Source: Cypionkella aquatica
Lineage (GTDB): Bacteria > Pseudomonadota > Alphaproteobacteria > Rhodobacterales > Rhodobacteraceae
Reading direction: 5' to 3'
DNA: 64,000 nt
Assembly: GCF_030161095.1 (NCBI RefSeq)
Contig: NZ_BSPP01000021.1
Location: 1-64,000, forward strand
The notes beneath the pieces are model-generated. The model was given only the letters and a program-made list of their open reading frames with translations, made no database searches and was not told the DNA's origin. Positions 1-64,000 of this stretch are shown piece after piece; position 1 is the first letter of the stretch; each line of letters opens with the position of its first letter. The position numbers were made by a program, and so were the translations under genes.

Positions 1-80
1 TGGAAGAAAAGCTGCGCTTCGCCATCCGCGAAGGCGGCCGCACCGTCGGTGCAGGCGTCGTATCGAAGATCCTGAAGTAA
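1..80 (+). CDS. tuf: Elongation factor Tu, C-terminal end (partial)
   Basis: Only the last 25 codons are present, in the frame starting at base 3. They read as the C-terminus of EF-Tu, including FAIREGGRTVGAGVV, and end in ILK before TAA. EF-Tu delivers aminoacyl-tRNA to the ribosome as a GTP complex. The gene lies directly upstream of rpsJ, the usual str-to-S10 junction in proteobacteria. The rest lies outside the window. Confidence 0.95.
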   Translation, partial: EEKLRFAIREGGRTVGAGVVSKILK

Positions 81-134
81 AGCTGCGCGAATCGCCTTTC
101 CAAAGGCGGTCGCACACTATAAGGGACCACCAGC

Positions 135-158
135 GGCGCGCTCCTTCGGGGGCGCGCC
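135..158 (+). promoter_or_regulatory. Stable UUCG-capped hairpin in the rpsJ leader
   Basis: A 10-bp stem (135-144 with 149-158, including one G-U pair) is closed by a C(UUCG)G tetraloop. It lies in the 174-base gap between tuf and rpsJ. A TATAAG sequence at 117-122 could be a -10 element, but no good -35 is visible. No T-run follows, so it is more likely a leader structure than a terminator. In E. coli the S10 leader is the target of L4 autoregulation; whether this hairpin has that role is inference. Confidence 0.5.
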
Positions 159-254
159 GTGCACTTGGAAGAACCACCATCCGCTACGCCGACAAAGAAA
201 CGTGAACCTATGGGCCGGGCCTGTTGCCCCGCCTACGTTCAGAAGGAAGTACAC

Positions 255-563
255 ATGCAAGGTCAAACCATCCGTATTCGGTTGAAAGCCTTCGATTACC
301 GCGTGCTGGACGCCAGCACTGCAGAAATCGTAAGCACCGCGAAACGCACCGGCGCCACTGTGCGCGGGCCGATTCCGCTGCCGAACAAAATTGAGAAATT
401 CACGGTTCTCCGTGGTCCGCACATCGACAAAAAGTCGCGCGACCAGTGGGAAATCCGCACGCACAAGCGTCTTCTCGACATCGTTGATCCGACCCCCCAG
501 ACCGTTGACGCGCTGATGAAGCTCGACCTCGCCGCTGGCGTGGATGTCGAGATCAAAGTTTAA
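255..563 (+). CDS. rpsJ: 30S ribosomal protein S10
   Basis: This is a 102-residue protein of normal S10 length. It begins [19 protein letters not shown] and contains the conserved GPIPLP loop and a [12 protein letters not shown] segment. S10 sits in the 30S head and, as NusE, also takes part in antitermination. The start at 255 was chosen because AGAAGGAAG lies just upstream and because the reading frame upstream of it is not S10-like. It is the first gene of the S10 operon here; rplC follows 15 bases downstream. Confidence 0.97.
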
Positions 564-578
564 GGGAGGAGAGATAAC

Positions 579-1292
579 ATGCGTTCTGGCGTTATCGCTA
601 AAAAGCTGGGCATGACCCGGCTGTTCCTCGAGAACGGCACCCAAGTTCCGGTGACCGTTCTGCAACTCGACAACCTGCAAGTTGTGGCTCAACGCACCGT
701 TGACCGCGATGGTTATACCGCTGTTCAGCTTGGTGCTGGTCTGGCGAAAGCCAAGCGCACCACCGCTGCTATGCGTGGCCACTTCGCCAAAGCCTCGGTC
801 GAACCGAAGCGCAAGATCGCGGAATTCCGCGTCTCGCCCGCGAACCTGATCGAAGTCGGCGCTGAAATCACTGCTGACCACTATTTGGCAGGCCAGTTCG
901 TCGATATCGCTGGCACGACCAACGGTAAAGGCTTTCAGGGTGCTATGAAGCGTCACAACTTTGGTGGTCTGCGGGCTTCCCACGGCGTGTCGGTTTCGCA
1001 CCGTTCGCACGGCTCGACCGGTCAGTGTCAAGATCCGGGTAAAGTCTTCAAAGGCAAGAAAATGGCTGGTCACATGGGCGCTGTGCGCTGCACCACCCAG
1101 AACCTGCAAGTCATCCGCACGGATGCCGAGCGTGGCTTGCTGATGATCAAAGGCGCTGTCCCCGGCACCAAAGGTGGCTGGGTCACCATCAAGGACGCAG
1201 TGAAGAAAGCGGCTCCGGCTGGTTTGCCTTTGCCTGCGGCCATTCGTTCGGTTGCTGCTGCACCTGTCGCTGTTGAAGGAGGTGAAGCATGA
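579..1292 (+). CDS. rplC: 50S ribosomal protein L3
   Basis: This 237-residue protein begins [16 protein letters not shown], typical of alphaproteobacterial L3. The central [20 protein letters not shown] stretch is the conserved region whose Gln is methylated by PrmB in other bacteria. L3 nucleates 50S assembly and reaches the peptidyl transferase centre. A strong GGGAGGAGAG ribosome site precedes the ATG. The stop overlaps the rplD start (ATGA), so the two are translationally coupled. Confidence 0.97.
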
Positions 1293-1909
1293 AACTTGAC
1301 GTGATCAAACTTGATGGCGGCAAAGCTGGCACCATCGACCTTGACGAAGCCCTGTTCGGCCTCGACCCGCGCGCAGACGTTCTGCACCGTGTCGTCCGTT
1401 GGCAGCGCGCCCGCATGCAGGCAGGCACCCACTCGACGCTGACCCGCGCCGAAGTGTCTTACTCGACCAAGAAGATCTACAAGCAAAAAGGCACCGGCGG
1501 CGCACGTCACGGTTCCAAGAAAGCCCCGATCTTCCGTCACGGTGGCGTTGTCAAAGGCCCGACCCCGCGTTCGCACGCTCATGATCTGCCGAAGAAATTC
1601 CGCGCTCTGGGTCTGCGTCACGCTCTGTCGGCGAAAGCCAAGGCAGGCGAGCTGGTGATTTTGGACGTGGCCACCATGGCCGAAGCCAAAACCTCGATCC
1701 TCGCTAAACATGTGTCCGAGTTGGGCTGGAAGCGCGTGCTGATCATCGACGGCGCAAGCGTTGACGCGAATTTCGCGTTGGCTGCTCGCAACATCGAAGG
1801 CATCGACGTGCTGCCAACCATGGGCGCAAACGTCTATGACATCCTGAAGCGTGACACTCTGGTGATCACCAAAGCAGGTGTCGAAGCTTTGGAGGCTCGT
1901 CTGAAATGA
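1289..1909 (+). CDS. rplD: 50S ribosomal protein L4
   Basis: A 206-residue L4 protein containing [19 protein letters not shown], the conserved basic loop that reaches into the exit tunnel. L4 is a primary assembly protein and in enterobacteria represses its own operon by binding the S10 leader. The ATG overlaps the end of rplC and is preceded by GAAGGAGGTG. The stop overlaps the start of rplW, so rplC-rplD-rplW form a coupled set. Confidence 0.97.
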
Positions 1910-2217
1910 GCAAGACTTCAACGGGCATCAAGCCCCAGCACTACGACCTGATCAAAAAGCCGGTGATCACCGAAAAAGCCACTATGGCTCAGGAGAACAA
2001 CGCGTTTGTGTTCCAGGTCGCAATGGATGCAACCAAGCCCCAGATCAAAGAAGCTGTTGAGAACATCTTCTCGGTCAAGGTGAAAGCGGTCAACACCACG
2101 ATCACCAAAGGCAAGGCCAAGAAGTTCCGCGGTCGCGCAGGCGAGCGCTCGGACAAGAAGAAAGCCTATGTCACTTTGGAAGCCGGAAACTCTATCGACG
2201 TTTCGACGGGCCTCTGA
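1906..2217 (+). CDS. rplW: 50S ribosomal protein L23
   Basis: A 103-residue L23 protein with the family start [16 protein letters not shown] and the [16 protein letters not shown] tail region. L23 lies at the tunnel exit and docks trigger factor and SRP. The start overlaps the rplD stop by four bases. A hairpin with a T-run follows within 50 bases (2233-2265), which is unusual inside this operon. Confidence 0.96.
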
Positions 2218-2232
2218 TATTGGCGGCGAATC

Positions 2233-2265
2233 CCACGGCCCCGGTTCTCCGGGGCCGTGGATTTT
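2233..2265 (+). terminator. Terminator-like hairpin between rplW and rplB
   Basis: A perfect 12-bp GC-rich stem (2233-2244 with 2249-2260) has a TTCT loop and is followed by ATTTTTACGG. It has the form of an intrinsic terminator, although the T-run is short. It sits in the 162-base gap between rplW and rplB, where most S10 operons have little spacing. It could attenuate transcription or mark a separate transcript starting before rplB. Confidence 0.65.
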
Positions 2266-2379
2266 TACGGAATCGGTCTGAATTGGTCCTACCAGCGCAG
2301 GCCTTACTCGGGGATCTACGGAGCCCTATAACCTTGGATCAGCAAAATCTGATCCATCCAATGACGGAAGACAGAAAGC

Positions 2380-3216
2380 ATGGCACTTAAGTCGTATAAG
2401 CCGACGACGCCTGGCCAACGCGGGTTGGTTCTGATCGACCGTTCGGAATTGTGGAAAGGCCGCCCGGTCAAAGCCCTTACTGAGGGTTTGACCAAGACAG
2501 GTGGCCGGAACAACACCGGACGTATCACGATGTGGCACAAGGGCGGGGGCGCCAAGCGCCTCTACCGTGTGGTCGATTTTCGGCGCACCAAGTTTGATAT
2601 CCCGGCGGTCGTTGAGCGGATTGAATACGATCCGAACCGCACCGCCTTTATCGCTCTGATCCGCTACGCGGATGGCGAGCTGTCGTATATTCTGGCGCCG
2701 CAGCGCTTGGCAATCGGTGACTCTGTCATCGCGGGTGCCAAGACCGACGTGAAGCCGGGCAATGCGATGCCGTTCTCGGGCATGCCGATCGGTACGATCA
2801 TCCACAACGTCGAGCTGAAAGCCGGCAAGGGCGGCCAGTTGGCACGCGCTGCAGGCACCTACGCTCAGTTCGTGGGTCGCGACGGTGGTTACGCGCAGAT
2901 CCGTTTGTCTTCGGGCGAACTGCGTCTGGTGCGTCAGGAATGCATGGCCACCATCGGTGCCGTGTCCAACCCCGACAACTCGAACCAGAACTTCGGTAAA
3001 GCAGGCCGTATGCGTCACAAGGGCGTTCGCCCGACCGTGCGCGGTGTTGCAATGAACCCGATCGACCACCCGCATGGTGGTGGTGAAGGTCGGACCTCGG
3101 GCGGCCGTCATCCGGTTACGCCATGGGGCAAAGGCACCAAGGGTAACAAGACCCGTAAGGCCAAGGCTTCGGACAAGTTGATTGTCCGGTCGCGTAACGC
3201 GAAGAAAGGGCGCTAA
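2380..3216 (+). CDS. rplB: 50S ribosomal protein L2
   Basis: A 278-residue L2 protein beginning [15 protein letters not shown]. The C-terminal [17 protein letters not shown] segment carries the conserved histidine essential for peptidyl transferase activity and subunit association. The start agrees with family length. rpsS begins four bases after the stop, so L2, S19, L22, S3 and L16 form one tightly packed unit. Confidence 0.97.
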
Positions 3217-3219
3217 TCC

Positions 3220-3498
3220 ATGTCACGTTCTATTTGGAAGGGCCCGTTCGTCGACGGTTATGTTTTGAAAAAAGCAGAAACCGCGAAAGCCTCGGGCAAG
3301 AACGAAGTGATCAAGATCTGGTCGCGTCGCTCCACTATTCTGCCGCAGTTCGTCGGGCTGACCTTTGCCGTCTATAACGGCAAAAAGCACATCCCGGTTG
3401 CTGTGACCGAAGAGATGATTGGTCAAAAGTTTGGTGAATATTCGCCGACCCGCACCTATTACGGCCACGCGGCCGACAAAAAAGCCAAGAGGAAATAA
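3220..3498 (+). CDS. rpsS: 30S ribosomal protein S19
   Basis: A 92-residue S19 protein starting [20 protein letters not shown], with [23 protein letters not shown] and the [13 protein letters not shown] segment. S19 binds 16S rRNA in the 30S head with S13. It is three bases downstream of rplB and three bases upstream of rplV. Confidence 0.97.
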
Positions 3499-3501
3499 GC
3501 C

Positions 3502-3882
3502 ATGAGCACGGAAAAGAACCCCCGTCGCGTGGCGGAAAACGAAGCAATGGCGATCAGCCGGATGCTCCGCACCTCGCCGCAGAAACTGAACCTTGTCGCT
3601 GGTCTGATCCGCGGTAAGAAAGTTGAAAAGGCTCTGGCCGATTTGACCTTCTCGAAGCGCCGCATCGCGGGTGACGTGAAGAAGTGCCTGCAGTCGGCGA
3701 TTGCCAACGCAGAGAACAACCACAACCTCGACGTGGACAGCCTGATCGTGGCTGAAAGCTGGGTCGGCAAAAACCTGGTGATGAAACGTGGCCGCCCGCG
3801 TGCGCGTGGCCGTTTCGGCAAAATCATGAAACCGTTCAGCGAGCTGACGATCATCGTGCGTCAAGTCGGGGAGTCTGCATAA
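3502..3882 (+). CDS. rplV: 50S ribosomal protein L22
   Basis: A 126-residue L22 protein. It contains the [21 protein letters not shown] helix and the [14 protein letters not shown] loop that lines the exit tunnel near the macrolide site. An AGAGGAAATAAGCC ribosome site lies across the end of rpsS. The last base of its TAA stop is the first base of the rpsC ATG. Confidence 0.97.
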
Positions 3883-4598
3883 TGGGTCAGAAGGTCAATC
3901 CGATCGGTATGCGCCTCCAGGTCAACCGCACCTGGGACAGCCGCTGGTTTGCTGAATCGAAAGATTACGGCAACCTGCTGCTGGAAGACCTCAAAATGCG
4001 CGCGTTTGTGCATGAAGAGTGCAAGCAAGCTGGCATCAGCCGCGTGATCATCGAGCGTCCGCACAAAAAATGCCGTGTGACCATTCACACTGCACGTCCG
4101 GGCGTGATCATCGGCAAAAAAGGCGCCGATATCGAAACCCTGCGCAAGAAACTGACGGCGTTCACGAAGTCGGATGTTCATTTGAACATCGTCGAAGTGC
4201 GCAAGCCTGAAGTGGATGCACAATTGGTTGCCGAGTCGATCGCGCAGCAAATGGAACGCCGGGTGTCTTTCCGTCGTGCCATGAAGCGCGGCGTGCAAAG
4301 CGCCATGCGTTTGGGCGCGCTCGGTATTCGTGTGAATGTTGGTGGCCGTCTTGGCGGCGCCGAAATCGCACGGACCGAATGGTATCGTGAAGGCCGTGTG
4401 CCGTTGCACACCCTGCGCGCTGACATCGACTATGCTCTGTCCGAAGCCACGACTGCCTATGGCATCATCGGGGTGAAGGTCTGGATCTTCAAAGGCGAAA
4501 TCCTTGAGCATGATCCGCAAGCCCATGATCGCCGTCTTGCCGAAGCGCAAGAAGGTGCAGCACCGCGTTCGCCTCGCCGCGACCGCGAACGCGCGTAA
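3882..4598 (+). CDS. rpsC: 30S ribosomal protein S3
   Basis: A 238-residue S3 protein beginning [12 protein letters not shown]. It has a KH type-2 domain ([20 protein letters not shown], about residues 65-85) and a C-terminal domain with [12 protein letters not shown]3 helps form the mRNA entry tunnel and has helicase activity in E. coli. The start shares a base with the rplV stop. The Arg-rich tail (about 20 residues) is normal for alphaproteobacteria. Confidence 0.97.
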
Positions 4599-4610
4599 GG
4601 GAGAAGACAG

Positions 4611-5024
4611 ATGTTGCAACCAAAACGGACTAAGTTCCGCAAGCAGCACAAAGGCCGTATCCACGGCGAAGCGAAGGGCGGCTTCCTGCTGAACTTCGGC
4701 TCCTTTGCGCTGAAAGCCACCGAGCCAGAGCGTGTGACGGCCCGTCAGATCGAAGCGGCTCGCCGCGCGATCACCCGTCACATGAAACGCCAAGGCCGTG
4801 TCTGGATCCGGATTTTCCCGGATGTTCCGGTCTCGTCCAAGCCCACCGAAGTGCGGATGGGTAAAGGTAAAGGCTCGACCGACTACTGGGCAGCCAAGGT
4901 CAAACCGGGCCGCATCATGTTCGAGATCGACGGCGTGTCCGAGATCATCGCGCGTGAAGCTCTGCGCCTTGGCGCGATGAAGCTTCCGGTCACCACCCGC
5001 GTGGTCGCCCGCGAAGACTGGTAA
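4611..5024 (+). CDS. rplP: 50S ribosomal protein L16
   Basis: A 137-residue L16 protein starting [19 protein letters not shown], with [27 protein letters not shown]16 sits between the A-site tRNA and the central protuberance. GGGAGAAGACAG precedes the start. It is the last ribosomal gene here. Two hairpins follow instead of rpmC and rpsQ, so the operon is split at this point. Confidence 0.97.
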
Positions 5025-5057
5025 GGTTTAGCCTTTGGGCAAAACCAGTGCGGTGTA

Positions 5058-5138
5058 GCGGGTTTCGATAAAAACCCGCAGGCCGTCACCCGGTTCAGAA
5101 TAAAACCCCCGCTGGCAACAGCGGGGGTTTTGCTTTTC
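5058..5138 (+). terminator. Tandem hairpins ending the S10 cluster
   Basis: The first hairpin pairs GCGGGTTT (5058-5065) with AAACCCGC (5072-5079). The second is a perfect 13-bp stem (5102-5114 with 5119-5131) with a GCAA loop. Its right arm ends in TTTT and is followed by GCTTTTC. The second hairpin is a classic rho-independent terminator. It separates the ribosomal genes from the sugar locus. Confidence 0.9.
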
Positions 5139-5309
5139 ATAGAAAGTCCCCTGATTTCCACCCAAAATCAGCCAGCGCACCGCACCAATCCCTCCCTCCC
5201 GGCGCTATTTGGAAGAAACATTCCATTTTCTCGACGCGTCCTCTGGAATTTGCCATCAATTATCGTCAGAACTTGACCTCAGTTGGGGGAAAGTCGTCAG
5301 GGGGTTGTG

Positions 5310-6335
5310 ATGAAGCGTTTGGGCATGGCCGATTTGGCGCGGGCGGCAGGGGTGTCTATTGCGACCGTGGATCGGGTGCTGAATGGCCGCGAACCGGTGC
5401 GCGAAGATACACGGGCGCAGATCATTGCGGCGGCGGAGCGCATTGGCCATCCCGCCGCACGCCGCTTGTCGCCGCGCCCGCTTGATCTGCCCGGTCTGCG
5501 GTTCGGTGTGGTGCTGCACAAGCAGGGGCAGGATTTCTACAAGGCCTTCGCCGAGACCCTACACCGCGCTGTCGCCCAGGCGCCCGGTGTCGAAGGCCGT
5601 TTGGTGCTGGAGTTTTCGTCCAGCCAAGCCCCCAGTGAGATGGCCAGTGCCTTGCGGGCGATGGCGGGGCGCTGCGATGTTCTGGCCGCCACCGCCGTTA
5701 ACCACCCCGAGGTGACAGCAGCTGTGGAAGAGCTGTCCAGCAAGGGCACGGCGGTATTTTCCTTGTTGTCAGACTTTGCGCAGGGCGTGCGCGCGGGCTA
5801 TCTGGGGCTGAACAACCTGAAGGTGGGCCGCACCGCGGCATGGTTCATGCATCAAACCGCTCGAAAACCCGGTGCGATGGCGCTATTTGTGGGCGGGCAC
5901 CGCTTTCATGGCCACGAATTGCGCGAGACCGGATTTCGCGGCTATCTGCGCGAATGTGCGCCGCATCTGACCGTTCTCGACACATTGGTTAATCTTGAGA
6001 CCCGCCAGCTGACCTATGAAACCACGCTGGCCTTGTTGACCCGGCAGCCCGATCTGCGCGGCATCTATGTGGCCGGTGGCGGTATGGAGGGTGCGATCAC
6101 CGCCCTGCGAGAAGCGCGCCCCGTGCAGGATGTGGCTCTGGTGGTTTCGGCGCTGACCCCAGAGTCGCGAGCAGGTCTGGCCGAGGGCTTGGTGACATTG
6201 GTGGTCGATACACCGCTGGAAAAACTGTGCCGCGATCTGATGATGCTGATGACCCGCGCTGCTTTGGAAGGCCGAGGTGCGGGCGGCATGCAGCACTTTT
6301 TACCGCCGGATCTTCATGTGGCAGAATCTGTCTGA
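5310..6335 (+). CDS. LacI-family transcriptional regulator
   Basis: A 341-residue regulator with an N-terminal helix-turn-helix (MADLARAAGVSIATVDRVLNGR, about residues 6-27). A periplasmic-binding-protein-like effector domain follows, running from about residue 60 to the end. The variant VDRVLN in place of VSRVLN occurs in a subgroup linked to sugar transport. The start was taken at ATG 5310 because CAGGGGG lies just upstream. An upstream in-frame TTG at 5283 is possible. It lies next to isomerase and ABC genes and probably controls them; the effector is unknown. Inverted repeats at 6361-6393 and 6446-6462 are candidate operators. Confidence 0.9.
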   Translation: MKRLGMADLARAAGVSIATVDRVLNGREPVREDTRAQIIAAAERIGHPAARRLSPRPLDLPGLRFGVVLHKQGQDFYKAFAETLHRAVAQAPGVEGRLVLEFSSSQAPSEMASALRAMAGRCDVLAATAVNHPEVTAAVEELSSKGTAVFSLLSDFAQGVRAGYLGLNNLKVGRTAAWFMHQTARKPGAMALFVGGHRFHGHELRETGFRGYLRECAPHLTVLDTLVNLETRQLTYETTLALLTRQPDLRGIYVAGGGMEGAITALREARPVQDVALVVSALTPESRAGLAEGLVTLVVDTPLEKLCRDLMMLMTRAALEGRGAGGMQHFLPPDLHVAESV

Positions 6336-6360
6336 GGCTTGGTGCCACCTTGGCATAGGT

Positions 6361-6462
6361 GACGAAACGGGCGCACTCACTCAAAGTTTCGTCAAAAAGC
6401 ATCAGAAACGCCGACCTATAATAGAACCTTCGCATGAGATCAGACTTGAAATAGAATTTCAA
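6361..6462 (+). promoter_or_regulatory. Promoter region with two inverted repeats before the sugar locus
   Basis: GACGAAAC (6361-6368) and GTTTCGTC (6386-6393) form an exact inverted repeat with a 17-base spacer. TATAAT lies at 6417-6422 and could be a -10 box; no good -35 is visible at the right distance. TTGAAAT-AGA-ATTTCAA (6446-6462) is a second exact inverted repeat downstream of the -10. The repeats flank the likely promoter and are placed well for LacI-type repression. This is inference from position and symmetry. Confidence 0.5.
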
Positions 6463-6499
6463 TTCCACGACAGTGATAAAACTGGCCCGAGGAGGGGCC

Positions 6500-7330
6500 A
6501 TGAGTCGAGGAATTTCCACAATGCTGCCGTTTGCTTTGAACCACATGACCACGCCGAACCTTGGCTGGCGGGCCTTTCTTGACCTTGCCCAGTCTCTGGG
6601 CTGTGTCGGGGTCGAATTCCGCAATGATTTCAACAAGCCGCTGTTTGGTGGCACCGATCCTGCCGAAGTGGGCGCTGCCGCCCGCGCCGCCGGTTTGCGT
6701 ATCCTTGCGCTGGCCGAGGTCAAGATGTTCAACGATTGGTCGGAAGCCAAACGTGCTGAGGCTGATGCTTTGATGAAAATTGCCAAGGCCTGCGGTGCCG
6801 AGGCGATCAGCTTGATCCCGCGCAATGATAACGTCGCCACGGACCGCGCCGAGAGCCGCCGCGTCACGGAAATCGCTTTGCGTGAACTTTTGCCGATGCT
6901 GCAATCCTACGGCCTGAAAGCCATGGTCGAACCCTTGGGCTTCGAGGTGTGCTCGTTGCGCTACAAGGATGTTCTGGCCGAAGTGATCACGGCGGTCGGC
7001 GGCACAGGCACCTATTTCATCGTGCATGACACCTTCCACCACGCCCTTGCCGGGGGTGGGCCAATCTACCCGGAACTGACAGGAATCGTTCACGTTTCTG
7101 GCGTTGTCGATGCACAGCTTTACGTCAATGACATGCGCGACCCACACCGCGTCTTGGTTGATGCCGATGATCTGCTGGGCAATGTCGCGCAAATCCGCGC
7201 CCTGCGTCGCGCAGGCTACAAGGGCGCTGTCAGCTACGAGCCTTTCGCCAAAAGTGTTCACGATCTGGCCCAGCCCAAGGTGGCGCTAGAAGCTTCTATG
7301 CAATTCATCCGCGCGGGCGTGCTCGCCTGA
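6500..7330 (+). CDS. TIM-barrel sugar isomerase/epimerase (xylose isomerase-like)
   Basis: A 276-residue protein of the AP-endonuclease-2/xylose-isomerase-like TIM-barrel family. Likely metal ligands are visible in order: Glu in VEPLGFE, the acidic/His pair in IVHDTFHH, His in IVHVSG and Glu in VSYEPF. Members isomerise or epimerise keto sugars or inososes (IolE/IolI and tagatose-epimerase types). The ATG at 6500 has GAGGAGGGG just upstream; a GTG at 6473 in frame is less likely. It lies between the regulator and the ABC genes, so it probably acts on the imported substrate. An inositol-type substrate is a guess only. Confidence 0.75.
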   Translation: MSRGISTMLPFALNHMTTPNLGWRAFLDLAQSLGCVGVEFRNDFNKPLFGGTDPAEVGAAARAAGLRILALAEVKMFNDWSEAKRAEADALMKIAKACGAEAISLIPRNDNVATDRAESRRVTEIALRELLPMLQSYGLKAMVEPLGFEVCSLRYKDVLAEVITAVGGTGTYFIVHDTFHHALAGGGPIYPELTGIVHVSGVVDAQLYVNDMRDPHRVLVDADDLLGNVAQIRALRRAGYKGAVSYEPFAKSVHDLAQPKVALEASMQFIRAGVLA

Positions 7331-7341
7331 AGCGGCAGAAT

Positions 7342-7365
7342 ACCGCCCCTGAGGGAGGGGGCGGT
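7342..7365 (+). other. Intercistronic hairpin before the binding-protein gene
   Basis: ACCGCCCC (7342-7349) pairs with GGGGCGGT (7358-7365) across a short loop. No T-run follows. It lies between the isomerase stop and the binding-protein gene and may protect or separate the downstream message. Confidence 0.45.
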
Positions 7366-7414
7366 CCGGCCAATAAAACGGTGTGCCGGACACCAACTTG
7401 TGGAGGAGAGACAC

Positions 7415-8356
7415 ATGAAAAAGATCATTATGACCGCTGGCTTTGCAGCCCTGATGGGCACCAGCGCGATGGCAGACGGCATCGGCGTGTCGATGGCGCT
7501 GTTTGACGACAACTTCCTGACCGTGCTGCGCAATGGCATGGATGCCAAGGGCAAAGAGCTGGGCGTTTCGCTGCAAATCGAAGATGCGCAGAACGACGTG
7601 GCCAAGCAGCTTGATCAGATCAACAACTTCATCGCTTCGGGCGTTTCGGCGATCATCGTCAACCCGGTTGACACATCGGCGACGCAAGCGATGTCGGATG
7701 CCGCCGCAGCCGCCAACATCCCGCTGGTCTATGTCAACCGCCAGCCGATCAACGTCGACACGCTGCCTGACAATCAGGCCTTTGTTGCCTCTAACGAAGT
7801 CGACTCTGGCACGCTGGAAACCATCGAGGTTTGCGCACAGCTGAAGGCTGCTGGCAAAGACAAAGCCAATGTCTATGTGATGATGGGCGAGCTTTCCAAC
7901 CAAGCCGCCGTGCAGCGCACCGCTGACATCCATGATGTGATGGCCGCTGGCAAATGCGTGGTCGAGTTGACCATCATCGACGAGCAAACCGCCAACTGGA
8001 GCCGTGATCAGGCGCAAACCCTGATGACCAACTGGCTGTCCTCGGGCACCGCGTTTGACGGCGTCATCGCCAACAACGACGAAATGGCGATTGGCGCGAT
8101 TCAGGCGATGAAGGCCGCCAATATCGACATGAAATCGGTCGTGGTCGGAGGCGTTGATGCCACACAAGACGCTTTGGCTGCGATGCAGGCGGGTGATCTT
8201 GACGTGACCGTGTTCCAGGATGCCGCAGGGCAGGGCGCGGGCGCTTTGGATGCCGCAATCAAGCTGAGCAAAGGCGAGGCGGTTGATCAGAAAGTCTACG
8301 TCCCGTTCCAACTGGTGACGGCGGCCAACGTGGCTGACTACGCCGCCAAGAACTGA
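7415..8356 (+). CDS. Sugar ABC transporter substrate-binding protein
   Basis: A 313-residue periplasmic binding protein. It has a signal peptide (about residues 1-20, ending TSAMA) followed by a Peripla_BP_4/ribose-type fold. Family segments are ASGVSAIIVNPVDTSAT, PLVYVNRQP and the C-terminal DAAGQGAGALDAA. The CUT2 family binds pentoses, inositol, fructose and similar ligands. Its overall look recalls rhizobial inositol/rhizopine-type binding proteins, but the ligand cannot be fixed by eye. ATG 7415 follows GTGGAGGAGAG. The permease and ATPase genes follow on the same strand. Confidence 0.88.
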   Translation: MKKIIMTAGFAALMGTSAMADGIGVSMALFDDNFLTVLRNGMDAKGKELGVSLQIEDAQNDVAKQLDQINNFIASGVSAIIVNPVDTSATQAMSDAAAAANIPLVYVNRQPINVDTLPDNQAFVASNEVDSGTLETIEVCAQLKAAGKDKANVYVMMGELSNQAAVQRTADIHDVMAAGKCVVELTIIDEQTANWSRDQAQTLMTNWLSSGTAFDGVIANNDEMAIGAIQAMKAANIDMKSVVVGGVDATQDALAAMQAGDLDVTVFQDAAGQGAGALDAAIKLSKGEAVDQKVYVPFQLVTAANVADYAAKN

Positions 8357-8369
8357 TCCCTTTGGGAAA

Positions 8370-8400
8370 GAAGGGCAGCATCCGCAAGGTGTTGCCCTTC
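8370..8400 (+). other. Stem-loop between binding-protein and permease genes
   Basis: An 11-bp stem (8370-8380 with 8390-8400, one G-U pair) encloses a 9-base loop. Such hairpins after binding-protein genes often stabilise the abundant upstream message or partly terminate, giving more binding protein than permease. GCCTTATC follows, which is a poor T-run, so mRNA processing is as likely as termination. Confidence 0.6.
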
Positions 8401-8465
8401 GCCTTATCGTGCGCTGGGAAACGCCGATACACTGATTTCATCTGATAATTTGGGGGGAGAGACCC

Positions 8466-9539
8466 GTGGCAGAGCCTAACCATGGCCTAGGTGGCCTGAA
8501 ATATGACCCATCGAAGAAAGCCAGACCACAAGAGCTGAACGTATTCGTAGCGCTTCTGATCATCGTGGCCGCGTTCGAGATTCTGGGCCGCCTAATCCTT
8601 GGCGACAGCTTTTTGTTCAACACCCGCGACAATGTCGAAGGGCTGTTCAACACCCAGCGCCTGTCGATCATCATTCTGCAAGTCGCCACCGTCGGCATCA
8701 TCGCCATCGGCGTCACGCAAGTGATCATCACCGGCGGCATTGATCTGTCCTCAGGTTCGGTGGTCGGTGCCACCGCCATGGTGGCGATGAGCTTTGCGCA
8801 GACCGCCTTGGTCAACGGCAACCCCAATCCGAAAGCGATCTTTGGCGATTGGGCGATGGATCTGCCAATTCTTGTGCCAATTCTGATTGGTCTTGGCTGC
8901 GGTTTGATCGCGGGTCTGATCAACGGCGCTTTGGTCGCTTATACCAAAATCCCGCCGTTCATTGCCACGCTTGGCATGATGGTCTCGGCGCGCGGCTTTG
9001 CGCGTTGGTGGTCCACCGGCAACCCGATTTCCTTCCCAACCGAAAGCTACAACGCTATCGGTTCGGGGATGCGCCCGGTGTTCGTGTTCATCGCCCTCGC
9101 CGTGCTGTTCCACCTGATCATGACCTATACCAAATACGGCAAACACTCCTACGCCATTGGGTCGAACGAACAAGCCACCCGCATGTCGGGTATCAACGTC
9201 GACCGCCACAAGGTGCTGGTCTATGTCATCGCCGGCATGCTCGCCTCGGTTGCCGCCATCGTGGTGTCGTCGAAAGGCCAGACCGCGCAGGCGAATATGG
9301 GCGTGATGTATGAACTCGATGCCATCGCCATGGCCGTGATCGGCGGGATTTCCCTGCAAGGCGGGCGCGGCTCGATCATCGGCACGGTGATTGGCGCGCT
9401 GATTTTCGGCGTGATCATCTCGGGCTTCACCTTCCTGAAACTCGACGCCTACTATCAGGAGATGGTGAAGGGCGCGATCATCGTCGGCGCGGTTGTGTTG
9501 GATCAATGGCGGCAGAAAAGCCGGGGGGCACGGGTATGA
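8466..9539 (+). CDS. Sugar ABC transporter permease (BPD_transp_2 type)
   Basis: A 357-residue polytopic membrane protein of the ribose/CUT2 permease family. The markers are ITGGIDLSSGSVVG and the GGISLQGGRGSIIGTVIGAL loop that contacts the ATPase. Eight to ten membrane segments are visible. The start is a GTG at 8466 with GGGGGGAGAG upstream. Its stop overlaps the ATPase start (ATGA), which implies coupled translation. Confidence 0.9.
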   Translation: MAEPNHGLGGLKYDPSKKARPQELNVFVALLIIVAAFEILGRLILGDSFLFNTRDNVEGLFNTQRLSIIILQVATVGIIAIGVTQVIITGGIDLSSGSVVGATAMVAMSFAQTALVNGNPNPKAIFGDWAMDLPILVPILIGLGCGLIAGLINGALVAYTKIPPFIATLGMMVSARGFARWWSTGNPISFPTESYNAIGSGMRPVFVFIALAVLFHLIMTYTKYGKHSYAIGSNEQATRMSGINVDRHKVLVYVIAGMLASVAAIVVSSKGQTAQANMGVMYELDAIAMAVIGGISLQGGRGSIIGTVIGALIFGVIISGFTFLKLDAYYQEMVKGAIIVGAVVLDQWRQKSRGARV

Positions 9540-10294
9540 GCGATTTTATTCTGGAAACCCGTGGTCTCACCAAGCGCTACGGTGGCGTGCATGCGCTGGA
9601 GGACGCCAACTTCACCCTGCGTCATGGAGAACATGTGGCTGTGGTCGGCGACAACGGTGCTGGCAAATCGACTTTCGTGCGCCAGATTACTGCGGTCGAA
9701 CAGCGCTCGGCGGGCGAAGTGATCTTCGACGGCGCCCCGGTGAATTTCGCAGGCCCGCTCCAAGCCCGCGAATCCGGCATTGAAACCGTGTTCCAAACCT
9801 TGGCCTTGGCCGATGATCTCGACGTGCCCTCGAACCTGTTTCTCGGGCGAGAGCTGTTCAAGTTCAAACTCGGCCCGTTCTCGATCCTTGACCGCAAAAC
9901 CATGCGCGAAAAGACAATGGAGGCTTTGAAGACCACTGCCGTCAAAATCCCCAATGTTGATAACCCGATCCGCAATATGTCGGGCGGCCAGCGCCAATGT
10001 GTTTCCATCGCCCGCACGGCAGCTTTCGCGTCAAAACTGGTGATCATGGATGAACCGACGGCGGCCTTGGGCGTGCAGGAAACCGCCCAGGTCGAAAACA
10101 TCATTCGTGGTTTGAAAGACCGCGGCGTGCCGCTGATTTTGGTCAGCCACAACCTGCGGCAAGTCTTCGATCTGGTTGACCGCATCGTGGTGTTCCGCCG
10201 TGGCCGTATCGTCGCATCCTTGCGCAAGGACGAAACCGACGGCAACGATATCGTGTCCTACATCACCGGCGTCAAAGGCGGGGTAGAGGTCTGA
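9536..10294 (+). CDS. Sugar ABC transporter ATP-binding protein, single ABC domain
   Basis: A 252-residue ATPase with Walker A GDNGAGKST, signature MSGGQRQ, Walker B LVIMDEPTAALG and an H-loop in LILVSHN. CUT2 ATPases usually carry two fused ABC domains (about 500 residues). This one has a single domain, as in the FrcA-type branch of alphaproteobacteria, so the transporter probably uses a homodimer. ATG 9536 overlaps the permease stop. A strong hairpin follows. Confidence 0.9.
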   Translation: MSDFILETRGLTKRYGGVHALEDANFTLRHGEHVAVVGDNGAGKSTFVRQITAVEQRSAGEVIFDGAPVNFAGPLQARESGIETVFQTLALADDLDVPSNLFLGRELFKFKLGPFSILDRKTMREKTMEALKTTAVKIPNVDNPIRNMSGGQRQCVSIARTAAFASKLVIMDEPTAALGVQETAQVENIIRGLKDRGVPLILVSHNLRQVFDLVDRIVVFRRGRIVASLRKDETDGNDIVSYITGVKGGVEV

Positions 10295-10296
10295 CA

Positions 10297-10331
10297 CCAA
10301 GCCGCCCCGGACGTGATCCGGGGCGGCTTGG
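10297..10331. terminator. Bidirectional hairpin between ABC locus and convergent MFS gene
   Basis: A perfect 15-bp stem (10297-10311 with 10317-10331) surrounds a 5-base loop and lies exactly between two convergent genes. GGGGAAAACT follows on the plus strand, which reads as a T-run for the minus-strand gene. The core GCCCCGG...CCGGGGC matches the paired palindromes at 19638 and 37524, so it may be a lone member of that family acting as a terminator. Confidence 0.65.
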
Positions 10332-10338
10332 GGAAAAC

Positions 10339-11538
10339 TCAGGCGGCAGCGCCAACCATCGGCCCCCGTGCAAATGGCCGAAACGTCGCGGCCACCGCAA
10401 ATGCCGCCAGCCCCAGCGCGAAACAGGTGATATACAGCCCGCCATAGCTGCCGGTTTTGTCGAAAATCCAGCCGCCCAGCACCGGCCCCGTCGCCATGCC
10501 CAGACTGCCCGCCATCCCCGTGCCACCCATGATCGTGCCCATCATTTTCATCGGGAAGTTCTCACGCACCAGCACAGCATACAGCGGCATGATCCCGGCG
10601 TAGATAAAGCCAAACAGCGCCGCCACCGCATAAAACTGCCCCAGATCGCGGGCGAAGAAATACGCCAGCGCCCCAAACGCCTGCACCAAAAGCCCCGCCA
10701 CCAATACGCGCTTTGCGCCAAACTTGTCGCCCATCACGCCAAACCCTATGCGGCCAAACATCCCGGCGATACCCTCCACCGAGTAAATCGACACCGCCGC
10801 CAGCGCCGCGATGCCACAAATCTCGGCATAGCTGACCGTGTGAAAAATCGGCCCGGAATGGGTGGCGCAACAAAAGAAATTCGCAGCCACCAGCACGATG
10901 AACTGCGGCGAGCGCACTGCCCCCCGCACCGTCATCGCCGAATCCGGCGCATCAAAGCCGACCTCTGCCTGCGCAGGCGGGCGCTTTAACAGCAGTGCCA
11001 GCGGCAAAGTCACCAGCGCCACCAGCCCGGCCAGAAGTGACAGCACCACGCGCCAGTCATAGCTTTGCACCAGCCACGCCGCCAAGGGCGACATGGTCAC
11101 CGGTGCCATCCCCATCCCAGCAGAGATCAGCGACACCGCCAGACTGCGCTGCGTTGAAAACCACCCCGTCACCGTCGCCATCATCGGCGCGAAAAATGCC
11201 GCGACCGAGCCGCCGACCAGCACGCCAAAAATCAGCTGAAACCACAGCAAAGACGGCGCATGGCCCGCCCCCCACAGGCTGATCGAAAAAACCACCGCCC
11301 CCGTCATGACCACAGGTCGCGCGCCGTAACGATCCGACAGAGCGCCCCAGATCATCGCCATTGCCGCCATCGACAAAAACGCAATCGTCATCGCCGCCGA
11401 AATTCCGGTGCGCGACCAGCCCGTGGCCTGAACCATTGGCGTCAGCAGCACCGGAAGCGAAAACAGCGCCCCCATCGCCACGCAGCCCATCACCCCGCCC
11501 GCAGCCACGATCACCCAACGATATGCGGACTCTGCCAT
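10339..11538 (-). CDS. MFS transporter
   Basis: A 399-residue membrane protein with about 12 predicted membrane segments. It has the MFS motif A region GALSDRYGARPVV between segments 2 and 3, and a repeat of it at GVMGDKFGAKRVLV in the second half. This is the monocarboxylate/oxalate-like or drug-efflux-like MFS layout; the substrate is not evident. The start at 11538 (MAESAYRW) has GGAGGCGC upstream; longer versions add a non-membrane Arg/Trp-rich tail. It is divergent from a MarR regulator, which probably controls it. Confidence 0.85.
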   Translation of the reverse strand: MAESAYRWVIVAAGGVMGCVAMGALFSLPVLLTPMVQATGWSRTGISAAMTIAFLSMAAMAMIWGALSDRYGARPVVMTGAVVFSISLWGAGHAPSLLWFQLIFGVLVGGSVAAFFAPMMATVTGWFSTQRSLAVSLISAGMGMAPVTMSPLAAWLVQSYDWRVVLSLLAGLVALVTLPLALLLKRPPAQAEVGFDAPDSAMTVRGAVRSPQFIVLVAANFFCCATHSGPIFHTVSYAEICGIAALAAVSIYSVEGIAGMFGRIGFGVMGDKFGAKRVLVAGLLVQAFGALAYFFARDLGQFYAVAALFGFIYAGIMPLYAVLVRENFPMKMMGTIMGGTGMAGSLGMATGPVLGGWIFDKTGSYGGLYITCFALGLAAFAVAATFRPFARGPMVGAAA

Positions 11539-11596
11539 AGCGCCTCCGTCGATCAAATGCCTGCGACAAGCCGCCGCTTGTTCCGCCTTGGTTGGT

Positions 11597-11606
11597 TTGA
11601 TATCAA
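11597..11606. promoter_or_regulatory. Candidate MarR operator
   Basis: TTGATATCAA is a 10-bp perfect palindrome in the 74-base gap between the divergent MFS and marR genes. MarR dimers bind such short palindromes over both promoters. The site lies 7 bases before the marR ATG, which also has no visible ribosome site. Confidence 0.4.
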
Positions 11607-11612
11607 TGTAAA

Positions 11613-12056
11613 ATGAGTGAAGCAAGCCTGTCCATCGCCACCGTTCTGCAGATCCGCGACCAATGCCTGTGCCTTGCAACCCAGCGCGCGGCGCGCAAAC
11701 TGGCGCGGCGGTTTGACCGTGTGTTGGCGCCCTCGGGGCTGACCAATGGCCAGTTCTCCATGCTTGTGGCGTTGTCAGGGCAATGGCAACCGCGCTTGGG
11801 CGCGTTGGCCGAGTTTCTGGCGATGGATGCCACTACCATGACGGCCGCTGCGAAAACCTTGGAAAAGCGCGGCTTGGTGCAATTGATCGCGGACGAGGCC
11901 GACGCCCGCGCCCGCCGCCCGATCCTGACCGAGGCCGGGCGCGCTGTTGTGGCGCAAGCGGTGCCGCTTTGGCGCGATGAACACGCCAAGCTGCGCGCCG
12001 AAATGACCGGCACCGATGCCACGGCCCTGGCGCAGATACTGTGGCAGCTGGGCTAG
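11613..12056 (+). CDS. MarR-family transcriptional regulator
   Basis: A 147-residue winged-helix regulator. The recognition region is LGALAEFLAMDATTMTAAAKTL (about residues 65-86), and the wing contains ADARARRPILTEAGR. MarR proteins are dimers that usually repress a neighbouring transporter and release DNA on binding small aromatic ligands. The partner is probably the divergent MFS gene. No Shine-Dalgarno sequence precedes ATG 11613, so the mRNA may be leaderless. The gene ends three bases before the convergent antiporter gene. Confidence 0.88.
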   Translation: MSEASLSIATVLQIRDQCLCLATQRAARKLARRFDRVLAPSGLTNGQFSMLVALSGQWQPRLGALAEFLAMDATTMTAAAKTLEKRGLVQLIADEADARARRPILTEAGRAVVAQAVPLWRDEHAKLRAEMTGTDATALAQILWQLG

Positions 12057-12059
12057 AGG

Positions 12060-14009
12060 CTAAACCGAAACCTCGGATTCCGAAGGCTCGGTTGGCAGTT
12101 CGATCGGCAATTCACCGGTGGTCTCATAGCTTTCGCGCATCCCCGACGGCAGCAGGGTTTCAAACGCCGGTTTGCCAAGGATCTCGGCAAATTTCACGAT
12201 CAGCTTTTGCTCGACCTTGGTCGACAGCTCTCGCGCCCGCGCCACATAAGCGGGGTTTTCAAAATTCGGGATGTTGGGATCGTAATGTTCAGCCATCGCC
12301 CGCATGATCTTCTGATCGGCCTCGTGATAGACCTGCCGCATCGCCTCGGCCTGTTCCGGCGTCGCCCCCAAAGCCTGAAACGCCGAGCGGCCCATGCGGA
12401 TCGAGCTGTCATAGGTTTCGCGGATAATATCGCGGCAACCAGCGGCCCAAAGGTCGTAGACATGGTTGCGATCCACCGCCCGCGCGATCACATGCAGGTT
12501 CGGATGGGCGGCCACCACATGCTGCACCATCTCGGTGATCTGGTCGCGATCATCAATCGCGATCACCAACAGCTTGGCCTCGGCAATGCCTGCTGAATGA
12601 AGCATATCGGGCCGGGTGGCATCGCCGAAATATGCCTTCACACCAAATTTTGCCATCATCTCGAGCTGCTTGCTGCTAAAGTCGATCACTGTGGTGTGAT
12701 AACCCGCTGCCCGCAGCATTCGGTTGACCAAGCCGCCGACGCGGCCTGCGCCCGCGATGATGATATGGCTGGGATCGGTGATTTCATCCGCCTCGCGCTG
12801 CATGGTTTCGGCAAAACGCGGCGCAATCACCCGGTCGTAAAAGATGAACAGACCCGGCGTCAGCAGCATCGACAAAGCCACCACCAACAGCATCTTGTCG
12901 GCAATCTCGGGCGGCAAAACCGCCGAGCTGACCATAAGCGAGATCAGCACAAAGCCGAACTCACCCGCCTGCGCAAGCGCCAGCCCGAACAGCCATTTGT
13001 CCGCCGCAGCCAAGCGAAACACCCGACCCAGCACCAGCAACACCGCCACCTTCACCACGATCAGCCCAACCACCAAAGCCGCGATCTGGCCCAGATTGTC
13101 CCACAGCAGCGCAAAATTCACCCCTGCACCGACGGTCATGAAGAACAGCCCCAACAGCAGCGCCTTGAACGGGTCAATATCGGATTCCAGCTCGTGACGG
13201 TATTCGCTGTTGGCCAAAACCACCCCCGCCAAAAACGTGCCCAAGGCGGGCGACAGCCCCACCAAAGTCATCAGCAACGCAATGCCGATCACCATCATCA
13301 GCGCGGTCGCGGTGAACAATTCATGCAATTGCGCCGAAGCCACAAAGCGGAACACCGGGCGGGTCAGATAGTTGCCGCCCAACACCACGCCAATGATCGC
13401 GGCGATATTGACCAGCGCCACCTGCCAGCTGGCCAGACCCGCCACCAGACTGAAGCCCACCTCGTGATCGGTGACGCTATGGCCGCCCTGCAATTCGGGC
13501 AAAGCCAGCAGCGGGATCAGGGCCAGCATCGGGATCACCGCAATATCCTGCGTCAGCAGCACCGCGAAACTGGCTTGGCCCGCATCGCTTTTCATCAGGC
13601 CCTTTTCGCCCAAAGTCTGCAAAACGATGGCGGTCGAGGACATCGCCAGCACCAGACCCACCGCCAAAGCCACCGACCAGCCCAAGCCCAACCCCATACC
13701 GACGCCCATCACCGCCGCCACCGTCAGCACAACCTGCCCGCCGCCCAAGCCCAAAAGCCGCGTGCGCATCGCCCAGAGGTTTTTCGGCTCCAGCTCCAAC
13801 CCGACCAGAAACAGCATCATCACCACGCCGAATTCGGCAAAGTGCTGGATCGACACCACATCAACCTGCAGCACCGCCAGAACCGGGCTGATCACGATGC
13901 CCGCGATCAGATAACCCAGCACCGAGCCCAAGCCCAGCCGGGCGGCAATCGGCACGGCAACCACCCCCGCAACAAGGAACAAAAACGCCAACAGCAAAAC
14001 ATCGGTCAT
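12060..14009 (-). CDS. Kef-type K+/H+ antiporter (CPA2 family)
   Basis: A 649-residue protein with two parts. Residues 1-380 form a Na+/H+ exchanger membrane domain of 12 or so segments. Residues about 400-520 form a cytoplasmic TrkA-N Rossmann domain, with IIAGAGRVGGLVNRML as its nucleotide-binding loop. A C-terminal extension of about 110 residues follows. KefB/KefC proteins release K+ and acidify the cytoplasm in response to glutathione adducts. Start MTDVLLLAFLF at 14009 matches the family; an ATG eight codons upstream also exists. The palindrome array at 14250-14362 lies upstream, in its promoter region. Confidence 0.9.
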   Translation of the reverse strand: MTDVLLLAFLFLVAGVVAVPIAARLGLGSVLGYLIAGIVISPVLAVLQVDVVSIQHFAEFGVVMMLFLVGLELEPKNLWAMRTRLLGLGGGQVVLTVAAVMGVGMGLGLGWSVALAVGLVLAMSSTAIVLQTLGEKGLMKSDAGQASFAVLLTQDIAVIPMLALIPLLALPELQGGHSVTDHEVGFSLVAGLASWQVALVNIAAIIGVVLGGNYLTRPVFRFVASAQLHELFTATALMMVIGIALLMTLVGLSPALGTFLAGVVLANSEYRHELESDIDPFKALLLGLFFMTVGAGVNFALLWDNLGQIAALVVGLIVVKVAVLLVLGRVFRLAAADKWLFGLALAQAGEFGFVLISLMVSSAVLPPEIADKMLLVVALSMLLTPGLFIFYDRVIAPRFAETMQREADEITDPSHIIIAGAGRVGGLVNRMLRAAGYHTTVIDFSSKQLEMMAKFGVKAYFGDATRPDMLHSAGIAEAKLLVIAIDDRDQITEMVQHVVAAHPNLHVIARAVDRNHVYDLWAAGCRDIIRETYDSSIRMGRSAFQALGATPEQAEAMRQVYHEADQKIMRAMAEHYDPNIPNFENPAYVARARELSTKVEQKLIVKFAEILGKPAFETLLPSGMRESYETTGELPIELPTEPSESEVSV

Positions 14010-14249
14010 GTGCAAAACCTTATGGGGTGGCATGTTTTACGCGAAATCCCCGCGCGCCAAAAGCCGGATTCGTAGAAAAAGAGCGGGTTTGGCATGGCAG
14101 CACTGGGAAGGCTCTGCTGGCGTTCATGCGGAAAAACGGGTGGCCAAGTGGCGCAATCTAAGCGCCGCAAGGCTGGTTTCTTGCAGCGACGGCTGTTCTG
14201 GCCCTGCGATAGGTCTTGGCGATGACTGCGTTTTGGCCAGCTTTGGCCC

Positions 14250-14362
14250 GTCCCCGCGGGGACAAAACGATTTGCGTGTGCTGTCCCCGCGGGGACAACC
14301 CTAACTGTATGCGGTGTCCCCGCGGGGACAAAACTGTCTGCCGTCAGCGTCCCAGCGGGGAC
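14250..14362. repeat. Four palindromes at exact 33-bp spacing
   Basis: GTCCCCGCGGGGAC occurs at 14250-14263, 14283-14296 and 14316-14329. GTCCCAGCGGGGAC, with one base changed, occurs at 14349-14362. Starts are spaced 33, 33 and 33 bases. The 19-base spacers differ, but all begin AA. The 14-bp unit is a perfect palindrome and is usually followed by AAA. The array lies in the 392-base gap between the Kef gene start and the dehydratase stop. It is too short-period for CRISPR. Equal spacing near three helical turns suggests cooperative binding of a dimeric protein; the protein is unknown. Confidence 0.85.
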
Positions 14363-14395
14363 AAAGTTATATAGGATGTGGTTTGAAGAAATTCC

Positions 14396-14418
14396 CCCGC
14401 AATATATAGCATTGCGGG
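14396..14418 (-). terminator. Hairpin after the enolase-superfamily gene
   Basis: An 8-bp stem (14396-14403 with 14411-14418) with loop ATATAGC lies just after the minus-strand dehydratase stop. Read on the minus strand it is followed by GGGAATTTCTTC. This is a weak T-run, so termination is probable but not certain. Confidence 0.5.
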
Positions 14419-14425
14419 AGTTTTC

Positions 14426-15667
14426 TTAAACCGAGGTCGGCGCGGGCGCGCCACCTTCAAAGCGGTTGCCGTGGCGATAATCGCAGGGCGCTTCCTGCAT
14501 CTGCAGATGCAAAGCGGTGCCGGTGTAGGGATGCGCGCGGGCGACATCCTCGTCAAACTCAATCCCCAAGCCGGGTGCCGTCGGCGGCAGGATATAGCCA
14601 TCCTCCCACTTCAGGCTGTTCTTGATCAGCTTCAGATGGAAGTCGCCGCCGGTCTGGATGGTTTCGGCCATCAGAATGTTCGGGATCGACACCGCAAAAT
14701 GCACATTCGCCGCCCATTCCACCGGGCCTGCATAAAGATGCGGCGCCATCTCGGCATTATAGACCTCGGCCATCGCTGCGATCTTCTTGGCCTCCCAGAT
14801 GCCACCGACACGGCCCAAGGCAGGTTGCAAAATCTTCACCCCGCCATGACGCAAAAGCGCACCGAACTCGGCTTTCGTGGTCAACCGCTCACCCGTCGCA
14901 AGCGGCACCCGGACAGAGCGCGCCACTTCGGCAAATTCGGCAAGGTTGTCTGGCGGGATGGGCTCTTCATACCACAGCGGGTTATAGGGCTCGATCGCCA
15001 CCCCCAGCCGGATCGCGCCGGGCGTGGTGAACTGGCCATGCGTGCCGAACAAAAGATCAGCCTTGTCGCCGACCGCCTCGCGGATTTTCTTGCAGAATTC
15101 AACCGAGCGCGAGATATCCGACATCGCAGGCTCATGCCCGCCGCGAATGGTGTAGGGGCCGGCAGGGTCGAATTTCACAGCGGTAAAGCCTTGGCTGACG
15201 CAGCGCGCCGCAGCCTCGGCGGCCATATCCGGGTTCACCCAGAAATCGGCCGGAATCTCACCCGCTTCGGGATAAAGATAGGTATACGAGCGCACCTTTT
15301 CATTCATCATCCCGCCGAGCAAAGCCCAAACCGGGCGGTCGCGGGCCTTGCCAAGAATATCCCAGCAGGCAATTTCCAGCCCGGAAAACGCGCCCATCAC
15401 GGTGGGATCGGGGCGCTGCGTGAAGCCCGCAGAATAGGCGCGGCGATACATCAGCTCGATATTCTCGGGGTTTTCGCCCAGCATATGGCGCTCGAACACA
15501 TCATGGATGACAGCATCCATCGCGCGGGGGCCAACGGTCGAGGCATAGCACTCGCCATAGCCGACGATGCCGTTATCTGTCGTCAGTTTCACGAATGTCC
15601 AATAGCGCCCGCCCCAACCCGGAGCAGGTGGTGCGACGGTGAAAATCTCAAGATCGCGCAGCTTCAT
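14426..15667 (-). CDS. Mandelate racemase/muconate lactonizing enzyme family protein (sugar-acid dehydratase-like)
   Basis: A 413-residue enolase-superfamily enzyme. The N-terminal capping domain covers about residues 1-130 and the barrel the rest. Visible landmarks are K165-F-D167, WYEEP (E234/E235), TGE260 and H310 in APHLYAG. It resembles galactonate or gluconate dehydratases. Two expected positions differ. The third-strand Asp ligand appears as G208 in FGTHGQ, and the QPD motif reads QPALG. The QPD change can matter for catalysis, so the exact reaction is uncertain. It lies upstream of no obvious sugar operon. Confidence 0.78.
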   Translation of the reverse strand: MKLRDLEIFTVAPPAPGWGGRYWTFVKLTTDNGIVGYGECYASTVGPRAMDAVIHDVFERHMLGENPENIELMYRRAYSAGFTQRPDPTVMGAFSGLEIACWDILGKARDRPVWALLGGMMNEKVRSYTYLYPEAGEIPADFWVNPDMAAEAAARCVSQGFTAVKFDPAGPYTIRGGHEPAMSDISRSVEFCKKIREAVGDKADLLFGTHGQFTTPGAIRLGVAIEPYNPLWYEEPIPPDNLAEFAEVARSVRVPLATGERLTTKAEFGALLRHGGVKILQPALGRVGGIWEAKKIAAMAEVYNAEMAPHLYAGPVEWAANVHFAVSIPNILMAETIQTGGDFHLKLIKNSLKWEDGYILPPTAPGLGIEFDEDVARAHPYTGTALHLQMQEAPCDYRHGNRFEGGAPAPTSV

Positions 15668-15697
15668 AAGGCACCCCCTGTTTTGCGTCAGGCTAGA

Positions 15698-16915
15698 TCA
15701 GGACTTGGGCGTTTCGCGCGTTCCCGCGACAAAGAGTATAACAACCGCGACCATAAGTGTCGCAGACAGCAGAAACGGCGCGCCCGGAAGCTGGATCGGC
15801 GCTGTCGGGCTGGTGAAATAGCCAAACACCCAGGTCATCACCAAGGGCGAAATGATCATCGCCAAAGCGTTCAGCGAAGAATTTACCCCCTGCAATTCGC
15901 CCTGCTGATTTTCGGGCACCGCGCGCGACATCATCGCTTGCAGGCTTGGCCCGGTGACGCCCCCCAAAGCCGCAATCGGGGTGAACACCAGCGCCCAAAA
16001 CCCCGAGGTCGCAACGCCGTAAAAGCCATAAGACACCACCTCCAGCCCCATGCCGACCGCCGCCGTGCGCCGCTCGCCGATGCGGCGGATCATCGGGGCC
16101 ACCAACAGGGCCTGCGTCAATGCCATACAGATGCCAAAGGCGGCCAAGGCAAAGCCGATCCAGCGCGCATCCCAGCCAAAGGCCGCTTTGCTGTAATACG
16201 ACCAGATCGCGGGCCAGACGTTGAAAGTCACGGCGTAGAGGAAGCTGACCAGTAACAAGCGCCGCAACCCCGGCAAGCGCCGGATCGCGCGGAGCGAGGC
16301 CAAAGGATTGGCCCGCCCCCACGTGAAAGCCCGGCGCTTGTCCGCGCCAAGGCTTTCGGGCATCACAAACCAGCCAAACACCAGATTGGCCAAAGCCAAC
16401 ACCGCCGCAGCCCAAAACGGCGCGCGCACATCAATCCCCGCCAACAAACCGCCCAGGATAGGGCCCGCCACAAAGCCAATGCCAAACCCGGCACCAATCA
16501 GGCCAAAGCGCTTGGCCCGCTCATCCGGGGCGGAAATATCGGCCACATAGGCATTCGCCGTCGCATGCGTCGCCGCGGCCACTCCGGCAACGATCCGGGC
16601 AATCAGCAGCAGCCAGACCGTATGCGCCAAAGCCATCGCCACATAGTCCAGCGCCATCACCGCCAAAGACACCAACAGCACCGGCCTGCGCCCAAAGCGA
16701 TCCGACAGATTGCCCACCAGCGGCCCGCAGACAAACTGCATCACCGCAAAAGACGCGGCCAACACCCCGCCCCAAAGGGCAGCCTCGCCCAAACCTGCGT
16801 GGGTCACATCCTCCATCAGATCCGGCATCACCGGAAAGATCAGCCCAATGCCAATCGCATCCAGCGCGACGGTGAACAGGATGAACAGCAAACTCAGATT
16901 ACCGCGCGCAAACAT
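15698..16915 (-). CDS. MFS exporter, TetA/DHA1-like
   Basis: A 405-residue membrane protein of the DHA1 drug-proton antiporter group. Its start, FILFTVALDAIGIGLIFPVMPDL, and motif A, GNLSDRFGRRPVLL, are TetA-like. Motif C is seen around GFVAGPILGGLL. TetA-type proteins pump tetracycline-Mg or other drugs out; most chromosomal copies in this group have no proven drug. ATG 16915 has GGGAGAGAAG upstream. The TetA-specific identity is inference; MFS membership is clear. Confidence 0.85.
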   Translation of the reverse strand: MFARGNLSLLFILFTVALDAIGIGLIFPVMPDLMEDVTHAGLGEAALWGGVLAASFAVMQFVCGPLVGNLSDRFGRRPVLLVSLAVMALDYVAMALAHTVWLLLIARIVAGVAAATHATANAYVADISAPDERAKRFGLIGAGFGIGFVAGPILGGLLAGIDVRAPFWAAAVLALANLVFGWFVMPESLGADKRRAFTWGRANPLASLRAIRRLPGLRRLLLVSFLYAVTFNVWPAIWSYYSKAAFGWDARWIGFALAAFGICMALTQALLVAPMIRRIGERRTAAVGMGLEVVSYGFYGVATSGFWALVFTPIAALGGVTGPSLQAMMSRAVPENQQGELQGVNSSLNALAMIISPLVMTWVFGYFTSPTAPIQLPGAPFLLSATLMVAVVILFVAGTRETPKS

Positions 16916-16987
16916 CTTCTCTCCCAACCAAACCCAAAGCCGTCCGCCCATTCCCGACAATTCGACTAAAATTGTTTCATCTGTTCC

Positions 16988-17021
16988 TAAATATCCCGGG
17001 GGTGCGGGGGCTGGCCCCCGC
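16988..17021 (-). repeat. AAATATCC hairpin repeat, copy 1 (probable pcaD terminator)
   Basis: TAAATATCCCGGGGGT is followed by GCGGGGGC (17004-17011) pairing with GCCCCCGC (17014-17021). Related copies occur at 24309, 34397 and 51551, each at the 3' end of a gene. This copy lies nine bases beyond the pcaD stop and before the MFS start. The family looks like a dispersed hairpin that can serve as a terminator. Confidence 0.6.
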
Positions 17022-17030
17022 TGCAACCGT

Positions 17031-17816
17031 TCAAACCTGCCCGACCGAGGCTAAAAATTCCGACACCACCGCCGCATATTCCGCAGGTTTCTCGACCATC
17101 GGCACATGCCCCGCGCCCCGCATCAGATGAAACCTGCTGCCCAAAATCAAATCCGCTGTCTCCCGCACCAGATCGGGCGGCGTGGTCCCATCATGCGCCC
17201 CGGCAATCGCCAAGGTTGGCAAGGTCAGCGCCGCCGTCGGCGTGTAAAAATCCGTCCCCGCAATCGCCGAGGCACAGCCCACCCAGCCGCGCGGGTCCGT
17301 CCCCTCCAGCATCGCGCGCACCCGGGGCATCCCCGCGACATCCCGCCAGCGCCGCCCGAACATCCGCTCCATCGCGCCGTCGGCATAATCGGCAAGCCCG
17401 CGCGCCTGCACCTGCGCCACGCGCGCGCCCCACATTTCAGCCGAGCCGATCTTGGCGGCGGTGTTCGACAACACCATACCGCGCACCAGATCCAGCCGCT
17501 TGACCGCCAAGCCCTGCGCCACCAGACCGCCCAAAGACAGCCCCACCACCACCGCATCCCGCAGCCCGAAATGCGCCATCATCCTCTCGGCATCGCGGAT
17601 CAGCGCGCCCATCGCATAGGGCGGCTCTGGCACATCCGAGGCCCCATGCCCGCGCTGATCAAAGCGCAGCACCCGGCAGCCCTTTGGCAGCAGCGGCACC
17701 ACCTGATCCCAGATCGTCAGGTTCGTGCCCAAAGCGTGCAGCAAGACCACCGCAGGCCCGCCAACCGGCCCCGACACTTCCGCGTTCAGCCGAATATCAT
17801 CCAGATAGACCAGCAT
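17031..17816 (-). CDS. pcaD: 3-oxoadipate enol-lactonase
   Basis: A 261-residue alpha/beta hydrolase that hydrolyses beta-ketoadipate enol-lactone in the protocatechuate branch. The nucleophile elbow is GLSLGG, the Asp is in AGAHDGTTP and the His in GAGHVPMVE. The pattern FDQRGHGASD and the segment LSNTAAKIGSAEMWGAR are typical of PcaD. No other pca gene is in the window, so the pathway must be completed elsewhere or the enzyme acts alone. Its start shares one base with the upstream dehydratase stop. Confidence 0.85.
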   Translation of the reverse strand: MLVYLDDIRLNAEVSGPVGGPAVVLLHALGTNLTIWDQVVPLLPKGCRVLRFDQRGHGASDVPEPPYAMGALIRDAERMMAHFGLRDAVVVGLSLGGLVAQGLAVKRLDLVRGMVLSNTAAKIGSAEMWGARVAQVQARGLADYADGAMERMFGRRWRDVAGMPRVRAMLEGTDPRGWVGCASAIAGTDFYTPTAALTLPTLAIAGAHDGTTPPDLVRETADLILGSRFHLMRGAGHVPMVEKPAEYAAVVSEFLASVGQV

Positions 17817-18751
17817 CAGCCGAACCGCGCCATGGCTTGCGCGAACACCGCCGGATCGACATTGCCGCCCGTGGCCACTGCCACCACTGTCTCGGGCAAA
17901 TCTGGCCGGAACAAAGCCGCCGCCAGCGCCACCGCACCGCCCGGCTCTAGCACGATGCGCAGATGCTGAAACGCCAGCACCATCGCCCGCAAGGCCTCGT
18001 CATCGCTGACCGCCAGCCCCGGCCCGCACAGCCGCTGCAAGATCGGAAAGGTGATCTCACCCGGCATTGGCGTCACAATCGCATCGCAGATCGACCCCGC
18101 CAGTGCCGCATTGCGCAGCCGCGCGCCCGCCGCCAAAGACCGCGCCACATCGTCAAACCCGGCAGGCTCGACGGTGCGGACGCGAAACTTGCCCTCGCAG
18201 GCCAGCGCCACCCCGCTGGACAGCCCACCGCCGCCGCAGCACACCAATATCTCGGCGTCCCCTTGAAACTGCTGCGCAATCTCCAACCCGACCGAGCCTT
18301 GCCCAGCAATCACTTCTGGCTCGTCATAGGGTTTTACCAGCACCAAACCGCGTGCTTCGGCCAAAGCCGCGCCGATCGCATCGCGGTTCTCGGTCTCACG
18401 GTCATACAACACCACCTCGGCCCCATAGGCCCGTGTGTTGTCGATTTTCACCTGCGGCGCATCCTTTGGCATCACGATCACCGCGGAAAGGCCATGCTGG
18501 GCTGCGGCCAGTGCCACCCCTTGGGCATGATTTCCCGATGAAAACGCAATCACCCCGCGCGTGCCCTGCAACGCCGAGACTGCCGCCCAAGCGCCGCGAT
18601 ATTTAAAGCTGCCGGTCCATTGCAGACATTCCGCCTTCACCAACACACGCCGCCCGGCAATCCGGTCCAACAGCGGCGCGTTCAACAAAGGCGTCAGCCG
18701 CGCATGGCCCGCCAACCGCCCCGCCGCCGCGTGGATCATCTCGATATTCAT
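17816..18751 (-). CDS. PLP-dependent threonine/serine dehydratase-like protein
   Basis: A 311-residue fold-type II PLP enzyme. The PLP lysine is in GSFKYRGA, the SSGNHAQG motif binds the substrate carboxylate, and GGGGLSSG binds the phosphate. It lacks the C-terminal ACT regulatory domain of biosynthetic IlvA, so it is a short catabolic type (threonine dehydratase, hydroxyaspartate dehydratase or serine racemase). Which amino acid it uses cannot be told by eye. It overlaps both neighbours by one to four bases, which suggests a three-gene operon with the hydrolase and pcaD. Confidence 0.85.
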   Translation of the reverse strand: MNIEMIHAAAGRLAGHARLTPLLNAPLLDRIAGRRVLVKAECLQWTGSFKYRGAWAAVSALQGTRGVIAFSSGNHAQGVALAAAQHGLSAVIVMPKDAPQVKIDNTRAYGAEVVLYDRETENRDAIGAALAEARGLVLVKPYDEPEVIAGQGSVGLEIAQQFQGDAEILVCCGGGGLSSGVALACEGKFRVRTVEPAGFDDVARSLAAGARLRNAALAGSICDAIVTPMPGEITFPILQRLCGPGLAVSDDEALRAMVLAFQHLRIVLEPGGAVALAAALFRPDLPETVVAVATGGNVDPAVFAQAMARFG

Positions 18752-19569
18752 GCGCAGGCCTCCAGAAACGCCCGGATCACTGCCAGACTTTCCGGCTCGT
18801 CCAGAAACGGAATATGGGCGCGGTCGGGCACTTGGGCAAACAACATATCCGGCCTGCGTGCCTGCATCGCAGCCACCGTTTCCAGCGACAAAAGGTCCGA
18901 GTTCGCGCCCCGGATCAGCGCCACGGGCAACCCCGCCAGCGCCTCAAACAACGGCCAGGCATCCACCGCTGGCCCCTCAAATCCGGCGATAAAACTTTCG
19001 CGCAGGGCCGGGTCATAGGTGATCCGCAGCCCCTCTGGCGTTTGGGTGTAATGCAGCTGTGCCTCTGCCAGCCAACGCTCGGGTGGCACCACAAACCCCG
19101 GCATCGCGCCCGGCAAACGCTCGGCCAGCGCCTGATGGGTTTTCACAAACGGATTGCGGCCGACATAATCGAAAATCCGCTCCAGCCCCTTGCGCTCGAT
19201 CACCGGGCCGATGTCGTTCAGGCAGAGCCCGATCAGCCGGGGTTTGGCCAGCACCGCCAGCAGCATCCCGATCAGCCCCCCGCGTGAGGTGCCCAGAACC
19301 GCCGCGCGCTCAAGGCCGAGATGGTCCAGCAAGGCCAAAGCATCCTGCGCCTCTTGCAAGACGGTATAGCTGGCAGCGCCAGTCCAATCACTTGCGCCGC
19401 GCCCGCGATAATCCATGCAGATCAGCCGGACAGGCGGCAGATGGGGCCGCAGATAGTCAAAATCCGCCATCGTCCGCGTCAGCCCCGCAAGGCACAACAG
19501 CGGCAAGCCCGCACCCTCGTCGGCATAAGCCAGCTTTGCGCCATCCGACGCTGTAAAGAAATCGACCAT
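18748..19569 (-). CDS. Alpha/beta-fold hydrolase
   Basis: A 273-residue hydrolase with nucleophile elbow LGTSRGG and a likely catalytic His in DRAHIPFLDEPE. The oxyanion segment follows LPLLCLAGLTRT, and MDYRGRGASDW is the usual post-beta-4 turn. Substrate unknown; epoxide-hydrolase or esterase-like families share this layout. Start at 19569 (MVDFFTASDG) was chosen for homology; an ATG four codons earlier is also possible. It overlaps the dehydratase start by four bases. Confidence 0.8.
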   Translation of the reverse strand: MVDFFTASDGAKLAYADEGAGLPLLCLAGLTRTMADFDYLRPHLPPVRLICMDYRGRGASDWTGAASYTVLQEAQDALALLDHLGLERAAVLGTSRGGLIGMLLAVLAKPRLIGLCLNDIGPVIERKGLERIFDYVGRNPFVKTHQALAERLPGAMPGFVVPPERWLAEAQLHYTQTPEGLRITYDPALRESFIAGFEGPAVDAWPLFEALAGLPVALIRGANSDLLSLETVAAMQARRPDMLFAQVPDRAHIPFLDEPESLAVIRAFLEACA

Positions 19570-19637
19570 ACACGCCCCCATTTCGCCTGCAACTTGCCAC
19601 GCGCAGGGCAGGGCGGAAAGCCCCCTTACCGCCCCAA

Positions 19638-19719
19638 CCACGCTGCCCCGGACTTGATCCGGGGCCTCTTTTCACCAGCCGTTGCCATGAGGCCCCGGAT
19701 CAAGTCCGGGGCGGCGTGG
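19638..19719. repeat. Paired inverted palindromic element (REP/BIME-like), copy 1
   Basis: Two 31-bp arms (19638-19668 and 19689-19719) are reverse complements of each other with a single mismatch and a 20-base spacer. Each arm itself contains the palindrome GCCCCGGACTTGATCCGGGGC. An almost identical pair lies at 37524-37599, with a half copy at 10297. The layout matches REP/BIME elements. It sits between a hydrolase start and the ABC exporter gene, so it may also affect transcription of the latter. Confidence 0.85.
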
Positions 19720-19815
19720 CGTTTTTGCAATCTGGCGCCCGCCACGCGACATTGCGGCGCTTGCGGCCCCGCGCAAGCGGGCTTAGACGCTTGCCGAAGC
19801 GAAAAGGGCGATCAC

Positions 19816-21594
19816 ATGGCCGATACCACCACGGAACAACGCGCGGCTTCCAAGAAAGTCGGTGCCCTGCGCGGCCTTTGGCCCTTCATCCGCCCCTACC
19901 GCGCCATGGTGATCACCGCAGCGCTTGCGCTGATCCTGACCGCCTCGGTCAGCCTGATCCTGCCGATGGCGGTGCGCCGGGTTATCGACAGCTTTGGCGC
20001 GGGCGATCTGAGCCTTGTTGATAAATACTTCGGCGCGGCGCTGTTGATCGCGGCCGCCTTGGCGATTGGCACGGGCGTGCGCTATTATTTCGTCACCCGT
20101 CTGGGCGAGCGTGTGGTCACCGACATCCGCCGCGCCTTGTTTGATCGGGTGATGGGGATGAGCCCCGCGTATTTTGAGAAAATCCTGACGGGCGAGGTGC
20201 TCAGCCGCATCACCACCGACACCACGCTGATTTTGTCGGTGATCGGCTCTTCGGTTTCGGTGGCGCTGCGCAACTCTCTCACCGTGCTGGGCGGCATGGT
20301 GCTGATGAGCCTGACCTCGTTCAAGCTGACCGGGCTTGTGCTGCTGATCGTCCCCGCCATCATCATTCCCATCGTGACTTTGGGCCGCCGCCTGCGCGGG
20401 CAAAGCCGCGAGAATCAGGATTGGATCGCGCAAAGCTCTGGCACCGCCTCGGAAGCGCTCAGCGCTGTGCAAACCGTGCAAAGTTTCACCCACGAAGCCC
20501 TGACCCGCGCCGATTTTGCAACCGTGACCGAGCGCAGCTTTACCTCGGCCAAAACCCGCATGGCCACCCGCGCCGCAATGACGGTGATCGTTATTTTCCT
20601 CGTGTTCAGCGGCGTGGTCGGTGTGCTGTGGATGGGTGCGCGCGATGTCCGCGACGGCACCATGTCGCCGGGGCAACTGGTGCAATTCGTGATTTACGCC
20701 GTGCTGGTGGCCGGGGCCGTAGGCTCGCTTTCCGAAATCTGGGGCGAGTTGCAACGTGCCGCAGGCGCGACCGAGCGTCTGGTTGAGATGCTGGATGCCA
20801 CCGATCCTGTCGCCGAACCCGCGCAGCCCGCCACCCTGCCGCGCCCAGTGCAAGGTGCTATAACCTTGGATAACGTGGTGTTCCACTATCCCGCCCGCCC
20901 CAACGCGCCCGCGCTGCACGGCATCAGCCTGCACGTCAAACCCGGCGAGACCGTTGCCCTTGTTGGGCCATCAGGTGCTGGCAAATCCACCGTGCTGCAA
21001 CTGCTGATGCGGTTTTACGACCCGCAATCGGGCACGCTTGCGCTTGACGGCATTGATTTGAAATCGCTCGCCCGCAGTGATTTCCGGGCCGAGATGGCGC
21101 TGGTGCCGCAAGATCCGGTGATCTTTGCGACCTCTGCCCTGGAAAACATCCGCTTTGGCCGCCCCGACGCGACCGAAGCCGAAGTCCATGCCGCCGCCCG
21201 CGCCGCCGCCGCGCATGACTTCATCGAAAGCCTGCCGCAAGGCTATCAGACCTATCTGGGCGAGCGCGGCACCATGCTGTCGGGCGGCCAGAAACAACGC
21301 ATCGCCATCGCCCGCGCCATCCTGCGCGACGCCCCGGTCCTGCTGCTGGATGAAGCCACCTCGGCGCTGGACGCGGAATCCGAACGCGCCGTGCAGGCCG
21401 CCGTCGATCATCTGTCGCAAGGCCGCACCGTCATCGTGGTCGCCCACCGCCTTGCCACCGTCAAACGCGCCGACCGCATCGTGGTGCTGGATCAGGGCCG
21501 CATCGCCGCCATAGGCTCGCATGACGAGCTGGTGGCGCAAGGCGGCCTCTACGCCCGCCTCGCGCGCCTGCAATTCACCGATGGCGCGGCCTAA
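19816..21594 (+). CDS. ABC exporter, fused membrane and ATP-binding domains
   Basis: A 592-residue half-transporter of the ABCB type. The six-segment membrane domain covers about residues 25-330, then an ATPase domain with Walker A GPSGAGKST, signature LSGGQKQR, Walker B VLLLDEATSALD and H-loop VVAHRLAT. It works as a homodimer, exporting lipids, peptides or drugs; substrate unknown. ATG 19816 follows AAGGGCG. The frame is open much further upstream, but that part overlaps the antisense hydrolase and the repeat and is not transporter-like. Confidence 0.88.
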   Translation: MADTTTEQRAASKKVGALRGLWPFIRPYRAMVITAALALILTASVSLILPMAVRRVIDSFGAGDLSLVDKYFGAALLIAAALAIGTGVRYYFVTRLGERVVTDIRRALFDRVMGMSPAYFEKILTGEVLSRITTDTTLILSVIGSSVSVALRNSLTVLGGMVLMSLTSFKLTGLVLLIVPAIIIPIVTLGRRLRGQSRENQDWIAQSSGTASEALSAVQTVQSFTHEALTRADFATVTERSFTSAKTRMATRAAMTVIVIFLVFSGVVGVLWMGARDVRDGTMSPGQLVQFVIYAVLVAGAVGSLSEIWGELQRAAGATERLVEMLDATDPVAEPAQPATLPRPVQGAITLDNVVFHYPARPNAPALHGISLHVKPGETVALVGPSGAGKSTVLQLLMRFYDPQSGTLALDGIDLKSLARSDFRAEMALVPQDPVIFATSALENIRFGRPDATEAEVHAAARAAAAHDFIESLPQGYQTYLGERGTMLSGGQKQRIAIARAILRDAPVLLLDEATSALDAESERAVQAAVDHLSQGRTVIVVAHRLATVKRADRIVVLDQGRIAAIGSHDELVAQGGLYARLARLQFTDGAA

Positions 21595-21706
21595 GCCTTT
21601 GACGTTGCGTTTTTAGCGCCAGTTTTCCTTGCTCCACGCGGCAATCTTGCCCATCTTAAGCGGATCGAGGCCGCCAGAGAACGGCCCGGCAAACGGGAGG
21701 AATATC

Positions 21707-23605
21707 ATGACAGGCGGCTTCGCATCGCGCGCGGACCTCAAAGCCATTGAGGCAGAATCATCGTGGGAAAACCGCGACATCGCCCATTCGATCTATGATT
21801 TCTTATCGCGCACTGCCTCCAAACATGGTGCCCGCCCGGCCATCAGCTATCAATTGCTGTCCGGCCCCGCGGACCCCGCGCAAACCCTGACATGGACCCA
21901 GCTGCGCGCAAAAGTCACCCAAGCCGCCAACCTGTTCCGCAGCCTTGGCGTCGGCCCCAACGATGTTGTGGCCTATGTGCTGCCGAACGCGCTGGAAACC
22001 GCCGTTACCCTGCTTGCGGGGGCCACCGCAGGCATCGTCAACCCGATCAATCCGCTGCTGGAACCTGCCCAGATCGCCTCGATCCTGCGGGAAACCGGGG
22101 CGAAAGTCGTTGTCACGCTGAAGCCCTTCCCGAAAACCGATCTCGCGCAAAAAGTGGCCGAGGCCCTGCGCGCCGCCCCCAATGTGAAAACCGTGCTAGA
22201 GGTCGATCTGAACCGCTATCTCAGCCCGCCCAAAAGCTGGATCGTGCCGTTCATCCGTCCGAAAAACTCCGTGCAGCACACAGCCGTCGTCAAGAATTTC
22301 AACGCCGAAGTCGCCCGCCATTCGGGCGATAAGCTCGCCTTCGCCGACCGCACTGCCGATCATATCGCCGCGTATTTCCACACCGGCGGCACCACGGGCA
22401 TGCCCAAAGTCGCCCAGCATCGCGCCTCGGGGATGATCTACAACGGCTGGTGCGGCGCGACCCTGCTGTTCCGCGAAACCGACACGGTGATGTGCCCGCT
22501 GCCTTTGTTCCATGTCTTTGCCGCCTACCCGATCTTGATGTCGATGATCGCATCCGGCGCACATGTGGTATTCCCCACCCCGGCAGGCTATCGTGGCGAA
22601 GGCGTGTTTGACAATCTGTGGAAGCTGATCGAACGCTGGCAGGCAAGCTATCTTGTCACCGTGCCGACCGCACTTTCCGCCCTGCTGCAACGCCCGGTCA
22701 ACGCCAAGATCGACTCTTTACGCGGTGCGTTTTCCGGCTCTGCACCCTTGCCGATAGAGCTGTTCAACCGCTTTGAAAAAGTCACCGGCGTGCAAATCGT
22801 CGAAGGCTATGGGTTGACGGAATGTACCTGCCTCGTCGCGGTCAACCCGCCGGATGGCAACAAGAAAATCGGCTCGGTCGGCCTGCCGTTCCCCTATACC
22901 GATCTGCGCATCCTGCAAAAAACCCCAGACGGTTTCCGGCAATGCGATGTCGATGAAGTCGGTGAAATATGCGTCGCCAACCCCGGCGTGATCGCAGGGT
23001 CCACCTATACCGAGGTGGATAAAAACCGCGATCTGTTCGCCGAGGGCATCTTTTTGCGCACCGGCGATCTGGGCCGGTTGGACGCCGATGGCTACCTTTA
23101 CATCACCGGGCGGGCGAAAGATCTGATCATTCGCGGCGGCCATAACATCGACCCCGCCATCATCGAAGAGGCTTTGATGGGCTGCGAAGGCGTGGGTTTT
23201 GTCGGTGCCATCGGCCAGCCCGACGCCCATTCGGGCGAGCTGCCCTGCGCCTATGTCGAACTCTCGAAAGGCTCCAGCCTGACCACGGCACAGCTGATGG
23301 ACTACGCCAAATCCCACATCGCGGAACGTGCAGCCCAGCCCAAACATATCGAAATCCTGCCCGAGCTGCCGAAAACCGCCGTTGGCAAAGTCTTCAAACC
23401 CGATCTGCGGCGGCTTGCGATCACCCGCGTCTACAACGCCGCTTTGGCCGAAGCGGGCCTGCCCGTCACTGTCAGCACCGTGGTCGAGGATAAAAAACGC
23501 GGGCTTGTGGCCAAACTGGTGGCCAACGGCCCCGCCTCGACCGAGGCAGTCGCTGCAATTCTTGGCGGCTTTACGCAAAGCTGGGATTGGGTCGAAAAGC
23601 CGTAA
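21707..23605 (+). CDS. Acyl-CoA synthetase (AMP-forming)
   Basis: A 632-residue adenylate-forming enzyme. The P-loop is HTGGTTGMPK, the core motif is EGYGLTECT, and the A8 hinge is TGRAKDLIIRGGHNIDP. The catalytic lysine is in LPKTAVGKVFKPD. It activates a carboxylic acid to its CoA thioester. The length and N-terminal part suit a medium- or long-chain fatty acid, but the substrate is not certain. GGGAGGAAT precedes ATG 21707. It follows the ABC exporter by 112 bases. Confidence 0.85.
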   Translation: MTGGFASRADLKAIEAESSWENRDIAHSIYDFLSRTASKHGARPAISYQLLSGPADPAQTLTWTQLRAKVTQAANLFRSLGVGPNDVVAYVLPNALETAVTLLAGATAGIVNPINPLLEPAQIASILRETGAKVVVTLKPFPKTDLAQKVAEALRAAPNVKTVLEVDLNRYLSPPKSWIVPFIRPKNSVQHTAVVKNFNAEVARHSGDKLAFADRTADHIAAYFHTGGTTGMPKVAQHRASGMIYNGWCGATLLFRETDTVMCPLPLFHVFAAYPILMSMIASGAHVVFPTPAGYRGEGVFDNLWKLIERWQASYLVTVPTALSALLQRPVNAKIDSLRGAFSGSAPLPIELFNRFEKVTGVQIVEGYGLTECTCLVAVNPPDGNKKIGSVGLPFPYTDLRILQKTPDGFRQCDVDEVGEICVANPGVIAGSTYTEVDKNRDLFAEGIFLRTGDLGRLDADGYLYITGRAKDLIIRGGHNIDPAIIEEALMGCEGVGFVGAIGQPDAHSGELPCAYVELSKGSSLTTAQLMDYAKSHIAERAAQPKHIEILPELPKTAVGKVFKPDLRRLAITRVYNAALAEAGLPVTVSTVVEDKKRGLVAKLVANGPASTEAVAAILGGFTQSWDWVEKP

Positions 23606-23709
23606 CCACAGGTTGCAAACCGCGGCCGTCGCCAAGATGACAGCCTAATTCATTTGCGCAACGGCGGATTTTCGCCGATCTTCCTCTCAGAAACGTGAGG
23701 GAGATCGCC

Positions 23710-24213
23710 ATGCAGATTTGGCAAACTGGACTTGGTGCTGTGATGTTTGGCCTGTGTTTGGCACCAAGTTTGGCGCAAGCCGAACAGCAGACCCTGTTCC
23801 AGCACAAAAACTGGATGGTGGCGGTCAACAGCTTTGACGATGGCTCGATTGCCTGTCAGGCAGCGGTGGATGAAGGCTCTGAAAGCTTCACGATCTGGGT
23901 GTTTCAGGATCAATCGGTGCGCTTGCAATTCTATTCGACCGACTGGAATTTCACCGATGGTGACAGTGCCGATCTGCAAGTCGAAATCGACCGCCGTGGC
24001 GAATGGAGCCTGTCGAACGCCAGCCTGACCGGAAACTCGGCGCTGTTCGATCTGCCCGACAGCGACAAAGGCGTGAAATTCCTTGTCGAAGTCGCCGAAG
24101 GCCGCACCGCCCATCTGCGCGATGCCGATGGCGAAGACGTGCGGGATTACCCGCTGGCAGGCTCGAAAGCCTCGATGCAAGCTTTGATCGAATGTTCCGA
24201 AGGTATCAAATAA
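23710..24213 (+). CDS. Secreted protein of unknown function
   Basis: A 167-residue protein with a clear signal peptide (residues 1-24, ending SLAQA). The mature part contains KNWMVAVNSFDDGSIACQA and a C-terminal ALIECSEGIK, giving two cysteines that could form one disulfide in the periplasm. No known family is recognised. The start at 23710 follows GAGGGAGATC. A hairpin repeat lies downstream at 24309. Confidence 0.75.
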   Translation: MQIWQTGLGAVMFGLCLAPSLAQAEQQTLFQHKNWMVAVNSFDDGSIACQAAVDEGSESFTIWVFQDQSVRLQFYSTDWNFTDGDSADLQVEIDRRGEWSLSNASLTGNSALFDLPDSDKGVKFLVEVAEGRTAHLRDADGEDVRDYPLAGSKASMQALIECSEGIK

Positions 24214-24308
24214 CGCAATCCAAGGTGCGGGGCAGGGCGCCCCGCACAATCCTGCACGCACGAACCCTGTACGCGCGAACCCGCTAAAATTTGCATTTCA
24301 CATTGGCG

Positions 24309-24342
24309 CAAATATTCCGGGGGTCTGGGGGCTGGCCCCCGG
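24309..24342 (+). repeat. AAATATCC hairpin repeat, copy 2
   Basis: CAAATATTCCGGGGGTCT leads into GGGGGC (24327-24332) pairing with GCCCCC (24335-24340). It lies in the gap after the secreted-protein gene and matches the other three copies in layout. Confidence 0.6.
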
Positions 24343-24414
24343 TTCAGCCGGTGCCAAGGGCGCAAAGGTCAAGAAATCGTTAAAACCCGCAACTCAAGCT
24401 ATCGATAAGGTCCA

Positions 24415-24441
24415 CAAAAAAATGGTCCCGAGTTGGGGCCA
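24415..24441 (-). terminator. Terminator after dtd
   Basis: On the minus strand a 7-bp stem (24435-24441 with 24423-24429, one mismatch) is followed by a run of eight T residues (A's at 24415-24422 on the plus strand). It begins immediately after the dtd stop codon. This is a standard intrinsic terminator. Confidence 0.8.
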
Positions 24442-24885
24442 TCACATATCCGCCGTATCCATCCAGATCGTCACCGGCCCATCATTGTGCAGTGCCAGGT
24501 CCATATCCGCACCAAAGCTGCCGTTGGAAACCGCAATGCCCTCGGCCGCCACCCGCCCCGAGAAATACTCATACAACCGCCGCCCCTCATCCGGGGCCGC
24601 CGCATAGGAAAATCCAGGCCGGTTGCCGCGCAGATCGGCGGCGAGGGTGAATTGAGACACCACCAGCGCCGCCCCGCCCGCATCTTTGACCGACAGGTTC
24701 ATCTTGCCAGCCGCATCCTTGAAAATCCGCAGCTTGGCGATTTTGCTGGCCAGTTTATCAGCCTGCGCCTCTGTATCGCCCTGCATCGCGCAAATCAGGA
24801 TCAACAGCCCGGCACCGATCTCGCCCACCACTGCGCCGTCAACCGCGACGCTGGCCCGGCTGACCCGCTGCAGCAGCGCCCTCAA
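24442..24885 (-). CDS. dtd: D-aminoacyl-tRNA deacylase
   Basis: A 147-residue protein, the usual DTD length. The start is read as TTG at 24885 because [12 protein letters not shown] is the family N-terminus. The catalytic/binding motifs SQFTLAAD and the C-terminal NDGPVT cross-subunit motif are present. DTD removes D-amino acids and glycine mischarged on tRNA. The TTG overlaps the fructokinase stop (TTGA), so translation is probably coupled. A longer in-frame reading upstream lies inside the fructokinase gene and is rejected. Confidence 0.92.
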
Positions 24886-25805
24886 AGTTCGTTGGCCCAA
24901 GGCGGGTTCGCGCCCGCCCTTGACACCGTCACCGCCGCCGCGCGCGTGCCCAGACTTAGGGCCGCATCCAGTTCGACATCCGAAAGCGCCGCAACCCGAG
25001 GCTTCGACAACGCGCCTGCCTGCCACAAAGCCGCCAGCACGCCCGCGTTGAACGTATCCCCCGCGCCGACGGTATCGACCACGTCCACCTTGGTCGCCGC
25101 CACAAAGCGATCTTGCGTTGCCGTCACCGCCCGCGCGCCGGATGCGCCTTCGGTGATGAACACCACTTTCGGCCCCTTCGCCAAAATCCCGCGCGCCAGC
25201 TGAACCAGATCGCCCGCGCCTTGCAGCCAGTGCAGATCTTCGTCTGACAGCTTGACGATATCCGCCCGCGCCACCATCCGTTCGATCCGGGCGCGATATT
25301 CGGCTTCTTTGCCCGCGATGAAACCGGGGCGAATGTTAGGGTCGATCATCGTCACCCGGTGTGCCGCCTCGCGCGCCTGCAGCGCCTCGTAAGTGCTGGC
25401 GGCAGGGTCGTTCACCAGGGAAATTCCGCCGACAAACACCGCAGCGACATCATCGCCCAAACTTGGCAGATCCGTCTGCGCCAGCATCCGCCCCGCTGTG
25501 GCTTCATCATAGAACGCATAGGTCGCCTGCCCGTTCACCAGCTTGACGAAAGCCACCGTCGTGGGCCGATCAGACCGCGCACAAGGCGCGATATCGACCT
25601 TTGAGGCCAGCAGCGTCTCGGCCAGAATTTCGCCCAGCATGTCGTTGGAAATCCCCGAAAAGAACCCCGAGGGCGCGCCCAACCGCCCCAAGGCGATGGC
25701 GGTGTTGAACACAGCACCACCAGCATAGGGCGCAAAAGCTGCCTCGCCCAAAGTCGAGCTGCGCGGCAGCATATCAATCAGGGCTTCCCCACAGGACAGA
25801 ATCAT
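24882..25805 (-). CDS. PfkB-family carbohydrate kinase, probable fructokinase
   Basis: A 307-residue ribokinase-like kinase starting [14 protein letters not shown]. The N-terminal GG motif region is [17 protein letters not shown], and the C-terminal signature [12 protein letters not shown] holds the catalytic Asp and anion hole. Fructokinase is the best guess from the N-terminal pattern; 2-keto-3-deoxygluconate kinase is a less likely alternative. GAGGGAGG lies upstream of ATG 25805. It is followed directly by dtd. Confidence 0.85.
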
Positions 25806-25869
25806 TACGGCCTCCCTCGGCATTTTCCCAAGATTACATGAAACAGCGAAGTTAGCGCAAACAGTGGCT

Positions 25870-26841
25870 TCAGACGAAGTAGGGTGCCAGATTTGCCCGC
25901 ACGCGATCCAGCGGCGTCGCCCCCGTCGTATCGGGCACGAATGTCTGCCCGGTGATCGCCTCGTAGGCGTCGATATAGACCTGAGCGGTTTTGAGGATGA
26001 TCTCGGCCGGGATTTCCGGGATGGCATCGACATAGGGATCGCAGCGCTCGTTCACCCAAGAGCGGATGACATCCTTGTCAAAGCTTGGGGGGCGCGCACC
26101 GGACTCGAACGCTGCCTGATAGCCGCTGGCGATCCAATAGCGTGAGGAATCCGGGGTGTGAATCTCGTCAGCGATCAGGATATTGCCCTGAGCATCCTGA
26201 CCAAATTCATATTTGGTATCGACAAGGATCAACCCACGCGCGGCGGCCATCTTTTGCCCGCGCGCGAACAGGGCCAGCGCCTTGGCCGACACATCCGCCC
26301 ATTGCGCGGGCGTCAGAAGGCCTTGGGCGATGATTTCGGTTTCGGTCAAAGGCTCGTCATGGCCGCCGTCGAAGGCTTTCGAGGTGGGCGTGATGATCGG
26401 GGTGGGCAGCACCTGATTGTCGCGCAAGCCATCGGGCAGGGTGTGGCCATACATGGTGCGGACGCCGTTTCTGTATTGGGTCAGCACTGAGGTCGAGGTG
26501 GTGCCCGCCAGATAGCCGCGCACCACGACCTCGACCGGAAGGATGGTGACATGCTTGCCGATCACCACATTCGGATCAGGATAGGCCAGCACATGATTGG
26601 GGCAGATGTCGGCGGTATGGTCAAACCAGAACCGCGCCATTTGCGTCAGCACCTGGCCTTTGAACGGGATCGCGGCAAGGATGCGGTCAAACGCCGAAAT
26701 CCGGTCGGACGAAATCAGGATGCGCCGCGCGGGTTGATCGGCGGTGGCGGGCAGATCGTAGCAATCGCGCACCTTGCCGAAATAGGGGTTCGGCAGTTCC
26801 GCAATGCGGGCATGGTCAAGAACACGGGAAAGATCGGTCAC
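25870..26841 (-). CDS. purC: Phosphoribosylaminoimidazole-succinocarboxamide synthase (fungal ADE1-like)
   Basis: A 323-residue SAICAR synthetase, longer than the 240-residue bacterial form and of the yeast ADE1 type. Motifs are [42 protein letters not shown] and the [12 protein letters not shown] signature. It adds aspartate to CAIR in purine synthesis. GTG 26841 was chosen because GGGGG lies upstream. The frame stays open upstream to 27033, but that stretch is repetitive and unlike purC. Confidence 0.9.
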
Positions 26842-26892
26842 GGTTTGGCCCCCAAGCTGCCCAGAATGATGCTTTGCGTCATCGCGCGCGGG

Positions 26893-26928
26893 CGGGGCAG
26901 AGTCAACTGTCGGGGCAGAGTCAAGTGT
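26893..26928 (+). repeat. 18-bp tandem duplication upstream of purC
   Basis: CGGGGCAGAGTCAACTGT (26893-26910) is followed directly by the same 18 bases with one change (26911-26928). It lies in the 254-base gap between the zinc-ribbon gene and purC. It may be a duplication by slippage. No function is evident. Confidence 0.6.
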
Positions 26929-26980
26929 TGGGCCCGGTGCAGCGCATGGTTGTGAGAGCCTGTTCGGTGCGGCAAAATCT

Positions 26981-26994
26981 GTCCCAGCGGGGAC
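26981..26994. repeat. Single GTCCC-GGGAC palindrome upstream of purC
   Basis: GTCCCAGCGGGGAC is identical to the fourth unit of the 14250-14362 array. Here it is alone, flanked by CT and AGA. It lies about 140 bases upstream of the purC start. A related palindrome is at 58637. Confidence 0.6.
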
Positions 26995-27095
26995 AGACTT
27001 GTGTTTTTGCGTCGATTTTGTCAGATAAACCACAATATGTTGTGGTTTTTACCCTGCAAGACCGGTGCGGATGGTTTCATACCCCCAGCGCGGGG

Positions 27096-28235
27096 TCAGT
27101 CCATCCAATCAGGAACCGATGCGCCAAAGATTGACGGATCGTAAAGATACGCCGCGCCCAAGCCCAGAACCACCGCCCCCAACACAGCAAAGCTGATCTT
27201 CCACCAGCTGTAGGGCCGTTCGCCCTGCACCTCGCCGGTCTGGCCATTGACCATGAACCGATAGCTTTTGCCGCTGTATTTATAGGCAGCCATCCAGATC
27301 GGCAGCAGAATATGCTTGAACGTCTCGGCGCTGTAATCGGTATCGACCTGATCCACCCGCTGCTCATCCCCGCCGATGTCGCGGCGCACGTCATTCTCGA
27401 TCACCCCGGCCATCACGGCTTGCGCGCGGCCCCAGCCGTCGGCAAGGCCGACTGTATAGCCCTCGGCCTGAAAACCGGCGAGGTAATCGGCGGAATAGGG
27501 CTGCAATTGTGAAAGATCCCACGGGGTCAGATCGTTGCCCAGCCGTGCGGGCAGGCTGGAGGAGGCCATCACCAAGACATCATCGAAATCGCGGCTGACC
27601 CGGCCTGATGCTGCGTGCCAGCGGGTTTTGCGCACCTGCTGTTGGCGGCGCTCGGTCTTGCCGTTAACGGTGACGTTCACGGTTTCCGTAACATAGTAAT
27701 ACTCGCCGCGCTGGCCGGTGTAGCGGCTGTCGGTGTCGGCGTCATAGGTCCAGAACGGCGCGTAGACGCCATCCATCGTCCGGCCTGCGCGGGTGAATTC
27801 CAGCAGGCTGTTGGGCGCAAACCACAGGCTGCCGAGCCAGCCTTTCAGCGCGGTGCGGGCCTGCGATTCCGTCAATGCAAAGGGCACCAAGGCTTGCGGT
27901 TTGATGCGGCGGTGGCTGCCGGTATCGACCACCACGGGGGTGGCGCAGAACGGGCATTGGCTGGCGTGATTGGCGCCCTGAAACTCGACCACAGCGCCGC
28001 AATTCGGGCACGAGGTTGAGCGCACCTCTTCGGTTGCCGCAGCGGGCAGATCATCGGACAGGCCCTTGGCCAGAGGATGCTCGATCAACGCCTGCGCCTT
28101 TTGGCGCGGGGCTTTGGCGGGGATGGCTTGCACAAAGCCGCAATGGTCACATTTCAACTCGGTCTGACCCGCCGCATAGCGCAGGTCGGCCCCGCATTGC
28201 GCGCAGGGCCAATGATTTGCTTCCGTCACGGCCAT
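27096..28235 (-). CDS. Double zinc-ribbon membrane-anchored protein (YdjG-like)
   Basis: A 379-residue protein. Two TFIIB/primosome-like zinc ribbons are visible near the N-terminus: CAQC...CDHC (about residues 11-32) and CPNC...CPFC (about 76-96). A beta-rich middle with APFWTYDADTDSRYTGQRGEYYY follows, then one membrane segment near residues 347-367. B. subtilis YdjG has this general type and works with YdjI (SPFH) and PspA. It is the last gene of the operon and starts six bases after the SPFH gene. Confidence 0.72.
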   Translation of the reverse strand: MAVTEANHWPCAQCGADLRYAAGQTELKCDHCGFVQAIPAKAPRQKAQALIEHPLAKGLSDDLPAAATEEVRSTSCPNCGAVVEFQGANHASQCPFCATPVVVDTGSHRRIKPQALVPFALTESQARTALKGWLGSLWFAPNSLLEFTRAGRTMDGVYAPFWTYDADTDSRYTGQRGEYYYVTETVNVTVNGKTERRQQQVRKTRWHAASGRVSRDFDDVLVMASSSLPARLGNDLTPWDLSQLQPYSADYLAGFQAEGYTVGLADGWGRAQAVMAGVIENDVRRDIGGDEQRVDQVDTDYSAETFKHILLPIWMAAYKYSGKSYRFMVNGQTGEVQGERPYSWWKISFAVLGAVVLGLGAAYLYDPSIFGASVPDWMD

Positions 28236-28241
28236 GATGCG

Positions 28242-29336
28242 TCAGCCTGCCGGGGGTGGTGGCGGCACCATCGCAAACAGTTGTGCGAGTTCGGTGTCAG
28301 CGGCGGCTTTCCAGCCGTCCTGACCCGCCGTCCAGACTTGCGACGCGCGTGACAGCGCACCCGAGGTGGCCATGCTGGCGAGTTCGGATTCGCTGAACGG
28401 GCCTTTCGTGGCGCCATTTTCGGCGACATGCCAAGCTTTGCCCGCAGCAGGCGGGGGCGGGGGCGGCGGGGCGGCGGCGGCGGGTGCTGCCCCCCAAGGC
28501 CCGGCCCCGCTGGCCATGTTCATCCCCATGCCTGCCGCCATGCCGGCACCCACCATAGCGCCGATGCCGCTGTTTGGTTGCGCCATGCCTTCGGCGGCGT
28601 TGAACTGCATGTATTTGTTCAGATCACCCGCCACGCCCATCGAGGTGCGCTTGTCGAGAACCTTTTCAACCTCTTCCGGCAGGCTGATGTTTTCAATGTA
28701 GAATTCCGGGATCGACAGACCATATTCGGCAATCTTTGGCGCAATGGCCGTGGCGATCAGCTTGCCCAGATCGGCGGTATTGGCCGCCATATCCAGCACC
28801 GGAATCCCCGATTTCGCCAGCACTTGTGACGCCTCTTGCACGATCACATTGCGGATCTGATCGCTGATTTCATCGGCGGTGAACTCGCCATCGGTGCCGA
28901 CGATTTCGCGCATGAACACCGAAGGATCGGCCACCCGCATCGAATAGCTGCCAAAGGCGCGCAGGCGCACAGGGCCGAATTCGGGATCGCGGCACATGAT
29001 CGGGTTCTTGGTGCCCCATTTCTGATCATTGAACCGGGTGGTGTTGATGAAACAGATTTCGGATTTGAACGGGCTGTCAAAGCCATGATCCCAGCTTTGC
29101 AGCGTGGTCATGATCGGCATGTTGTTGGTTTCGAGCATATACATGCCGGGGCCGAACACATCGGCCAACTGGCCCTCATGCACGAACACGGCTGCCTGAC
29201 CCTCGCGCACCGTCAGCTTGGCGCCGTATTTGATCGCATTGCCCTGCCGTTCAAACCGCCACACCATCGTGTCGCGGGAGTCATCCAGCCAGGTGATGAC
29301 ATCAATAAACTCGCCCTTCAGAAATCCGAAAACCAT
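28242..29336 (-). CDS. SPFH-domain protein with C-terminal GYF-like domain
   Basis: A 364-residue protein. Residues about 30-240 form an SPFH/band-7-like domain of the virion-core-protein/YdjI type. A Gly/Met/Ala-rich linker and a run of eight prolines (near residue 290) follow. The C-terminus (WHVAENGATKGPFSESELA) is a GYF_2-like protein-interaction domain. No membrane segment is obvious. YdjI-type proteins build membrane-associated scaffolds. ACTCC-type spacing and overlaps indicate co-transcription with the zinc-ribbon gene. Confidence 0.82.
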   Translation of the reverse strand: MVFGFLKGEFIDVITWLDDSRDTMVWRFERQGNAIKYGAKLTVREGQAAVFVHEGQLADVFGPGMYMLETNNMPIMTTLQSWDHGFDSPFKSEICFINTTRFNDQKWGTKNPIMCRDPEFGPVRLRAFGSYSMRVADPSVFMREIVGTDGEFTADEISDQIRNVIVQEASQVLAKSGIPVLDMAANTADLGKLIATAIAPKIAEYGLSIPEFYIENISLPEEVEKVLDKRTSMGVAGDLNKYMQFNAAEGMAQPNSGIGAMVGAGMAAGMGMNMASGAGPWGAAPAAAAPPPPPPPAAGKAWHVAENGATKGPFSESELASMATSGALSRASQVWTAGQDGWKAAADTELAQLFAMVPPPPPAG

Positions 29337-29363
29337 GATCTACTCCTTCACGCCCCGACGGGC

Positions 29364-30326
29364 CTAGCTTTCGCCGCCCATCAGACGGCGGGCGAGTGTT
29401 TCCACGATGGGCCGCGCTTCGGACTCGGTCATGCCGGGGCGCAGCGCGGGATTGTATAGCATTTGCAACATCTTCTCGTCCTGCGTCGTCAGCAGGGCGA
29501 ATTCTTCGTCATCGTTGAAGATCGACGGGCGGGCCTGCGGGCTGTCATTCGGCAACCCCAGCCCTTGGGCGATTTCTTCGTGCAGGCAGGACAGGCGCAG
29601 CAAATCGGGGTGTTCGGCGCGGATCACCGCGAAAGCCCCGGTGTAATTGCCCGAAGCCCCCGAGGATTGCGCATAAACGATGCAATAGGTGGAGCGCTGC
29701 ATCGCGGTGATGCCGCTGACATCATTCGCCGTCAGCCCCGGCATTGCGGCTTGCAGCACGGGCCCAAGCCCCGCGCGTTCATCTTCCGAGACGACATAGA
29801 TCCAGAAATTCGGGCGGTTGTCGTCCAGCCGGATCGGATGCCCGGTCAGCCCCTGCAAGCGTTGCAGATAAGAGCCGACCCGCGCCGTATCGGTCGCCCG
29901 CATCTGCGCCGAGACGGAATCGCCAAAGCGCAGGCCCACCCGCACCGGCTGCTGCCAGCGCCGCAATGCGCTGACGGTCTGGCGCTGCACGGTGCTGCCG
30001 CTTGAACGGGCATATTCGTCATAGAGGGCGATGCGGATGAAGTTATCAGCCAACATGCGGTCGGTGAACGGCGTGTCCGCGCCGCCGCCATCGGTGCGCA
30101 GCAAGCCCTGACCCAGCAAGCCGCGTTGCACCTCGGCATAATAAGCACGCGCCGCGGCACTGGCCGGGGTTTCTGGCTTTGGTTCGGGCGCAGGCTGTGC
30201 CGCCACCTCTGGACGCGGCACAGGTTTTGTCGCAGGCGGCAGCGTTTCGCCACAACCGAGCAGCGCCAGCGCAGCCGTCAGGCCAAGCCAGCGTTTGATC
30301 GCAATGCGCGGCCCCCGCTGCGCCAT
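29364..30326 (-). CDS. DUF2927-type lipoprotein with HExxxQGLG motif
   Basis: A 320-residue protein with an N-terminal signal and lipobox (LALLGC, Cys about residue 25), then a Pro-rich linker. Around residues 245-260 it has CLHEEIAQGLGLPND, a histidine-glutamate motif like a zinc metalloprotease centre. DUF2927 proteins carry this motif and their substrates are not known. It lies between TelA and the SPFH gene, two bases after the TelA stop, so it is probably part of the same envelope system. Confidence 0.75.
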   Translation of the reverse strand: MAQRGPRIAIKRWLGLTAALALLGCGETLPPATKPVPRPEVAAQPAPEPKPETPASAAARAYYAEVQRGLLGQGLLRTDGGGADTPFTDRMLADNFIRIALYDEYARSSGSTVQRQTVSALRRWQQPVRVGLRFGDSVSAQMRATDTARVGSYLQRLQGLTGHPIRLDDNRPNFWIYVVSEDERAGLGPVLQAAMPGLTANDVSGITAMQRSTYCIVYAQSSGASGNYTGAFAVIRAEHPDLLRLSCLHEEIAQGLGLPNDSPQARPSIFNDDEEFALLTTQDEKMLQMLYNPALRPGMTESEARPIVETLARRLMGGES

Positions 30327-30328
30327 GA

Positions 30329-31513
30329 TCAGACAGCGCTGCCGATATTGGCACCGCTGGCGGTCTTGCGCGCGCGGGCAGAGGCCAGAGTATCGCGCAG
30401 CTCTCCTTCCATCTTCACCAGCTCAATCTCGGCGGCAGCCCGCCGCGCCTTGCCTTCGTCGGCAATCGCAAGGCTTTCCTCGATCGTGGCCACAAGGGTT
30501 GCATTGGCCTTCTGCACGGCCTCGATGTCGAACACGCCCCGCTCCATCTCGGTGCGCACGACCTTGTTGGCCTCTTGCAGGTTGTTGGCATTGGCGGTCA
30601 GCAATTCATTGGTCAGATCATTGGCATCCTTGATCGCAATCGCGGCTTCCTTGCTGCGCTGGATCGTCACCGCTTGCGCGAGTTGGGTTTCCCACAAAGG
30701 CACGGTGTTCATCAGGGTGGAGTTGATCTTGCCGACGAGGCTCTTGTCGTTTTCCTGCACCAAGCGGATCGAGGGCAAGGATTGCATCGTCACCTGACGC
30801 GTCAGTTTCAGATCATAGACCCGGCGTTCCAGATCATCGCGCGCCGCCCGCAGATCGCGGAGTTCTTGGGCGCGGATCAACTGATCAGCCTCGGGCGCGG
30901 CTGTCACCGCAGCCTCACGCGCGGGAATGTCATTGGCATCAAGCTCTTTCAGCTTGGCCTCACCCGCCGCGATATAAAGGCCCAGTTCGTTGTAGAAGGT
31001 CAAAGTCTTGGCATACAGAATGTCGAGGCTTTTGATATCCTTTAACAAAACTGTCTCATGCACCAGCAGGTTTGCCGTCACCTTGTCAATCTGGCCCTGC
31101 ACTTCTTCGTAGCGCGCGACAAATTCCGCCAAGGGGGCGGCGTGGCCGGTCAGCCATTCCCACCAGCTTTGCTTGCGGTTCACGTCCAACTCTTCGCCCG
31201 AGAAACCGCGAATGGTGGTGACGATTTCGCGCAGGGAATCCCCGGCTGGCCCGACATCCTTGTTCTTCACGCCCTGCAGCATTTCCTGCGAAATCACCTG
31301 CAATTCAGCCTGCGCGCCGGAGCCGAACGAGATGATCGACTGGGTGTTGGTCATATCCAACTCGGCCATGCGCTTGCGGATATCCTCGGCCACCGGGGCA
31401 GGGGCGGCTTCCAAGACCACAATCGCAGTGCCGGGTTCGGCCAGCACGGTGGCGGTGACTTTTTCAACTTCGGCCAGCGAGGTGGCAGCAGCGGCGCGGA
31501 TATCTTCGGTCAT
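30329..31513 (-). CDS. TelA/KlaA family protein (toxic anion resistance)
   Basis: A 394-residue, largely helical protein of the TelA family. Markers are the central WWEWLTG segment, the VTANLLVHETVLLKDIKSLD stretch and the ELREL/RDDLERRVYDL helices. It has no membrane segment and is expected in the cytoplasm or at the inner face of the membrane. TelA was named for tellurite resistance on plasmids, but chromosomal copies usually pair with XpaC, as here. Start MTEDIRAAA at 31513 was preferred; GTG at 31522 is possible. Confidence 0.85.
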   Translation of the reverse strand: MTEDIRAAAATSLAEVEKVTATVLAEPGTAIVVLEAAPAPVAEDIRKRMAELDMTNTQSIISFGSGAQAELQVISQEMLQGVKNKDVGPAGDSLREIVTTIRGFSGEELDVNRKQSWWEWLTGHAAPLAEFVARYEEVQGQIDKVTANLLVHETVLLKDIKSLDILYAKTLTFYNELGLYIAAGEAKLKELDANDIPAREAAVTAAPEADQLIRAQELRDLRAARDDLERRVYDLKLTRQVTMQSLPSIRLVQENDKSLVGKINSTLMNTVPLWETQLAQAVTIQRSKEAAIAIKDANDLTNELLTANANNLQEANKVVRTEMERGVFDIEAVQKANATLVATIEESLAIADEGKARRAAAEIELVKMEGELRDTLASARARKTASGANIGSAV

Positions 31514-31583
31514 GGCTCTCACTCGTTCAGGGCGCAGATGCGCAGATTGGCAAAACCCCGCAGCGGGGCGGATTGCGTAAAAA

Positions 31584-32456
31584 TCAGGTTTCCAGTTTCA
31601 GGCGATCGCGGAGCACCTGAATTTCAACGTCAAGATCGGTATGGCTGCCTTGCAGCAGGCTTTCAGTGCGGGCGGCAAAGGTGGTTTCCAACTCGGTCAG
31701 CAAAGTCTCATAATCGGCGCGGATTTTGGGGTCGCGGGCCTGCACATAGGCATCGGCAAACTTCACCGTCGCATCGCGCGCGCCCATCAAATAGACCGAC
31801 AGATACTTGCGCGCCGCTGTCAGATCGCCCGGATCGTTTTCCACAGACCGGAACAGCCCGCGCGCAATGCCTGCGAATTTCGCCACGCGCGCCTCTAAGG
31901 CGCTGTCCTTGGCGCGCAGGATCGCATCTTTCATGCCGGCCAGCAAAGCCTCGGCCTCATCCACGGCTTTGGCGACGCGTTCGACCTGAAAGCTGTCAAC
32001 GCCCTCCATGCCCTTGTCGCGCATCGGGTCCAGCCCGAACGCGCCGACATGCAGGATCAACCCGGCCAGCCCCAGCAAGATCGCGTAAATCATCGGCTGA
32101 TTGACCATGGCCCCGACGCAGAGGCCCACCCCCATCAGCACCGCGCCAAAAGCCTTGCGCGGGATCGCCGGACGCCGCGCCACCTTGCGCGCGTCATAGG
32201 CGTCTTGCGCGATGCAGCCCTGTTGGGTCAGCCAAGCGGCCAGCAGCAAAATCCCGCAAGCTGCCAGCCCCAGGATCAAAACGCGCGGCTCTGCCTTGAA
32301 CGCAAGGGCTGCGAACAGAAACGGCGGCAAGAACAGCGCCCGCGCGCGCCCGGTGGATTTGGACCGTGGCACAGCCCCCGGCGCGGGCGCGACCCCCGCA
32401 GGGCCATCGACGCGAGAGTTCCCCGGCGAGTATTTGCCGCCAAAGCGTTCCGCCAT
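31584..32456 (-). CDS. XpaC-like membrane protein (5-bromo-4-chloroindolyl phosphate hydrolysis family)
   Basis: A 290-residue protein. Its first half has about four hydrophobic segments, among them ALFLPPFLFAALAF and VLILGLAACGILLLAAWL. The second half is a soluble helical domain (from FQVERVAKAVDEAEALLAG on). XpaC and TelA are often adjacent genes. The function is unclear; the name comes from an assay phenotype in Bacillus. Start at 32456 (MAERFGGKYS) is the best guess; upstream GTG or TTG codons overlap the small peptide gene. Confidence 0.75.
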   Translation of the reverse strand: MAERFGGKYSPGNSRVDGPAGVAPAPGAVPRSKSTGRARALFLPPFLFAALAFKAEPRVLILGLAACGILLLAAWLTQQGCIAQDAYDARKVARRPAIPRKAFGAVLMGVGLCVGAMVNQPMIYAILLGLAGLILHVGAFGLDPMRDKGMEGVDSFQVERVAKAVDEAEALLAGMKDAILRAKDSALEARVAKFAGIARGLFRSVENDPGDLTAARKYLSVYLMGARDATVKFADAYVQARDPKIRADYETLLTELETTFAARTESLLQGSHTDLDVEIQVLRDRLKLET

Positions 32457-32469
32457 CACTGCACCCCCA

Positions 32470-32553
32470 TCACTGCGCACCCAAGATGGCAACATAGACC
32501 ATCAGCGCCAGCAACAGCATAAACGCGCCCGATTCCAAACCCTTGGCAGACAT
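32470..32553 (-). CDS. 27-residue membrane peptide at the head of the TelA operon
   Basis: ATG at 32553 opens a 27-codon frame ending TGA at 32470-32472. The peptide has a short polar start (MSAKGLESG) and then one hydrophobic stretch (AFMLLLALMVYVAILG). AATGAGG lies at the right distance upstream. Its end is 13 bases before the chosen start of XpaC. Single-segment peptides often bind partner membrane proteins, so a role with XpaC is possible; this is inference. Confidence 0.55.
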   Translation of the reverse strand: MSAKGLESGAFMLLLALMVYVAILGAQ

Positions 32554-32669
32554 AGCGCCTCATTTCTCAGAATACTGGCCCACACGGCGGGAACCCCTAG
32601 ACTATAGGCACAGCGCTGGCTGCGTGCCAGTGGGCAAAACCGGGGAATTTTCCGGCCCCTGACACCATA

Positions 32670-33839
32670 TCAAGCCCCGCGCTTTGGCCGCCCGCCGGTC
32701 GGCTTCGGCCCCACAGGCGCGCTGCGCGTCGATGTGGGCCGCTTTGCCGCAGGTTTGGCGGGTCTGGAAGCGCCCTCTGCCTTTGCCGCAGCGGTGCCAA
32801 AGCTGCGCGGCTTTGCGCCAGCGCCAGCCTCGGCCTTCTTGGCGGCGGTGCCAAAGCTGCGCGGCTTGGTGGCCTCGCCCCAGGCATCAGAAAGCTGCTT
32901 CAAGCCTTCGCCGGATTTCAGCCGTTTGCTTGGGCCGTCGGCCTTGGCGGTGGTGGTGCGCGAAGCCGGGCGCGGTGCGCGGGTGCGCTTGGGCGCATCT
33001 TCATCCACCGTCGCCCCTTGGCCCAGCTGATCGCGCAAAACCTTGCCTTTGACTTCCTCGACCTCGCCCGGTTGCAGATCGTTCAGACGGAACGGGCCGT
33101 AAGAAATCCGGATCAAGCGGTTCACCGTCAGATTGATTGCGGCCATCGCACGGCGGATCTCGCGGTTCTTGCCCTCACGCAGGCCCACGGTCAGCCAGGC
33201 ATTCGCGCCCTGAATCCGGTCAATCACCACGATCATCGGCTGAAACCGCTCTCCCTCCACCACGATGCCTTTGCGCAAAGGCTCCAGATCCGGGTCCATC
33301 GGATTGCCGTTCACCCGCACGCGATACTTGCGCAGCCAGCCGGTCGAGGGCAATTCCAACCGCCGTTTAAGCGCGCCGTCATTGGTCAGCAGCAGCAACC
33401 CTTCCGAGTTCAAATCCAGCCGCCCCACCGACATCACCCGCGGCAACTCGGCAGGCAGATTGTCAAACACCGTCTCGCGGCCCTTCTCGTCGCTTTCCGA
33501 AGTCACCAAGCCATCGGGCTTGTAATACAGCCACAACCGCGCCTGCTCGGGCTCGCCCACCACCACGCCGCGCGCGACGATCTTGTCCTTCGAGGTGACG
33601 TTCAGGGCAGGCGAGGTGATGACCTTGCCGTTGACCGAAACCTCACCCAACTCGATCATGCGCTCGGCTTCGCGGCGCGAGGCGACGCCAGCGCGCGACA
33701 AAACCTTGGCGATCCGGTCGCCTTCTGGCGTGCCCGCCGCAGGCTTGGCCGTCACTGCGGCCTTGCGTTCTACAGCCTTGCCCTCAACTTTAGGGCCAGC
33801 CACTCTTGCGATTTTCGGGGGATTTGTATTCTCGGCCAT
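32670..33839 (-). CDS. rluB: 23S rRNA pseudouridine synthase RluB-like
   Basis: A 389-residue protein. The S4 RNA-binding domain (RIAKVLSRAGVASRREAERMI, about residues 42-62) is followed by the RsuA/RluB catalytic domain with GRLDLNSEGLLLLTNDG, where the Asp is catalytic, and LREGKNREIRRA. It modifies U2605 of 23S rRNA in E. coli. The C-terminal 120 residues are low-complexity, basic and contain a repeated KPRSFGTAA unit. Such tails are common in this group. The start matches family length. Confidence 0.9.
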   Translation of the reverse strand: MAENTNPPKIARVAGPKVEGKAVERKAAVTAKPAAGTPEGDRIAKVLSRAGVASRREAERMIELGEVSVNGKVITSPALNVTSKDKIVARGVVVGEPEQARLWLYYKPDGLVTSESDEKGRETVFDNLPAELPRVMSVGRLDLNSEGLLLLTNDGALKRRLELPSTGWLRKYRVRVNGNPMDPDLEPLRKGIVVEGERFQPMIVVIDRIQGANAWLTVGLREGKNREIRRAMAAINLTVNRLIRISYGPFRLNDLQPGEVEEVKGKVLRDQLGQGATVDEDAPKRTRAPRPASRTTTAKADGPSKRLKSGEGLKQLSDAWGEATKPRSFGTAAKKAEAGAGAKPRSFGTAAAKAEGASRPAKPAAKRPTSTRSAPVGPKPTGGRPKRGA

Positions 33840-33924
33840 AGTCTTTTATCCTTCAACGGGCAAAGCGCGCGACATGCGGGCGATCAGGCCAAACTATTCT
33901 TTCAACGTCCAAGGGGCAAGTACG

Positions 33925-34368
33925 GTGTTCAAAACCTTCATGGACGCCGCTTTGGATCAAGCCCGCAAGGCCGCCGTGCGCGGTGAGGTGCCAATCGGGG
34001 CCGTGGTGGTGAAAGATGGCCAGATCATCGCCGCTGCTGGCAACCGCACCCGCGAATTAAGCGACCCCACCGCGCATGCCGAGGTTTTGGCGATCCGCGA
34101 AGCCTGCCGCCTGGCCAAATCCGAGCGTTTGCCGGGCCACGATCTGTACGTCACGCTAGAGCCCTGCCCAATCTGCGCCGGAACCATCGCCGCCGCCCGC
34201 ATCGCCCGGCTTTACATCGGCGCGCCCGACCCAAAATCCGGCGGCACGCTGCATGGCGCGCGGGTGTTCAGTCACCCCCAATGCCACCACGCCCCCGAGA
34301 TCTACGACAACATCAACGCAGCCGAGTCCGAATCGCTGCTGAAAACCTTCTTCGCCAGCCTTCGCTAA
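33925..34368 (+). CDS. tadA: tRNA-specific adenosine deaminase
   Basis: A 147-residue deaminase that converts A34 to inosine in tRNA-Arg. The zinc site is TAHAE plus EPCPICAG (His, Glu proton shuttle, two Cys). The start is read as GTG 33925 because AAGGGG sits eight bases upstream. An ATG at 33940 lacks a ribosome site. It is divergent from rluB, with 85 bases between them. Confidence 0.9.
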   Translation: MFKTFMDAALDQARKAAVRGEVPIGAVVVKDGQIIAAAGNRTRELSDPTAHAEVLAIREACRLAKSERLPGHDLYVTLEPCPICAGTIAAARIARLYIGAPDPKSGGTLHGARVFSHPQCHHAPEIYDNINAAESESLLKTFFASLR

Positions 34369-34384
34369 AATTTACCTAAAATTA

Positions 34385-34435
34385 TCATCCTCTCTGCAGA
34401 AATATCCTCGGGGGTCTGGGGGGAGAGCCCCCCAG
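34385..34435 (+). repeat. AAATATCC hairpin repeat, copy 3
   Basis: TCATCCTCTCTGCAG leads into AAATATCCTCGGGGGT, then CTGGGGGG (34416-34423) pairs with CCCCCCAG (34428-34435) across AGAG. It is 16 bases after the tadA stop. The 23-base front part (34385-34407) is shared with the element at 58515. Confidence 0.7.
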
Positions 34436-34571
34436 CCTTGCCGTCTGGCCGTGCCTGTGACGCCAAGACCACACCCGTCAAACATCTGCGCGCCCAAGGC
34501 CACGCCGTTTTGCGCGGCCCTAAAACCATGCCATAAGCCGCAAACCACGCAGGACCAAAGGAGGGCGTCAC

Positions 34572-34646
34572 ATGTTGTATTCTACATCCGTCGCCACCGC
34601 GGCACCTGTCTGGCGACACAATTGCGGCACCTCGTATCGGGCCTAG
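34572..34646 (+). CDS. Possible 24-residue peptide
   Basis: ATG 34572 has an excellent ribosome site, AAAGGAGGG, six bases upstream and a 24-codon frame ending TAG at 34644-34646. The peptide begins MLYSTSVATAAPVW and is not hydrophobic. A direct repeat AAGCCTTAGCG follows twice after the stop. It lies in the 432-base gap between tadA and the DUF1127-like gene. It could be a leader peptide for that gene or chance; the strong ribosome site is the only support. Confidence 0.35.
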   Translation: MLYSTSVATAAPVWRHNCGTSYRA

Positions 34647-34800
34647 TCCCCGATCCTCGAAGCCTTAGCGTGTCCAAAGCCTTAGCGGCTTAACCCCACC
34701 AAAACACCCATCCGACCCAACCGCGCGCCGCGCGCTTTTGCGTCGCATTTTAATCTCAAACCATAGGACCAGTCCGTGCAAGCGGCTGGAATGTGCCAAA

Positions 34801-35028
34801 ATGAACCTTGTTCAAAACGCAAGACGTTATTCTGACCAAGCGGCTTTGCTGCCCGTTCTGCAACAGCTGATCGCCGATCACGGGCCGCTGCGCACGTTGC
34901 TTGCGCTGTTGCGCGCGCTGCTGCAACGGCCTGCAAAGCCTCCGCCAGCCGCGATGCTGTCGAACCATTTGCGCCGCGACATTGGCCTTGGCGAACTGCC
35001 ACCACCGCGCCCGCCGCTGTTGCGCTGA
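34801..35028 (+). CDS. DUF1127-like small protein
   Basis: A 75-residue Arg/Leu-rich protein ending in LSNHLRRDIGLGELPPP, which matches the C-terminal pattern of DUF1127 (YjiS-like) proteins. In R. sphaeroides a DUF1127 protein (CcaF1) binds RNA and acts in stress; whether this one does is unknown. No strong ribosome site precedes ATG 34801. An upstream start at 34738 is open but unlike the family. Confidence 0.55.
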   Translation: MNLVQNARRYSDQAALLPVLQQLIADHGPLRTLLALLRALLQRPAKPPPAAMLSNHLRRDIGLGELPPPRPPLLR

Positions 35029-35065
35029 AACCGCAGCGCTAAAACCGCAGTTTTAGTTCCCGGCG

Positions 35066-35674
35066 CTAAATCTCGGCGCGCCCCACTTCATCGGGGCGCG
35101 TCAGCTCAAACACCTCTGACACCACGGCGTAATCCTTGTAGCCCAGTCGCGCTACGGGCCGCACCAGCTCTAGATCGAAGCGGCCATCGCGCAGATACTC
35201 AGGGCGAATATGCACGCCGACAACTTCGCCCACCGCCATCCAGTTCTCACCCGCCAACTGCAGCAAATGCACCACCCGACATTCAAGTGTCGCCGGGGCC
35301 AGCGCCACCCGCGGGCAATCAATCACCGCACATTCTGCCTTGGTAACCCCGGCCAATGCGAATTCATCCACCCCGCGCGCCACGGCTTCTGAACTGGCGT
35401 TCATCGCGTGGATCATCGCCTCGGCCACCACATTCACCGCGAAAACCCCGCTGTCGCGCAGGTTCGCAATCGAATCCTTCATCCCACCGGCAAACATCAC
35501 CTGCATCGGCGCATCATTCACCGCGTTGAAAAACGAATAGGGCGCAAGGTTGTCGCCCAACGGGCCGCGCGTGGAAATCCAGCCAATCGGGCGCGGCGCC
35601 ACAATTGCCTTGAACGGATTGTGCGGCAGGCCCGCTTCCCGATGGCCTTGGCCCTTTTCCGGCTGATAAAACAT
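35066..35674 (-). CDS. Flavin reductase-like (flavoredoxin family) protein
   Basis: A 202-residue protein with the FMN-binding split-barrel pattern: FKAIVAPRPIGWIST, PYSFFNAVNDAP and the C-terminal DLELVRPVARLGYKDY. Such proteins bind FMN and reduce flavin or ferric chelates, or act as flavoredoxins. ATG 35674 was chosen because GAAGGGG is six bases upstream. It is divergent from the GNAT gene. Confidence 0.8.
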   Translation of the reverse strand: MFYQPEKGQGHREAGLPHNPFKAIVAPRPIGWISTRGPLGDNLAPYSFFNAVNDAPMQVMFAGGMKDSIANLRDSGVFAVNVVAEAMIHAMNASSEAVARGVDEFALAGVTKAECAVIDCPRVALAPATLECRVVHLLQLAGENWMAVGEVVGVHIRPEYLRDGRFDLELVRPVARLGYKDYAVVSEVFELTRPDEVGRAEI

Positions 35675-35751
35675 CCGCATCCCCTTCAGATTTGATCCTG
35701 CACCAAGCGCATGTTACCCGCGTTTCCAGATGATTCTAAAAAGGCCCGCCC

Positions 35752-36276
35752 GTGTATCAGCTTGAAGAAGAGATCGAGGATGATTGGTGGGAAGTCGAGG
35801 CGCTTTATGATCTGTGCTTTGCCCCCGGCCGCACCGCTTTGTCATCTTACCGCCTGCGCGATGGTGTGCCGACTGTAGCCGCGCTGTGCCTGATTTTGCG
35901 CGATGCCGATGGCACCCTCGCCGCTGCGATCCGCTATTGGCCCGCCGAGATTGACGAGGGCGATGACGAGGATGGCGAGGATGTGCTGCTGCTGGGCCCC
36001 GTCGCCGTCCACCCCACCCGGCAGGGCGAGGGGCTTGGCGCGCTGTTGATCAACGAAAGTCTGGTCGAGGCCCGCCGTCTGGGATGGGAGCGCGTGTTGC
36101 TGGTGGGCGATGCCCCCTATTACCGCCGTTTTGGCTTTGAAAAGCTGGACGGTGTGGTGATGCCGCCGCCAACGAACCCTGACCGCGTGTTGGGGCTTGC
36201 GTTGAAAAAGGGCGCTTGGGATGGCATCAAGGGACATGTCACCAAGGCTTCGGGCGCGACCCTGCCGCAGGGCTGA
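35752..36276 (+). CDS. GNAT-family N-acetyltransferase
   Basis: A 174-residue protein with a GNAT acetyl-CoA-binding loop, HPTRQGEGLGALLI (about residues 84-97), and the later YYRRFGFEKLDG strand-turn. It is YhbS-like. The substrate is unknown. The start is GTG 35752, which gives a natural N-terminus for this family. The next gene starts 44 bases after its stop. Confidence 0.82.
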   Translation: MYQLEEEIEDDWWEVEALYDLCFAPGRTALSSYRLRDGVPTVAALCLILRDADGTLAAAIRYWPAEIDEGDDEDGEDVLLLGPVAVHPTRQGEGLGALLINESLVEARRLGWERVLLVGDAPYYRRFGFEKLDGVVMPPPTNPDRVLGLALKKGAWDGIKGHVTKASGATLPQG

Positions 36277-36319
36277 CGGCTCTCTTGTGCTGCGGCAACA
36301 AACCCCCCACATTGGCGGT

Positions 36320-37078
36320 ATGACCCAGCTTCCCGCCCTGCGCACCCCCGCCTCCAACACTGAAATAACCGAGCTTGCCCGCGCCTATAAACGCGCCAAT
36401 GGCCCGCTGATGACTTTGGTGAACAAGATCGGCGGCGGGCTGGAGCAGCAAGCCACCCTGCTGCCCGCCGCCCTGCGCGCGCAGATTGAACAGGTGGTGA
36501 TCAAGGCCCTGACTGCCGCGCATGGTCTTGCGGGGCTTGCCGAGCAAGGCCCAAAGCTGGGTGGCAGGGCGTCAACCTTTGCGGCGATGGCGACCGGGGC
36601 TGCGGGCGGGGCAGGGGGGCTGCTGACGTCTATCGCCGAACTTCCGGTCAGCATCACCCTGATTTTGCACACCATCCGCTCTGAAGCGATCCGCGCGGGC
36701 TATGATCCGACCGAACCCGGCATCCGCGCCGCCTGTCTTGAGGTGTTTGCGGCGGGCACGCCCTTGCACGGTGATGATGGCGTCAATGCTGCGTTCCTGT
36801 CGGCCCGCCTGACCCTGACCGGACCTGCAATCCAGAAGCTGATCGCCTCGGTCGCGCCGAAACTTGCGGCGACCATGGGCCAGAAACTGGCCGCCCAAGC
36901 CGTGCCCGTGCTGGGTGCGGTATCCGGTGCCGCGCTGAACGCCGCTTTCCTGCGCTATTACCGCGAGATGGCCCGCATCCGGTTCGCGCTGATGCGCTTG
37001 GCCGAGGTGCAAGGCGGTGAAGCCGTCGTCGCCGCCTTTGCCAAAGCGATTGAGCCGCCCAAGATTAGTAAAGCCTGA
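36320..37078 (+). CDS. EcsC-family protein
   Basis: A 252-residue Ala/Gly-rich protein similar to the EcsC family. It contains amphipathic or hydrophobic stretches (MATGAAGGAGGLLTSIAELPVSI and QAVPVLGAVSGAALNAAFL). EcsC is linked to an ABC exporter in Bacillus, but alphaproteobacterial members have no known role. ATG 36320 (MTQLPALRTP) is taken as start; the frame is open upstream into the GNAT gene and rejected there. Confidence 0.65.
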   Translation: MTQLPALRTPASNTEITELARAYKRANGPLMTLVNKIGGGLEQQATLLPAALRAQIEQVVIKALTAAHGLAGLAEQGPKLGGRASTFAAMATGAAGGAGGLLTSIAELPVSITLILHTIRSEAIRAGYDPTEPGIRAACLEVFAAGTPLHGDDGVNAAFLSARLTLTGPAIQKLIASVAPKLAATMGQKLAAQAVPVLGAVSGAALNAAFLRYYREMARIRFALMRLAEVQGGEAVVAAFAKAIEPPKISKA

Positions 37079-37111
37079 CCCAACCGATCTCTCGCCAAGC
37101 CAGAGGCACAG

Positions 37112-37501
37112 ATGGATATATTCACAGGCGGCTGTCTCTGCGGGCAGGTGCGCATCACGGCCACAGGCAAACCCTACCGCGTGGGGCTGTGCCATTGTCT
37201 TGATTGCCGCAAGCAGCACGGGGCGCTGTTCCACGCCAGCGCGATCTTCCCCGATACCGCCGTGACAATCAGGGGTGAAACCCGCGCTTACCAAGGCCGG
37301 AATTTCTGCCCGACCTGCGGCGGCTCGGTGTTTTCCATCACGGGGGATGAGGTTGAGGTGAACCTTGGCGCACTGGATGCGCCCGATCAATTCATCCCGA
37401 CCTATGAGGTTTGGACCATCCGGCGCGAAGCATGGCTGCCAGAGTTTGCGCTGAAGCACTACGCGCAGGATCGTAGCGGCGCGGGCCGCAGCGAAGACTA
37501 A
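37112..37501 (+). CDS. GFA-family protein
   Basis: A 129-residue protein with the GFA zinc fold: GGCLCGQVRI, then CHCLDCRKQHG and FCPTCGG. These cysteines bind zinc as in glutathione-dependent formaldehyde-activating enzyme and CENP-V. Most short members have no proven activity. The start fits the family. It is followed by the second palindrome pair. Confidence 0.88.
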   Translation: MDIFTGGCLCGQVRITATGKPYRVGLCHCLDCRKQHGALFHASAIFPDTAVTIRGETRAYQGRNFCPTCGGSVFSITGDEVEVNLGALDAPDQFIPTYEVWTIRREAWLPEFALKHYAQDRSGAGRSED

Positions 37502-37523
37502 GCCGCGCGCAGTTTACAACATT

Positions 37524-37599
37524 CCCACGCCGCCCCGGACTTGATCCGGGGCCTCATAGGGCGACGCGAGGCCCCGGATCAAGTCCGGGGCGGCGTGGG
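37524..37599. repeat. Paired inverted palindromic element (REP/BIME-like), copy 2
   Basis: Two 32-bp arms (37524-37555 and 37568-37599) are exact reverse complements with a 12-base spacer. The arm sequence is the same as that at 19638, apart from one base. It follows the GFA gene. Confidence 0.88.
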
Positions 37600-37667
37600 G
37601 TAGGTGGGTTGGTCAACGCTCTTACAGGCAAACACCCGGCCCGGAATCAAGGCGCTTTAGCGCCGCC

Positions 37668-37797
37668 GGGCAGCGCCTGACCGCCCCCTCGGGCGGGCGC
37701 TTCTGCGCTGTCTCGCTTAGAACATCTGGGGGAGGGGCTGAGGCATAAAGTGCCTAGAAATTCTGTGGCTCGCCCACCCGGCGGTCAGGTGCTGCCC
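37668..37797. repeat. MITE-like stretch with 18-bp inverted ends
   Basis: GGGCAGCGCCTGACCGCC (37668-37685) and GGCGGTCAGGTGCTGCCC (37780-37797) are inverted with 17 of 18 matches. Internal palindromes such as CCCTCGGGCGGG lie close to the left end. No reading frame of note lies inside. It could be a small non-autonomous element or a dispersed regulatory repeat. No target-site duplication was established. Confidence 0.5.
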
Positions 37798-37836
37798 TGT
37801 GTGGTGAGTGCCGCGAACTGTCTCTGATTATCTGCG

Positions 37837-38247
37837 CTACTTTAGCCGCTGATCCTGAGTTAAAACCGCATCGAAGATCGCGAACACTTTTGATGCGAGC
37901 GAGGTGCCCAAAACCTCATGCCTCCGCATTGCTGAACCGGCGAGATCGCGCGCCGCGAGGGGGCGATTATTTGCATCTATCACCATGACGCCAGGTCCAG
38001 ACTCGTTTTCAAAGTGAATGAGAGAAATAGCGCAGCGGTCTTTAAACTGTGAACCTTCGCCCCAAGGCCCATAAATCAGATCAAAGTTGGCGGGGTGGGT
38101 TTGCAATGATTTTCCAACCGTCCAGTGAACGAAATAGGCTGCAATAGTCTGGCCATTTTCAGGAACAAAGCCCCAAACCTTACGGCTTGTGTTTCAGCAA
38201 CAATCGCAGAAGCCAGCGCTTTCTTCCGTTGCCTCAGCTTCAAACAT
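37837..38247 (-). pseudogene. Small protein gene interrupted by an in-frame TGA
   Basis: ATG 38247 opens a frame reading MFEAEATEESAGFCDCC, then TGA at 38194-38196. The same frame then continues for 118 codons to TAG at 37837-37839. The part after the TGA reads NTSRKVWGFVPENGQTIAAY and FDLIYGPWGEGSQFKDRC, plainly coding. CDCC followed by Gly and then WG is a common zinc-knuckle-like start, so GGA-to-TGA mutation is the simplest view. Recoding as selenocysteine is possible: a short imperfect hairpin begins three bases after the TGA. A start at a TTG (38106) downstream is a third choice. Confidence 0.6.
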
Positions 38248-38293
38248 CAGTTTTCACCGAGAAGACTTTGACTACATCCGCAATACGCGCCCC

Positions 38294-40543
38294 TCACTCT
38301 CCCACGCTTGCCAACCACTCCATCAGTGCGGGCCGCACTGTCTCGGCCCCCTCTGACCGCGCGCGGTCAATCACCGCCCGCGCCTCGGCCAGATCCACCC
38401 GGCGCAGCAGGGCTTTCACCGGGCCGATGGACGCAGGCCGCATCGACAGGTTGCGCAATCCAATCGCCGCCAAGGCCAGTGCCTCAACGGGGCGGCCGGC
38501 ATCCTCGCCGCAGAATGACAGTTTGGTGCCAGATGCCGCGCAGCGCGCCACCACGAACTGCAAAAACGTCAGGAACGAGGCGTTCAGCGAATCGTAGCGC
38601 TTGCGCACCCGCTCGTTTTCCCGATCAGCCGCGAAGAAGAATTGCTTCAGATCATTGCCACCGATCGAGATAAAATCGGCCATCTCAAAGAACGCATCCG
38701 GCGCATAGGCAAGGCTGGGCGTTTCCAGCATCGCGCCGATTTCCAACGCCGAGGGCACGGCATGGCCGAGCGACTTTTCGCGGTGCAATTCGCGCAAAAC
38801 ATGGGCGCGGGCTTCGACAAATTCGGCGTGTTCGGACACGAACGGGAACATCACCGCCATCGGACGGCCCGCCGAGGCGCGGATCAGCGCCTGCAACTGC
38901 ATCCGCAGCACACCGGGTTTGTCCAGCCCCACCCGGATCGCCCGCCAGCCCATCGCGGGGTTGGGTTCATCCTGAGGTTTCAGATAGGGCAGCACCTTAT
39001 CCGACCCGATATCCAGCGTGCGGAACGCGACCGGCAGACCTTTGGCGGCCTCGATCACGCGGGAATACAGCGCTGCCAATTCCTCGCGCCGTGGCATGTA
39101 ATTGCGCACCAGAAACTGCAACTCGGTGCGGAACAGCCCAACGCCTTCGGCCCCGGACCCCACCAGTGACGGCAAATCCGCCATCAGGCCCGCGTTCATA
39201 TGCAGCCCGATTTTCACGCCATCCTTCGTCATCGCAGGCAGGTCACGCAGCGAGGCATAGCGCTGCATCGCTTCGGCCTGCATGGCAATCTTGTCGCGGA
39301 AGGACCGCGCCACGGTATCTTCGGGGCGCAGATGCACGATGCCCTGATCGCCGTCGACCAAAATCGCATCGCCGTTCAGCGCCTCGTTGGTGATGCGTTC
39401 GGCATGAATAACCATCGGGATCATCAGGGCGCGCGCCACAATTGCGGCATGTGATCCGACCGAGCCTTCTTCCAGCACCACGCCTTTCAGCTTGCGGCCA
39501 TATTCCAGCAGCTCTGCAGGCCCGATGTTGCGCGCGATCAGCACCGGGTTTTCCGGCATCTCCGCCCCGGTGTCCTTGCCTTGCCCGGTCAAAATCCGCA
39601 GCAAGCGGTTCGAGAGGTCGTCCAGATCCTGCAACCGCTCACGCAGATACGCATCCGGCACTTGGCTGAGCCGCGACCGCGCCGCTGATTGCTCTTTTTC
39701 CACCGCAGCCTCGGCGGACAGGCCCGACGAAATATCCTCTTCCATCCGGCGCAGCCAACCGCGCGAATGGGCGAACATGCGGTAGGCTTCCAGCACCGCT
39801 TTTTGGTCTTTGTCCAGACTTTCCGCCGCCAAAAGATCATCCACCGACACCCGCAGCACGCCTACGGCCTCGCGGATGCGGTCAATCTCGGTCAAGGGAT
39901 CATCGGCCACCGGATTGGTCACCACCACGCGCGGCTCGTGCAGCCAGACCCGGCCTTCGGAGGCGCCTTCCTGCCCCGACGCGCCGCGAAACAGCACCGG
40001 CTGTTTGTGCAGCTTGCCCATGCCGCCGCCGCCCTCGCCCGAGAACGCCCCCAGCTCGGTCATTTCGGCCAGCACCATGGCGACGACTTCCAGCCCGTAA
40101 ATGTCATCTTCCGAATAGGCGCGCGCCAGTTTCGACTGCACCACCAGCACGCCCAGCTTTTCGCCAACCCGCTGGATCGGCACGCCAAGGAAAGCCGAAT
40201 ACAGCTCTTCCCCGGTTTCCGGCATAAAGCGAAAGCCCTTTTCAGAGGGTGCGTCAGCGGTGTTCACCGGCAGGCCTGTGCGCGCCACCCGGCCCACCAG
40301 ACCTTCGCCCAGCTTCATCCGGGTCTGGTGCACAGCGGCTTTCTTCAGCCCTTCGGTCGCGCAGAGTTCAAGGGTTTCGGCATCGCGGAACAGATAGATC
40401 GAGCAGACTTCGGTGCCAATGGAATCCGCGATCAGATGGGTGATCTGGTCAAGCCGATCCTGCCCCATCGCCTTTGTGCTTAACACATCGCGCAGGCGGC
40501 GCAAAAGTTTCCGGCTGTCACTGTCGCTGCGCTCTGCGGGCAT
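38294..40543 (-). CDS. ptsP: Phosphoenolpyruvate-protein phosphotransferase, nitrogen PTS (EI-Ntr)
   Basis: A 749-residue protein. The N-terminal GAF domain (about residues 25-165) is the nitrogen sensor, and the EI core follows. The phosphohistidine is H365 in EEGSVGSHAAIVARAL. PEP-utilising motifs EGVGLFRTE and GNDLKQFFFA lie further on. It passes phosphate from PEP to NPr and EIIA-Ntr, signalling nitrogen and potassium status. Start at 40543. It is followed at 38247 by the interrupted gene. Confidence 0.93.
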   Translation of the reverse strand: MPAERSDSDSRKLLRRLRDVLSTKAMGQDRLDQITHLIADSIGTEVCSIYLFRDAETLELCATEGLKKAAVHQTRMKLGEGLVGRVARTGLPVNTADAPSEKGFRFMPETGEELYSAFLGVPIQRVGEKLGVLVVQSKLARAYSEDDIYGLEVVAMVLAEMTELGAFSGEGGGGMGKLHKQPVLFRGASGQEGASEGRVWLHEPRVVVTNPVADDPLTEIDRIREAVGVLRVSVDDLLAAESLDKDQKAVLEAYRMFAHSRGWLRRMEEDISSGLSAEAAVEKEQSAARSRLSQVPDAYLRERLQDLDDLSNRLLRILTGQGKDTGAEMPENPVLIARNIGPAELLEYGRKLKGVVLEEGSVGSHAAIVARALMIPMVIHAERITNEALNGDAILVDGDQGIVHLRPEDTVARSFRDKIAMQAEAMQRYASLRDLPAMTKDGVKIGLHMNAGLMADLPSLVGSGAEGVGLFRTELQFLVRNYMPRREELAALYSRVIEAAKGLPVAFRTLDIGSDKVLPYLKPQDEPNPAMGWRAIRVGLDKPGVLRMQLQALIRASAGRPMAVMFPFVSEHAEFVEARAHVLRELHREKSLGHAVPSALEIGAMLETPSLAYAPDAFFEMADFISIGGNDLKQFFFAADRENERVRKRYDSLNASFLTFLQFVVARCAASGTKLSFCGEDAGRPVEALALAAIGLRNLSMRPASIGPVKALLRRVDLAEARAVIDRARSEGAETVRPALMEWLASVGE

Positions 40544-40897
40544 ACCCTTAATCCGATCAAATCCAATCCGCCCTCTATAGGCGAGTTATGCGACAAAAGG
40601 GAGTGGTCAAGCGCCCGGTGCTGCGAGATTATCCAGCGCCTGCGCAAAAACCGCCCAAGTCCAGCCGTTGCGCAGCATAAATGCGCGCAACGGCCTTTCG
40701 TTCCCCGATCTTTCGGACCCGCAATCTTTAGGTCCCGCATCTGGCGTTCCCCCAACTGGCATTTCCCGTCTTGCGCATTTCAACGCCCGCCGCTGCGGCC
40801 CATCCCTCACGGCGATGTGAGATTTGGTGATCGCTCTGCCCGCGCAAATGCCTGCCCGGCGTCTCGACACCCCTGCCGCTGCGTGGCAGGTAGAGGC
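40544..40897. other. Gap upstream of ptsP without a recognised gene
   Basis: This 354-base stretch between the divergent ptsP and the secreted-protein gene has no recognised protein, tRNA or hairpin terminator. It should hold both promoters. Arg/Ala-rich reading frames on both strands look like composition effects. Confidence 0.4.
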
Positions 40898-41257
40898 ATG
40901 GCCCTGTTGACCCGAACTTTGCTGCTGCTGACGCTGCTTGCGCTGCTGCCCTTGGGCAGCTTTGCGCATAAATTCGGCACGGTTGCGCCTGCCTCTCGGC
41001 TGATCGCAGTGCAGATGGATTGGCCCGCATCCGCTGATGCGCTGCAGGCACCGATCCGCAAAACCTATGCCGCCGTGATCGCCCGCTGCAAAGGCCCTGC
41101 GATCCCCGGCTCGCCCTGCAACCCGGCCTTGGCGGTTTGGCCGACCGAGGTTTCCTTGGCCTTCATCTCGCCCGCAACCCGCCTGCGCCCCAGCACCTGG
41201 CCGCAGAGCGTCGGGCAAATTCCGCCGTTGGCGCATGGCCCGCCCCGGCTTGGCTGA
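40898..41257 (+). CDS. Secreted protein of unknown function
   Basis: A 119-residue protein with a clear signal peptide (residues 1-23, LLLLTLLALLPLGSFA). Two cysteines sit in ARCKGPAIPGSPC. GTAGAGGC precedes the start at 40898. Its C-terminal part looks loose, so the exact end of the functional protein is uncertain. It lies 64 bases upstream of the L,D-transpeptidase gene and may be co-transcribed. Confidence 0.55.
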   Translation: MALLTRTLLLLTLLALLPLGSFAHKFGTVAPASRLIAVQMDWPASADALQAPIRKTYAAVIARCKGPAIPGSPCNPALAVWPTEVSLAFISPATRLRPSTWPQSVGQIPPLAHGPPRLG

Positions 41258-41321
41258 ACACCGCTGCTGCCTCTGATCGCAGCCTCGTTCAGCCCAACTC
41301 TTTGCCGATAAGGATTATCCT

Positions 41322-42005
41322 ATGCTGACCAGACGCGCCTTTATGGCTGCGGCCTCTGCTGCATCCCTTGCTGCCTGTGCGCCACAACCGCCCGAGGCCC
41401 TGCCGCCGCCACCGCCACCACCCATGCCCGCCCGCTATGGCGCGCTATTCACCGAGCCGCATCCGGTTCCCGCCGTGCCTGACGGCATCGTTGATCCCAT
41501 CCTGTGGGGGCAGGAGGTGGAAAACCCGTTCCCGTTTGAGGCGCCCGGCACCATCGTCGTCGATCCCGATGCCGCCTTCCTGCATCTGATCACCGCACCC
41601 GACCGCGCCCTGCGCTACGGCGTCAGCGTTGGCGCGGCGGGCTTTGGCTGGAATGGCACAGCGCGGTTGCAGTTCCGCCGCAAATGGCCAGTCTGGAAAG
41701 CACCCGACAGCATGATCGCGCGCCGCCCGGAATTTGCGCCCTATTCCGTCGCCAATGGCGGCATGCCGGGTGGGCCCGGCAATCCGTTGGGCGCACGCGC
41801 GCTTTATCTGTTCCAGAATGGTCAAGACACGCTTTACCGCATCCACGGCGCGTGCGAGCCGAAATACCTTGGCAAAGCCGTGTCCTCGGGCTGCATCCGC
41901 ATGCTGGATCAGGATGTGATCGACTTGCACGACCGGGTTCAGGATGGGGGCAAGGTTGTGGTCATGGCCTCATTGCGCCACGCGCCGTTCGAGCAACCCT
42001 ACTAG
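41322..42005 (+). CDS. L,D-transpeptidase (YkuD domain) lipoprotein
   Basis: A 227-residue protein. The N-terminus has TRRAFMAAASAASLAAC, a signal with a lipobox Cys19 and an RR pair that allows Tat export. A Pro-rich linker follows, then a YkuD domain with HGACEPKYLGKAVSSGCIRM holding the catalytic Cys and His. It forms 3-3 peptidoglycan cross-links or attaches proteins. A hairpin terminator follows. Confidence 0.88.
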   Translation: MLTRRAFMAAASAASLAACAPQPPEALPPPPPPPMPARYGALFTEPHPVPAVPDGIVDPILWGQEVENPFPFEAPGTIVVDPDAAFLHLITAPDRALRYGVSVGAAGFGWNGTARLQFRRKWPVWKAPDSMIARRPEFAPYSVANGGMPGGPGNPLGARALYLFQNGQDTLYRIHGACEPKYLGKAVSSGCIRMLDQDVIDLHDRVQDGGKVVVMASLRHAPFEQPY

Positions 42006-42015
42006 CGCAGCAAAA

Positions 42016-42040
42016 AGGGCAGCCCGAAAGCTGCCCTGTT
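42016..42040 (+). terminator. Hairpin after the L,D-transpeptidase gene
   Basis: AGGGCAGC (42016-42023) pairs with GCTGCCCT (42030-42037) with a CCGAAA loop, followed by GTTCC. It starts 11 bases after the stop. Its T-run is poor but the stem and place fit an intrinsic terminator. Confidence 0.65.
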
Positions 42041-42455
42041 CCTGCCTTCTGATCTGGCGCGCTGGCATGGCTGGATAGCCGCAAGAAATGCGGTTGTCTG
42101 GCTGGTGCTGGCTGGCGAGAGGAGGTGGGGGTTTGAGAGCTGGCTTGCAAATGTGCTGGCTGGCTGTCTTGCAGCACAGATAGCCAATCTGCGTCAGAGA
42201 CTCAAGAACTTTGTCAAAATAATCAAACAAAAACAAATAGTTGATAGATTTTGTCGGAAGTAGGTTTCTGAGTATTTTCATCGGGAACCCCGCGTTTGCC
42301 TTTGCCCAAACCCGTAGCAAGCGGTGAAAATACTACGATCCCAAGCGCTTATCGTGCCCCGCGCTGCTTTGATCGTGCTGATCTCACCGCAAGCGTCACG
42401 CCGTCTTGATCACGCCATGCTTGCCCAAGGCGCATTGGCCTGCAATCGTGCTGCG
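42038..42455. other. Gap with TGGCTGG-type repeats and an AT-rich block
   Basis: In this 418-base stretch TGGCTGG or TGCTGGCTGG recurs several times between 42066 and 42165. An AT-rich block follows (about 42200-42290). It stands out from the GC-rich surroundings and could hold a promoter or an sRNA. No protein is recognised. Confidence 0.4.
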
Positions 42456-42833
42456 ATGAATGATGCACTCAACCTCGCGGGCCGTATCCTGATCGCGCTG
42501 CTGTTCCTTGGCGGTGCTGCGCAGAAGCTGGGCGACCCCGTGCCGGTCGAGGTCATGATCGCCGGCATAGGCTTGCCGGTCTGGCTGGTCTGGCCCGTTG
42601 CGGCGTTCAATCTGATCGCAGCGCTTGGCCTGATCTTTGGCCCCGGCGTGCGCCAATGGGCATTGATCCTTGCCGCCTATTGCCTCTTCACCAGCTACTT
42701 TCACTGGCAGCTGCGCGCCGACCCTTGGCAGGTGACGATCATGGTGAAAAACTGGTCCATCGCCGGTGGCTTGCTGATACTGGCCAGCTCTGGGCCGGGG
42801 CGGTTTGTCTGGCGGGCAGGGGTCAAGCGCTAA
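42456..42833 (+). CDS. DoxX-family membrane protein
   Basis: A 125-residue protein with four hydrophobic segments starting MNDALNLAGRILIALLFLGGAAQKLGDP, a DoxX-like pattern. DoxX relatives in bacteria are linked to redox or quinone use in membranes; the function here is unknown. ATG 42456 was chosen because the family begins there. The last four bases overlap the convergent beta-lactamase gene. Confidence 0.75.
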   Translation: MNDALNLAGRILIALLFLGGAAQKLGDPVPVEVMIAGIGLPVWLVWPVAAFNLIAALGLIFGPGVRQWALILAAYCLFTSYFHWQLRADPWQVTIMVKNWSIAGGLLILASSGPGRFVWRAGVKR

Positions 42834-43702
42834 CGCCCCAACTCTGTCATATCTGCAGGCCACGCGGCCAAGAACGCATCGCGCGCCAGAACACCCGGCG
42901 AGCCTTCGCTGCGCGCGCGGGCCTGCGTCAGGCGCACGAACACCAGTCTGTCGCCTGCGTGATCGGCCCAACCCACAAACCAACCCCAGCCGCGCGCGTA
43001 GTCAAAGCTGCCATTGCTTTGCCGTGGATAGGCGGTGCCAGTCTTGCCGCACACCGCCCAGCCCTCAATTGCGCTGCATTCCACGATACTGCGGGCTTGG
43101 GCCTGTGCGGCGGCGTTGGCTGGCAAGTCATCCGTCACCAAGGCGCGCAGAAACGCCGCCTGCTCACGCGGAGAAATCTGCAAGGACGAGGCAATCCACG
43201 CCCGCTCCAGCCCGTTATCCTGCCCGGGATCACCGCGAAAATCGGCATTGCCATAGCCAAACGCCTGCCCGTAGCGCGTCAGTGTCTCGGCCCCCAAAGC
43301 CCGCGTGATCCGCTGGGAATACCAGACCACGGAATAGCGCATCCAGTCGGTGGGATCGGTGTCGCGCAGCCAGTTGGCACCGCCCCATTTGGGATCGCCG
43401 GGCTGGTAGGACAGAACCGGCTGGCTCGGACTTTCCAAAAATCCCGCGTCATAGCCCATCACCGCCAGCGCAATCTTGAAGGTAGAGGCGGGCGTTACCC
43501 GGGTTGCGCAGTCACCATCCTCGCGCAAAACAGCGCCGCTGTCGGCGGCAATGATCAGGGTGCAAACGATCTGGGGCGCGGGATCAGCGACCATCGGCGC
43601 TGCCAGCAATCCCGCCAATCCCAGCACGAGCGCGCTGAGACACCCGTGCAGATTGGCTGTCTTTGCCAGAGGTTTCCAAAACCCTAATTCCAAACGCAAC
43701 AT
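42830..43702 (-). CDS. Class D beta-lactamase (OXA-like)
   Basis: A 290-residue protein with a signal region (about residues 20-40). All class D marks are present. S73-TFK76 is the nucleophile and the lysine that is carboxylated. SVV is at 124-126, YGN at 150-152 and KTGT at 220-223, with a WGWFVGW stretch after it. It should hydrolyse penicillins in the periplasm. The spectrum cannot be told. AGGATC precedes ATG 43702. The neighbours are chromosomal housekeeping genes (lysC, doxX) with no mobile element, so it appears intrinsic. Confidence 0.88.
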   Translation of the reverse strand: MLRLELGFWKPLAKTANLHGCLSALVLGLAGLLAAPMVADPAPQIVCTLIIAADSGAVLREDGDCATRVTPASTFKIALAVMGYDAGFLESPSQPVLSYQPGDPKWGGANWLRDTDPTDWMRYSVVWYSQRITRALGAETLTRYGQAFGYGNADFRGDPGQDNGLERAWIASSLQISPREQAAFLRALVTDDLPANAAAQAQARSIVECSAIEGWAVCGKTGTAYPRQSNGSFDYARGWGWFVGWADHAGDRLVFVRLTQARARSEGSPGVLARDAFLAAWPADMTELGR

Positions 43703-43751
43703 GCTGATCCTAAAGAGGGATTTTTGTGGTCCCAACCCGGGACCAACGAAA

Positions 43752-43778
43752 ACGCCGGGCAGCCAAGCCACCCGGCGT
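43752..43778 (-). terminator. Terminator after lysC
   Basis: ACGCCGGG (43752-43759) and CCCGGCGT (43771-43778) pair. On the minus strand the right end is followed by TTTTCGTTGG. It lies between the lysC stop (43806) and the beta-lactamase start. Confidence 0.75.
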
Positions 43779-43805
43779 CCATTCCTGAGCCAAAAAAGAA
43801 CCCTC

Positions 43806-45062
43806 TCAGGCCTTTTCAAGCTCGAAAGCGTCGTGCAGGGCCTGCACGGCCAGCTCCATATATTTGCGGTCGATCAGTACCGAAATCTTGATCTCGGATG
43901 TCGCGATCACCTTGATGTTGACGTTCTCTTTCGACAGCGCCTTGAACATCGTCGCCGCCACCCCGGCATGGGACCGCATCCCAATGCCAACCACGGAAAT
44001 CTTGGCCACATCGCTGTCCACCACGATGCCGTCATAGGTGATCATCCCGGCAGCCACCGCATCTTCCATCGCCTTTTGCGCGCGGGCGACCTGATTGGTC
44101 GGGCACGAGAAGGTCATATCGGTGGTAGCCCCCTTGACGCTGCCCGCCTCGACTTCCGAGATATTCTGCACGATCATATCCACGTTGACGCCAGCCTCGG
44201 CCAGCGGCCCAAAGATCGCGGCGGCGATGCCGGGGCGATCTTCAACCCGCACCAAAGTCACCTTGGCTTCATCGCGGCTATAGGCCACGCCCGACACAAC
44301 TTTCGATTCCATAATCTCATCCTCGTCGCAGACCAGCGTTCCAGAAGTCTCATCGGTATCCTCAAACGAGGACAACACCCGCAGCCGCACCTTGTAGCGC
44401 ATCGCCAGTTCAACTGAGCGGGTTTGCAGCACCTTGGCGCCCAAGGATGCCAGTTCCAGCATCTCTTCAAACGCGATCTTGTCCAGCTTGCGGGCTTTGT
44501 TGGTGATGCGCGGATCGGTGGTATAGACCCCATCGACATCGGTATAAATATCGCAACGCTCGGCCCCGAAGGCGGCAGCGAAAGCCACCGCCGTGGTGTC
44601 CGAGCCGCCGCGACCCAAAGTCGTGATCCGACCTTCGGCCGACACGCCCTGAAAACCTGCGACCACCGCGACCTTGAAGCCTTCGGCAAATTTGGCGTCG
44701 ATATTGTCGCGCGGGATCGAGATGAACCGTGCCGACGAATGTGCCGAGGTGGTGTTGATCGGCACTTGCCAACCCTGCCACGACCGCGCCGCGATATCCA
44801 TTTCCTGCAAGCGCAACGCAAGCAAGCCCGCCGTGACATTCTCACCGCTGGACACCACCGCATCATATTCGCGGGCGTCATACAGCTTTGACGTGCCTTC
44901 GACAAAGCCAACCATCTTGTTGGTCTCGCCCGACATTGCCGAGACAATGACGATCACGTCATAGCCGCGCGCGACCTCGGCCTGCACTTTTTTCGCGGCG
45001 TTTTCGATCCGCGCAAGGTCGGCCACCGAAGTGCCGCCAAATTTCATCACGAGAAGCGGCAT
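43806..45062 (-). CDS. lysC: Aspartate kinase
   Basis: A 418-residue enzyme. The kinase domain starts LLVMKFGGTSV and includes TLGRGGSDTTAVA, and two ACT domains follow (about residues 265-415) for feedback control by lysine/threonine. It makes aspartyl phosphate, the first step to lysine, threonine and methionine. ATG 45062 has GAAGGATG upstream; a longer frame upstream has no kinase-like sequence. Palindromes with four GAATTC sites lie upstream. Confidence 0.94.
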   Translation of the reverse strand: MPLLVMKFGGTSVADLARIENAAKKVQAEVARGYDVIVIVSAMSGETNKMVGFVEGTSKLYDAREYDAVVSSGENVTAGLLALRLQEMDIAARSWQGWQVPINTTSAHSSARFISIPRDNIDAKFAEGFKVAVVAGFQGVSAEGRITTLGRGGSDTTAVAFAAAFGAERCDIYTDVDGVYTTDPRITNKARKLDKIAFEEMLELASLGAKVLQTRSVELAMRYKVRLRVLSSFEDTDETSGTLVCDEDEIMESKVVSGVAYSRDEAKVTLVRVEDRPGIAAAIFGPLAEAGVNVDMIVQNISEVEAGSVKGATTDMTFSCPTNQVARAQKAMEDAVAAGMITYDGIVVDSDVAKISVVGIGMRSHAGVAATMFKALSKENVNIKVIATSEIKISVLIDRKYMELAVQALHDAFELEKA

Positions 45063-45146
45063 CCGCCATCCTTCGCCAAATGCTTTATGCGGGCTGTTTA
45101 TGCAGGAACCCGCATAGGTGCAAGAGGGCGCAAACCTGCGGGCCAA

Positions 45147-45194
45147 GCCGGAATTCGCGCGAATTCCGTGCACGAATTCCGCGGCGGAATTCGG
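45147..45194. repeat. Nested GAATTC palindrome cluster
   Basis: GAATTC occurs four times, at 45151, 45161, 45174 and 45187. GGAATTCGCGCGAATTCC (45150-45167) is a perfect palindrome. GAATTCCGC-G-GCGGAATTC (45174-45192) is a second inverted repeat. The cluster fills the gap between the purD stop and the lysC leader. It is a strong candidate for a hairpin or a protein-binding array. Confidence 0.75.
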
Positions 45195-46457
45195 CTACAG
45201 CGCGCGCCAGCCAATATCGCTGCGACAAAATCCCTCGGGCCAGTGCAGCAGGTCAATCATCGCATAGGCCCGGTTGCGCGCATCGGTCAGCGTGTCGCCC
45301 CGCGCGGTGATGTTCAGCACCCGGCCCCCGGTGGCAGTGATCTGACCATCTTTCAGCGTGGTTCCGGCGTGAAATGCCATATGGCGGCTGTCTTCCGGCA
45401 TCCGCTCCAGCCCCTCGATCACCGAGCCCTTCTGATAGGTCCCCGGATAGCCTTTGGCGGCCATCACCACGGTGATCGCATGATCATCCGCCCAATTCAC
45501 CTGAGCGCGGTCCAAGCGCCCCTCGGCGCAGGCCAGTAGCAGATCCAGCGCCTGCGCGCCCAGACGCATCATCAGCACTTGGGTTTCCGGATCGCCAAAG
45601 CGGGCGTTGTATTCCACCAGCCGCCCCTGACCGTCCTTGATCATCAGGCCCGCATACAGCACTCCCTGATAGGGCGTGCCGCGCCGCGCCATCTCGGCAA
45701 TCGTCGGCAAAACGATTTCCTTCATCGCGCGGGCCGCAATCGCATCGGTCAATACTGGGGCAGGCGAATAGGCCCCCATGCCGCCGGTATTCGGCCCGGT
45801 GTCGCCATCGCCCACCCGCTTGTGATCCTGCGCCGTGCCAATCGGCAGCGCGTTGACGCCATCGGTGAGGATGAAGAAACTGGCCTCTTCGCCGGTCATG
45901 AATTCCTCAATCACCACCTCGGCGCCTGCCGCGCCAAACTCGCCGCCGAACATGTCGTCGATGGCAGCGAGGGCCTCGGCTTCGGTCATCGCCACGATCA
46001 CGCCCTTGCCCGCAGCCAGACCATCGGCCTTCACGACAATCGGCGCACCTTGGGCGCGGATGTATTCCTTTGCCGGACCCGCCTCGGTGAACCGCGCATA
46101 GGCTGCCGTCGGCGCACCGCAAGCATCGCAAATCTCTTTGGTAAACCCCTTCGAGGCCTCCAGCCGCGCCGCTTGCGCACTCGGCCCAAAGGTCAGAAAC
46201 CCCGCCGCCCGTGTCGCATCGGCGACGCCTGCAGCCAGCGGAGCCTCTGGCCCGACGATCACGAAATCAATCGCATTGGCCTCGCAGAACGCCACCACCG
46301 CCGCACCATCGAGAATGTCAAAATCCGCACATTCCGCCAGCATCGCAATGCCCGCGTTCCCCGGAGCCACAATCAACCGATCGGTCTTGGGGTTCTGCTT
46401 CACCGCCCAAGCCAAAGCATGTTCCCGCCCGCCCGAGCCTAGGATAAGGATGTTCAT
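45195..46457 (-). CDS. purD: Phosphoribosylamine-glycine ligase
   Basis: A 420-residue ATP-grasp enzyme beginning [18 protein letters not shown]. The central [16 protein letters not shown] loop and the [11 protein letters not shown] active-site segment identify GAR synthetase, the second step of purine synthesis. GCGGAGGC lies upstream. It is separate from purC. Confidence 0.95.
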
Positions 46458-46529
46458 GGCGTGCCTCCGCTTGGATGTTGGATGCAGGCGTCATAGGCTG
46501 CCGCCCTTTGCCACGCAACCCTGCGGTGC

Positions 46530-46793
46530 CTACTTGCGCTCACAAGCCACGCCGTCGCCATCGCGGTCCAGCTTATAAATATCACGACCGACGATATAGA
46601 CCGGGCCTTCGACATATTCCGGCCCGTTGCCACTGCCATTGGCGCAATCGACGTCCGAGGCCACAGGCACGCAGACGCCCTCATAATTCTCATCACAGCT
46701 TTGCGCAGGTGCCGGGCTGCCAAGACAGGCAAATACAGCCATCAACACGCGCAGAGCGGTAGATCTGCCGATTTTCTGCAAGCAATCCCTCAC
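46530..46793 (-). CDS. Excalibur-domain secreted protein
   Basis: An 87-residue protein with an N-terminal signal (ending SPAPAQS) and a C-terminal excalibur calcium-binding motif DRDGDGVACE. Such domains are short Ca2+-binding modules found in secreted proteins and nucleases. The promoter region holds a perfect CtrA box (46817-46832). It is divergent from xseA. Confidence 0.8.
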   Translation of the reverse strand: MRDCLQKIGRSTALRVLMAVFACLGSPAPAQSCDENYEGVCVPVASDVDCANGSGNGPEYVEGPVYIVGRDIYKLDRDGDGVACERK

Positions 46794-46816
46794 TTTCAGC
46801 CGACCTTCCCTTCATC

Positions 46817-46832
46817 TTAACCAAATATTAAC
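46817..46832. promoter_or_regulatory. CtrA-binding box
   Basis: TTAACCAAATATTAAC matches the full CtrA consensus TTAA-N7-TTAAC. A second half-site, GGTTAA, follows at 46836-46841 (TTAACC-AA-GGTTAA from 46828). It lies between the excalibur gene start (46793) and xseA (46945). CtrA controls cell cycle, motility and gene transfer functions in alphaproteobacteria. Which of the two genes it controls is not known. Confidence 0.6.
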
Positions 46833-46944
46833 CAAGGTTAACAAAACGGGCGATTCGAGGGCGGTGAAAAGGCGTGGCATAGGTTTTCAGCCAAAAGCCG
46901 GTATCGCGATTGCACTGCCGCGCGCGCTCGGGCAAAATCCCCCG

Positions 46945-48501
46945 ATGGATATGTTCGAAGACACCCCCGCGCCCTCCAATTCCCCCGAATTCACCGTCTC
47001 GGAACTTTCCGGCGCGGTGAAAAAGGTGATCGAGGGCGAATTCGGCCTTGTCCGGGTGCGTGGTGAGGTTGGCCGCGTCAGCCGCCCGGCCTCGGGTCAT
47101 CTCTATTTCGCGCTGAAGGATGATCGCGCCTCCCTCGACGCCGTGTCTTGGAAGGGCCAGGTCGCCAAAATGCAGGTCCGCCCCGAGGAGGGTATGGAGG
47201 TGATCGCCACCGGGCGGATGACCACCTTCCCCGGCCAGTCGAAATACCAGTTGATCGTCGATGATGTCGCCCCCGCGGGCGCAGGTGCCTTGATGGCGAT
47301 GCTGGAAAAACGCAAAGCAGCGCTGGGGGCAGAGGGCCTGTTCGACCCCGCCCGCAAGAAACCGATCCCCTATCTGCCGCAGGTGATCGGCGTTGTCACC
47401 TCGCCCTCTGGTGCGGTGATCCGCGACATCCTGCACCGCCTGCGCGACCGCTTTCCGCGCCATGTGCTGATCTGGCCGGTGGCCGTGCAGGGGCAAAACT
47501 GCGCGGCGGAAGTCGCTGCCGCCATCAAAGGCTTTAACGCACTACAACCGGGTGGGCCAATCCCGCGACCTGATCTGATCATCGTGGCAAGGGGCGGTGG
47601 CAGTTTGGAAGACCTTTGGGGATTTAACGAAGAAATCGTCGTCCGCGCCGCCGCCGCATCTGAAATCCCGCTGATCTCGGCGGTCGGCCATGAAACCGAC
47701 ACCACCCTGATCGACTATGCCGCCGATCTGCGCGCGCCCACGCCCACCGCCGCCGCCGAAATCGCGGTGCCGGTGCGGATGGATCTGATCGCCACGCTGG
47801 CCGATCTTGCTGCCCGCCAGTCGCGCGGCATCGCCCAAACGCTGCAACGCCGCGATCAGCGCCTGCGCGACCTGACCCGCGCCCTGCCAAGGCTGGAGAG
47901 CCTGCTTGCCACCCCGCGCCAACGGCTTGATACGGCGGGGCAACGCTTGGGCGGCGCCTTGGGGATGGCGGCGGCAAAGAAACGCGGCAGCTATGCCACC
48001 ATCGCCTCGCGCCTGCGCCCCGAAGCGCTGCTTGGCCTGATCGCGCGGCGCGCGGAAAGCCTGAACGCCGCGCAGCTGCGCCTGAATGATCGCGCGGCGC
48101 GGGCGCAGGAGCGCAAACACGCCGCCTTTGACAAGTGGGCCTCGCGCCTGCCCCTGTCGCTGGCCCGCTTGATCGCGGATGCAGGCCGCAAAACCGCCGA
48201 TGGCCGCGCCAAGTTGACACAGCTGGACGCACGCCTGCAATCGGCCCCCGGCCAGCGCTTGGCATTGCTCGCCCAGCGGTTGGACGCGCTAGAGCGGATG
48301 CGCACCACTTTGGGCTATGACCAGACGCTGAAGCGCGGCTACGCCGTGGTGCGCGGCGATGGTCACGTTGTGATGACCAAATCCGCAGCCGAGAAAGCCC
48401 AAACGCTGGAAATCGAATTCAGCGATGGCCGCCTGAGCCTCGGCCCGCGCCCGACAAAAAAGCCAAAACCCGGCGGCTTTGAGCAAGGCAGCCTGTTCTG
48501 A
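46945..48501 (+). CDS. xseA: Exodeoxyribonuclease VII large subunit
   Basis: A 518-residue protein. An N-terminal OB-fold (residues about 20-110, with RVRGEVGRVSRPASGHLYF) is followed by the nuclease core (IGVVTSPSGAVIRDI and IVARGGGSLEDLWGFNEE) and a long coiled-coil. It degrades single-stranded DNA with XseB. The start at 46945 (MDMFEDTP) was chosen for family fit; a longer frame upstream adds a non-conserved tail. xseB is not in the window. Confidence 0.92.
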   Translation: MDMFEDTPAPSNSPEFTVSELSGAVKKVIEGEFGLVRVRGEVGRVSRPASGHLYFALKDDRASLDAVSWKGQVAKMQVRPEEGMEVIATGRMTTFPGQSKYQLIVDDVAPAGAGALMAMLEKRKAALGAEGLFDPARKKPIPYLPQVIGVVTSPSGAVIRDILHRLRDRFPRHVLIWPVAVQGQNCAAEVAAAIKGFNALQPGGPIPRPDLIIVARGGGSLEDLWGFNEEIVVRAAAASEIPLISAVGHETDTTLIDYAADLRAPTPTAAAEIAVPVRMDLIATLADLAARQSRGIAQTLQRRDQRLRDLTRALPRLESLLATPRQRLDTAGQRLGGALGMAAAKKRGSYATIASRLRPEALLGLIARRAESLNAAQLRLNDRAARAQERKHAAFDKWASRLPLSLARLIADAGRKTADGRAKLTQLDARLQSAPGQRLALLAQRLDALERMRTTLGYDQTLKRGYAVVRGDGHVVMTKSAAEKAQTLEIEFSDGRLSLGPRPTKKPKPGGFEQGSLF

Positions 48502-48593
48502 TCGCCCCCAGCCACGCGGCATGCGCCCCGGCTGATCGGTCCAACGCCATGTTGATATCGGATCGCCGCCTGCCGCTGCCGACCCTCCGGGGG

Positions 48594-48645
48594 GAGTATT
48601 TCAAAAAGAGCAATGCGCAAAGGAATTGCTCTTTTTGAAATACTC
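48594..48645. repeat. 21-bp perfect inverted repeat
   Basis: The arm at 48594-48614 (GAGTATTTCAAAAAGAGCAA plus T) is matched exactly in reverse at 48625-48645, with a 10-base loop. A similar single arm with two changes is at 58473-58494. The right arm has a T-run inside it. It lies after xseA and may act as a terminator or be a mobile repeat. Confidence 0.8.
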
Positions 48646-48749
48646 GCGCCGCAGGCTCCGACATAACAGCCCTTCCGGCCCGTGCTGTGTCGCCCCGGCA
48701 GCGCCGCCGAGGGGGGCTCGATGCCACCCTCGGCGGCACCACTTTGCGG

Positions 48750-49172
48750 TCAAACCCCGACCTGTGGCCCCATGCAGGGCATCGGCCCCTGACTTTGCGC
48801 CACTTCTGACAGATCACCGCTGCCACCTTCGCCGATGAACTGCGCCGTCATGCCCCGGGCGCCCATGAAGAAAAGCCAGCATTGCGGATCGTTCGGGTCT
48901 TCGTAGACAAAGCAGATCTGCGGCCCGTTCTCATACCAGCTGCCTTCGCGACATTCATCTTCGGTAAAAGCCCAGATCACCTTGCGGCCCGGCTTGTACT
49001 GCTCGGTGCCGTAAACCTCGCCATCCATCGCATAGGTCAGGGTTTTGCCGCTGACATAGGCCTCAAACGCCGCCCCCGTCATCGGCGGGCTGGGCGGGGT
49101 CAGGGTTTGTGCCGCCAATGGGGCGGCAATTGCCAACAGGGCAAGGCAGGTCAGGCTAAAGCTTGGGCGCAT
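48750..49172 (-). CDS. Secreted protein of unknown function
   Basis: A 140-residue protein with a signal peptide (ending APLAAQ) and mature part containing GKTLTYAMDGEVYGTEQYKPG and four cysteines. The repeated small-domain look suggests a lipocalin-like or heme/acid-stress-type fold, but no family can be named. It is followed 72 bases upstream by the AlkB-like gene on the same strand. Confidence 0.72.
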   Translation of the reverse strand: MRPSFSLTCLALLAIAAPLAAQTLTPPSPPMTGAAFEAYVSGKTLTYAMDGEVYGTEQYKPGRKVIWAFTEDECREGSWYENGPQICFVYEDPNDPQCWLFFMGARGMTAQFIGEGGSGDLSEVAQSQGPMPCMGPQVGV

Positions 49173-49244
49173 CGGGATCTCCGTTAGCCATGATCCTGCC
49201 TGCAGAACGCGCGAAACGCCAGTGACAGCTTTGTGTCTGCAAAG

Positions 49245-50306
49245 CTATGCCCCAGCTGCGCGCGCGCGCCATTGGTTCAGATGCGGCCGGATTGCGCGTT
49301 TCCACAGCGGCGGCACCAAGGCGATCAGACAGGCAAGCGGCAGCGGCCACGGCAGGCGCGGCGCAGCATCCTGATCGGGCAGGCGCAGCGCCGGGTAAGG
49401 GCGGGCCGGATGCGCATGGTGATCGGAATGGCGCGGCGCATTGAGCATGAACGCCGCCGAGAACCAGTGACCTGCGTTCCAGCTGTGCCGGGCCGAGACC
49501 GGCTCCAGTCGGCCATCCGCGCGCATCTCGCGCTGCAAGCCATAGTGCTGCACATAGTCGGACAGCATCAGTTGGCTCTGCGCATGTGCTGCCAGCGCCG
49601 CCCAAGCCAGACTTCCCCCAATCCCCGCGATGGCATAGCCAAGGCACAGGCACAGCGCCGCCATCCCGATATAGACAGCATAGGGATGCACTCCGGTCTT
49701 GCCGCGCCGGCGCAGCGCATCTTCCGCAGCCCAGCCGCGCTTGAAACTGCCGCGCCATGCCCGGATCAGGAAGGCATAATAGCCCTCGCCCGCGCGCGCC
49801 GTGTTCGGATCGTCGACGCTTGCAGCATGCTGATGATGCACCAGCCGGTGCGCCGAGGTATGGTGACCAAACAGCAGCCAGCAATAGACCAGCCCGCCCA
49901 GCCGGAACAAGCCGCGCCCGTTGCGGTGGATCAACTCATGCGCCGCCGGATTGGCCACTTGCCCCAGCCACAGCCCGCTGCCCGCAAACACCGCCGCCCG
50001 CGCCGAAACCGACAGCCCGCTGTCCCCCGCCACCGCCCAGACCGCCAGCGGCATCAGGCCCAGCGCGCCCAGCGCCAGTGCCACCAGCAACGCATCTGCC
50101 GCCGGAAACTCTGCCCCCTCGGGCGCATCTCCCAGAAACAACCCGGTGATCTGATCCAGACCCGCCGCCAGCGCCGTCATATACAGCAGCCCCGCCACGC
50201 TCCACCAGCCGCCCCAGACCACGCCCGCGCCAAACAGCGCCAGCGGCAGCAGCGCTGCCAGCGCAAACAGCGCCATTGGCATGGATCGAAGAGGGGCACT
50301 TTGCAT
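49245..50306 (-). CDS. AlkB-like membrane hydroxylase (alkane 1-monooxygenase family)
   Basis: A 353-residue membrane diiron enzyme. All three histidine motifs are present: HELIHR (from 123), HHTSAHRLVHH (148-158) and APRHSDHHAHP near residue 290, with an extra YVQHYGLQ. Six membrane segments are visible. AlkB proteins hydroxylate alkanes; related members act on other hydrophobic compounds. No rubredoxin gene is next to it in this window. Confidence 0.85.
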   Translation of the reverse strand: MQSAPLRSMPMALFALAALLPLALFGAGVVWGGWWSVAGLLYMTALAAGLDQITGLFLGDAPEGAEFPAADALLVALALGALGLMPLAVWAVAGDSGLSVSARAAVFAGSGLWLGQVANPAAHELIHRNGRGLFRLGGLVYCWLLFGHHTSAHRLVHHQHAASVDDPNTARAGEGYYAFLIRAWRGSFKRGWAAEDALRRRGKTGVHPYAVYIGMAALCLCLGYAIAGIGGSLAWAALAAHAQSQLMLSDYVQHYGLQREMRADGRLEPVSARHSWNAGHWFSAAFMLNAPRHSDHHAHPARPYPALRLPDQDAAPRLPWPLPLACLIALVPPLWKRAIRPHLNQWRARAAGA

Positions 50307-50526
50307 GCCGTCAATCTAACATGAGAATTCCGAAGGGCCAGAGCCAACAGCCCCCAACCGATCAGCCCCGCGATCCCACACGCAGGTTCCGACCGCTTGC
50401 CACAGCCGCCGCGCAGCCCGATCCAGCCAACGCCCGGCTTTATTGGCCCAGCGCCAAGGCCAGAGCCCTTCCAAACCCCGGTCAAATTGACTAGGTGAGA
50501 TGAAACCCCTTTCGCCACGAGGCCGC

Positions 50527-51534
50527 ATGTCCTTCTTCAAAAAGCTGAAAGACCGGATGTTCCGCTCTTCCGACAAGATCGGCGAAGGGCTTGAGGCTTT
50601 GGTGGCAGCCCCCGAAGCCCCGCTTGACGCATCAGCCCCACCGCCATCAGAGGCCAAACCCGGCCTGATCTCGCGCCTGATCGGGCGCAGTGACGAGCCG
50701 CGCCGCTTGCTTGACGACGCCATGCTGGAAAACCTCGAAGAGCTGTTGATAACTGCCGATATGGGCGTTGATACCGCCACCCGCGTCACCGCCAACATTG
50801 CCGAAGGGCGCTTTGGCACGCGGATATCGACGTCAGAGCTTCGTGATGCCTTGGCCGCCGAAATCGCGCGCATCATGGCCCCCGTAGCCCGGCCGCTGCC
50901 ACTTTATCCGCAAAAGCCGCAGGTGGTGCTGGTGGTGGGTGTCAATGGATCGGGCAAGACCACCACAATTGGCAAGCTCGCCGCGCAGTTCAAAGCGGCC
51001 GGAAAATCGGTGGTGATCGCGGCGGGCGATACGTTCCGCGCGGCGGCTGTGGAGCAATTGCAGGTCTGGGGCAACCGCGCAGGCGTGCCAGTGCTGACCG
51101 CCCCCGAAGGCTCTGACCCCGCAAGCCTCGCCTTCGACGCCCTCAGCAAAGCGCAAGCTGACGGCGCAGACCTTTTGCTGATCGACACCGCGGGCCGCTT
51201 GCAAAACCGTCAGGATCTGATGGAAGAGCTGTCAAAGATCGTCCGCGTGATCCGCAAGAAAGACCCGACCGCACCGCACAACACCCTGCTTGTCCTCGAC
51301 GCCACCACCGGTCAGAACGCCATCAGTCAGGTTGAGATCTTCCGCAAGATCGCGGATGTTTCTGGCCTTGTGATGACCAAACTCGACGGCACCGCCAAGG
51401 GCGGCGTGCTGGTCGCTCTGGCCGACAAGTTCGGCCTGCCGATCCATGCCATTGGCTTGGGCGAGCAGATCGACGACCTCGCCCCTTTTGACCCCGATGA
51501 GTTCGCCCGCGCCCTTGTCGGTCAACCCGACTAA
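50527..51534 (+). CDS. ftsY: Signal recognition particle receptor
   Basis: A 335-residue SRP-GTPase. An N-terminal acidic linker of about 60 residues is followed by the N-domain and the G-domain. G motifs are GVNGSGKTTT, GDTFRAAA, IDTAGRLQN and TKLDGTAKGG. It binds SRP-ribosome complexes at the membrane. ATG 50527 (MSFFKKLKDRMF) follows GAGG; the in-frame ATG at 50500 is an alternative start. Confidence 0.95.
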   Translation: MSFFKKLKDRMFRSSDKIGEGLEALVAAPEAPLDASAPPPSEAKPGLISRLIGRSDEPRRLLDDAMLENLEELLITADMGVDTATRVTANIAEGRFGTRISTSELRDALAAEIARIMAPVARPLPLYPQKPQVVLVVGVNGSGKTTTIGKLAAQFKAAGKSVVIAAGDTFRAAAVEQLQVWGNRAGVPVLTAPEGSDPASLAFDALSKAQADGADLLLIDTAGRLQNRQDLMEELSKIVRVIRKKDPTAPHNTLLVLDATTGQNAISQVEIFRKIADVSGLVMTKLDGTAKGGVLVALADKFGLPIHAIGLGEQIDDLAPFDPDEFARALVGQPD

Positions 51535-51550
51535 GCCTTTCATCTGTTCC

Positions 51551-51589
51551 CAAATATCCCACGGGGGTGCGGGGGTGTGAAACCCCCGC
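51551..51589 (+). repeat. AAATATCC hairpin repeat, copy 4 (after ftsY)
   Basis: CAAATATCCCACGGGGGT leads to GCGGGGGT (51569-51576) pairing with ACCCCCGC (51582-51589). It begins 17 bases after the ftsY stop and is a likely terminator. Family with 16988, 24309 and 34385. Confidence 0.65.
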
Positions 51590-51616
51590 CTGCTGGCCCC
51601 AAGCGCAGCGAGAAGA

Positions 51617-52516
51617 ATGTCAAACTGGCTGGTCTCCATCGCAGGCACCCCGACGGGCCAGCACCTCGCCTTGGGCTTGGCGCTGCTGGCCGCCGTCTTG
51701 CACGCGCTGTTTGGTGCGCTGCAAAAGGGCAAGCATGACCCTTGGCTGTCACGCGCCGTCATTGATCTGACCTATGGCGTCATCGCCACCCCCTTTGCGT
51801 TGTTCATCGTGCCATGGCCAGAGCCGCATATGTGGGCGATCTTCGCGGGCGCTTTCGTGATCCACGCGATCTATAAACTGCTGCAAGCCATGACCTATGA
51901 TCGCGGCGCTTATACCGTGGTCTATCCGGTGGTGCGCGGCACCGGGCCGTTGTTCACCGTGATCGGCGCGGGGCTGGTGTTTGGCGAGCATTACCACCCG
52001 CTGCAATGGTTCGGGGTTTGCCTGCTGGTCGCGGGGATCCTTGGCCTTGCCGCGTATAATCTGCGCCATCTGACCGAAAACCGCGCCACGCTGGTCCCGG
52101 CGCTGGGCTTTGCCGCCGCAACCGGGGCGTTCGTCGCCATCTACACCACCTACGATGCTTGGGGCATCCGCGCCACCGCTGATCCGTTCACCTTCTTGGC
52201 ATGGTTCTTCATGCTCGACGGCATCTTCATTCCTGCGCTGATGGCGCGGCGCATCGCATCGCTCAGCCGCGCCCAAGCCATCCCCCTGTTCAAACGTGGG
52301 CTGATCGGCGCGTTTGTCGCCTATTTCTCATTCGGCTCGATCATGATCGCCACGCGGCTCGACCGTGTGGGCGAGGCCGCCGTGCTGCGCGAAACCTCGA
52401 CCGTGTTCGCAGCCCTGATCGGCTGGCTTGTGCTGGGCGAGAAAGTCGGGCTCGCGCGCACTGGCCTGATGGCGCTGATTGCGCTAGGAGCAGTGGTGAT
52501 GGAATGGGCGGGGTAG
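51617..52516 (+). CDS. EamA/DMT-type transporter
   Basis: A 299-residue protein with ten hydrophobic segments in two EamA halves; the second half ends at VVMEWAG. GFAAATGAFVAIYTTYDAWG and LGEKVGLARTGLMALIALGAV are typical. Substrates of this family are metabolites or drugs. It lies between ftsY and yciB; yciB starts four bases after its stop, so the two are probably co-transcribed. Confidence 0.82.
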   Translation: MSNWLVSIAGTPTGQHLALGLALLAAVLHALFGALQKGKHDPWLSRAVIDLTYGVIATPFALFIVPWPEPHMWAIFAGAFVIHAIYKLLQAMTYDRGAYTVVYPVVRGTGPLFTVIGAGLVFGEHYHPLQWFGVCLLVAGILGLAAYNLRHLTENRATLVPALGFAAATGAFVAIYTTYDAWGIRATADPFTFLAWFFMLDGIFIPALMARRIASLSRAQAIPLFKRGLIGAFVAYFSFGSIMIATRLDRVGEAAVLRETSTVFAALIGWLVLGEKVGLARTGLMALIALGAVVMEWAG

Positions 52517-52520
52517 GGCT

Positions 52521-53147
52521 GTGACTGACGCAAAGACAAATCCGGCGAAACTGAACCCGATGGTCAAGCTGGGGCTAGAGCTTGGCCCGATCGTGCTGTT
52601 CTTTGCGGGTTTCCGGTTCTTCAAGGATCAGACCTTCCAGATCCTTGGCCGCGACTATTCGGGGTTCATCGTGATGACGGCGATTTTTATCGCCCTGATC
52701 ATCGCCACCACCGCGATCCTGTGGAAGCTGACCGGCAAATTGTCGAAAATGCAGCTGATGACGCTGGTTTTGGTGATCGTGATGGGTGGCCTTTCGGTCT
52801 GGCTGAACGACGAGCGCTTTATCAAGATGAAGCCGACGCTGCTTTATCTAGCGTTCGGCATCATGCTGGGCATCGGGCTTTTGCGCGGCGAATCCTATCT
52901 GAAACTGGTGATGGAAGAGACGCTGCCGCTGCAACCCGCCGGCTGGATGATCCTGACTCGCCGCCTCTGCGCGTTCTTCTTCGGCCTTGCACTGGCAAAC
53001 GAGGTGATCTGGCGGCTGTTCAGCACCGACACTTGGGTGACGTTCAAGACCTTTGGTCTGACCGCCGCGCTGTTCTTGTTCTTTATCAGCCAAAGCGGCG
53101 TGCTCAGCCGCTATGCGATCGAAGAAGGCGCGCCTGAAAACGACTGA
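52521..53147 (+). CDS. yciB: Inner membrane-spanning protein YciB/IspZ family
   Basis: A 208-residue protein with five or six membrane segments. The start KLGLELGPIVLFFAGFRFF and the DERFIKMKPTLLYLAFG and TDTWVTFKTFG segments are YciB signatures. YciB is linked to envelope synthesis and septation. The start is a GTG at 52521 in GGGCTGTGACTG. Very close to the EamA gene. Confidence 0.9.
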   Translation: MTDAKTNPAKLNPMVKLGLELGPIVLFFAGFRFFKDQTFQILGRDYSGFIVMTAIFIALIIATTAILWKLTGKLSKMQLMTLVLVIVMGGLSVWLNDERFIKMKPTLLYLAFGIMLGIGLLRGESYLKLVMEETLPLQPAGWMILTRRLCAFFFGLALANEVIWRLFSTDTWVTFKTFGLTAALFLFFISQSGVLSRYAIEEGAPEND

Positions 53148-53200
53148 CCGCCGCCGCTTTGTCCTGCTCGAAACGGCGTTGCCCCTTGCGACTCTGGGTT

Positions 53201-53240
53201 TGCCTACGCGAAACGGGTTTTGCCTGCGCGAAACGGGTTT
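53201..53240 (+). repeat. 20-bp tandem repeat with further CGAAACGG copies
   Basis: TGCCTACGCGAAACGGGTTT (53201-53220) is followed by a copy with one change (53221-53240). CGAAACGG also occurs at 53169 and 53249. The set lies between yciB and the next membrane gene. Confidence 0.7.
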
Positions 53241-53341
53241 GGATCGTCCGAAACGGCGGCTGCCGCAATCTGGCCACATTGCAGCCCCACCCCAGCCCGA
53301 TTGCGGCTTAAGAAAGGTCGCGATCAACCGGGGATGGCAGA

Positions 53342-53959
53342 ATGCTGGATACCACACTTGACAGCTTGGCGCAGTTTTTCCGCAGCTTTCGCCGCACCAC
53401 GCCGTTTCCCGTCGAAATCCTGCTGCCGGGTTTGCTGATCCTGTTTGCTTGGCCATTGCTGCGGATATGGCTGGATGACGCGCGCACCACCTTCATGGTG
53501 GCTTTCGTCTTGGGTATGGGGCTGCGGCTGGTGATGAAATCACAGCTGTTGATCACCCGCACCCGCGCGCAAGTCTCGGCCCCGGCCACTGTGGCGTTAA
53601 TCCTGCTGGCGGGGCCCGGTGTCTTGGCGCTGCTGATTTACCATGCCGAGCCTTTGCTGTGCCAGCGCTTCCTCAGCCTGTATTTCGTATTCGCGGCAGG
53701 GCTTTACACACTGGATGTCATCGACGGATCTTACGCGATCAACCGCTTTCGCTGGCCACAGCCCGAGATGCGCGGCACCGATGCGGTGATGACGCGCGTG
53801 ATGGTGATTTACAACCTTGGCATGGTTTTGGCGAATGAGACGCTGATCCACCATGCTTCTGAAACCACTTGGCTGCTGTATTTTGGCCTGTTGCCGCTGC
53901 TGTCGAACATGATCCGCACGGCGCTGGTGCGCACGGTGCAGGACAGCTACGGGGCGTAA
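53342..53959 (+). CDS. Membrane protein of unknown function
   Basis: A 205-residue protein with about five membrane segments, including LLPGLLILFAWPLLRIWL and PATVALILLAGPGVLALLIY. The middle has LDVIDGSYAINRFRWPQPEMRG. No family is recognised. It may be co-transcribed with yciB (195 bases upstream). Confidence 0.7.
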   Translation: MLDTTLDSLAQFFRSFRRTTPFPVEILLPGLLILFAWPLLRIWLDDARTTFMVAFVLGMGLRLVMKSQLLITRTRAQVSAPATVALILLAGPGVLALLIYHAEPLLCQRFLSLYFVFAAGLYTLDVIDGSYAINRFRWPQPEMRGTDAVMTRVMVIYNLGMVLANETLIHHASETTWLLYFGLLPLLSNMIRTALVRTVQDSYGA

Positions 53960-53993
53960 CATCTTCGGGTGCCAGTGTCTTGTGCCAGCGGCC

Positions 53994-54911
53994 CTAAGCC
54001 CGCTGGGTCCGCCCGGCCAACGGCCAATGCCACCCCGCCAGCAGCCGCGACCAGCGCGGATCGCGCCGCTCGGGCAACGCACGCTGCAAAGCCTCGACCG
54101 GTAAACTGCCATCCAGAATGGCGCGATACAGCCCCAAGGCCCCCGGCCGCAAATAGGGCGACCAATGGCTGATCCGCGCCGGGGCGCTGGGCAGATCATG
54201 CCCCAACCGCGCCAGCGCCGCCAAAGTTGCGGGCTGGTCCAATTGCACATCCAGCCAATTCACCGGCGTGTTGCACAAGCCTTGCCCAATCGCAGTATCA
54301 AGGCCAGCACCGCCCAGCCACTCGAACAGGAAATCAAACAGATCATTCTCGCGCGTGGTGACGTTGACCACCTGCACCGCCCGCCCGGCAGCCGACCCCA
54401 TCGCGCGCAACGCAGGCCGCCGCGTCTCGGCCCCGGCCAGCAGGATCATCCGCCGCAGATCGCCGGGTGCCGCATGGGGCAGGGCGGCCAGCGCAACCCT
54501 TGCCCCCAGACTATGCCCCACCACATCAAACGCCCGCCCCTGATCAAGACTTTGCACCAAAGCCGCCAGCTCCGCCAAAGCCCGCCCCGCCCGCCCTGCC
54601 CGCAGGCAAGCGCCGTGAAAGCCGCCGCGCGCGGGCCAGCCAAAGCCAATCGCCAAAGCCCGCCCGCCGCTGAGCCCCAGATGCCGCGGCCACGAAATCG
54701 CCGTCCAATCCTGTGCAGGCGGCTGCATCGAGAAAATATGCCGATGCGGGCAATTGCCGCCGCGCGCGCCCGGCGCAAAGCGATAGCCGTGGATCATCAC
54801 CACCACCGGCGCAGCCCGCGGCAAATCCGCGAGCGCCCGCGCCAAAGCCGCGCGATCGACCCGCAACCCTGTGCCGTCCATATCGACGCGCAATACCGCC
54901 TGATCCGGCAT
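53994..54911 (-). CDS. Alpha/beta hydrolase of unknown substrate
   Basis: A 305-residue protein with nucleophile elbow VVGHSLGAR (about residue 140) and an oxyanion segment VVVMIHGYRF. The HWSPYLRPG stretch near the C-terminus could hold the catalytic His. Some members of this shape are DUF900-type hydrolases. Substrate unknown. It is convergent with the upstream membrane gene. Confidence 0.72.
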   Translation of the reverse strand: MPDQAVLRVDMDGTGLRVDRAALARALADLPRAAPVVVMIHGYRFAPGARGGNCPHRHIFSMQPPAQDWTAISWPRHLGLSGGRALAIGFGWPARGGFHGACLRAGRAGRALAELAALVQSLDQGRAFDVVGHSLGARVALAALPHAAPGDLRRMILLAGAETRRPALRAMGSAAGRAVQVVNVTTRENDLFDFLFEWLGGAGLDTAIGQGLCNTPVNWLDVQLDQPATLAALARLGHDLPSAPARISHWSPYLRPGALGLYRAILDGSLPVEALQRALPERRDPRWSRLLAGWHWPLAGRTQRA

Positions 54912-54992
54912 GACCCCGCCCCCTTGTGACGCCCAAAAGCTGGCACAAGGCTACAACAAAGCGATGAACGGCGGGTTACAGCAGCGTAACGG

Positions 54993-55712
54993 CTACTTTT
55001 TCTTCCAGAACTCCATCAGATCAAACTGGAACATCACCGTGGTCGGTTTTGCCCCGGCACTTAGAAACGACGATTCCGCCTCAACCGTCAGGCCGCGCAC
55101 CGGCAGCGGCACCGTCACCCCCGCGCCCTGATCCAGCAGCTTGATCTTGTAGCCATCCAAGCCCGGCACCGGCAGCCATTTGTCCTTGATCAGCCCGAAG
55201 GCCATCTGCCGGGTGTCGCGCACCGCCAAGATCGGCCCCAGCATCCCCGCCGCCACCACGACCGAGCTGGTCACGATGATCGCCTTTTCGCCGGTCGGAG
55301 CGGCCTTCCACTCACCCTTGAACACCCCCCATTGCCGCTTGGCCTCGGCCTGCACGATGCCAACCTGCCGCTGAACGATCTCCAGCTTGTAGACCGCATC
55401 CAGCACATCCTTGGCCTCACCGGCATGCGGCACGGCTGGCCCCGGATTGGGCAGGGCGGGCGGCGTCGGCGCAGGCCCCGGCACCGCCCAAGCGGGGGCA
55501 GCCCCCGGCACCGGACCAGCCGCAGGGGGCCGCAAGCCAGTCTGGAACATCGGCACCAGCAGCTCCCATTTCGGCGACAACATTGCCTCCATCCAAGCCC
55601 GCGCCGCCATCTTCGCCTCGATCTCGGCGATCATCGCCTGCACTTCGGGCGACAGGGTCAGCTTTTGGTTCATAAGATTGATCGGCTTTGGCTGATATCC
55701 AAATCCAGACAT
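54993..55712 (-). CDS. Unknown protein with Pro-rich linker
   Basis: A 239-residue protein. An N-terminal helical part (LSPEVQAMIAEIEAKMAARA) is followed by a Pro/Ala-rich linker (about residues 62-95). Then comes a helical part, one hydrophobic stretch (IIVTSSVVVAAGMLGPIL), and a C-terminal beta part ending in FQFDLMEFWKKK. No family recognised. The layout suggests a membrane-targeted or secreted-cargo-like protein; this is only shape. Confidence 0.55.
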   Translation of the reverse strand: MSGFGYQPKPINLMNQKLTLSPEVQAMIAEIEAKMAARAWMEAMLSPKWELLVPMFQTGLRPPAAGPVPGAAPAWAVPGPAPTPPALPNPGPAVPHAGEAKDVLDAVYKLEIVQRQVGIVQAEAKRQWGVFKGEWKAAPTGEKAIIVTSSVVVAAGMLGPILAVRDTRQMAFGLIKDKWLPVPGLDGYKIKLLDQGAGVTVPLPVRGLTVEAESSFLSAGAKPTTVMFQFDLMEFWKKK

Positions 55713-55831
55713 AACAGTGCCTCGTTCAAAAAATTGCGCTAATCCGCACAGCCTACGCCATTTTCACGCGCTTTGGCGCAAATTCCGCAGCCCGGCGTTG
55801 ACCTCGGCGCATCGCCGCGCTAATCAACCGC

Positions 55832-55883
55832 CGTGGTGCTTTATTCCGAATTGCGGGCCACGTTAAAAATCCGCTAAAAAGGG
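55832..55883 (+). promoter_or_regulatory. SAM-II riboswitch upstream of metZ
   Basis: CGTGG (55832-55836) pairs with CCACG (55858-55862) as P1. The loop holds TTTATTCCGAATTGC and the 3' side reads GTTAAAAATCCGCTAAAAAGGG, matching the SAM-II pseudoknot consensus (CGCTAAAAAGGG). SAM-II binds S-adenosylmethionine and turns methionine genes down. The next hairpin and metZ follow within 65 bases. Confidence 0.88.
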
Positions 55884-55896
55884 TCAGGGTCATCCG

Positions 55897-55930
55897 CCCC
55901 GAAGCCCTTAGGTTTCGGGGTTTTTCTTTT
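55897..55930 (+). terminator. Intrinsic terminator between the riboswitch and metZ
   Basis: CCCCGAA (55897-55903) pairs with TTCGGGG (55914-55920), followed by TTTTTCTTTT. It lies right after the SAM-II pseudoknot, so SAM binding may control read-through. Some SAM-II switches act on translation, so the mode is inference. Confidence 0.8.
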
Positions 55931-55947
55931 GCCCGGAGGGCCTTACC

Positions 55948-57129
55948 ATGACCAACGACTGGAAAACGCGCACCAAACTGGTGCATGAAGGCTCGCGCCG
56001 CAGCCAATATGGCGAGATGGCCGAGGCGATCTACCTGACCCAAGGCTTCGTCTATCCCACCGCAGAATCCGCCGAAGAGCGCTTTATCAAGGCTGGCGAG
56101 GATGAATTCATCTACGCCCGCTATGGCAACCCGACGACGCGGATGTTTGAAGAACGTATCGCGGCGCTGGAAGGCACCGAAGACGCTTTCGCCACCGCAT
56201 CCGGCATGGCCGCCGTCAATGGCGCTTTGACAGCCTTGCTGCGCGCGGGCGATCATGTGGTGTCGTCGCGCGCGCTGTTCGGCTCGTGCCTTTACATCCT
56301 TGAAGAGGTGCTGACCCGCTACGGCGTCAATGTCACCTTCGTCGATGGCGCAGACCTTGACCAATGGCGCGCAGCCGTCACCCCCGCCACCAAAGCGGTG
56401 TTTTTTGAAAGCATGTCGAACCCGACGCTAGAGCTGGTCGATATCACCGAAGTGTCGAAAATCGCCCATGCGGTTGGGGCTTTGGTGATCGTCGACAACG
56501 TCTTTGCGACGCCAGTGTTCAGCCGCGCGGTAGAACAAGGTGCCGATGTGGTGGTCTATTCCACCACCAAACACATCGACGGGCAGGGCCGCGCCTTGGG
56601 CGGTGTGATCTGCGGCACCCGTGAGTTTATCCGCAAAGTGGCCGAGCCCTATCTCAAGCACACCGGGGCCGCGATGAGTCCGTTCACCGCATGGATCATG
56701 CTGAACGGAATGGCGACGTTGGATCTGCGCTGCCGGGCCATGGCAGAATCTGCGCTGAAAATCGCCGAAGTGCTGTCGGGCGACGACCGTATCTCAAAGG
56801 TGATCTTCCCGGCCCTAGCCTCTCACCCGCAACACGCGCTTGCGATGGCGCAGATGGGCTCGGGGGGCACCTTGGTGACCTTCGATATCAAAGGCGGCAA
56901 GGAAGCCGCGTTCAAATTCTGCAACGCGCTGGAAATCATCAAGATCTCCAACAACTTGGGCGATGCAAAGTCGATTGCCACCCATCCCGCCACCACCACC
57001 CACCAGCGCCTGCCGCAACCGCAAAAAGACGCTTTGGGCATCACACCCGGGCTGATCCGGCTGTCTGTGGGCTTGGAGGATGTCGGCGATCTGATCCACG
57101 ATCTGCAAAACGCTTTGTCTGCGATCTGA
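55948..57129 (+). CDS. metZ: O-succinylhomoserine sulfhydrylase
   Basis: A 393-residue PLP enzyme of the Cys/Met metabolism family. The PLP lysine is in YSTTKHIDGQGR. YARYGNPTTRMFEERIAALEG and the C-terminal RLSVGLEDVGDLIHDL are family hallmarks. It makes homocysteine directly from O-succinylhomoserine and sulfide. The start follows CCGGAGGGCC. A SAM-II riboswitch with terminator controls it. Confidence 0.93.
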   Translation: MTNDWKTRTKLVHEGSRRSQYGEMAEAIYLTQGFVYPTAESAEERFIKAGEDEFIYARYGNPTTRMFEERIAALEGTEDAFATASGMAAVNGALTALLRAGDHVVSSRALFGSCLYILEEVLTRYGVNVTFVDGADLDQWRAAVTPATKAVFFESMSNPTLELVDITEVSKIAHAVGALVIVDNVFATPVFSRAVEQGADVVVYSTTKHIDGQGRALGGVICGTREFIRKVAEPYLKHTGAAMSPFTAWIMLNGMATLDLRCRAMAESALKIAEVLSGDDRISKVIFPALASHPQHALAMAQMGSGGTLVTFDIKGGKEAAFKFCNALEIIKISNNLGDAKSIATHPATTTHQRLPQPQKDALGITPGLIRLSVGLEDVGDLIHDLQNALSAI

Positions 57130-57233
57130 AATACGGGGGGCACCACGGTGCCCCCCGTGCCCCCCACGGCGCTGAAAACCGCGGGCATTCTCGATCCAAT
57201 GTCGGCTTTGATGCGTATTTCTTCGGTCAGGCT

Positions 57234-57262
57234 TTGGAAATTGCGGCAACCCCCGCTATATC
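57234..57262 (+). promoter_or_regulatory. Candidate sigma-70 promoter for folE2
   Basis: TTGGAA (57234-57239) and TATATC (57257-57262) are separated by 17 bases. The -10 ends 32 bases before the folE2 ATG. No Zur-box palindrome was seen here, although folE2 is often under Zur in other bacteria. Confidence 0.4.
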
Positions 57263-57294
57263 CTAATTCTGCGACCAACGTGGGGAGCGCTGCG

Positions 57295-58383
57295 ATGAAT
57301 ATTCATATGACGGATCTAGACGTAAAACCGGGCCGTGCCGATGCCGAAGCGGCTTTGGCGACGCTGCGCGCATGGGCACAGCGCGCGACCGAGGCCGAGA
57401 TTGCGGACCTCGCCCCCGGTGCAGGGGCTTTGATCGGTCAAAGCTATCCGGTGTTGTCGCGCAGCTATCCCACCGATTTCGTGGTGACAGACGCCTATAA
57501 AGACTCGATGCCCGATCTGCAAAACGGCCCTGCCAGCCTGATCGTCGGGGCCAAACAGGTGATCCAGCATGTCGGGATTTCCAACTTTCGCCTGCCGATC
57601 CGCTACCGGACCCGCCATAATGGCCCGGTGACGCTGGAAACCTCGGTCACTGGCACCGTGTCCTTGGAAGCCGAGAAAAAAGGCATCAACATGAGCCGCA
57701 TCATGCGCTCGTTCTATGCCCATTCCGAGCGTGAGTTTTCGTATCAGGTGATCGAACATGCGTTGGAAGATTACCTGAAAGACCTTGGCAGTTTTGACGC
57801 CCGTATCCAGATGCGGTTTTCCTTCCCGGTCAAGGTGGAGAGCCTGCGCTCGGGTCTGTCCGGCTGGCAATACTATGATATCGCTTTGGAATTGGTGGAC
57901 AAAGCCGGGGTGCGCAAGCGCCTGATGCATCTGGATTTCGTCTATTCCAGCACCTGCCCCTGCAGTCTGGAGCTGTCTGAACACGCCCGCCAAACCCGTG
58001 GTCAGCTGGCAACGCCACATTCGCAACGCTCTGTCGCGCGGATTTCGGTGGAGCTTTCGGGCGACAAATGCCTGTGGTTTGAAGACCTGATCGCATTGGC
58101 GCGCGCCGCCGTGCCGACCGAGACGCAAGTGATGGTGAAACGCGAGGATGAGCAAGCCTTTGCCGAGCTGAACGCCGCCAATCCGATCTTTGTCGAAGAC
58201 GCCGCGCGCAGTTTCTGTCAGGCCCTGCAGCAAGACCCCCGCATCGGCGATTTCCGCATCGTCGCCAGCCATCAGGAAAGCCTGCACAGCCATGACGCGG
58301 TGTCGGTGCTGACCGAGGGCGCTACGTTTGCCGCCGACAGTCTGGACCCAAAGCTGTTCGCCAGCCTCTATCACGTTGGATAA
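57295..58383 (+). CDS. folE2: GTP cyclohydrolase FolE2 (type IB)
   Basis: A 362-residue enzyme that converts GTP to dihydroneopterin triphosphate for folate synthesis and queuosine. YSSTCPCSLELS holds the metal-binding Cys and KVESLRSG is conserved in the family. It is longer than FolE2 of some bacteria because of its N-terminal tail. Start ATG 57295 follows GGGGAGCG. No FolE is seen here. A perfect terminator follows. Confidence 0.93.
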   Translation: MNIHMTDLDVKPGRADAEAALATLRAWAQRATEAEIADLAPGAGALIGQSYPVLSRSYPTDFVVTDAYKDSMPDLQNGPASLIVGAKQVIQHVGISNFRLPIRYRTRHNGPVTLETSVTGTVSLEAEKKGINMSRIMRSFYAHSEREFSYQVIEHALEDYLKDLGSFDARIQMRFSFPVKVESLRSGLSGWQYYDIALELVDKAGVRKRLMHLDFVYSSTCPCSLELSEHARQTRGQLATPHSQRSVARISVELSGDKCLWFEDLIALARAAVPTETQVMVKREDEQAFAELNAANPIFVEDAARSFCQALQQDPRIGDFRIVASHQESLHSHDAVSVLTEGATFAADSLDPKLFASLYHVG

Positions 58384-58421
58384 AGCGCTGGGGTGACCCC
58401 CCGGCCCGACGCTTGCAAAAA

Positions 58422-58465
58422 CAATGCCGCAAACTGGGAAGTCCGGTTTGCGGCATTGCTGTTTT
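58422..58465 (+). terminator. Terminator after folE2
   Basis: A perfect 13-bp stem (58422-58434 with 58446-58458) with an 11-base loop is followed by CTGTTTTC. It begins about 40 bases after the stop. Confidence 0.85.
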
Positions 58466-58472
58466 CAAGAAT

Positions 58473-58548
58473 GAGTATTTTCAAAAGAGCAAATCTTCAA
58501 TGGCGCGCTCTTGGTCATCCTCTCTGCAAAAATATCCCCGCCGGAGGC
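58473..58548 (+). repeat. Composite of two dispersed repeat types
   Basis: GAGTATTTTCAAAAGAGCAA plus AT at 58473-58494 is a variant of the 21-bp arm at 48594. A TCATCCTCTCTGCA core with AAATATCC follows at 58515-58537, the same as at 34385, ending in CGCCGGAGGC. It lies between folE2 and the protease-like gene. The two families therefore occur next to each other. Confidence 0.65.
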
Positions 58549-58636
58549 TTCAACAGATCATCCGGTGCCGCGCCGCAAAGATGAACAATCCGTTAACGAC
58601 CCATTGATAACCCATTGATCTTCCACGCGCGGAATT

Positions 58637-58654
58637 TTGTCCACGCGTGGACAA
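58637..58654. repeat. 18-bp perfect palindrome related to the 33-bp array unit
   Basis: TTGTCCACGCGTGGACAA is fully palindromic. Its core differs from GTCCCCGCGGGGAC of the array at only two symmetric bases. It lies six bases after the stop of the minus-strand protease-like gene, so it could also act as its terminator stem. Confidence 0.7.
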
Positions 58655-58660
58655 GGCCAG

Positions 58661-60436
58661 CTATTCCCAACAAGACACCAGCACTGTCATCCCCAAACCT
58701 GCGGTATTCAAGGCGTCGGGCGTGGCAAGGTCGCTAGAGTTGGCCTGCGTGACGCTGACCCCCACTGCCGTCAAAGCCTGCGCGATCATCCCGGCCTGCG
58801 CCGCAAATGCCACCCCATCCGGCAGCAGTTTCGCGCCCTTGACAGCAGGCGGCAGCAGCATGCCCAGCACCGCCCCGGTGCCGTCCAGCACTGGCCCGCC
58901 CGCATCGCCCGGCAAGACCGGGGCGGCCAGCCGCGACAACCCGGCTTCGCCATTCAGGCCCTTTTCTTCTTCCAGTGTGCCAAAGGTCAGCACCGGAGCG
59001 GGCAGTTTATTCTCGTAGGAATAGCCCGCAATCGCCACTTCCGAGCCAAGCCGCGCTTGCCCTGCGTGAAACAGCGCAAAGGCAGGCGGTGCAAGGGCGG
59101 TTTTCGGTTGCAAGATCGCAACCCCGGTGGCCGCATCTTGGGCCACCACTTGCGCCTCGGTGTCGTGATCCAGCGTCACGCGGCCACATTGCGCCACGGC
59201 CTCGACCGTGGTGACCACCGTGCCTTTGGCATCCACATAAAAGCCCGAACGCGACAGTTTCGGCAGCGTGACTTCCATCCCCGCCAACAAGCCCGAGCGC
59301 GTTGCCGCATCCATCGGCACCAAGCCGGGGTCCAAGGCTTTATCGCCGACGCCGCGGAAGCTGGATTTTAGCGCCGGCAAGATTCGGCTCATCCGTTCAG
59401 CATCCGCCGGGTTCCACACCACCAGATAGCCCTTCACCATGCCGTTCTTGGTCTCGGCATAGGCATAGCTTTGCACCTTGGCAGAGCTGGCATTGATCAC
59501 GAAACTAGTCTCGGATTTGCTGCGCTCGCCCTGTGCGGGCACCACTTCCAGCGTTTGCAGGATGTCATAAAGCCCCGACAGGCTGTCTTGATTGCCGGGT
59601 TCGGAAATCAGGATCACCTTCAGCCCCGATCCGGCTTTTTCGTTGTAATGCACGAAAGGCGGCTCGTAATGGTCGAACTGCACCAGCGCCAGCGGCAGGG
59701 TGATCTCAATGCCCGCCTCGGGTTCCGACACTGAAGCAAAGCCGAACTCGGCCTGATCGGCGCGGTAATTGGTCCCCAAAGCCAAGCGCTGTTTGGTGGT
59801 CAGCACGCCGGTTGGCTCAAAGCCATTGGCCTCTTGCCAAGCGGCCATTGAATTGCGGGTGCCGGGGCCAAAAGCGCCGTCGATGCCGCCGTCATAAAAG
59901 CCATACCACGCCATCGCAGTTTGCAGCGCTTTGCGCTCATCCGCCGACAGCGCCGCTTCCGAGGCCTTGGCCTCGCGCGGGGTTTCTTCGGCGGGCATCA
60001 CCTCGATCACCGGGGCGACGGGTTCCAGCGCGGGATCGACGACCATAAGATCGCCCGCCGGGTCAGTCAGCGGATCAACCAGCGGATCAACCAGAATCTG
60101 CCCGGCAATCGTGCCCACGGGCCAGAATTGCTGGCGATGTGTGCTGCTGTCGGTGATAAAGCTGTCGCCAGGGATCGCACCACTGCGGCGCAGATCGTTC
60201 AGCGCGCCTGCGGCCGCTTCGGGCGTGTAGGGGCCCAGCACGATGCCATACCAGCCCTCGGCAATCTGAAAGCCCGCGACATTCGGGAACTGGCCCGCAT
60301 AGTCACGCGCCCGCGCTTCGGCTTCGCTTAAGGACGGTTGCGCTTCGATCTGCAACCACGCTTGTTCCTGTGCCAAAGCTGCCCGCGCAAACCCAAGCAC
60401 CGCCAACAGCGCCAGCACAACCATCCGAAATCTCAT
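58661..60436 (-). CDS. SPOR/peptidoglycan-binding protein with a degenerate trypsin-like domain
   Basis: A 591-residue secreted protein. A signal peptide (about 1-23) is followed by a SPOR-like repeat (25-95), a PG_binding_1 domain (AMAWYGFYDGGIDGAFGPGTR, about 170-220) and a C-terminal trypsin-like domain (about 380-570). The canonical GDSGGP reads GDAGGP at residue 512, and the TAAH position reads TTVEA. The Asp (QDAATGVAIL) remains. It is thus probably a non-catalytic protease fold that binds a ligand at the cell wall. ATG 60454 is an alternative start. Confidence 0.8.
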   Translation of the reverse strand: MRFRMVVLALLAVLGFARAALAQEQAWLQIEAQPSLSEAEARARDYAGQFPNVAGFQIAEGWYGIVLGPYTPEAAAGALNDLRRSGAIPGDSFITDSSTHRQQFWPVGTIAGQILVDPLVDPLTDPAGDLMVVDPALEPVAPVIEVMPAEETPREAKASEAALSADERKALQTAMAWYGFYDGGIDGAFGPGTRNSMAAWQEANGFEPTGVLTTKQRLALGTNYRADQAEFGFASVSEPEAGIEITLPLALVQFDHYEPPFVHYNEKAGSGLKVILISEPGNQDSLSGLYDILQTLEVVPAQGERSKSETSFVINASSAKVQSYAYAETKNGMVKGYLVVWNPADAERMSRILPALKSSFRGVGDKALDPGLVPMDAATRSGLLAGMEVTLPKLSRSGFYVDAKGTVVTTVEAVAQCGRVTLDHDTEAQVVAQDAATGVAILQPKTALAPPAFALFHAGQARLGSEVAIAGYSYENKLPAPVLTFGTLEEEKGLNGEAGLSRLAAPVLPGDAGGPVLDGTGAVLGMLLPPAVKGAKLLPDGVAFAAQAGMIAQALTAVGVSVTQANSSDLATPDALNTAGLGMTVLVSCWE

Positions 60437-60589
60437 AGAACCGTCCAATCTCATCTATCGCAGCGCATATCCCGGCGAACCTAGCAGAGCATGCCCCAGA
60501 TGCACGCGCTTTCCGCCGCAAATCCAAGCCCTGCATTGACCCTTGGCTGCCTCTTGCCTATGGAGTGGCAACATTTCAAGAGGTCCGTC

Positions 60590-61528
60590 ATGGCTGATGC
60601 CCCCAAAGCCCCCCGCAGCTTTCAGGAAATCATCCTGCGTTTGCAGAATTACTGGGCAGCCCAAGGCTGCGCGGTGTTGCAGCCCTATGATATGGAGGTT
60701 GGCGCCGGCACCTTTCATCCGGCCACCACCCTGCGTTCGTTGGGGTCAAAGCCTTGGGCCGCCGCCTATGTGCAACCCTCGCGCCGCCCCACGGATGGCC
60801 GCTATGGGGAAAACCCCAACCGCCTGCAGCACTATTATCAATATCAGGTGATCATCAAACCTTCGCCGCCGAACCTGCAGGATCTGTATCTTGGCTCACT
60901 GGCCGCGATCGGCATTGATGCCAGCCTGCACGATATCCGCTTTGTCGAGGATGATTGGGAATCCCCCACCCTCGGCGCTTGGGGCTTGGGGTGGGAGATC
61001 TGGTGTGACGGCATGGAAGTGTCGCAGTTCACCTATTTCCAGCAAGTCGGCGGCCATGATTGCAAACCCGTCTCGGGTGAGTTGACCTATGGCCTTGAAC
61101 GCCTTGCGATGTATGTGTTGGGCGTCGATCACGTCATGGACATGCCGTTCAATGACCCATCTTCACCGATCCCGCTGACCTACGGCGACATCTTCCGGCA
61201 GACCGAGGAAGAATATTCCCGCCACAATTTCGACGGTGCCGATACCGCGCAACTTTTGCGCCATTTCGAGGATGCCGAGGCCGAATGTCAGCGCCTGCTG
61301 GATTTCCCGCCGCTCGATCCGAAATCCGGCAAGACCATCATCATGGCCCACCCGGCCTATGACCAGACCATCAAAGCCTCTCACCTGTTCAACCTTTTGG
61401 ATGCGCGCGGCGTGATTTCCGTGACCGAACGGCAAGCCTATATTGGCCGCGTCCGCGCTTTGGCCAAGAAATGCGCCGATGCCTTCCGCCTGACCCCGGC
61501 GGGCCAAGATGCAGAGGTTGCACAGTGA
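60590..61528 (+). CDS. glyQ: Glycine-tRNA ligase, alpha subunit
   Basis: A 312-residue subunit. [21 protein letters not shown] and the [25 protein letters not shown] stretch hold the class II catalytic motifs. It pairs with GlyS (alpha2beta2) to charge tRNA-Gly. ATG 60590 follows AAGAGG. It is followed by a small membrane protein with an overlapping start, then glyS. Confidence 0.96.
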
Positions 61529-61998
61529 ATGGCAAATACATCGCAGGTTTCATCGTGATCACCGCAGCCATCGCAGGCGTCGCCATGTATTGGCTGCAGG
61601 AATACGCCTATTACACCCCGGCCTCTTTCCAAAAGGGCGCGGAGATCGAGCTGACCCTGATCGAATCCGGCCAACCGGAGCCGATCATAGTGGACGGCAT
61701 CGAAGGCATCACCGCAGACTCCTCCCCGCTGCGCTTCCGCGCCTGCTTTCACACCCCGCTGTCCCAAGCCATGCTGACCGAAACCTACAAGCTGTACGAA
61801 AAGCCCGTGCCGCTGATCGCGCCGACATGGTTCAGCTGCTTTGACGCCACCAAAATCGGCGAAGCTTTGGAAAAGGGCGAGGCCATCGCCTTCCTGTCCC
61901 AAGCCAATATCGCCCCCGAAATCGACCGCGTTGTTGCGGTTTTCCCCGATGGCCGCGCCTATGCGTGGCACCAGCTTTCTGCTGAAGCGGAGCAATAA
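61525..61998 (+). CDS. Membrane-anchored protein between glyQ and glyS
   Basis: A 157-residue protein starting at GTG 61525, which overlaps the glyQ stop (GTGA). One N-terminal membrane segment ([16 protein letters not shown], about residues 8-24) is followed by a periplasmic domain with [11 protein letters not shown] and a second Cys in [10 protein letters not shown]. No family is sure to me. Inserted between glyQ and glyS, so co-expressed with the synthetase; a direct role in charging is unlikely. Confidence 0.75.
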
Positions 61999-64000
61999 AT
62001 GTCTGACCTGCTGATCGAACTGTTCTCGGAAGAAATCCCCGCACGGATGCAATCCCGCGCCCGCGACGACCTGAAATCCTTGATCACCAATGGCTTGGTG
62101 GATGCGGGCCTGACCTATGGCTCTGCTGGCGCGTTCTCGACCCCGCGCCGTCTGGTGCTGTCCATCGAAGGGCTGTCTCCGGAAAGCAAACCCGTCCGCG
62201 AAGAACGCAAAGGCCCCAGCGCCTCTGCCCCCCCGGCGGCCATCGAAGGCTTCCTGCGCTCCACTGGCCTGACGCTGGATCAGTTGGAACGCCGCGCCGA
62301 TAAAAAGGGCGAGACGCTGTATGCCGTGATCGAAAAACCCGGTCGTGCGGCAAGCGTGATCATCGCCGAAGTGCTGGAAACCACGATCCGCAATTTCCCT
62401 TGGCCGAAGTCGATGCGCTGGGGCGCAGGCAGCCTGCGCTGGGTCCGCCCGCTCCATTCCATCCTTTGCCTGCTGTCGGACGAGTCCGGGGCCGACGTCG
62501 TCCCCCTGAACATCGACGGCATCGCCGCCTCCAACACCACCGCTGGCCACCGCTTCCTGTCGCGCGCGCGCTTTCCCGTCACCGGGTTCGACGACTATGC
62601 GGTCAAGCTGAAACGCGCCCATGTCGTGCTGGACAGTGCCGAGCGTGAAGCCGCGATCTGGCAGGGCGCGCAGAACCTTGCCTTCGCCGCTGGCTGGGAA
62701 GTGGTTGAGGATAAAGGACTTTTGTCTGAAGTGGCGGGCCTTGTCGAATGGCCGGTGCCGCTGATGGGTCGGATTGCCGACACCTTCCTTGCCCTGCCGC
62801 CCGAGGTTTTGCAGACTTCCATGAAGGAACACCAGAAGTTCTTCTCGGTGCGCAACCCCAAGACGGGCCGGATTGAGGGCTTCATCACCGTCGCCAACAC
62901 CGAAACCGCCGACCATGGCGAGACGATCCTGAAGGGCAACCAAAAGGTGCTGTCGGCGCGGCTGTCGGATGCGAAATTCTTCTGGGAAAACGATCTGCGC
63001 GTGGCGAAAGCCGGGATGGGCGAGTGGCTCGACGGTCTGAAATCCGTCACCTTCCACAACAAACTCGGCTCTCAGGCTGACCGTATCGCCCGCATTGCAG
63101 CACTCGCGGCCGAGATCGCCACGATGGTCGGCGCCGACCCCGCCCTCGCCAAACAAGCAGCGGAAGTGGCAAAAGCCGACCTCCGCTCGGCCATGGTCGG
63201 CGAATTCCCCGAACTGCAGGGCCTGATGGGCATGTATTACGCCCGCGCGGCGGACCTGCCCGAGGCTGTAGCGCTGGCCGCCCGCGACCACTACTCGCCG
63301 CTGGGTCCGACCGATACTGTGCCGAGCGACCCAGTGAGCGTCGCCGTGGCGCTGGCCGATAAGATCGACACCCTGACTGGTTTCTGGGCCATCGACGAAA
63401 AACCCACTGGGAGCAAAGACCCCTTTGCGCTGCGAAGGGCGGCGCTGGGGGTTATTCGGTTGGTGTTGGGGAATGGGTTGCGCGCAAGTCAGCTTCGTTG
63501 TCTCGAATTAGGCAACATTCAACACTTGCTGTTCAAATTGAACGCTCAGGAACATGGTGACCAGCTTGGCGGTTTACTCATCCTTGCACTACTGGATCGG
63601 GCAAACAGCGACTTCAAGCTGATGCTGGAGCCGTCTAAATACAAGGTTCCTTCCAATTTGGATGAAAGCCGAAAGAATGAGAACTATCTCGATTTCAGAA
63701 AGAAAATTTGGGGAGGTTACGTTGACGAAGGGGATGGTGTTCTCGCCTTCTTCCACGACCGCCTGAAAGTCTTCCTGAAAGACCAAGGCATCCGCCATGA
63801 CGTGATCGACGCTTGCCTTGCCATGCCGGGCAATGACGACCTCACCCTGCTGGTCAAACGCGCCGAGGCGCTTGCCGCCTTCCTGAAAACCGAAGACGGT
63901 CCGAACCTGCTGCAAGGCTTCAAACGCGCCAACACCATCCTGACCCAAGCCGAAACCAAGGATGGCGTCGAATACTCCTACGGTGCCGATCCGAAATTCG
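61999..64000 (+). CDS. glyS: Glycine-tRNA ligase, beta subunit (partial)
   Basis: The first 667 codons are present, all open, starting MSDLLIELFSEEIPARMQ. The catalytic tail and anticodon-binding parts run past the window edge. GlyS provides tRNA recognition for GlyQ. About residues 493-578 (63480-63735) are unusual: codons such as TTA, CTA, AGA, GGA and CGA appear and GC falls. The protein there does not look like the family, whereas the flanks do (KDPFALRRAALG before, VLAFFHDRLKVFLKDQG after). It is probably an in-frame insertion. Confidence 0.93.
   Translation, partial: MSDLLIELFSEEIPARMQSRARDDLKSLITNGLVDAGLTYGSAGAFSTPRRLVLSIEGLSPESKPVREERKGPSASAPPAAIEGFLRSTGLTLDQLERRADKKGETLYAVIEKPGRAASVIIAEVLETTIRNFPWPKSMRWGAGSLRWVRPLHSILCLLSDESGADVVPLNIDGIAASNTTAGHRFLSRARFPVTGFDDYAVKLKRAHVVLDSAEREAAIWQGAQNLAFAAGWEVVEDKGLLSEVAGLVEWPVPLMGRIADTFLALPPEVLQTSMKEHQKFFSVRNPKTGRIEGFITVANTETADHGETILKGNQKVLSARLSDAKFFWENDLRVAKAGMGEWLDGLKSVTFHNKLGSQADRIARIAALAAEIATMVGADPALAKQAAEVAKADLRSAMVGEFPELQGLMGMYYARAADLPEAVALAARDHYSPLGPTDTVPSDPVSVAVALADKIDTLTGFWAIDEKPTGSKDPFALRRAALGVIRLVLGNGLRASQLRCLELGNIQHLLFKLNAQEHGDQLGGLLILALLDRANSDFKLMLEPSKYKVPSNLDESRKNENYLDFRKKIWGGYVDEGDGVLAFFHDRLKVFLKDQGIRHDVIDACLAMPGNDDLTLLVKRAEALAAFLKTEDGPNLLQGFKRANTILTQAETKDGVEYSYGADPKF

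Follow-up and report, generated by a model that had tools for sequence, protein, structure and literature searches.

Putative loading sites of an orphan plasmid-type ParB upstream of a Kef-type antiporter gene and across the genome of Cypionkella aquatica

For Noc of Bacillus subtilis about 70 dispersed palindromic sites are reported (PMC4331003). Residue 173 (R173/Q173) was described to govern the outermost position of parS/NBS in Caulobacter ParB and Noc (PMC7383237). In Caulobacter the fitness cost of additional chromosomal parS copies varies with their position (PMC5815017), which bears on where such sites may lie. Orphan ParBs were reported to be widespread (PMC12704722), and group-specific palindromes were described as partition anchors for the RepABC plasmids of Rhodobacterales (PMC9426580, PMC3910554). 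Furthermore, parS-like copies of SGI1 are reported to act on IncC plasmids (PMC10954446).

The window, i.e. the whole stretch of 64,000 nucleotides of C. aquatica that was analysed, contains an array of a 14-bp palindrome (P1) between two genes of the minus strand:

12060..14009, minus strand: gene of a Kef-type cation/proton antiporter (Na_H_Exchanger and TrkA_N), 649 aa from the likely start, 5' end facing the array
14250..14263, no strand assigned: P1 unit 1, GTCCCCGCGGGGAC, putative ParB-type site
14283..14296, no strand assigned: P1 unit 2, exact GTCCCCGCGGGGAC
14316..14329, no strand assigned: P1 unit 3, exact GTCCCCGCGGGGAC
14349..14362, no strand assigned: P1 unit 4, GTCCCAGCGGGGAC, one change compared with GTCCCCGCGGGGAC
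14394..14420, minus strand: terminator-like hairpin of the intrinsic type between the racemase stop and the array, consensus match only
14426..15667, minus strand: mandelate racemase/enolase-superfamily gene, 413 aa, 3' end facing the array

The initial annotation of four 14-bp palindromes was confirmed in all details: the units start at 14250, 14283, 14316 and 14349, exactly 33 bp apart, three are identical, the fourth has one change and the 19-nt spacers differ. The variant of unit 4 recurs genome-wide (pattern GTCCCMGCKGGGAC). The array had also been placed in the promoter region of the Kef gene. Relative to the likely Kef start (14009, minus strand; 14033 in the ORF list) it does lie upstream, but 241-353 bp away, 63 nt past the stop (14426) of the upstream minus-strand racemase gene and behind the terminator-like hairpin at 14394-14420. 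The scan for this terminator-like consensus found two such sites compared with a mean of 1.1 in shuffles. An Rfam scan gave four matches, all far from the gathering score, and a known Rfam RNA was rejected as identity of the array.

In the whole genome of C. aquatica (G000) 41 exact copies of GTCCCCGCGGGGAC and 78 with at most one mismatch were counted, and the reversed pattern gave none. Thus, the motif occurs genome-wide far beyond chance. The pattern GTCCCMGCKGGGAC (GT-sites) was found 94 times (control 0) and GTCCCNNNNGGGAC 99 times (reversed control 3). With up to three mismatches the window alone contains eight copies against a chance mean of 7.8, which is no excess; the signal is in the copies with no or one mismatch and in the whole genome, not in loose matches within the window. 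The sites are spread over many contigs, chromosomal as judged from the contig sizes of the draft genomes. Identical called genes and sites on two contigs each (L107/L115 on C1/C6 and L119/L124 on C7/C14) suggest duplicate assembly pieces. The site total includes the few copies in these apparent duplicates (C6 like C1, C14 like C7), and L115 and L124 were dropped from the mapping of gap placement and gap sharing.

Mapping of spacing and gap sharing covered part of the sites of C. aquatica (42 clusters) and of the relative G247 (18 clusters) and all 28 clusters of the relative G404. In C. aquatica 26 of the 42 clusters are single units. The rest are arrays whose spacings vary between 23 and 111 bp, and a phasing of 10.5 bp was not seen (Rayleigh p ~0.4), so that binding on one face of the DNA, for which the constant period had been taken as a sign, is not supported and a helical-phase array was rejected. 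When the orphan parB locus described below was left out, 39 of 40 clusters were intergenic and one was at the edge of a stretch; one of 20 G247 clusters is inside a called gene. Based on the calls of a simple codon-usage caller, convergent flanking genes were found for 25 of 39 site gaps compared with 23 of 162 other gaps of the same loci. The corresponding values were 13/19 and 10/65 for G247 and 18/27 and 8/77 for G404. Divergent site gaps are few (2/39, 0/19 and 3/27, respectively, orphan parB locus left out). Clusters in convergent and tandem gaps lie at a median of 63 (C. aquatica), 37 (G247) and 39 nt (G404) past a stop codon. In the p-values genomes and sites count as independent, although this is only partly true. 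A Kef-specific operator was rejected, the motif being genome-wide and commoner in convergent gaps. A whole-genome scan for the 14-mer had been suggested as a check, with drifting spacing and a scatter unrelated to promoters named as evidence against the initial reading; both were largely found.

The identity of the 14-mer was examined in 394 genomes of the family. Exact copies occur in 41 of them, nine with a single copy. In all 11 clustered loci fetched first, copies of the 14-mer surround a parA-parB pair at a distance of a few kb at most and frequently fall within it. The scanned proteins of these pairs match the ParA and ParB/RepB families, partly below the curated cut-offs. Most ParA-linked loci also encode, divergently beside parA-parB, a protein of some 230 aa whose relative has a DnaA_N domain. 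This gene order is that of the Rhodobacteraceae DnaA-like plasmids (PMC9025767). Named examples are Roseobacter litoralis pRLO149_94, with the 14-mer around its parA-parB pair, and Phaeobacter inhibens pP88_a. Since in relatives the sites surround parA-parB of DnaA-like plasmids, the 14-mer is likely the parS of these ParABS systems. No description of the sites was found in the open PMC literature; Petersen 2011 on DnaA-like plasmids, the likeliest source for the plasmid palindromes, is outside that scope.

Related ParBs pair with TTCCC..GGGAA or TTACC..GGTAA sites. At E <=1e-45, a cut-off chosen afterwards, a ParB of the same family was detected in all 32 family genomes with at least two exact copies. 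In total 95 of the 394 searched genomes were positive. The other 63 have fewer than two exact copies, and their typed members carry other palindromes or few GT copies. For four of the nine single-copy genomes no ParB of the same family was detected at E 1e-10.

Several further observations were made at the plasmid loci. Copies of parS are located inside genes adjoining parAB (L095, L103, L183, L185, L188, L296). The parAB neighbours of pRLO149_94 are bchO, magnesium chelatase subunit D and bchI, and genes of similar size are found there in other loci. In Parasedimentitalea marina pW43D a second ParB-domain gene follows directly behind the parA-parB pair (L300:4043-4936). PLSDB tags the gene with the DnaA-N domain on a Gemmobacter aquarius plasmid (L299:280-963) as the efflux gene MexK, and this prediction of resistance is most likely wrong. 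Arrays of the 14-mer were also found in Actinobacteria (Brevibacterium, Antrihabitans, Acidimicrobiales; L024-L028, L030, L035, L048, L051, L054, L059, L065, L067, L078, L082, L084, L092, L094). Two Brevibacterium genomes and one Antrihabitans genome were counted and have 19-25 copies each, in arrays. The outer context in the inspected loci of both genera is mostly CGTCCCC..GGGGACG instead of T..A. No ParB was detected at E 1e-8 in the five actinobacterial genomes searched. These arrays were set aside as relatives and probably belong to an unrelated DNA-binding system.

A single close member of the ParB family is encoded in the genome of C. aquatica:

C19:7739-8719: orphan ParB, 326 aa, divergent from repA-repB of a RepABC operon

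Two further matches in this genome are 33-35% identical. The orphan shows 47% identity (4.8e-65) to a ParA-linked plasmid ParB, and its matches to ParB_N and parB_part are below the curated cut-offs. No cognate parA adjoins the gene at this locus; only the divergent RepABC RepA, about 32% identical to the ParA of DnaA-like plasmids, is present. Orthologues in the same place are 88% (G247) and 67% (G404) identical. In all three species a site occupies the gap that separates the divergent repA and orphan parB genes, and the parB genes of C. aquatica and G247 contain a further site inside. The sites are not clustered near the par locus but spread over many contigs of the C. aquatica genome. The three orphans of the genus are without the N-terminal RGPMAxAI region, also when read stop to stop; it is present in 28 of 29 aligned ParA-linked rows, and the start of the remaining row may have been trimmed. 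The CTP-clamp boxes GLSNPI, QGxRRxxA and DENxxR are all kept. The dN/dS of the orphans is 0.26-0.30, which indicates purifying selection.

The AlphaFold model of the orphan ParB reached a mean pLDDT of 76.0 and a pTM of 0.49. Its best Foldseek matches were Noc (top), ParB and KorB with TM-scores of 0.2-0.4 by query, and profile matches to Noc and Spo0J were found in the N-terminal domain. The N-terminus MS[IL]TRPF is conserved in the three genus orphans (residues 1-31 with pLDDT <50). It includes a proline, and a Noc-like membrane helix at this position is not clearly supported. A further ParB without parA within the 13 kb fetched was found in Actibacterium sp. 188UL27-1, a genome with 89 sites; the place of this ParB in the tree is uncertain due to a long branch.

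Close genomes were compared regarding the same Kef gap, as had been proposed initially. In G247 two intact units lie 66 bp apart, and by reading of the sequence a decayed unit seems to be placed at +33 between them. G404 has one unit with changed ends. The gap is shorter and without the composite element described below in G396 and G403, and both genomes are without a close orphan ParB. The annotation of the conserved palindromes as sites of a dimeric DNA-binding protein is supported, and close relatives have such sites in the corresponding gap.

The form of the sites differs between species together with the ParB. Among 15 genomes of the genus GT-sites were counted 94 times in G000, 64 times in G247, once in G404 and not in the other 12. 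TT-sites (TTCCC..GGGAA) occur 28 times in G404, twice each in G398 and G406 and once in G399, which has a ParA-linked ParB of the TT type; the rest including G000 and G247 have none. An orphan with at least 67% identity was found only in G000, G247 and G404, several of the other genus genomes being just 75-92% complete. Both flanking genes are common with C. aquatica clusters for 11 of 28 G404 clusters, including the Kef gap and the gap at 26981, compared with an expectation of about 0.3 on an assumed 3900 gaps. For G247 this applies to 11 of 18 clusters. In the gaps common with G404, the C. aquatica sites end in GT/AC and those of G404 in TT/AA, and the flanking DNA is 33-44% identical. Corresponding gaps therefore carry the GT-form in one species and the TT-form in the other. 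The identity inside P1 of the 11 common pairs is built in by the pattern search and was not taken as evidence, nor was the difference at position 1/14.

Residue 177 of the ParB was R in all 17 GT types, including those of C. aquatica, G247 and Actibacterium. The 10 TT types have P (8), A (1) or Y (1), with P in the G404 orphan, and all six TTACC types have Y. This table comprises 33 chosen ParBs of 87 typed loci, with some duplicates. Nine additional named plasmids, selected among the best 30 of 591 matching records, showed the pairing as well: GTCCC went with R (6/6), TTCCC with P or A (2/2) and TTACC with Y (1/1). Residue 177 is one of nine columns separating GT from TT types. The GT and TT orphans can also be told apart at residue 272, which is part of a linker modelled with low confidence. 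In the AlphaFold model residue 177 is the first residue of the recognition helix, and from this place it would be equivalent to R173 of Caulobacter ParB. In the tree the three orphans form one clade (100/100) among TT ParBs (90/73), with the two GT orphans nested (100/99) and G404 basal. Since the clade sits among TT ParBs with G404 at its base, the pairing of R with GT arose, most simply, anew within the orphan clade.

P1 is often part of a larger unit. The second P1 locus of the window comprises the following features:

26981..26994, no strand assigned: P1, GTCCCAGCGGGGAC, one change, between two minus-strand genes
26996..27008, plus strand: accessory element GACTTGTGTTTTT, adjoining P1
27030..27045, no strand assigned: second palindrome P2, CCACAATATGTTGTGG, 35 nt after P1

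A composite of about 65 bp recurs in the genomes of C. aquatica and G404 and consists of P1, ACTTGTGT (or a G end), about 25 nt and P2. Many sites of the genus belong to this larger element of P1, ACTTGTG and P2. P2 resembles CCACAACATGTTGTGG and often follows 35 nt after P1 (window 26981-27045; L236-L263, L277, L281, L285, L290, L292). The gap of G404 which matches the 26981 locus carries TTCCC..GGGAA. Several P1 sites centred on AGCT are followed by a stretch like AAAATTCTATAGGTTGTGG instead, and a P2-like, perhaps decayed stretch (CCACATCCTATATAAC, minus strand) adjoins unit 4 of the array at 14363-14390.

The recurring composite raises the question whether P1 is carried by a selfish dispersed repeat, REP- or MITE-like, with the likeness to parS incidental or a mere seed. 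REPs typically lie between genes, and there in convergent gaps, and the Kef gap without the element is shorter in G396 and G403. In contrast, the search for a RAYT gene (Y1_Tnp, Pfam PF01797 only) was empty in the genome of C. aquatica (0/1), with five of 14 control genomes positive, and a RAYT-driven REP was rejected. The accessory element was not enriched in Tateyamaria and the few Actibacterium loci examined. Furthermore, spread alone explains neither the mutual exclusion of GT and TT forms (no TT-site in C. aquatica, one GT-site in G404) despite 11 common gaps nor the tracking of the site form with ParB residue 177. Because the composite recurs, and because G396 and G403 have a short Kef gap without it, spread as a repeat was probably part of the history of the genus sites; that it accounts for the whole of this history is rather unlikely. 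Alternatively, the orphan ParB could act like KorB or VirB, with the sites as its operators, and repress or de-repress nearby genes including Kef. KorB structures among the Foldseek matches and the site in the divergent repA-parB gap of all three species are consistent with this. Nine Tateyamaria genomes contain 24-79 GT-sites each with ParBs that are ParA-linked in eight of nine loci, the ninth being near a contig end. The 36 mapped clusters are distributed inside genes (14, several near parAB), between genes (16) and at edges (6); based on our own gene calls, 10 of 11 in tandem or divergent gaps are at most 73 nt from a downstream start. Thus, dispersal needs no orphan ParB, and in Tateyamaria it may serve regulation. 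On large Tateyamaria contigs pairs of P1 24-34 bp apart with similar flanks were observed in several species, many of them close to a start by the same gene calls (L041, L053, L057, L058, L068, L075, L085, L091, L093). In the genus of C. aquatica, however, the mapped clusters are mostly in convergent gaps with few divergent ones, as given above, and the distance of the array from the Kef start behind the terminator-like hairpin of another gene also argues against regulation, which we regard as unlikely here.

Two more explanations were considered. Dispersed parS copies might anchor a plasmid on the chromosome or, through competition for the ParB of incoming DnaA-like plasmids, keep these out. 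The orphan parB adjoins a RepABC repA in three species, and copies resembling parS on SGI1 are reported to hijack and destabilise a plasmid (PMC10954446). Few copies would suffice for this, however, and about 100 copies which match the form of the resident orphan fit a resident protein better, so that such an interplay appears improbable. Hairpins at the RNA level, as terminators or 3'-end stabilisers, would agree with the very stable fold of the array as RNA (z -8.2) and with the position of the convergent- and tandem-gap clusters shortly past stop codons (medians of 63, 37 and 39 nt). Yet a separate terminator-like hairpin precedes the array, and a strict terminator role was rejected; in the sites inspected P1 is not consistently followed by a T-run, and sites are also found inside parA and other plasmid genes. 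The outer base pair tracks the recognition-helix residue of ParB, a match which RNA pairing does not need. An RNA function is therefore very improbable.

The regulator which was left unnamed by the initial annotation is most likely a plasmid-type ParB. The sites, the orphan gene, their co-variation and the shared gaps were computed directly. From these it is very likely that the orphan ParB binds the dispersed sites, and the array is probably a loading-site cluster for this ParB of the DnaA-like plasmid family, which would read about a hundred dispersed copies. We propose that the protein, apart from its parA and beside the repA of a RepABC operon, recognises each palindrome as a dimer via its helix-turn-helix, with residue 177 near the outermost base pair. 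Judged from fold and motifs, it would then close as a CTP clamp and slide onto the adjoining DNA, and several sites near one another would load more ParB. Sites may be kept where loading leaves promoters undisturbed. The use would most likely lie in marking or organising the chromosome in the manner of Noc and not in switching of the Kef gene; this Noc-like role is proposed as a tentative possibility.

Equally tentative is the idea of a second, independent Noc-like system in Rhodobacteraceae, in which a plasmid partition ParB turned into a chromosome-wide marker with a change from P to R at residue 177 and a genome-wide change of the outer base pair. If true, this would be a case from nature in which a DNA-binding protein and all of its sites changed their specificity in step. 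The likely target set of an orphan ParB, its dispersion and the matched difference in specificity of a sister species can be read from sequence. This makes it a tractable system for studying how a DNA-binding protein can alter its specificity and still keep tens of sites. It is also a candidate system for marking the chromosome in alphaproteobacteria, and one that is nearest to plasmid ParBs.

Four known systems can be compared. With REP/BIME-type dispersed palindromes the sites share intergenic, convergent placement, repeated palindromes and larger composite units; in contrast, no RAYT gene is found in C. aquatica and the end letters of the sites go with the ParB residue. KorB of RK2 and VirB of Shigella are gene regulators with a ParB fold and palindromic or parS-like sites, and KorB was a Foldseek match. 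Their sites serve promoters, whereas most mapped sites of C. aquatica are outside divergent promoter gaps. The ParABS systems of DnaA-like plasmids have the identical 14-bp site, the same ParB subfamily with kept CTP-box residues, and a site within parB plus another adjoining it. They differ in that the ParB of C. aquatica has no adjacent cognate ParA and no N-terminal RGPMAxAI region, and in that its sites are genome-wide and not clustered at one locus. Compared with Noc/NBS of B. subtilis, the orphan is alphaproteobacterial, close to plasmid ParBs and located beside plasmid genes, its sites are mostly in convergent gaps and no membrane helix is evident. Common to both are a ParB homologue with CTP boxes outside a parAB operon, tens of dispersed palindromic sites, predicted ones in C. 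aquatica, and a specificity set, presumably also in the orphan, by few helix-turn-helix residues, one of them acting at the outermost site position (PMC7383237).
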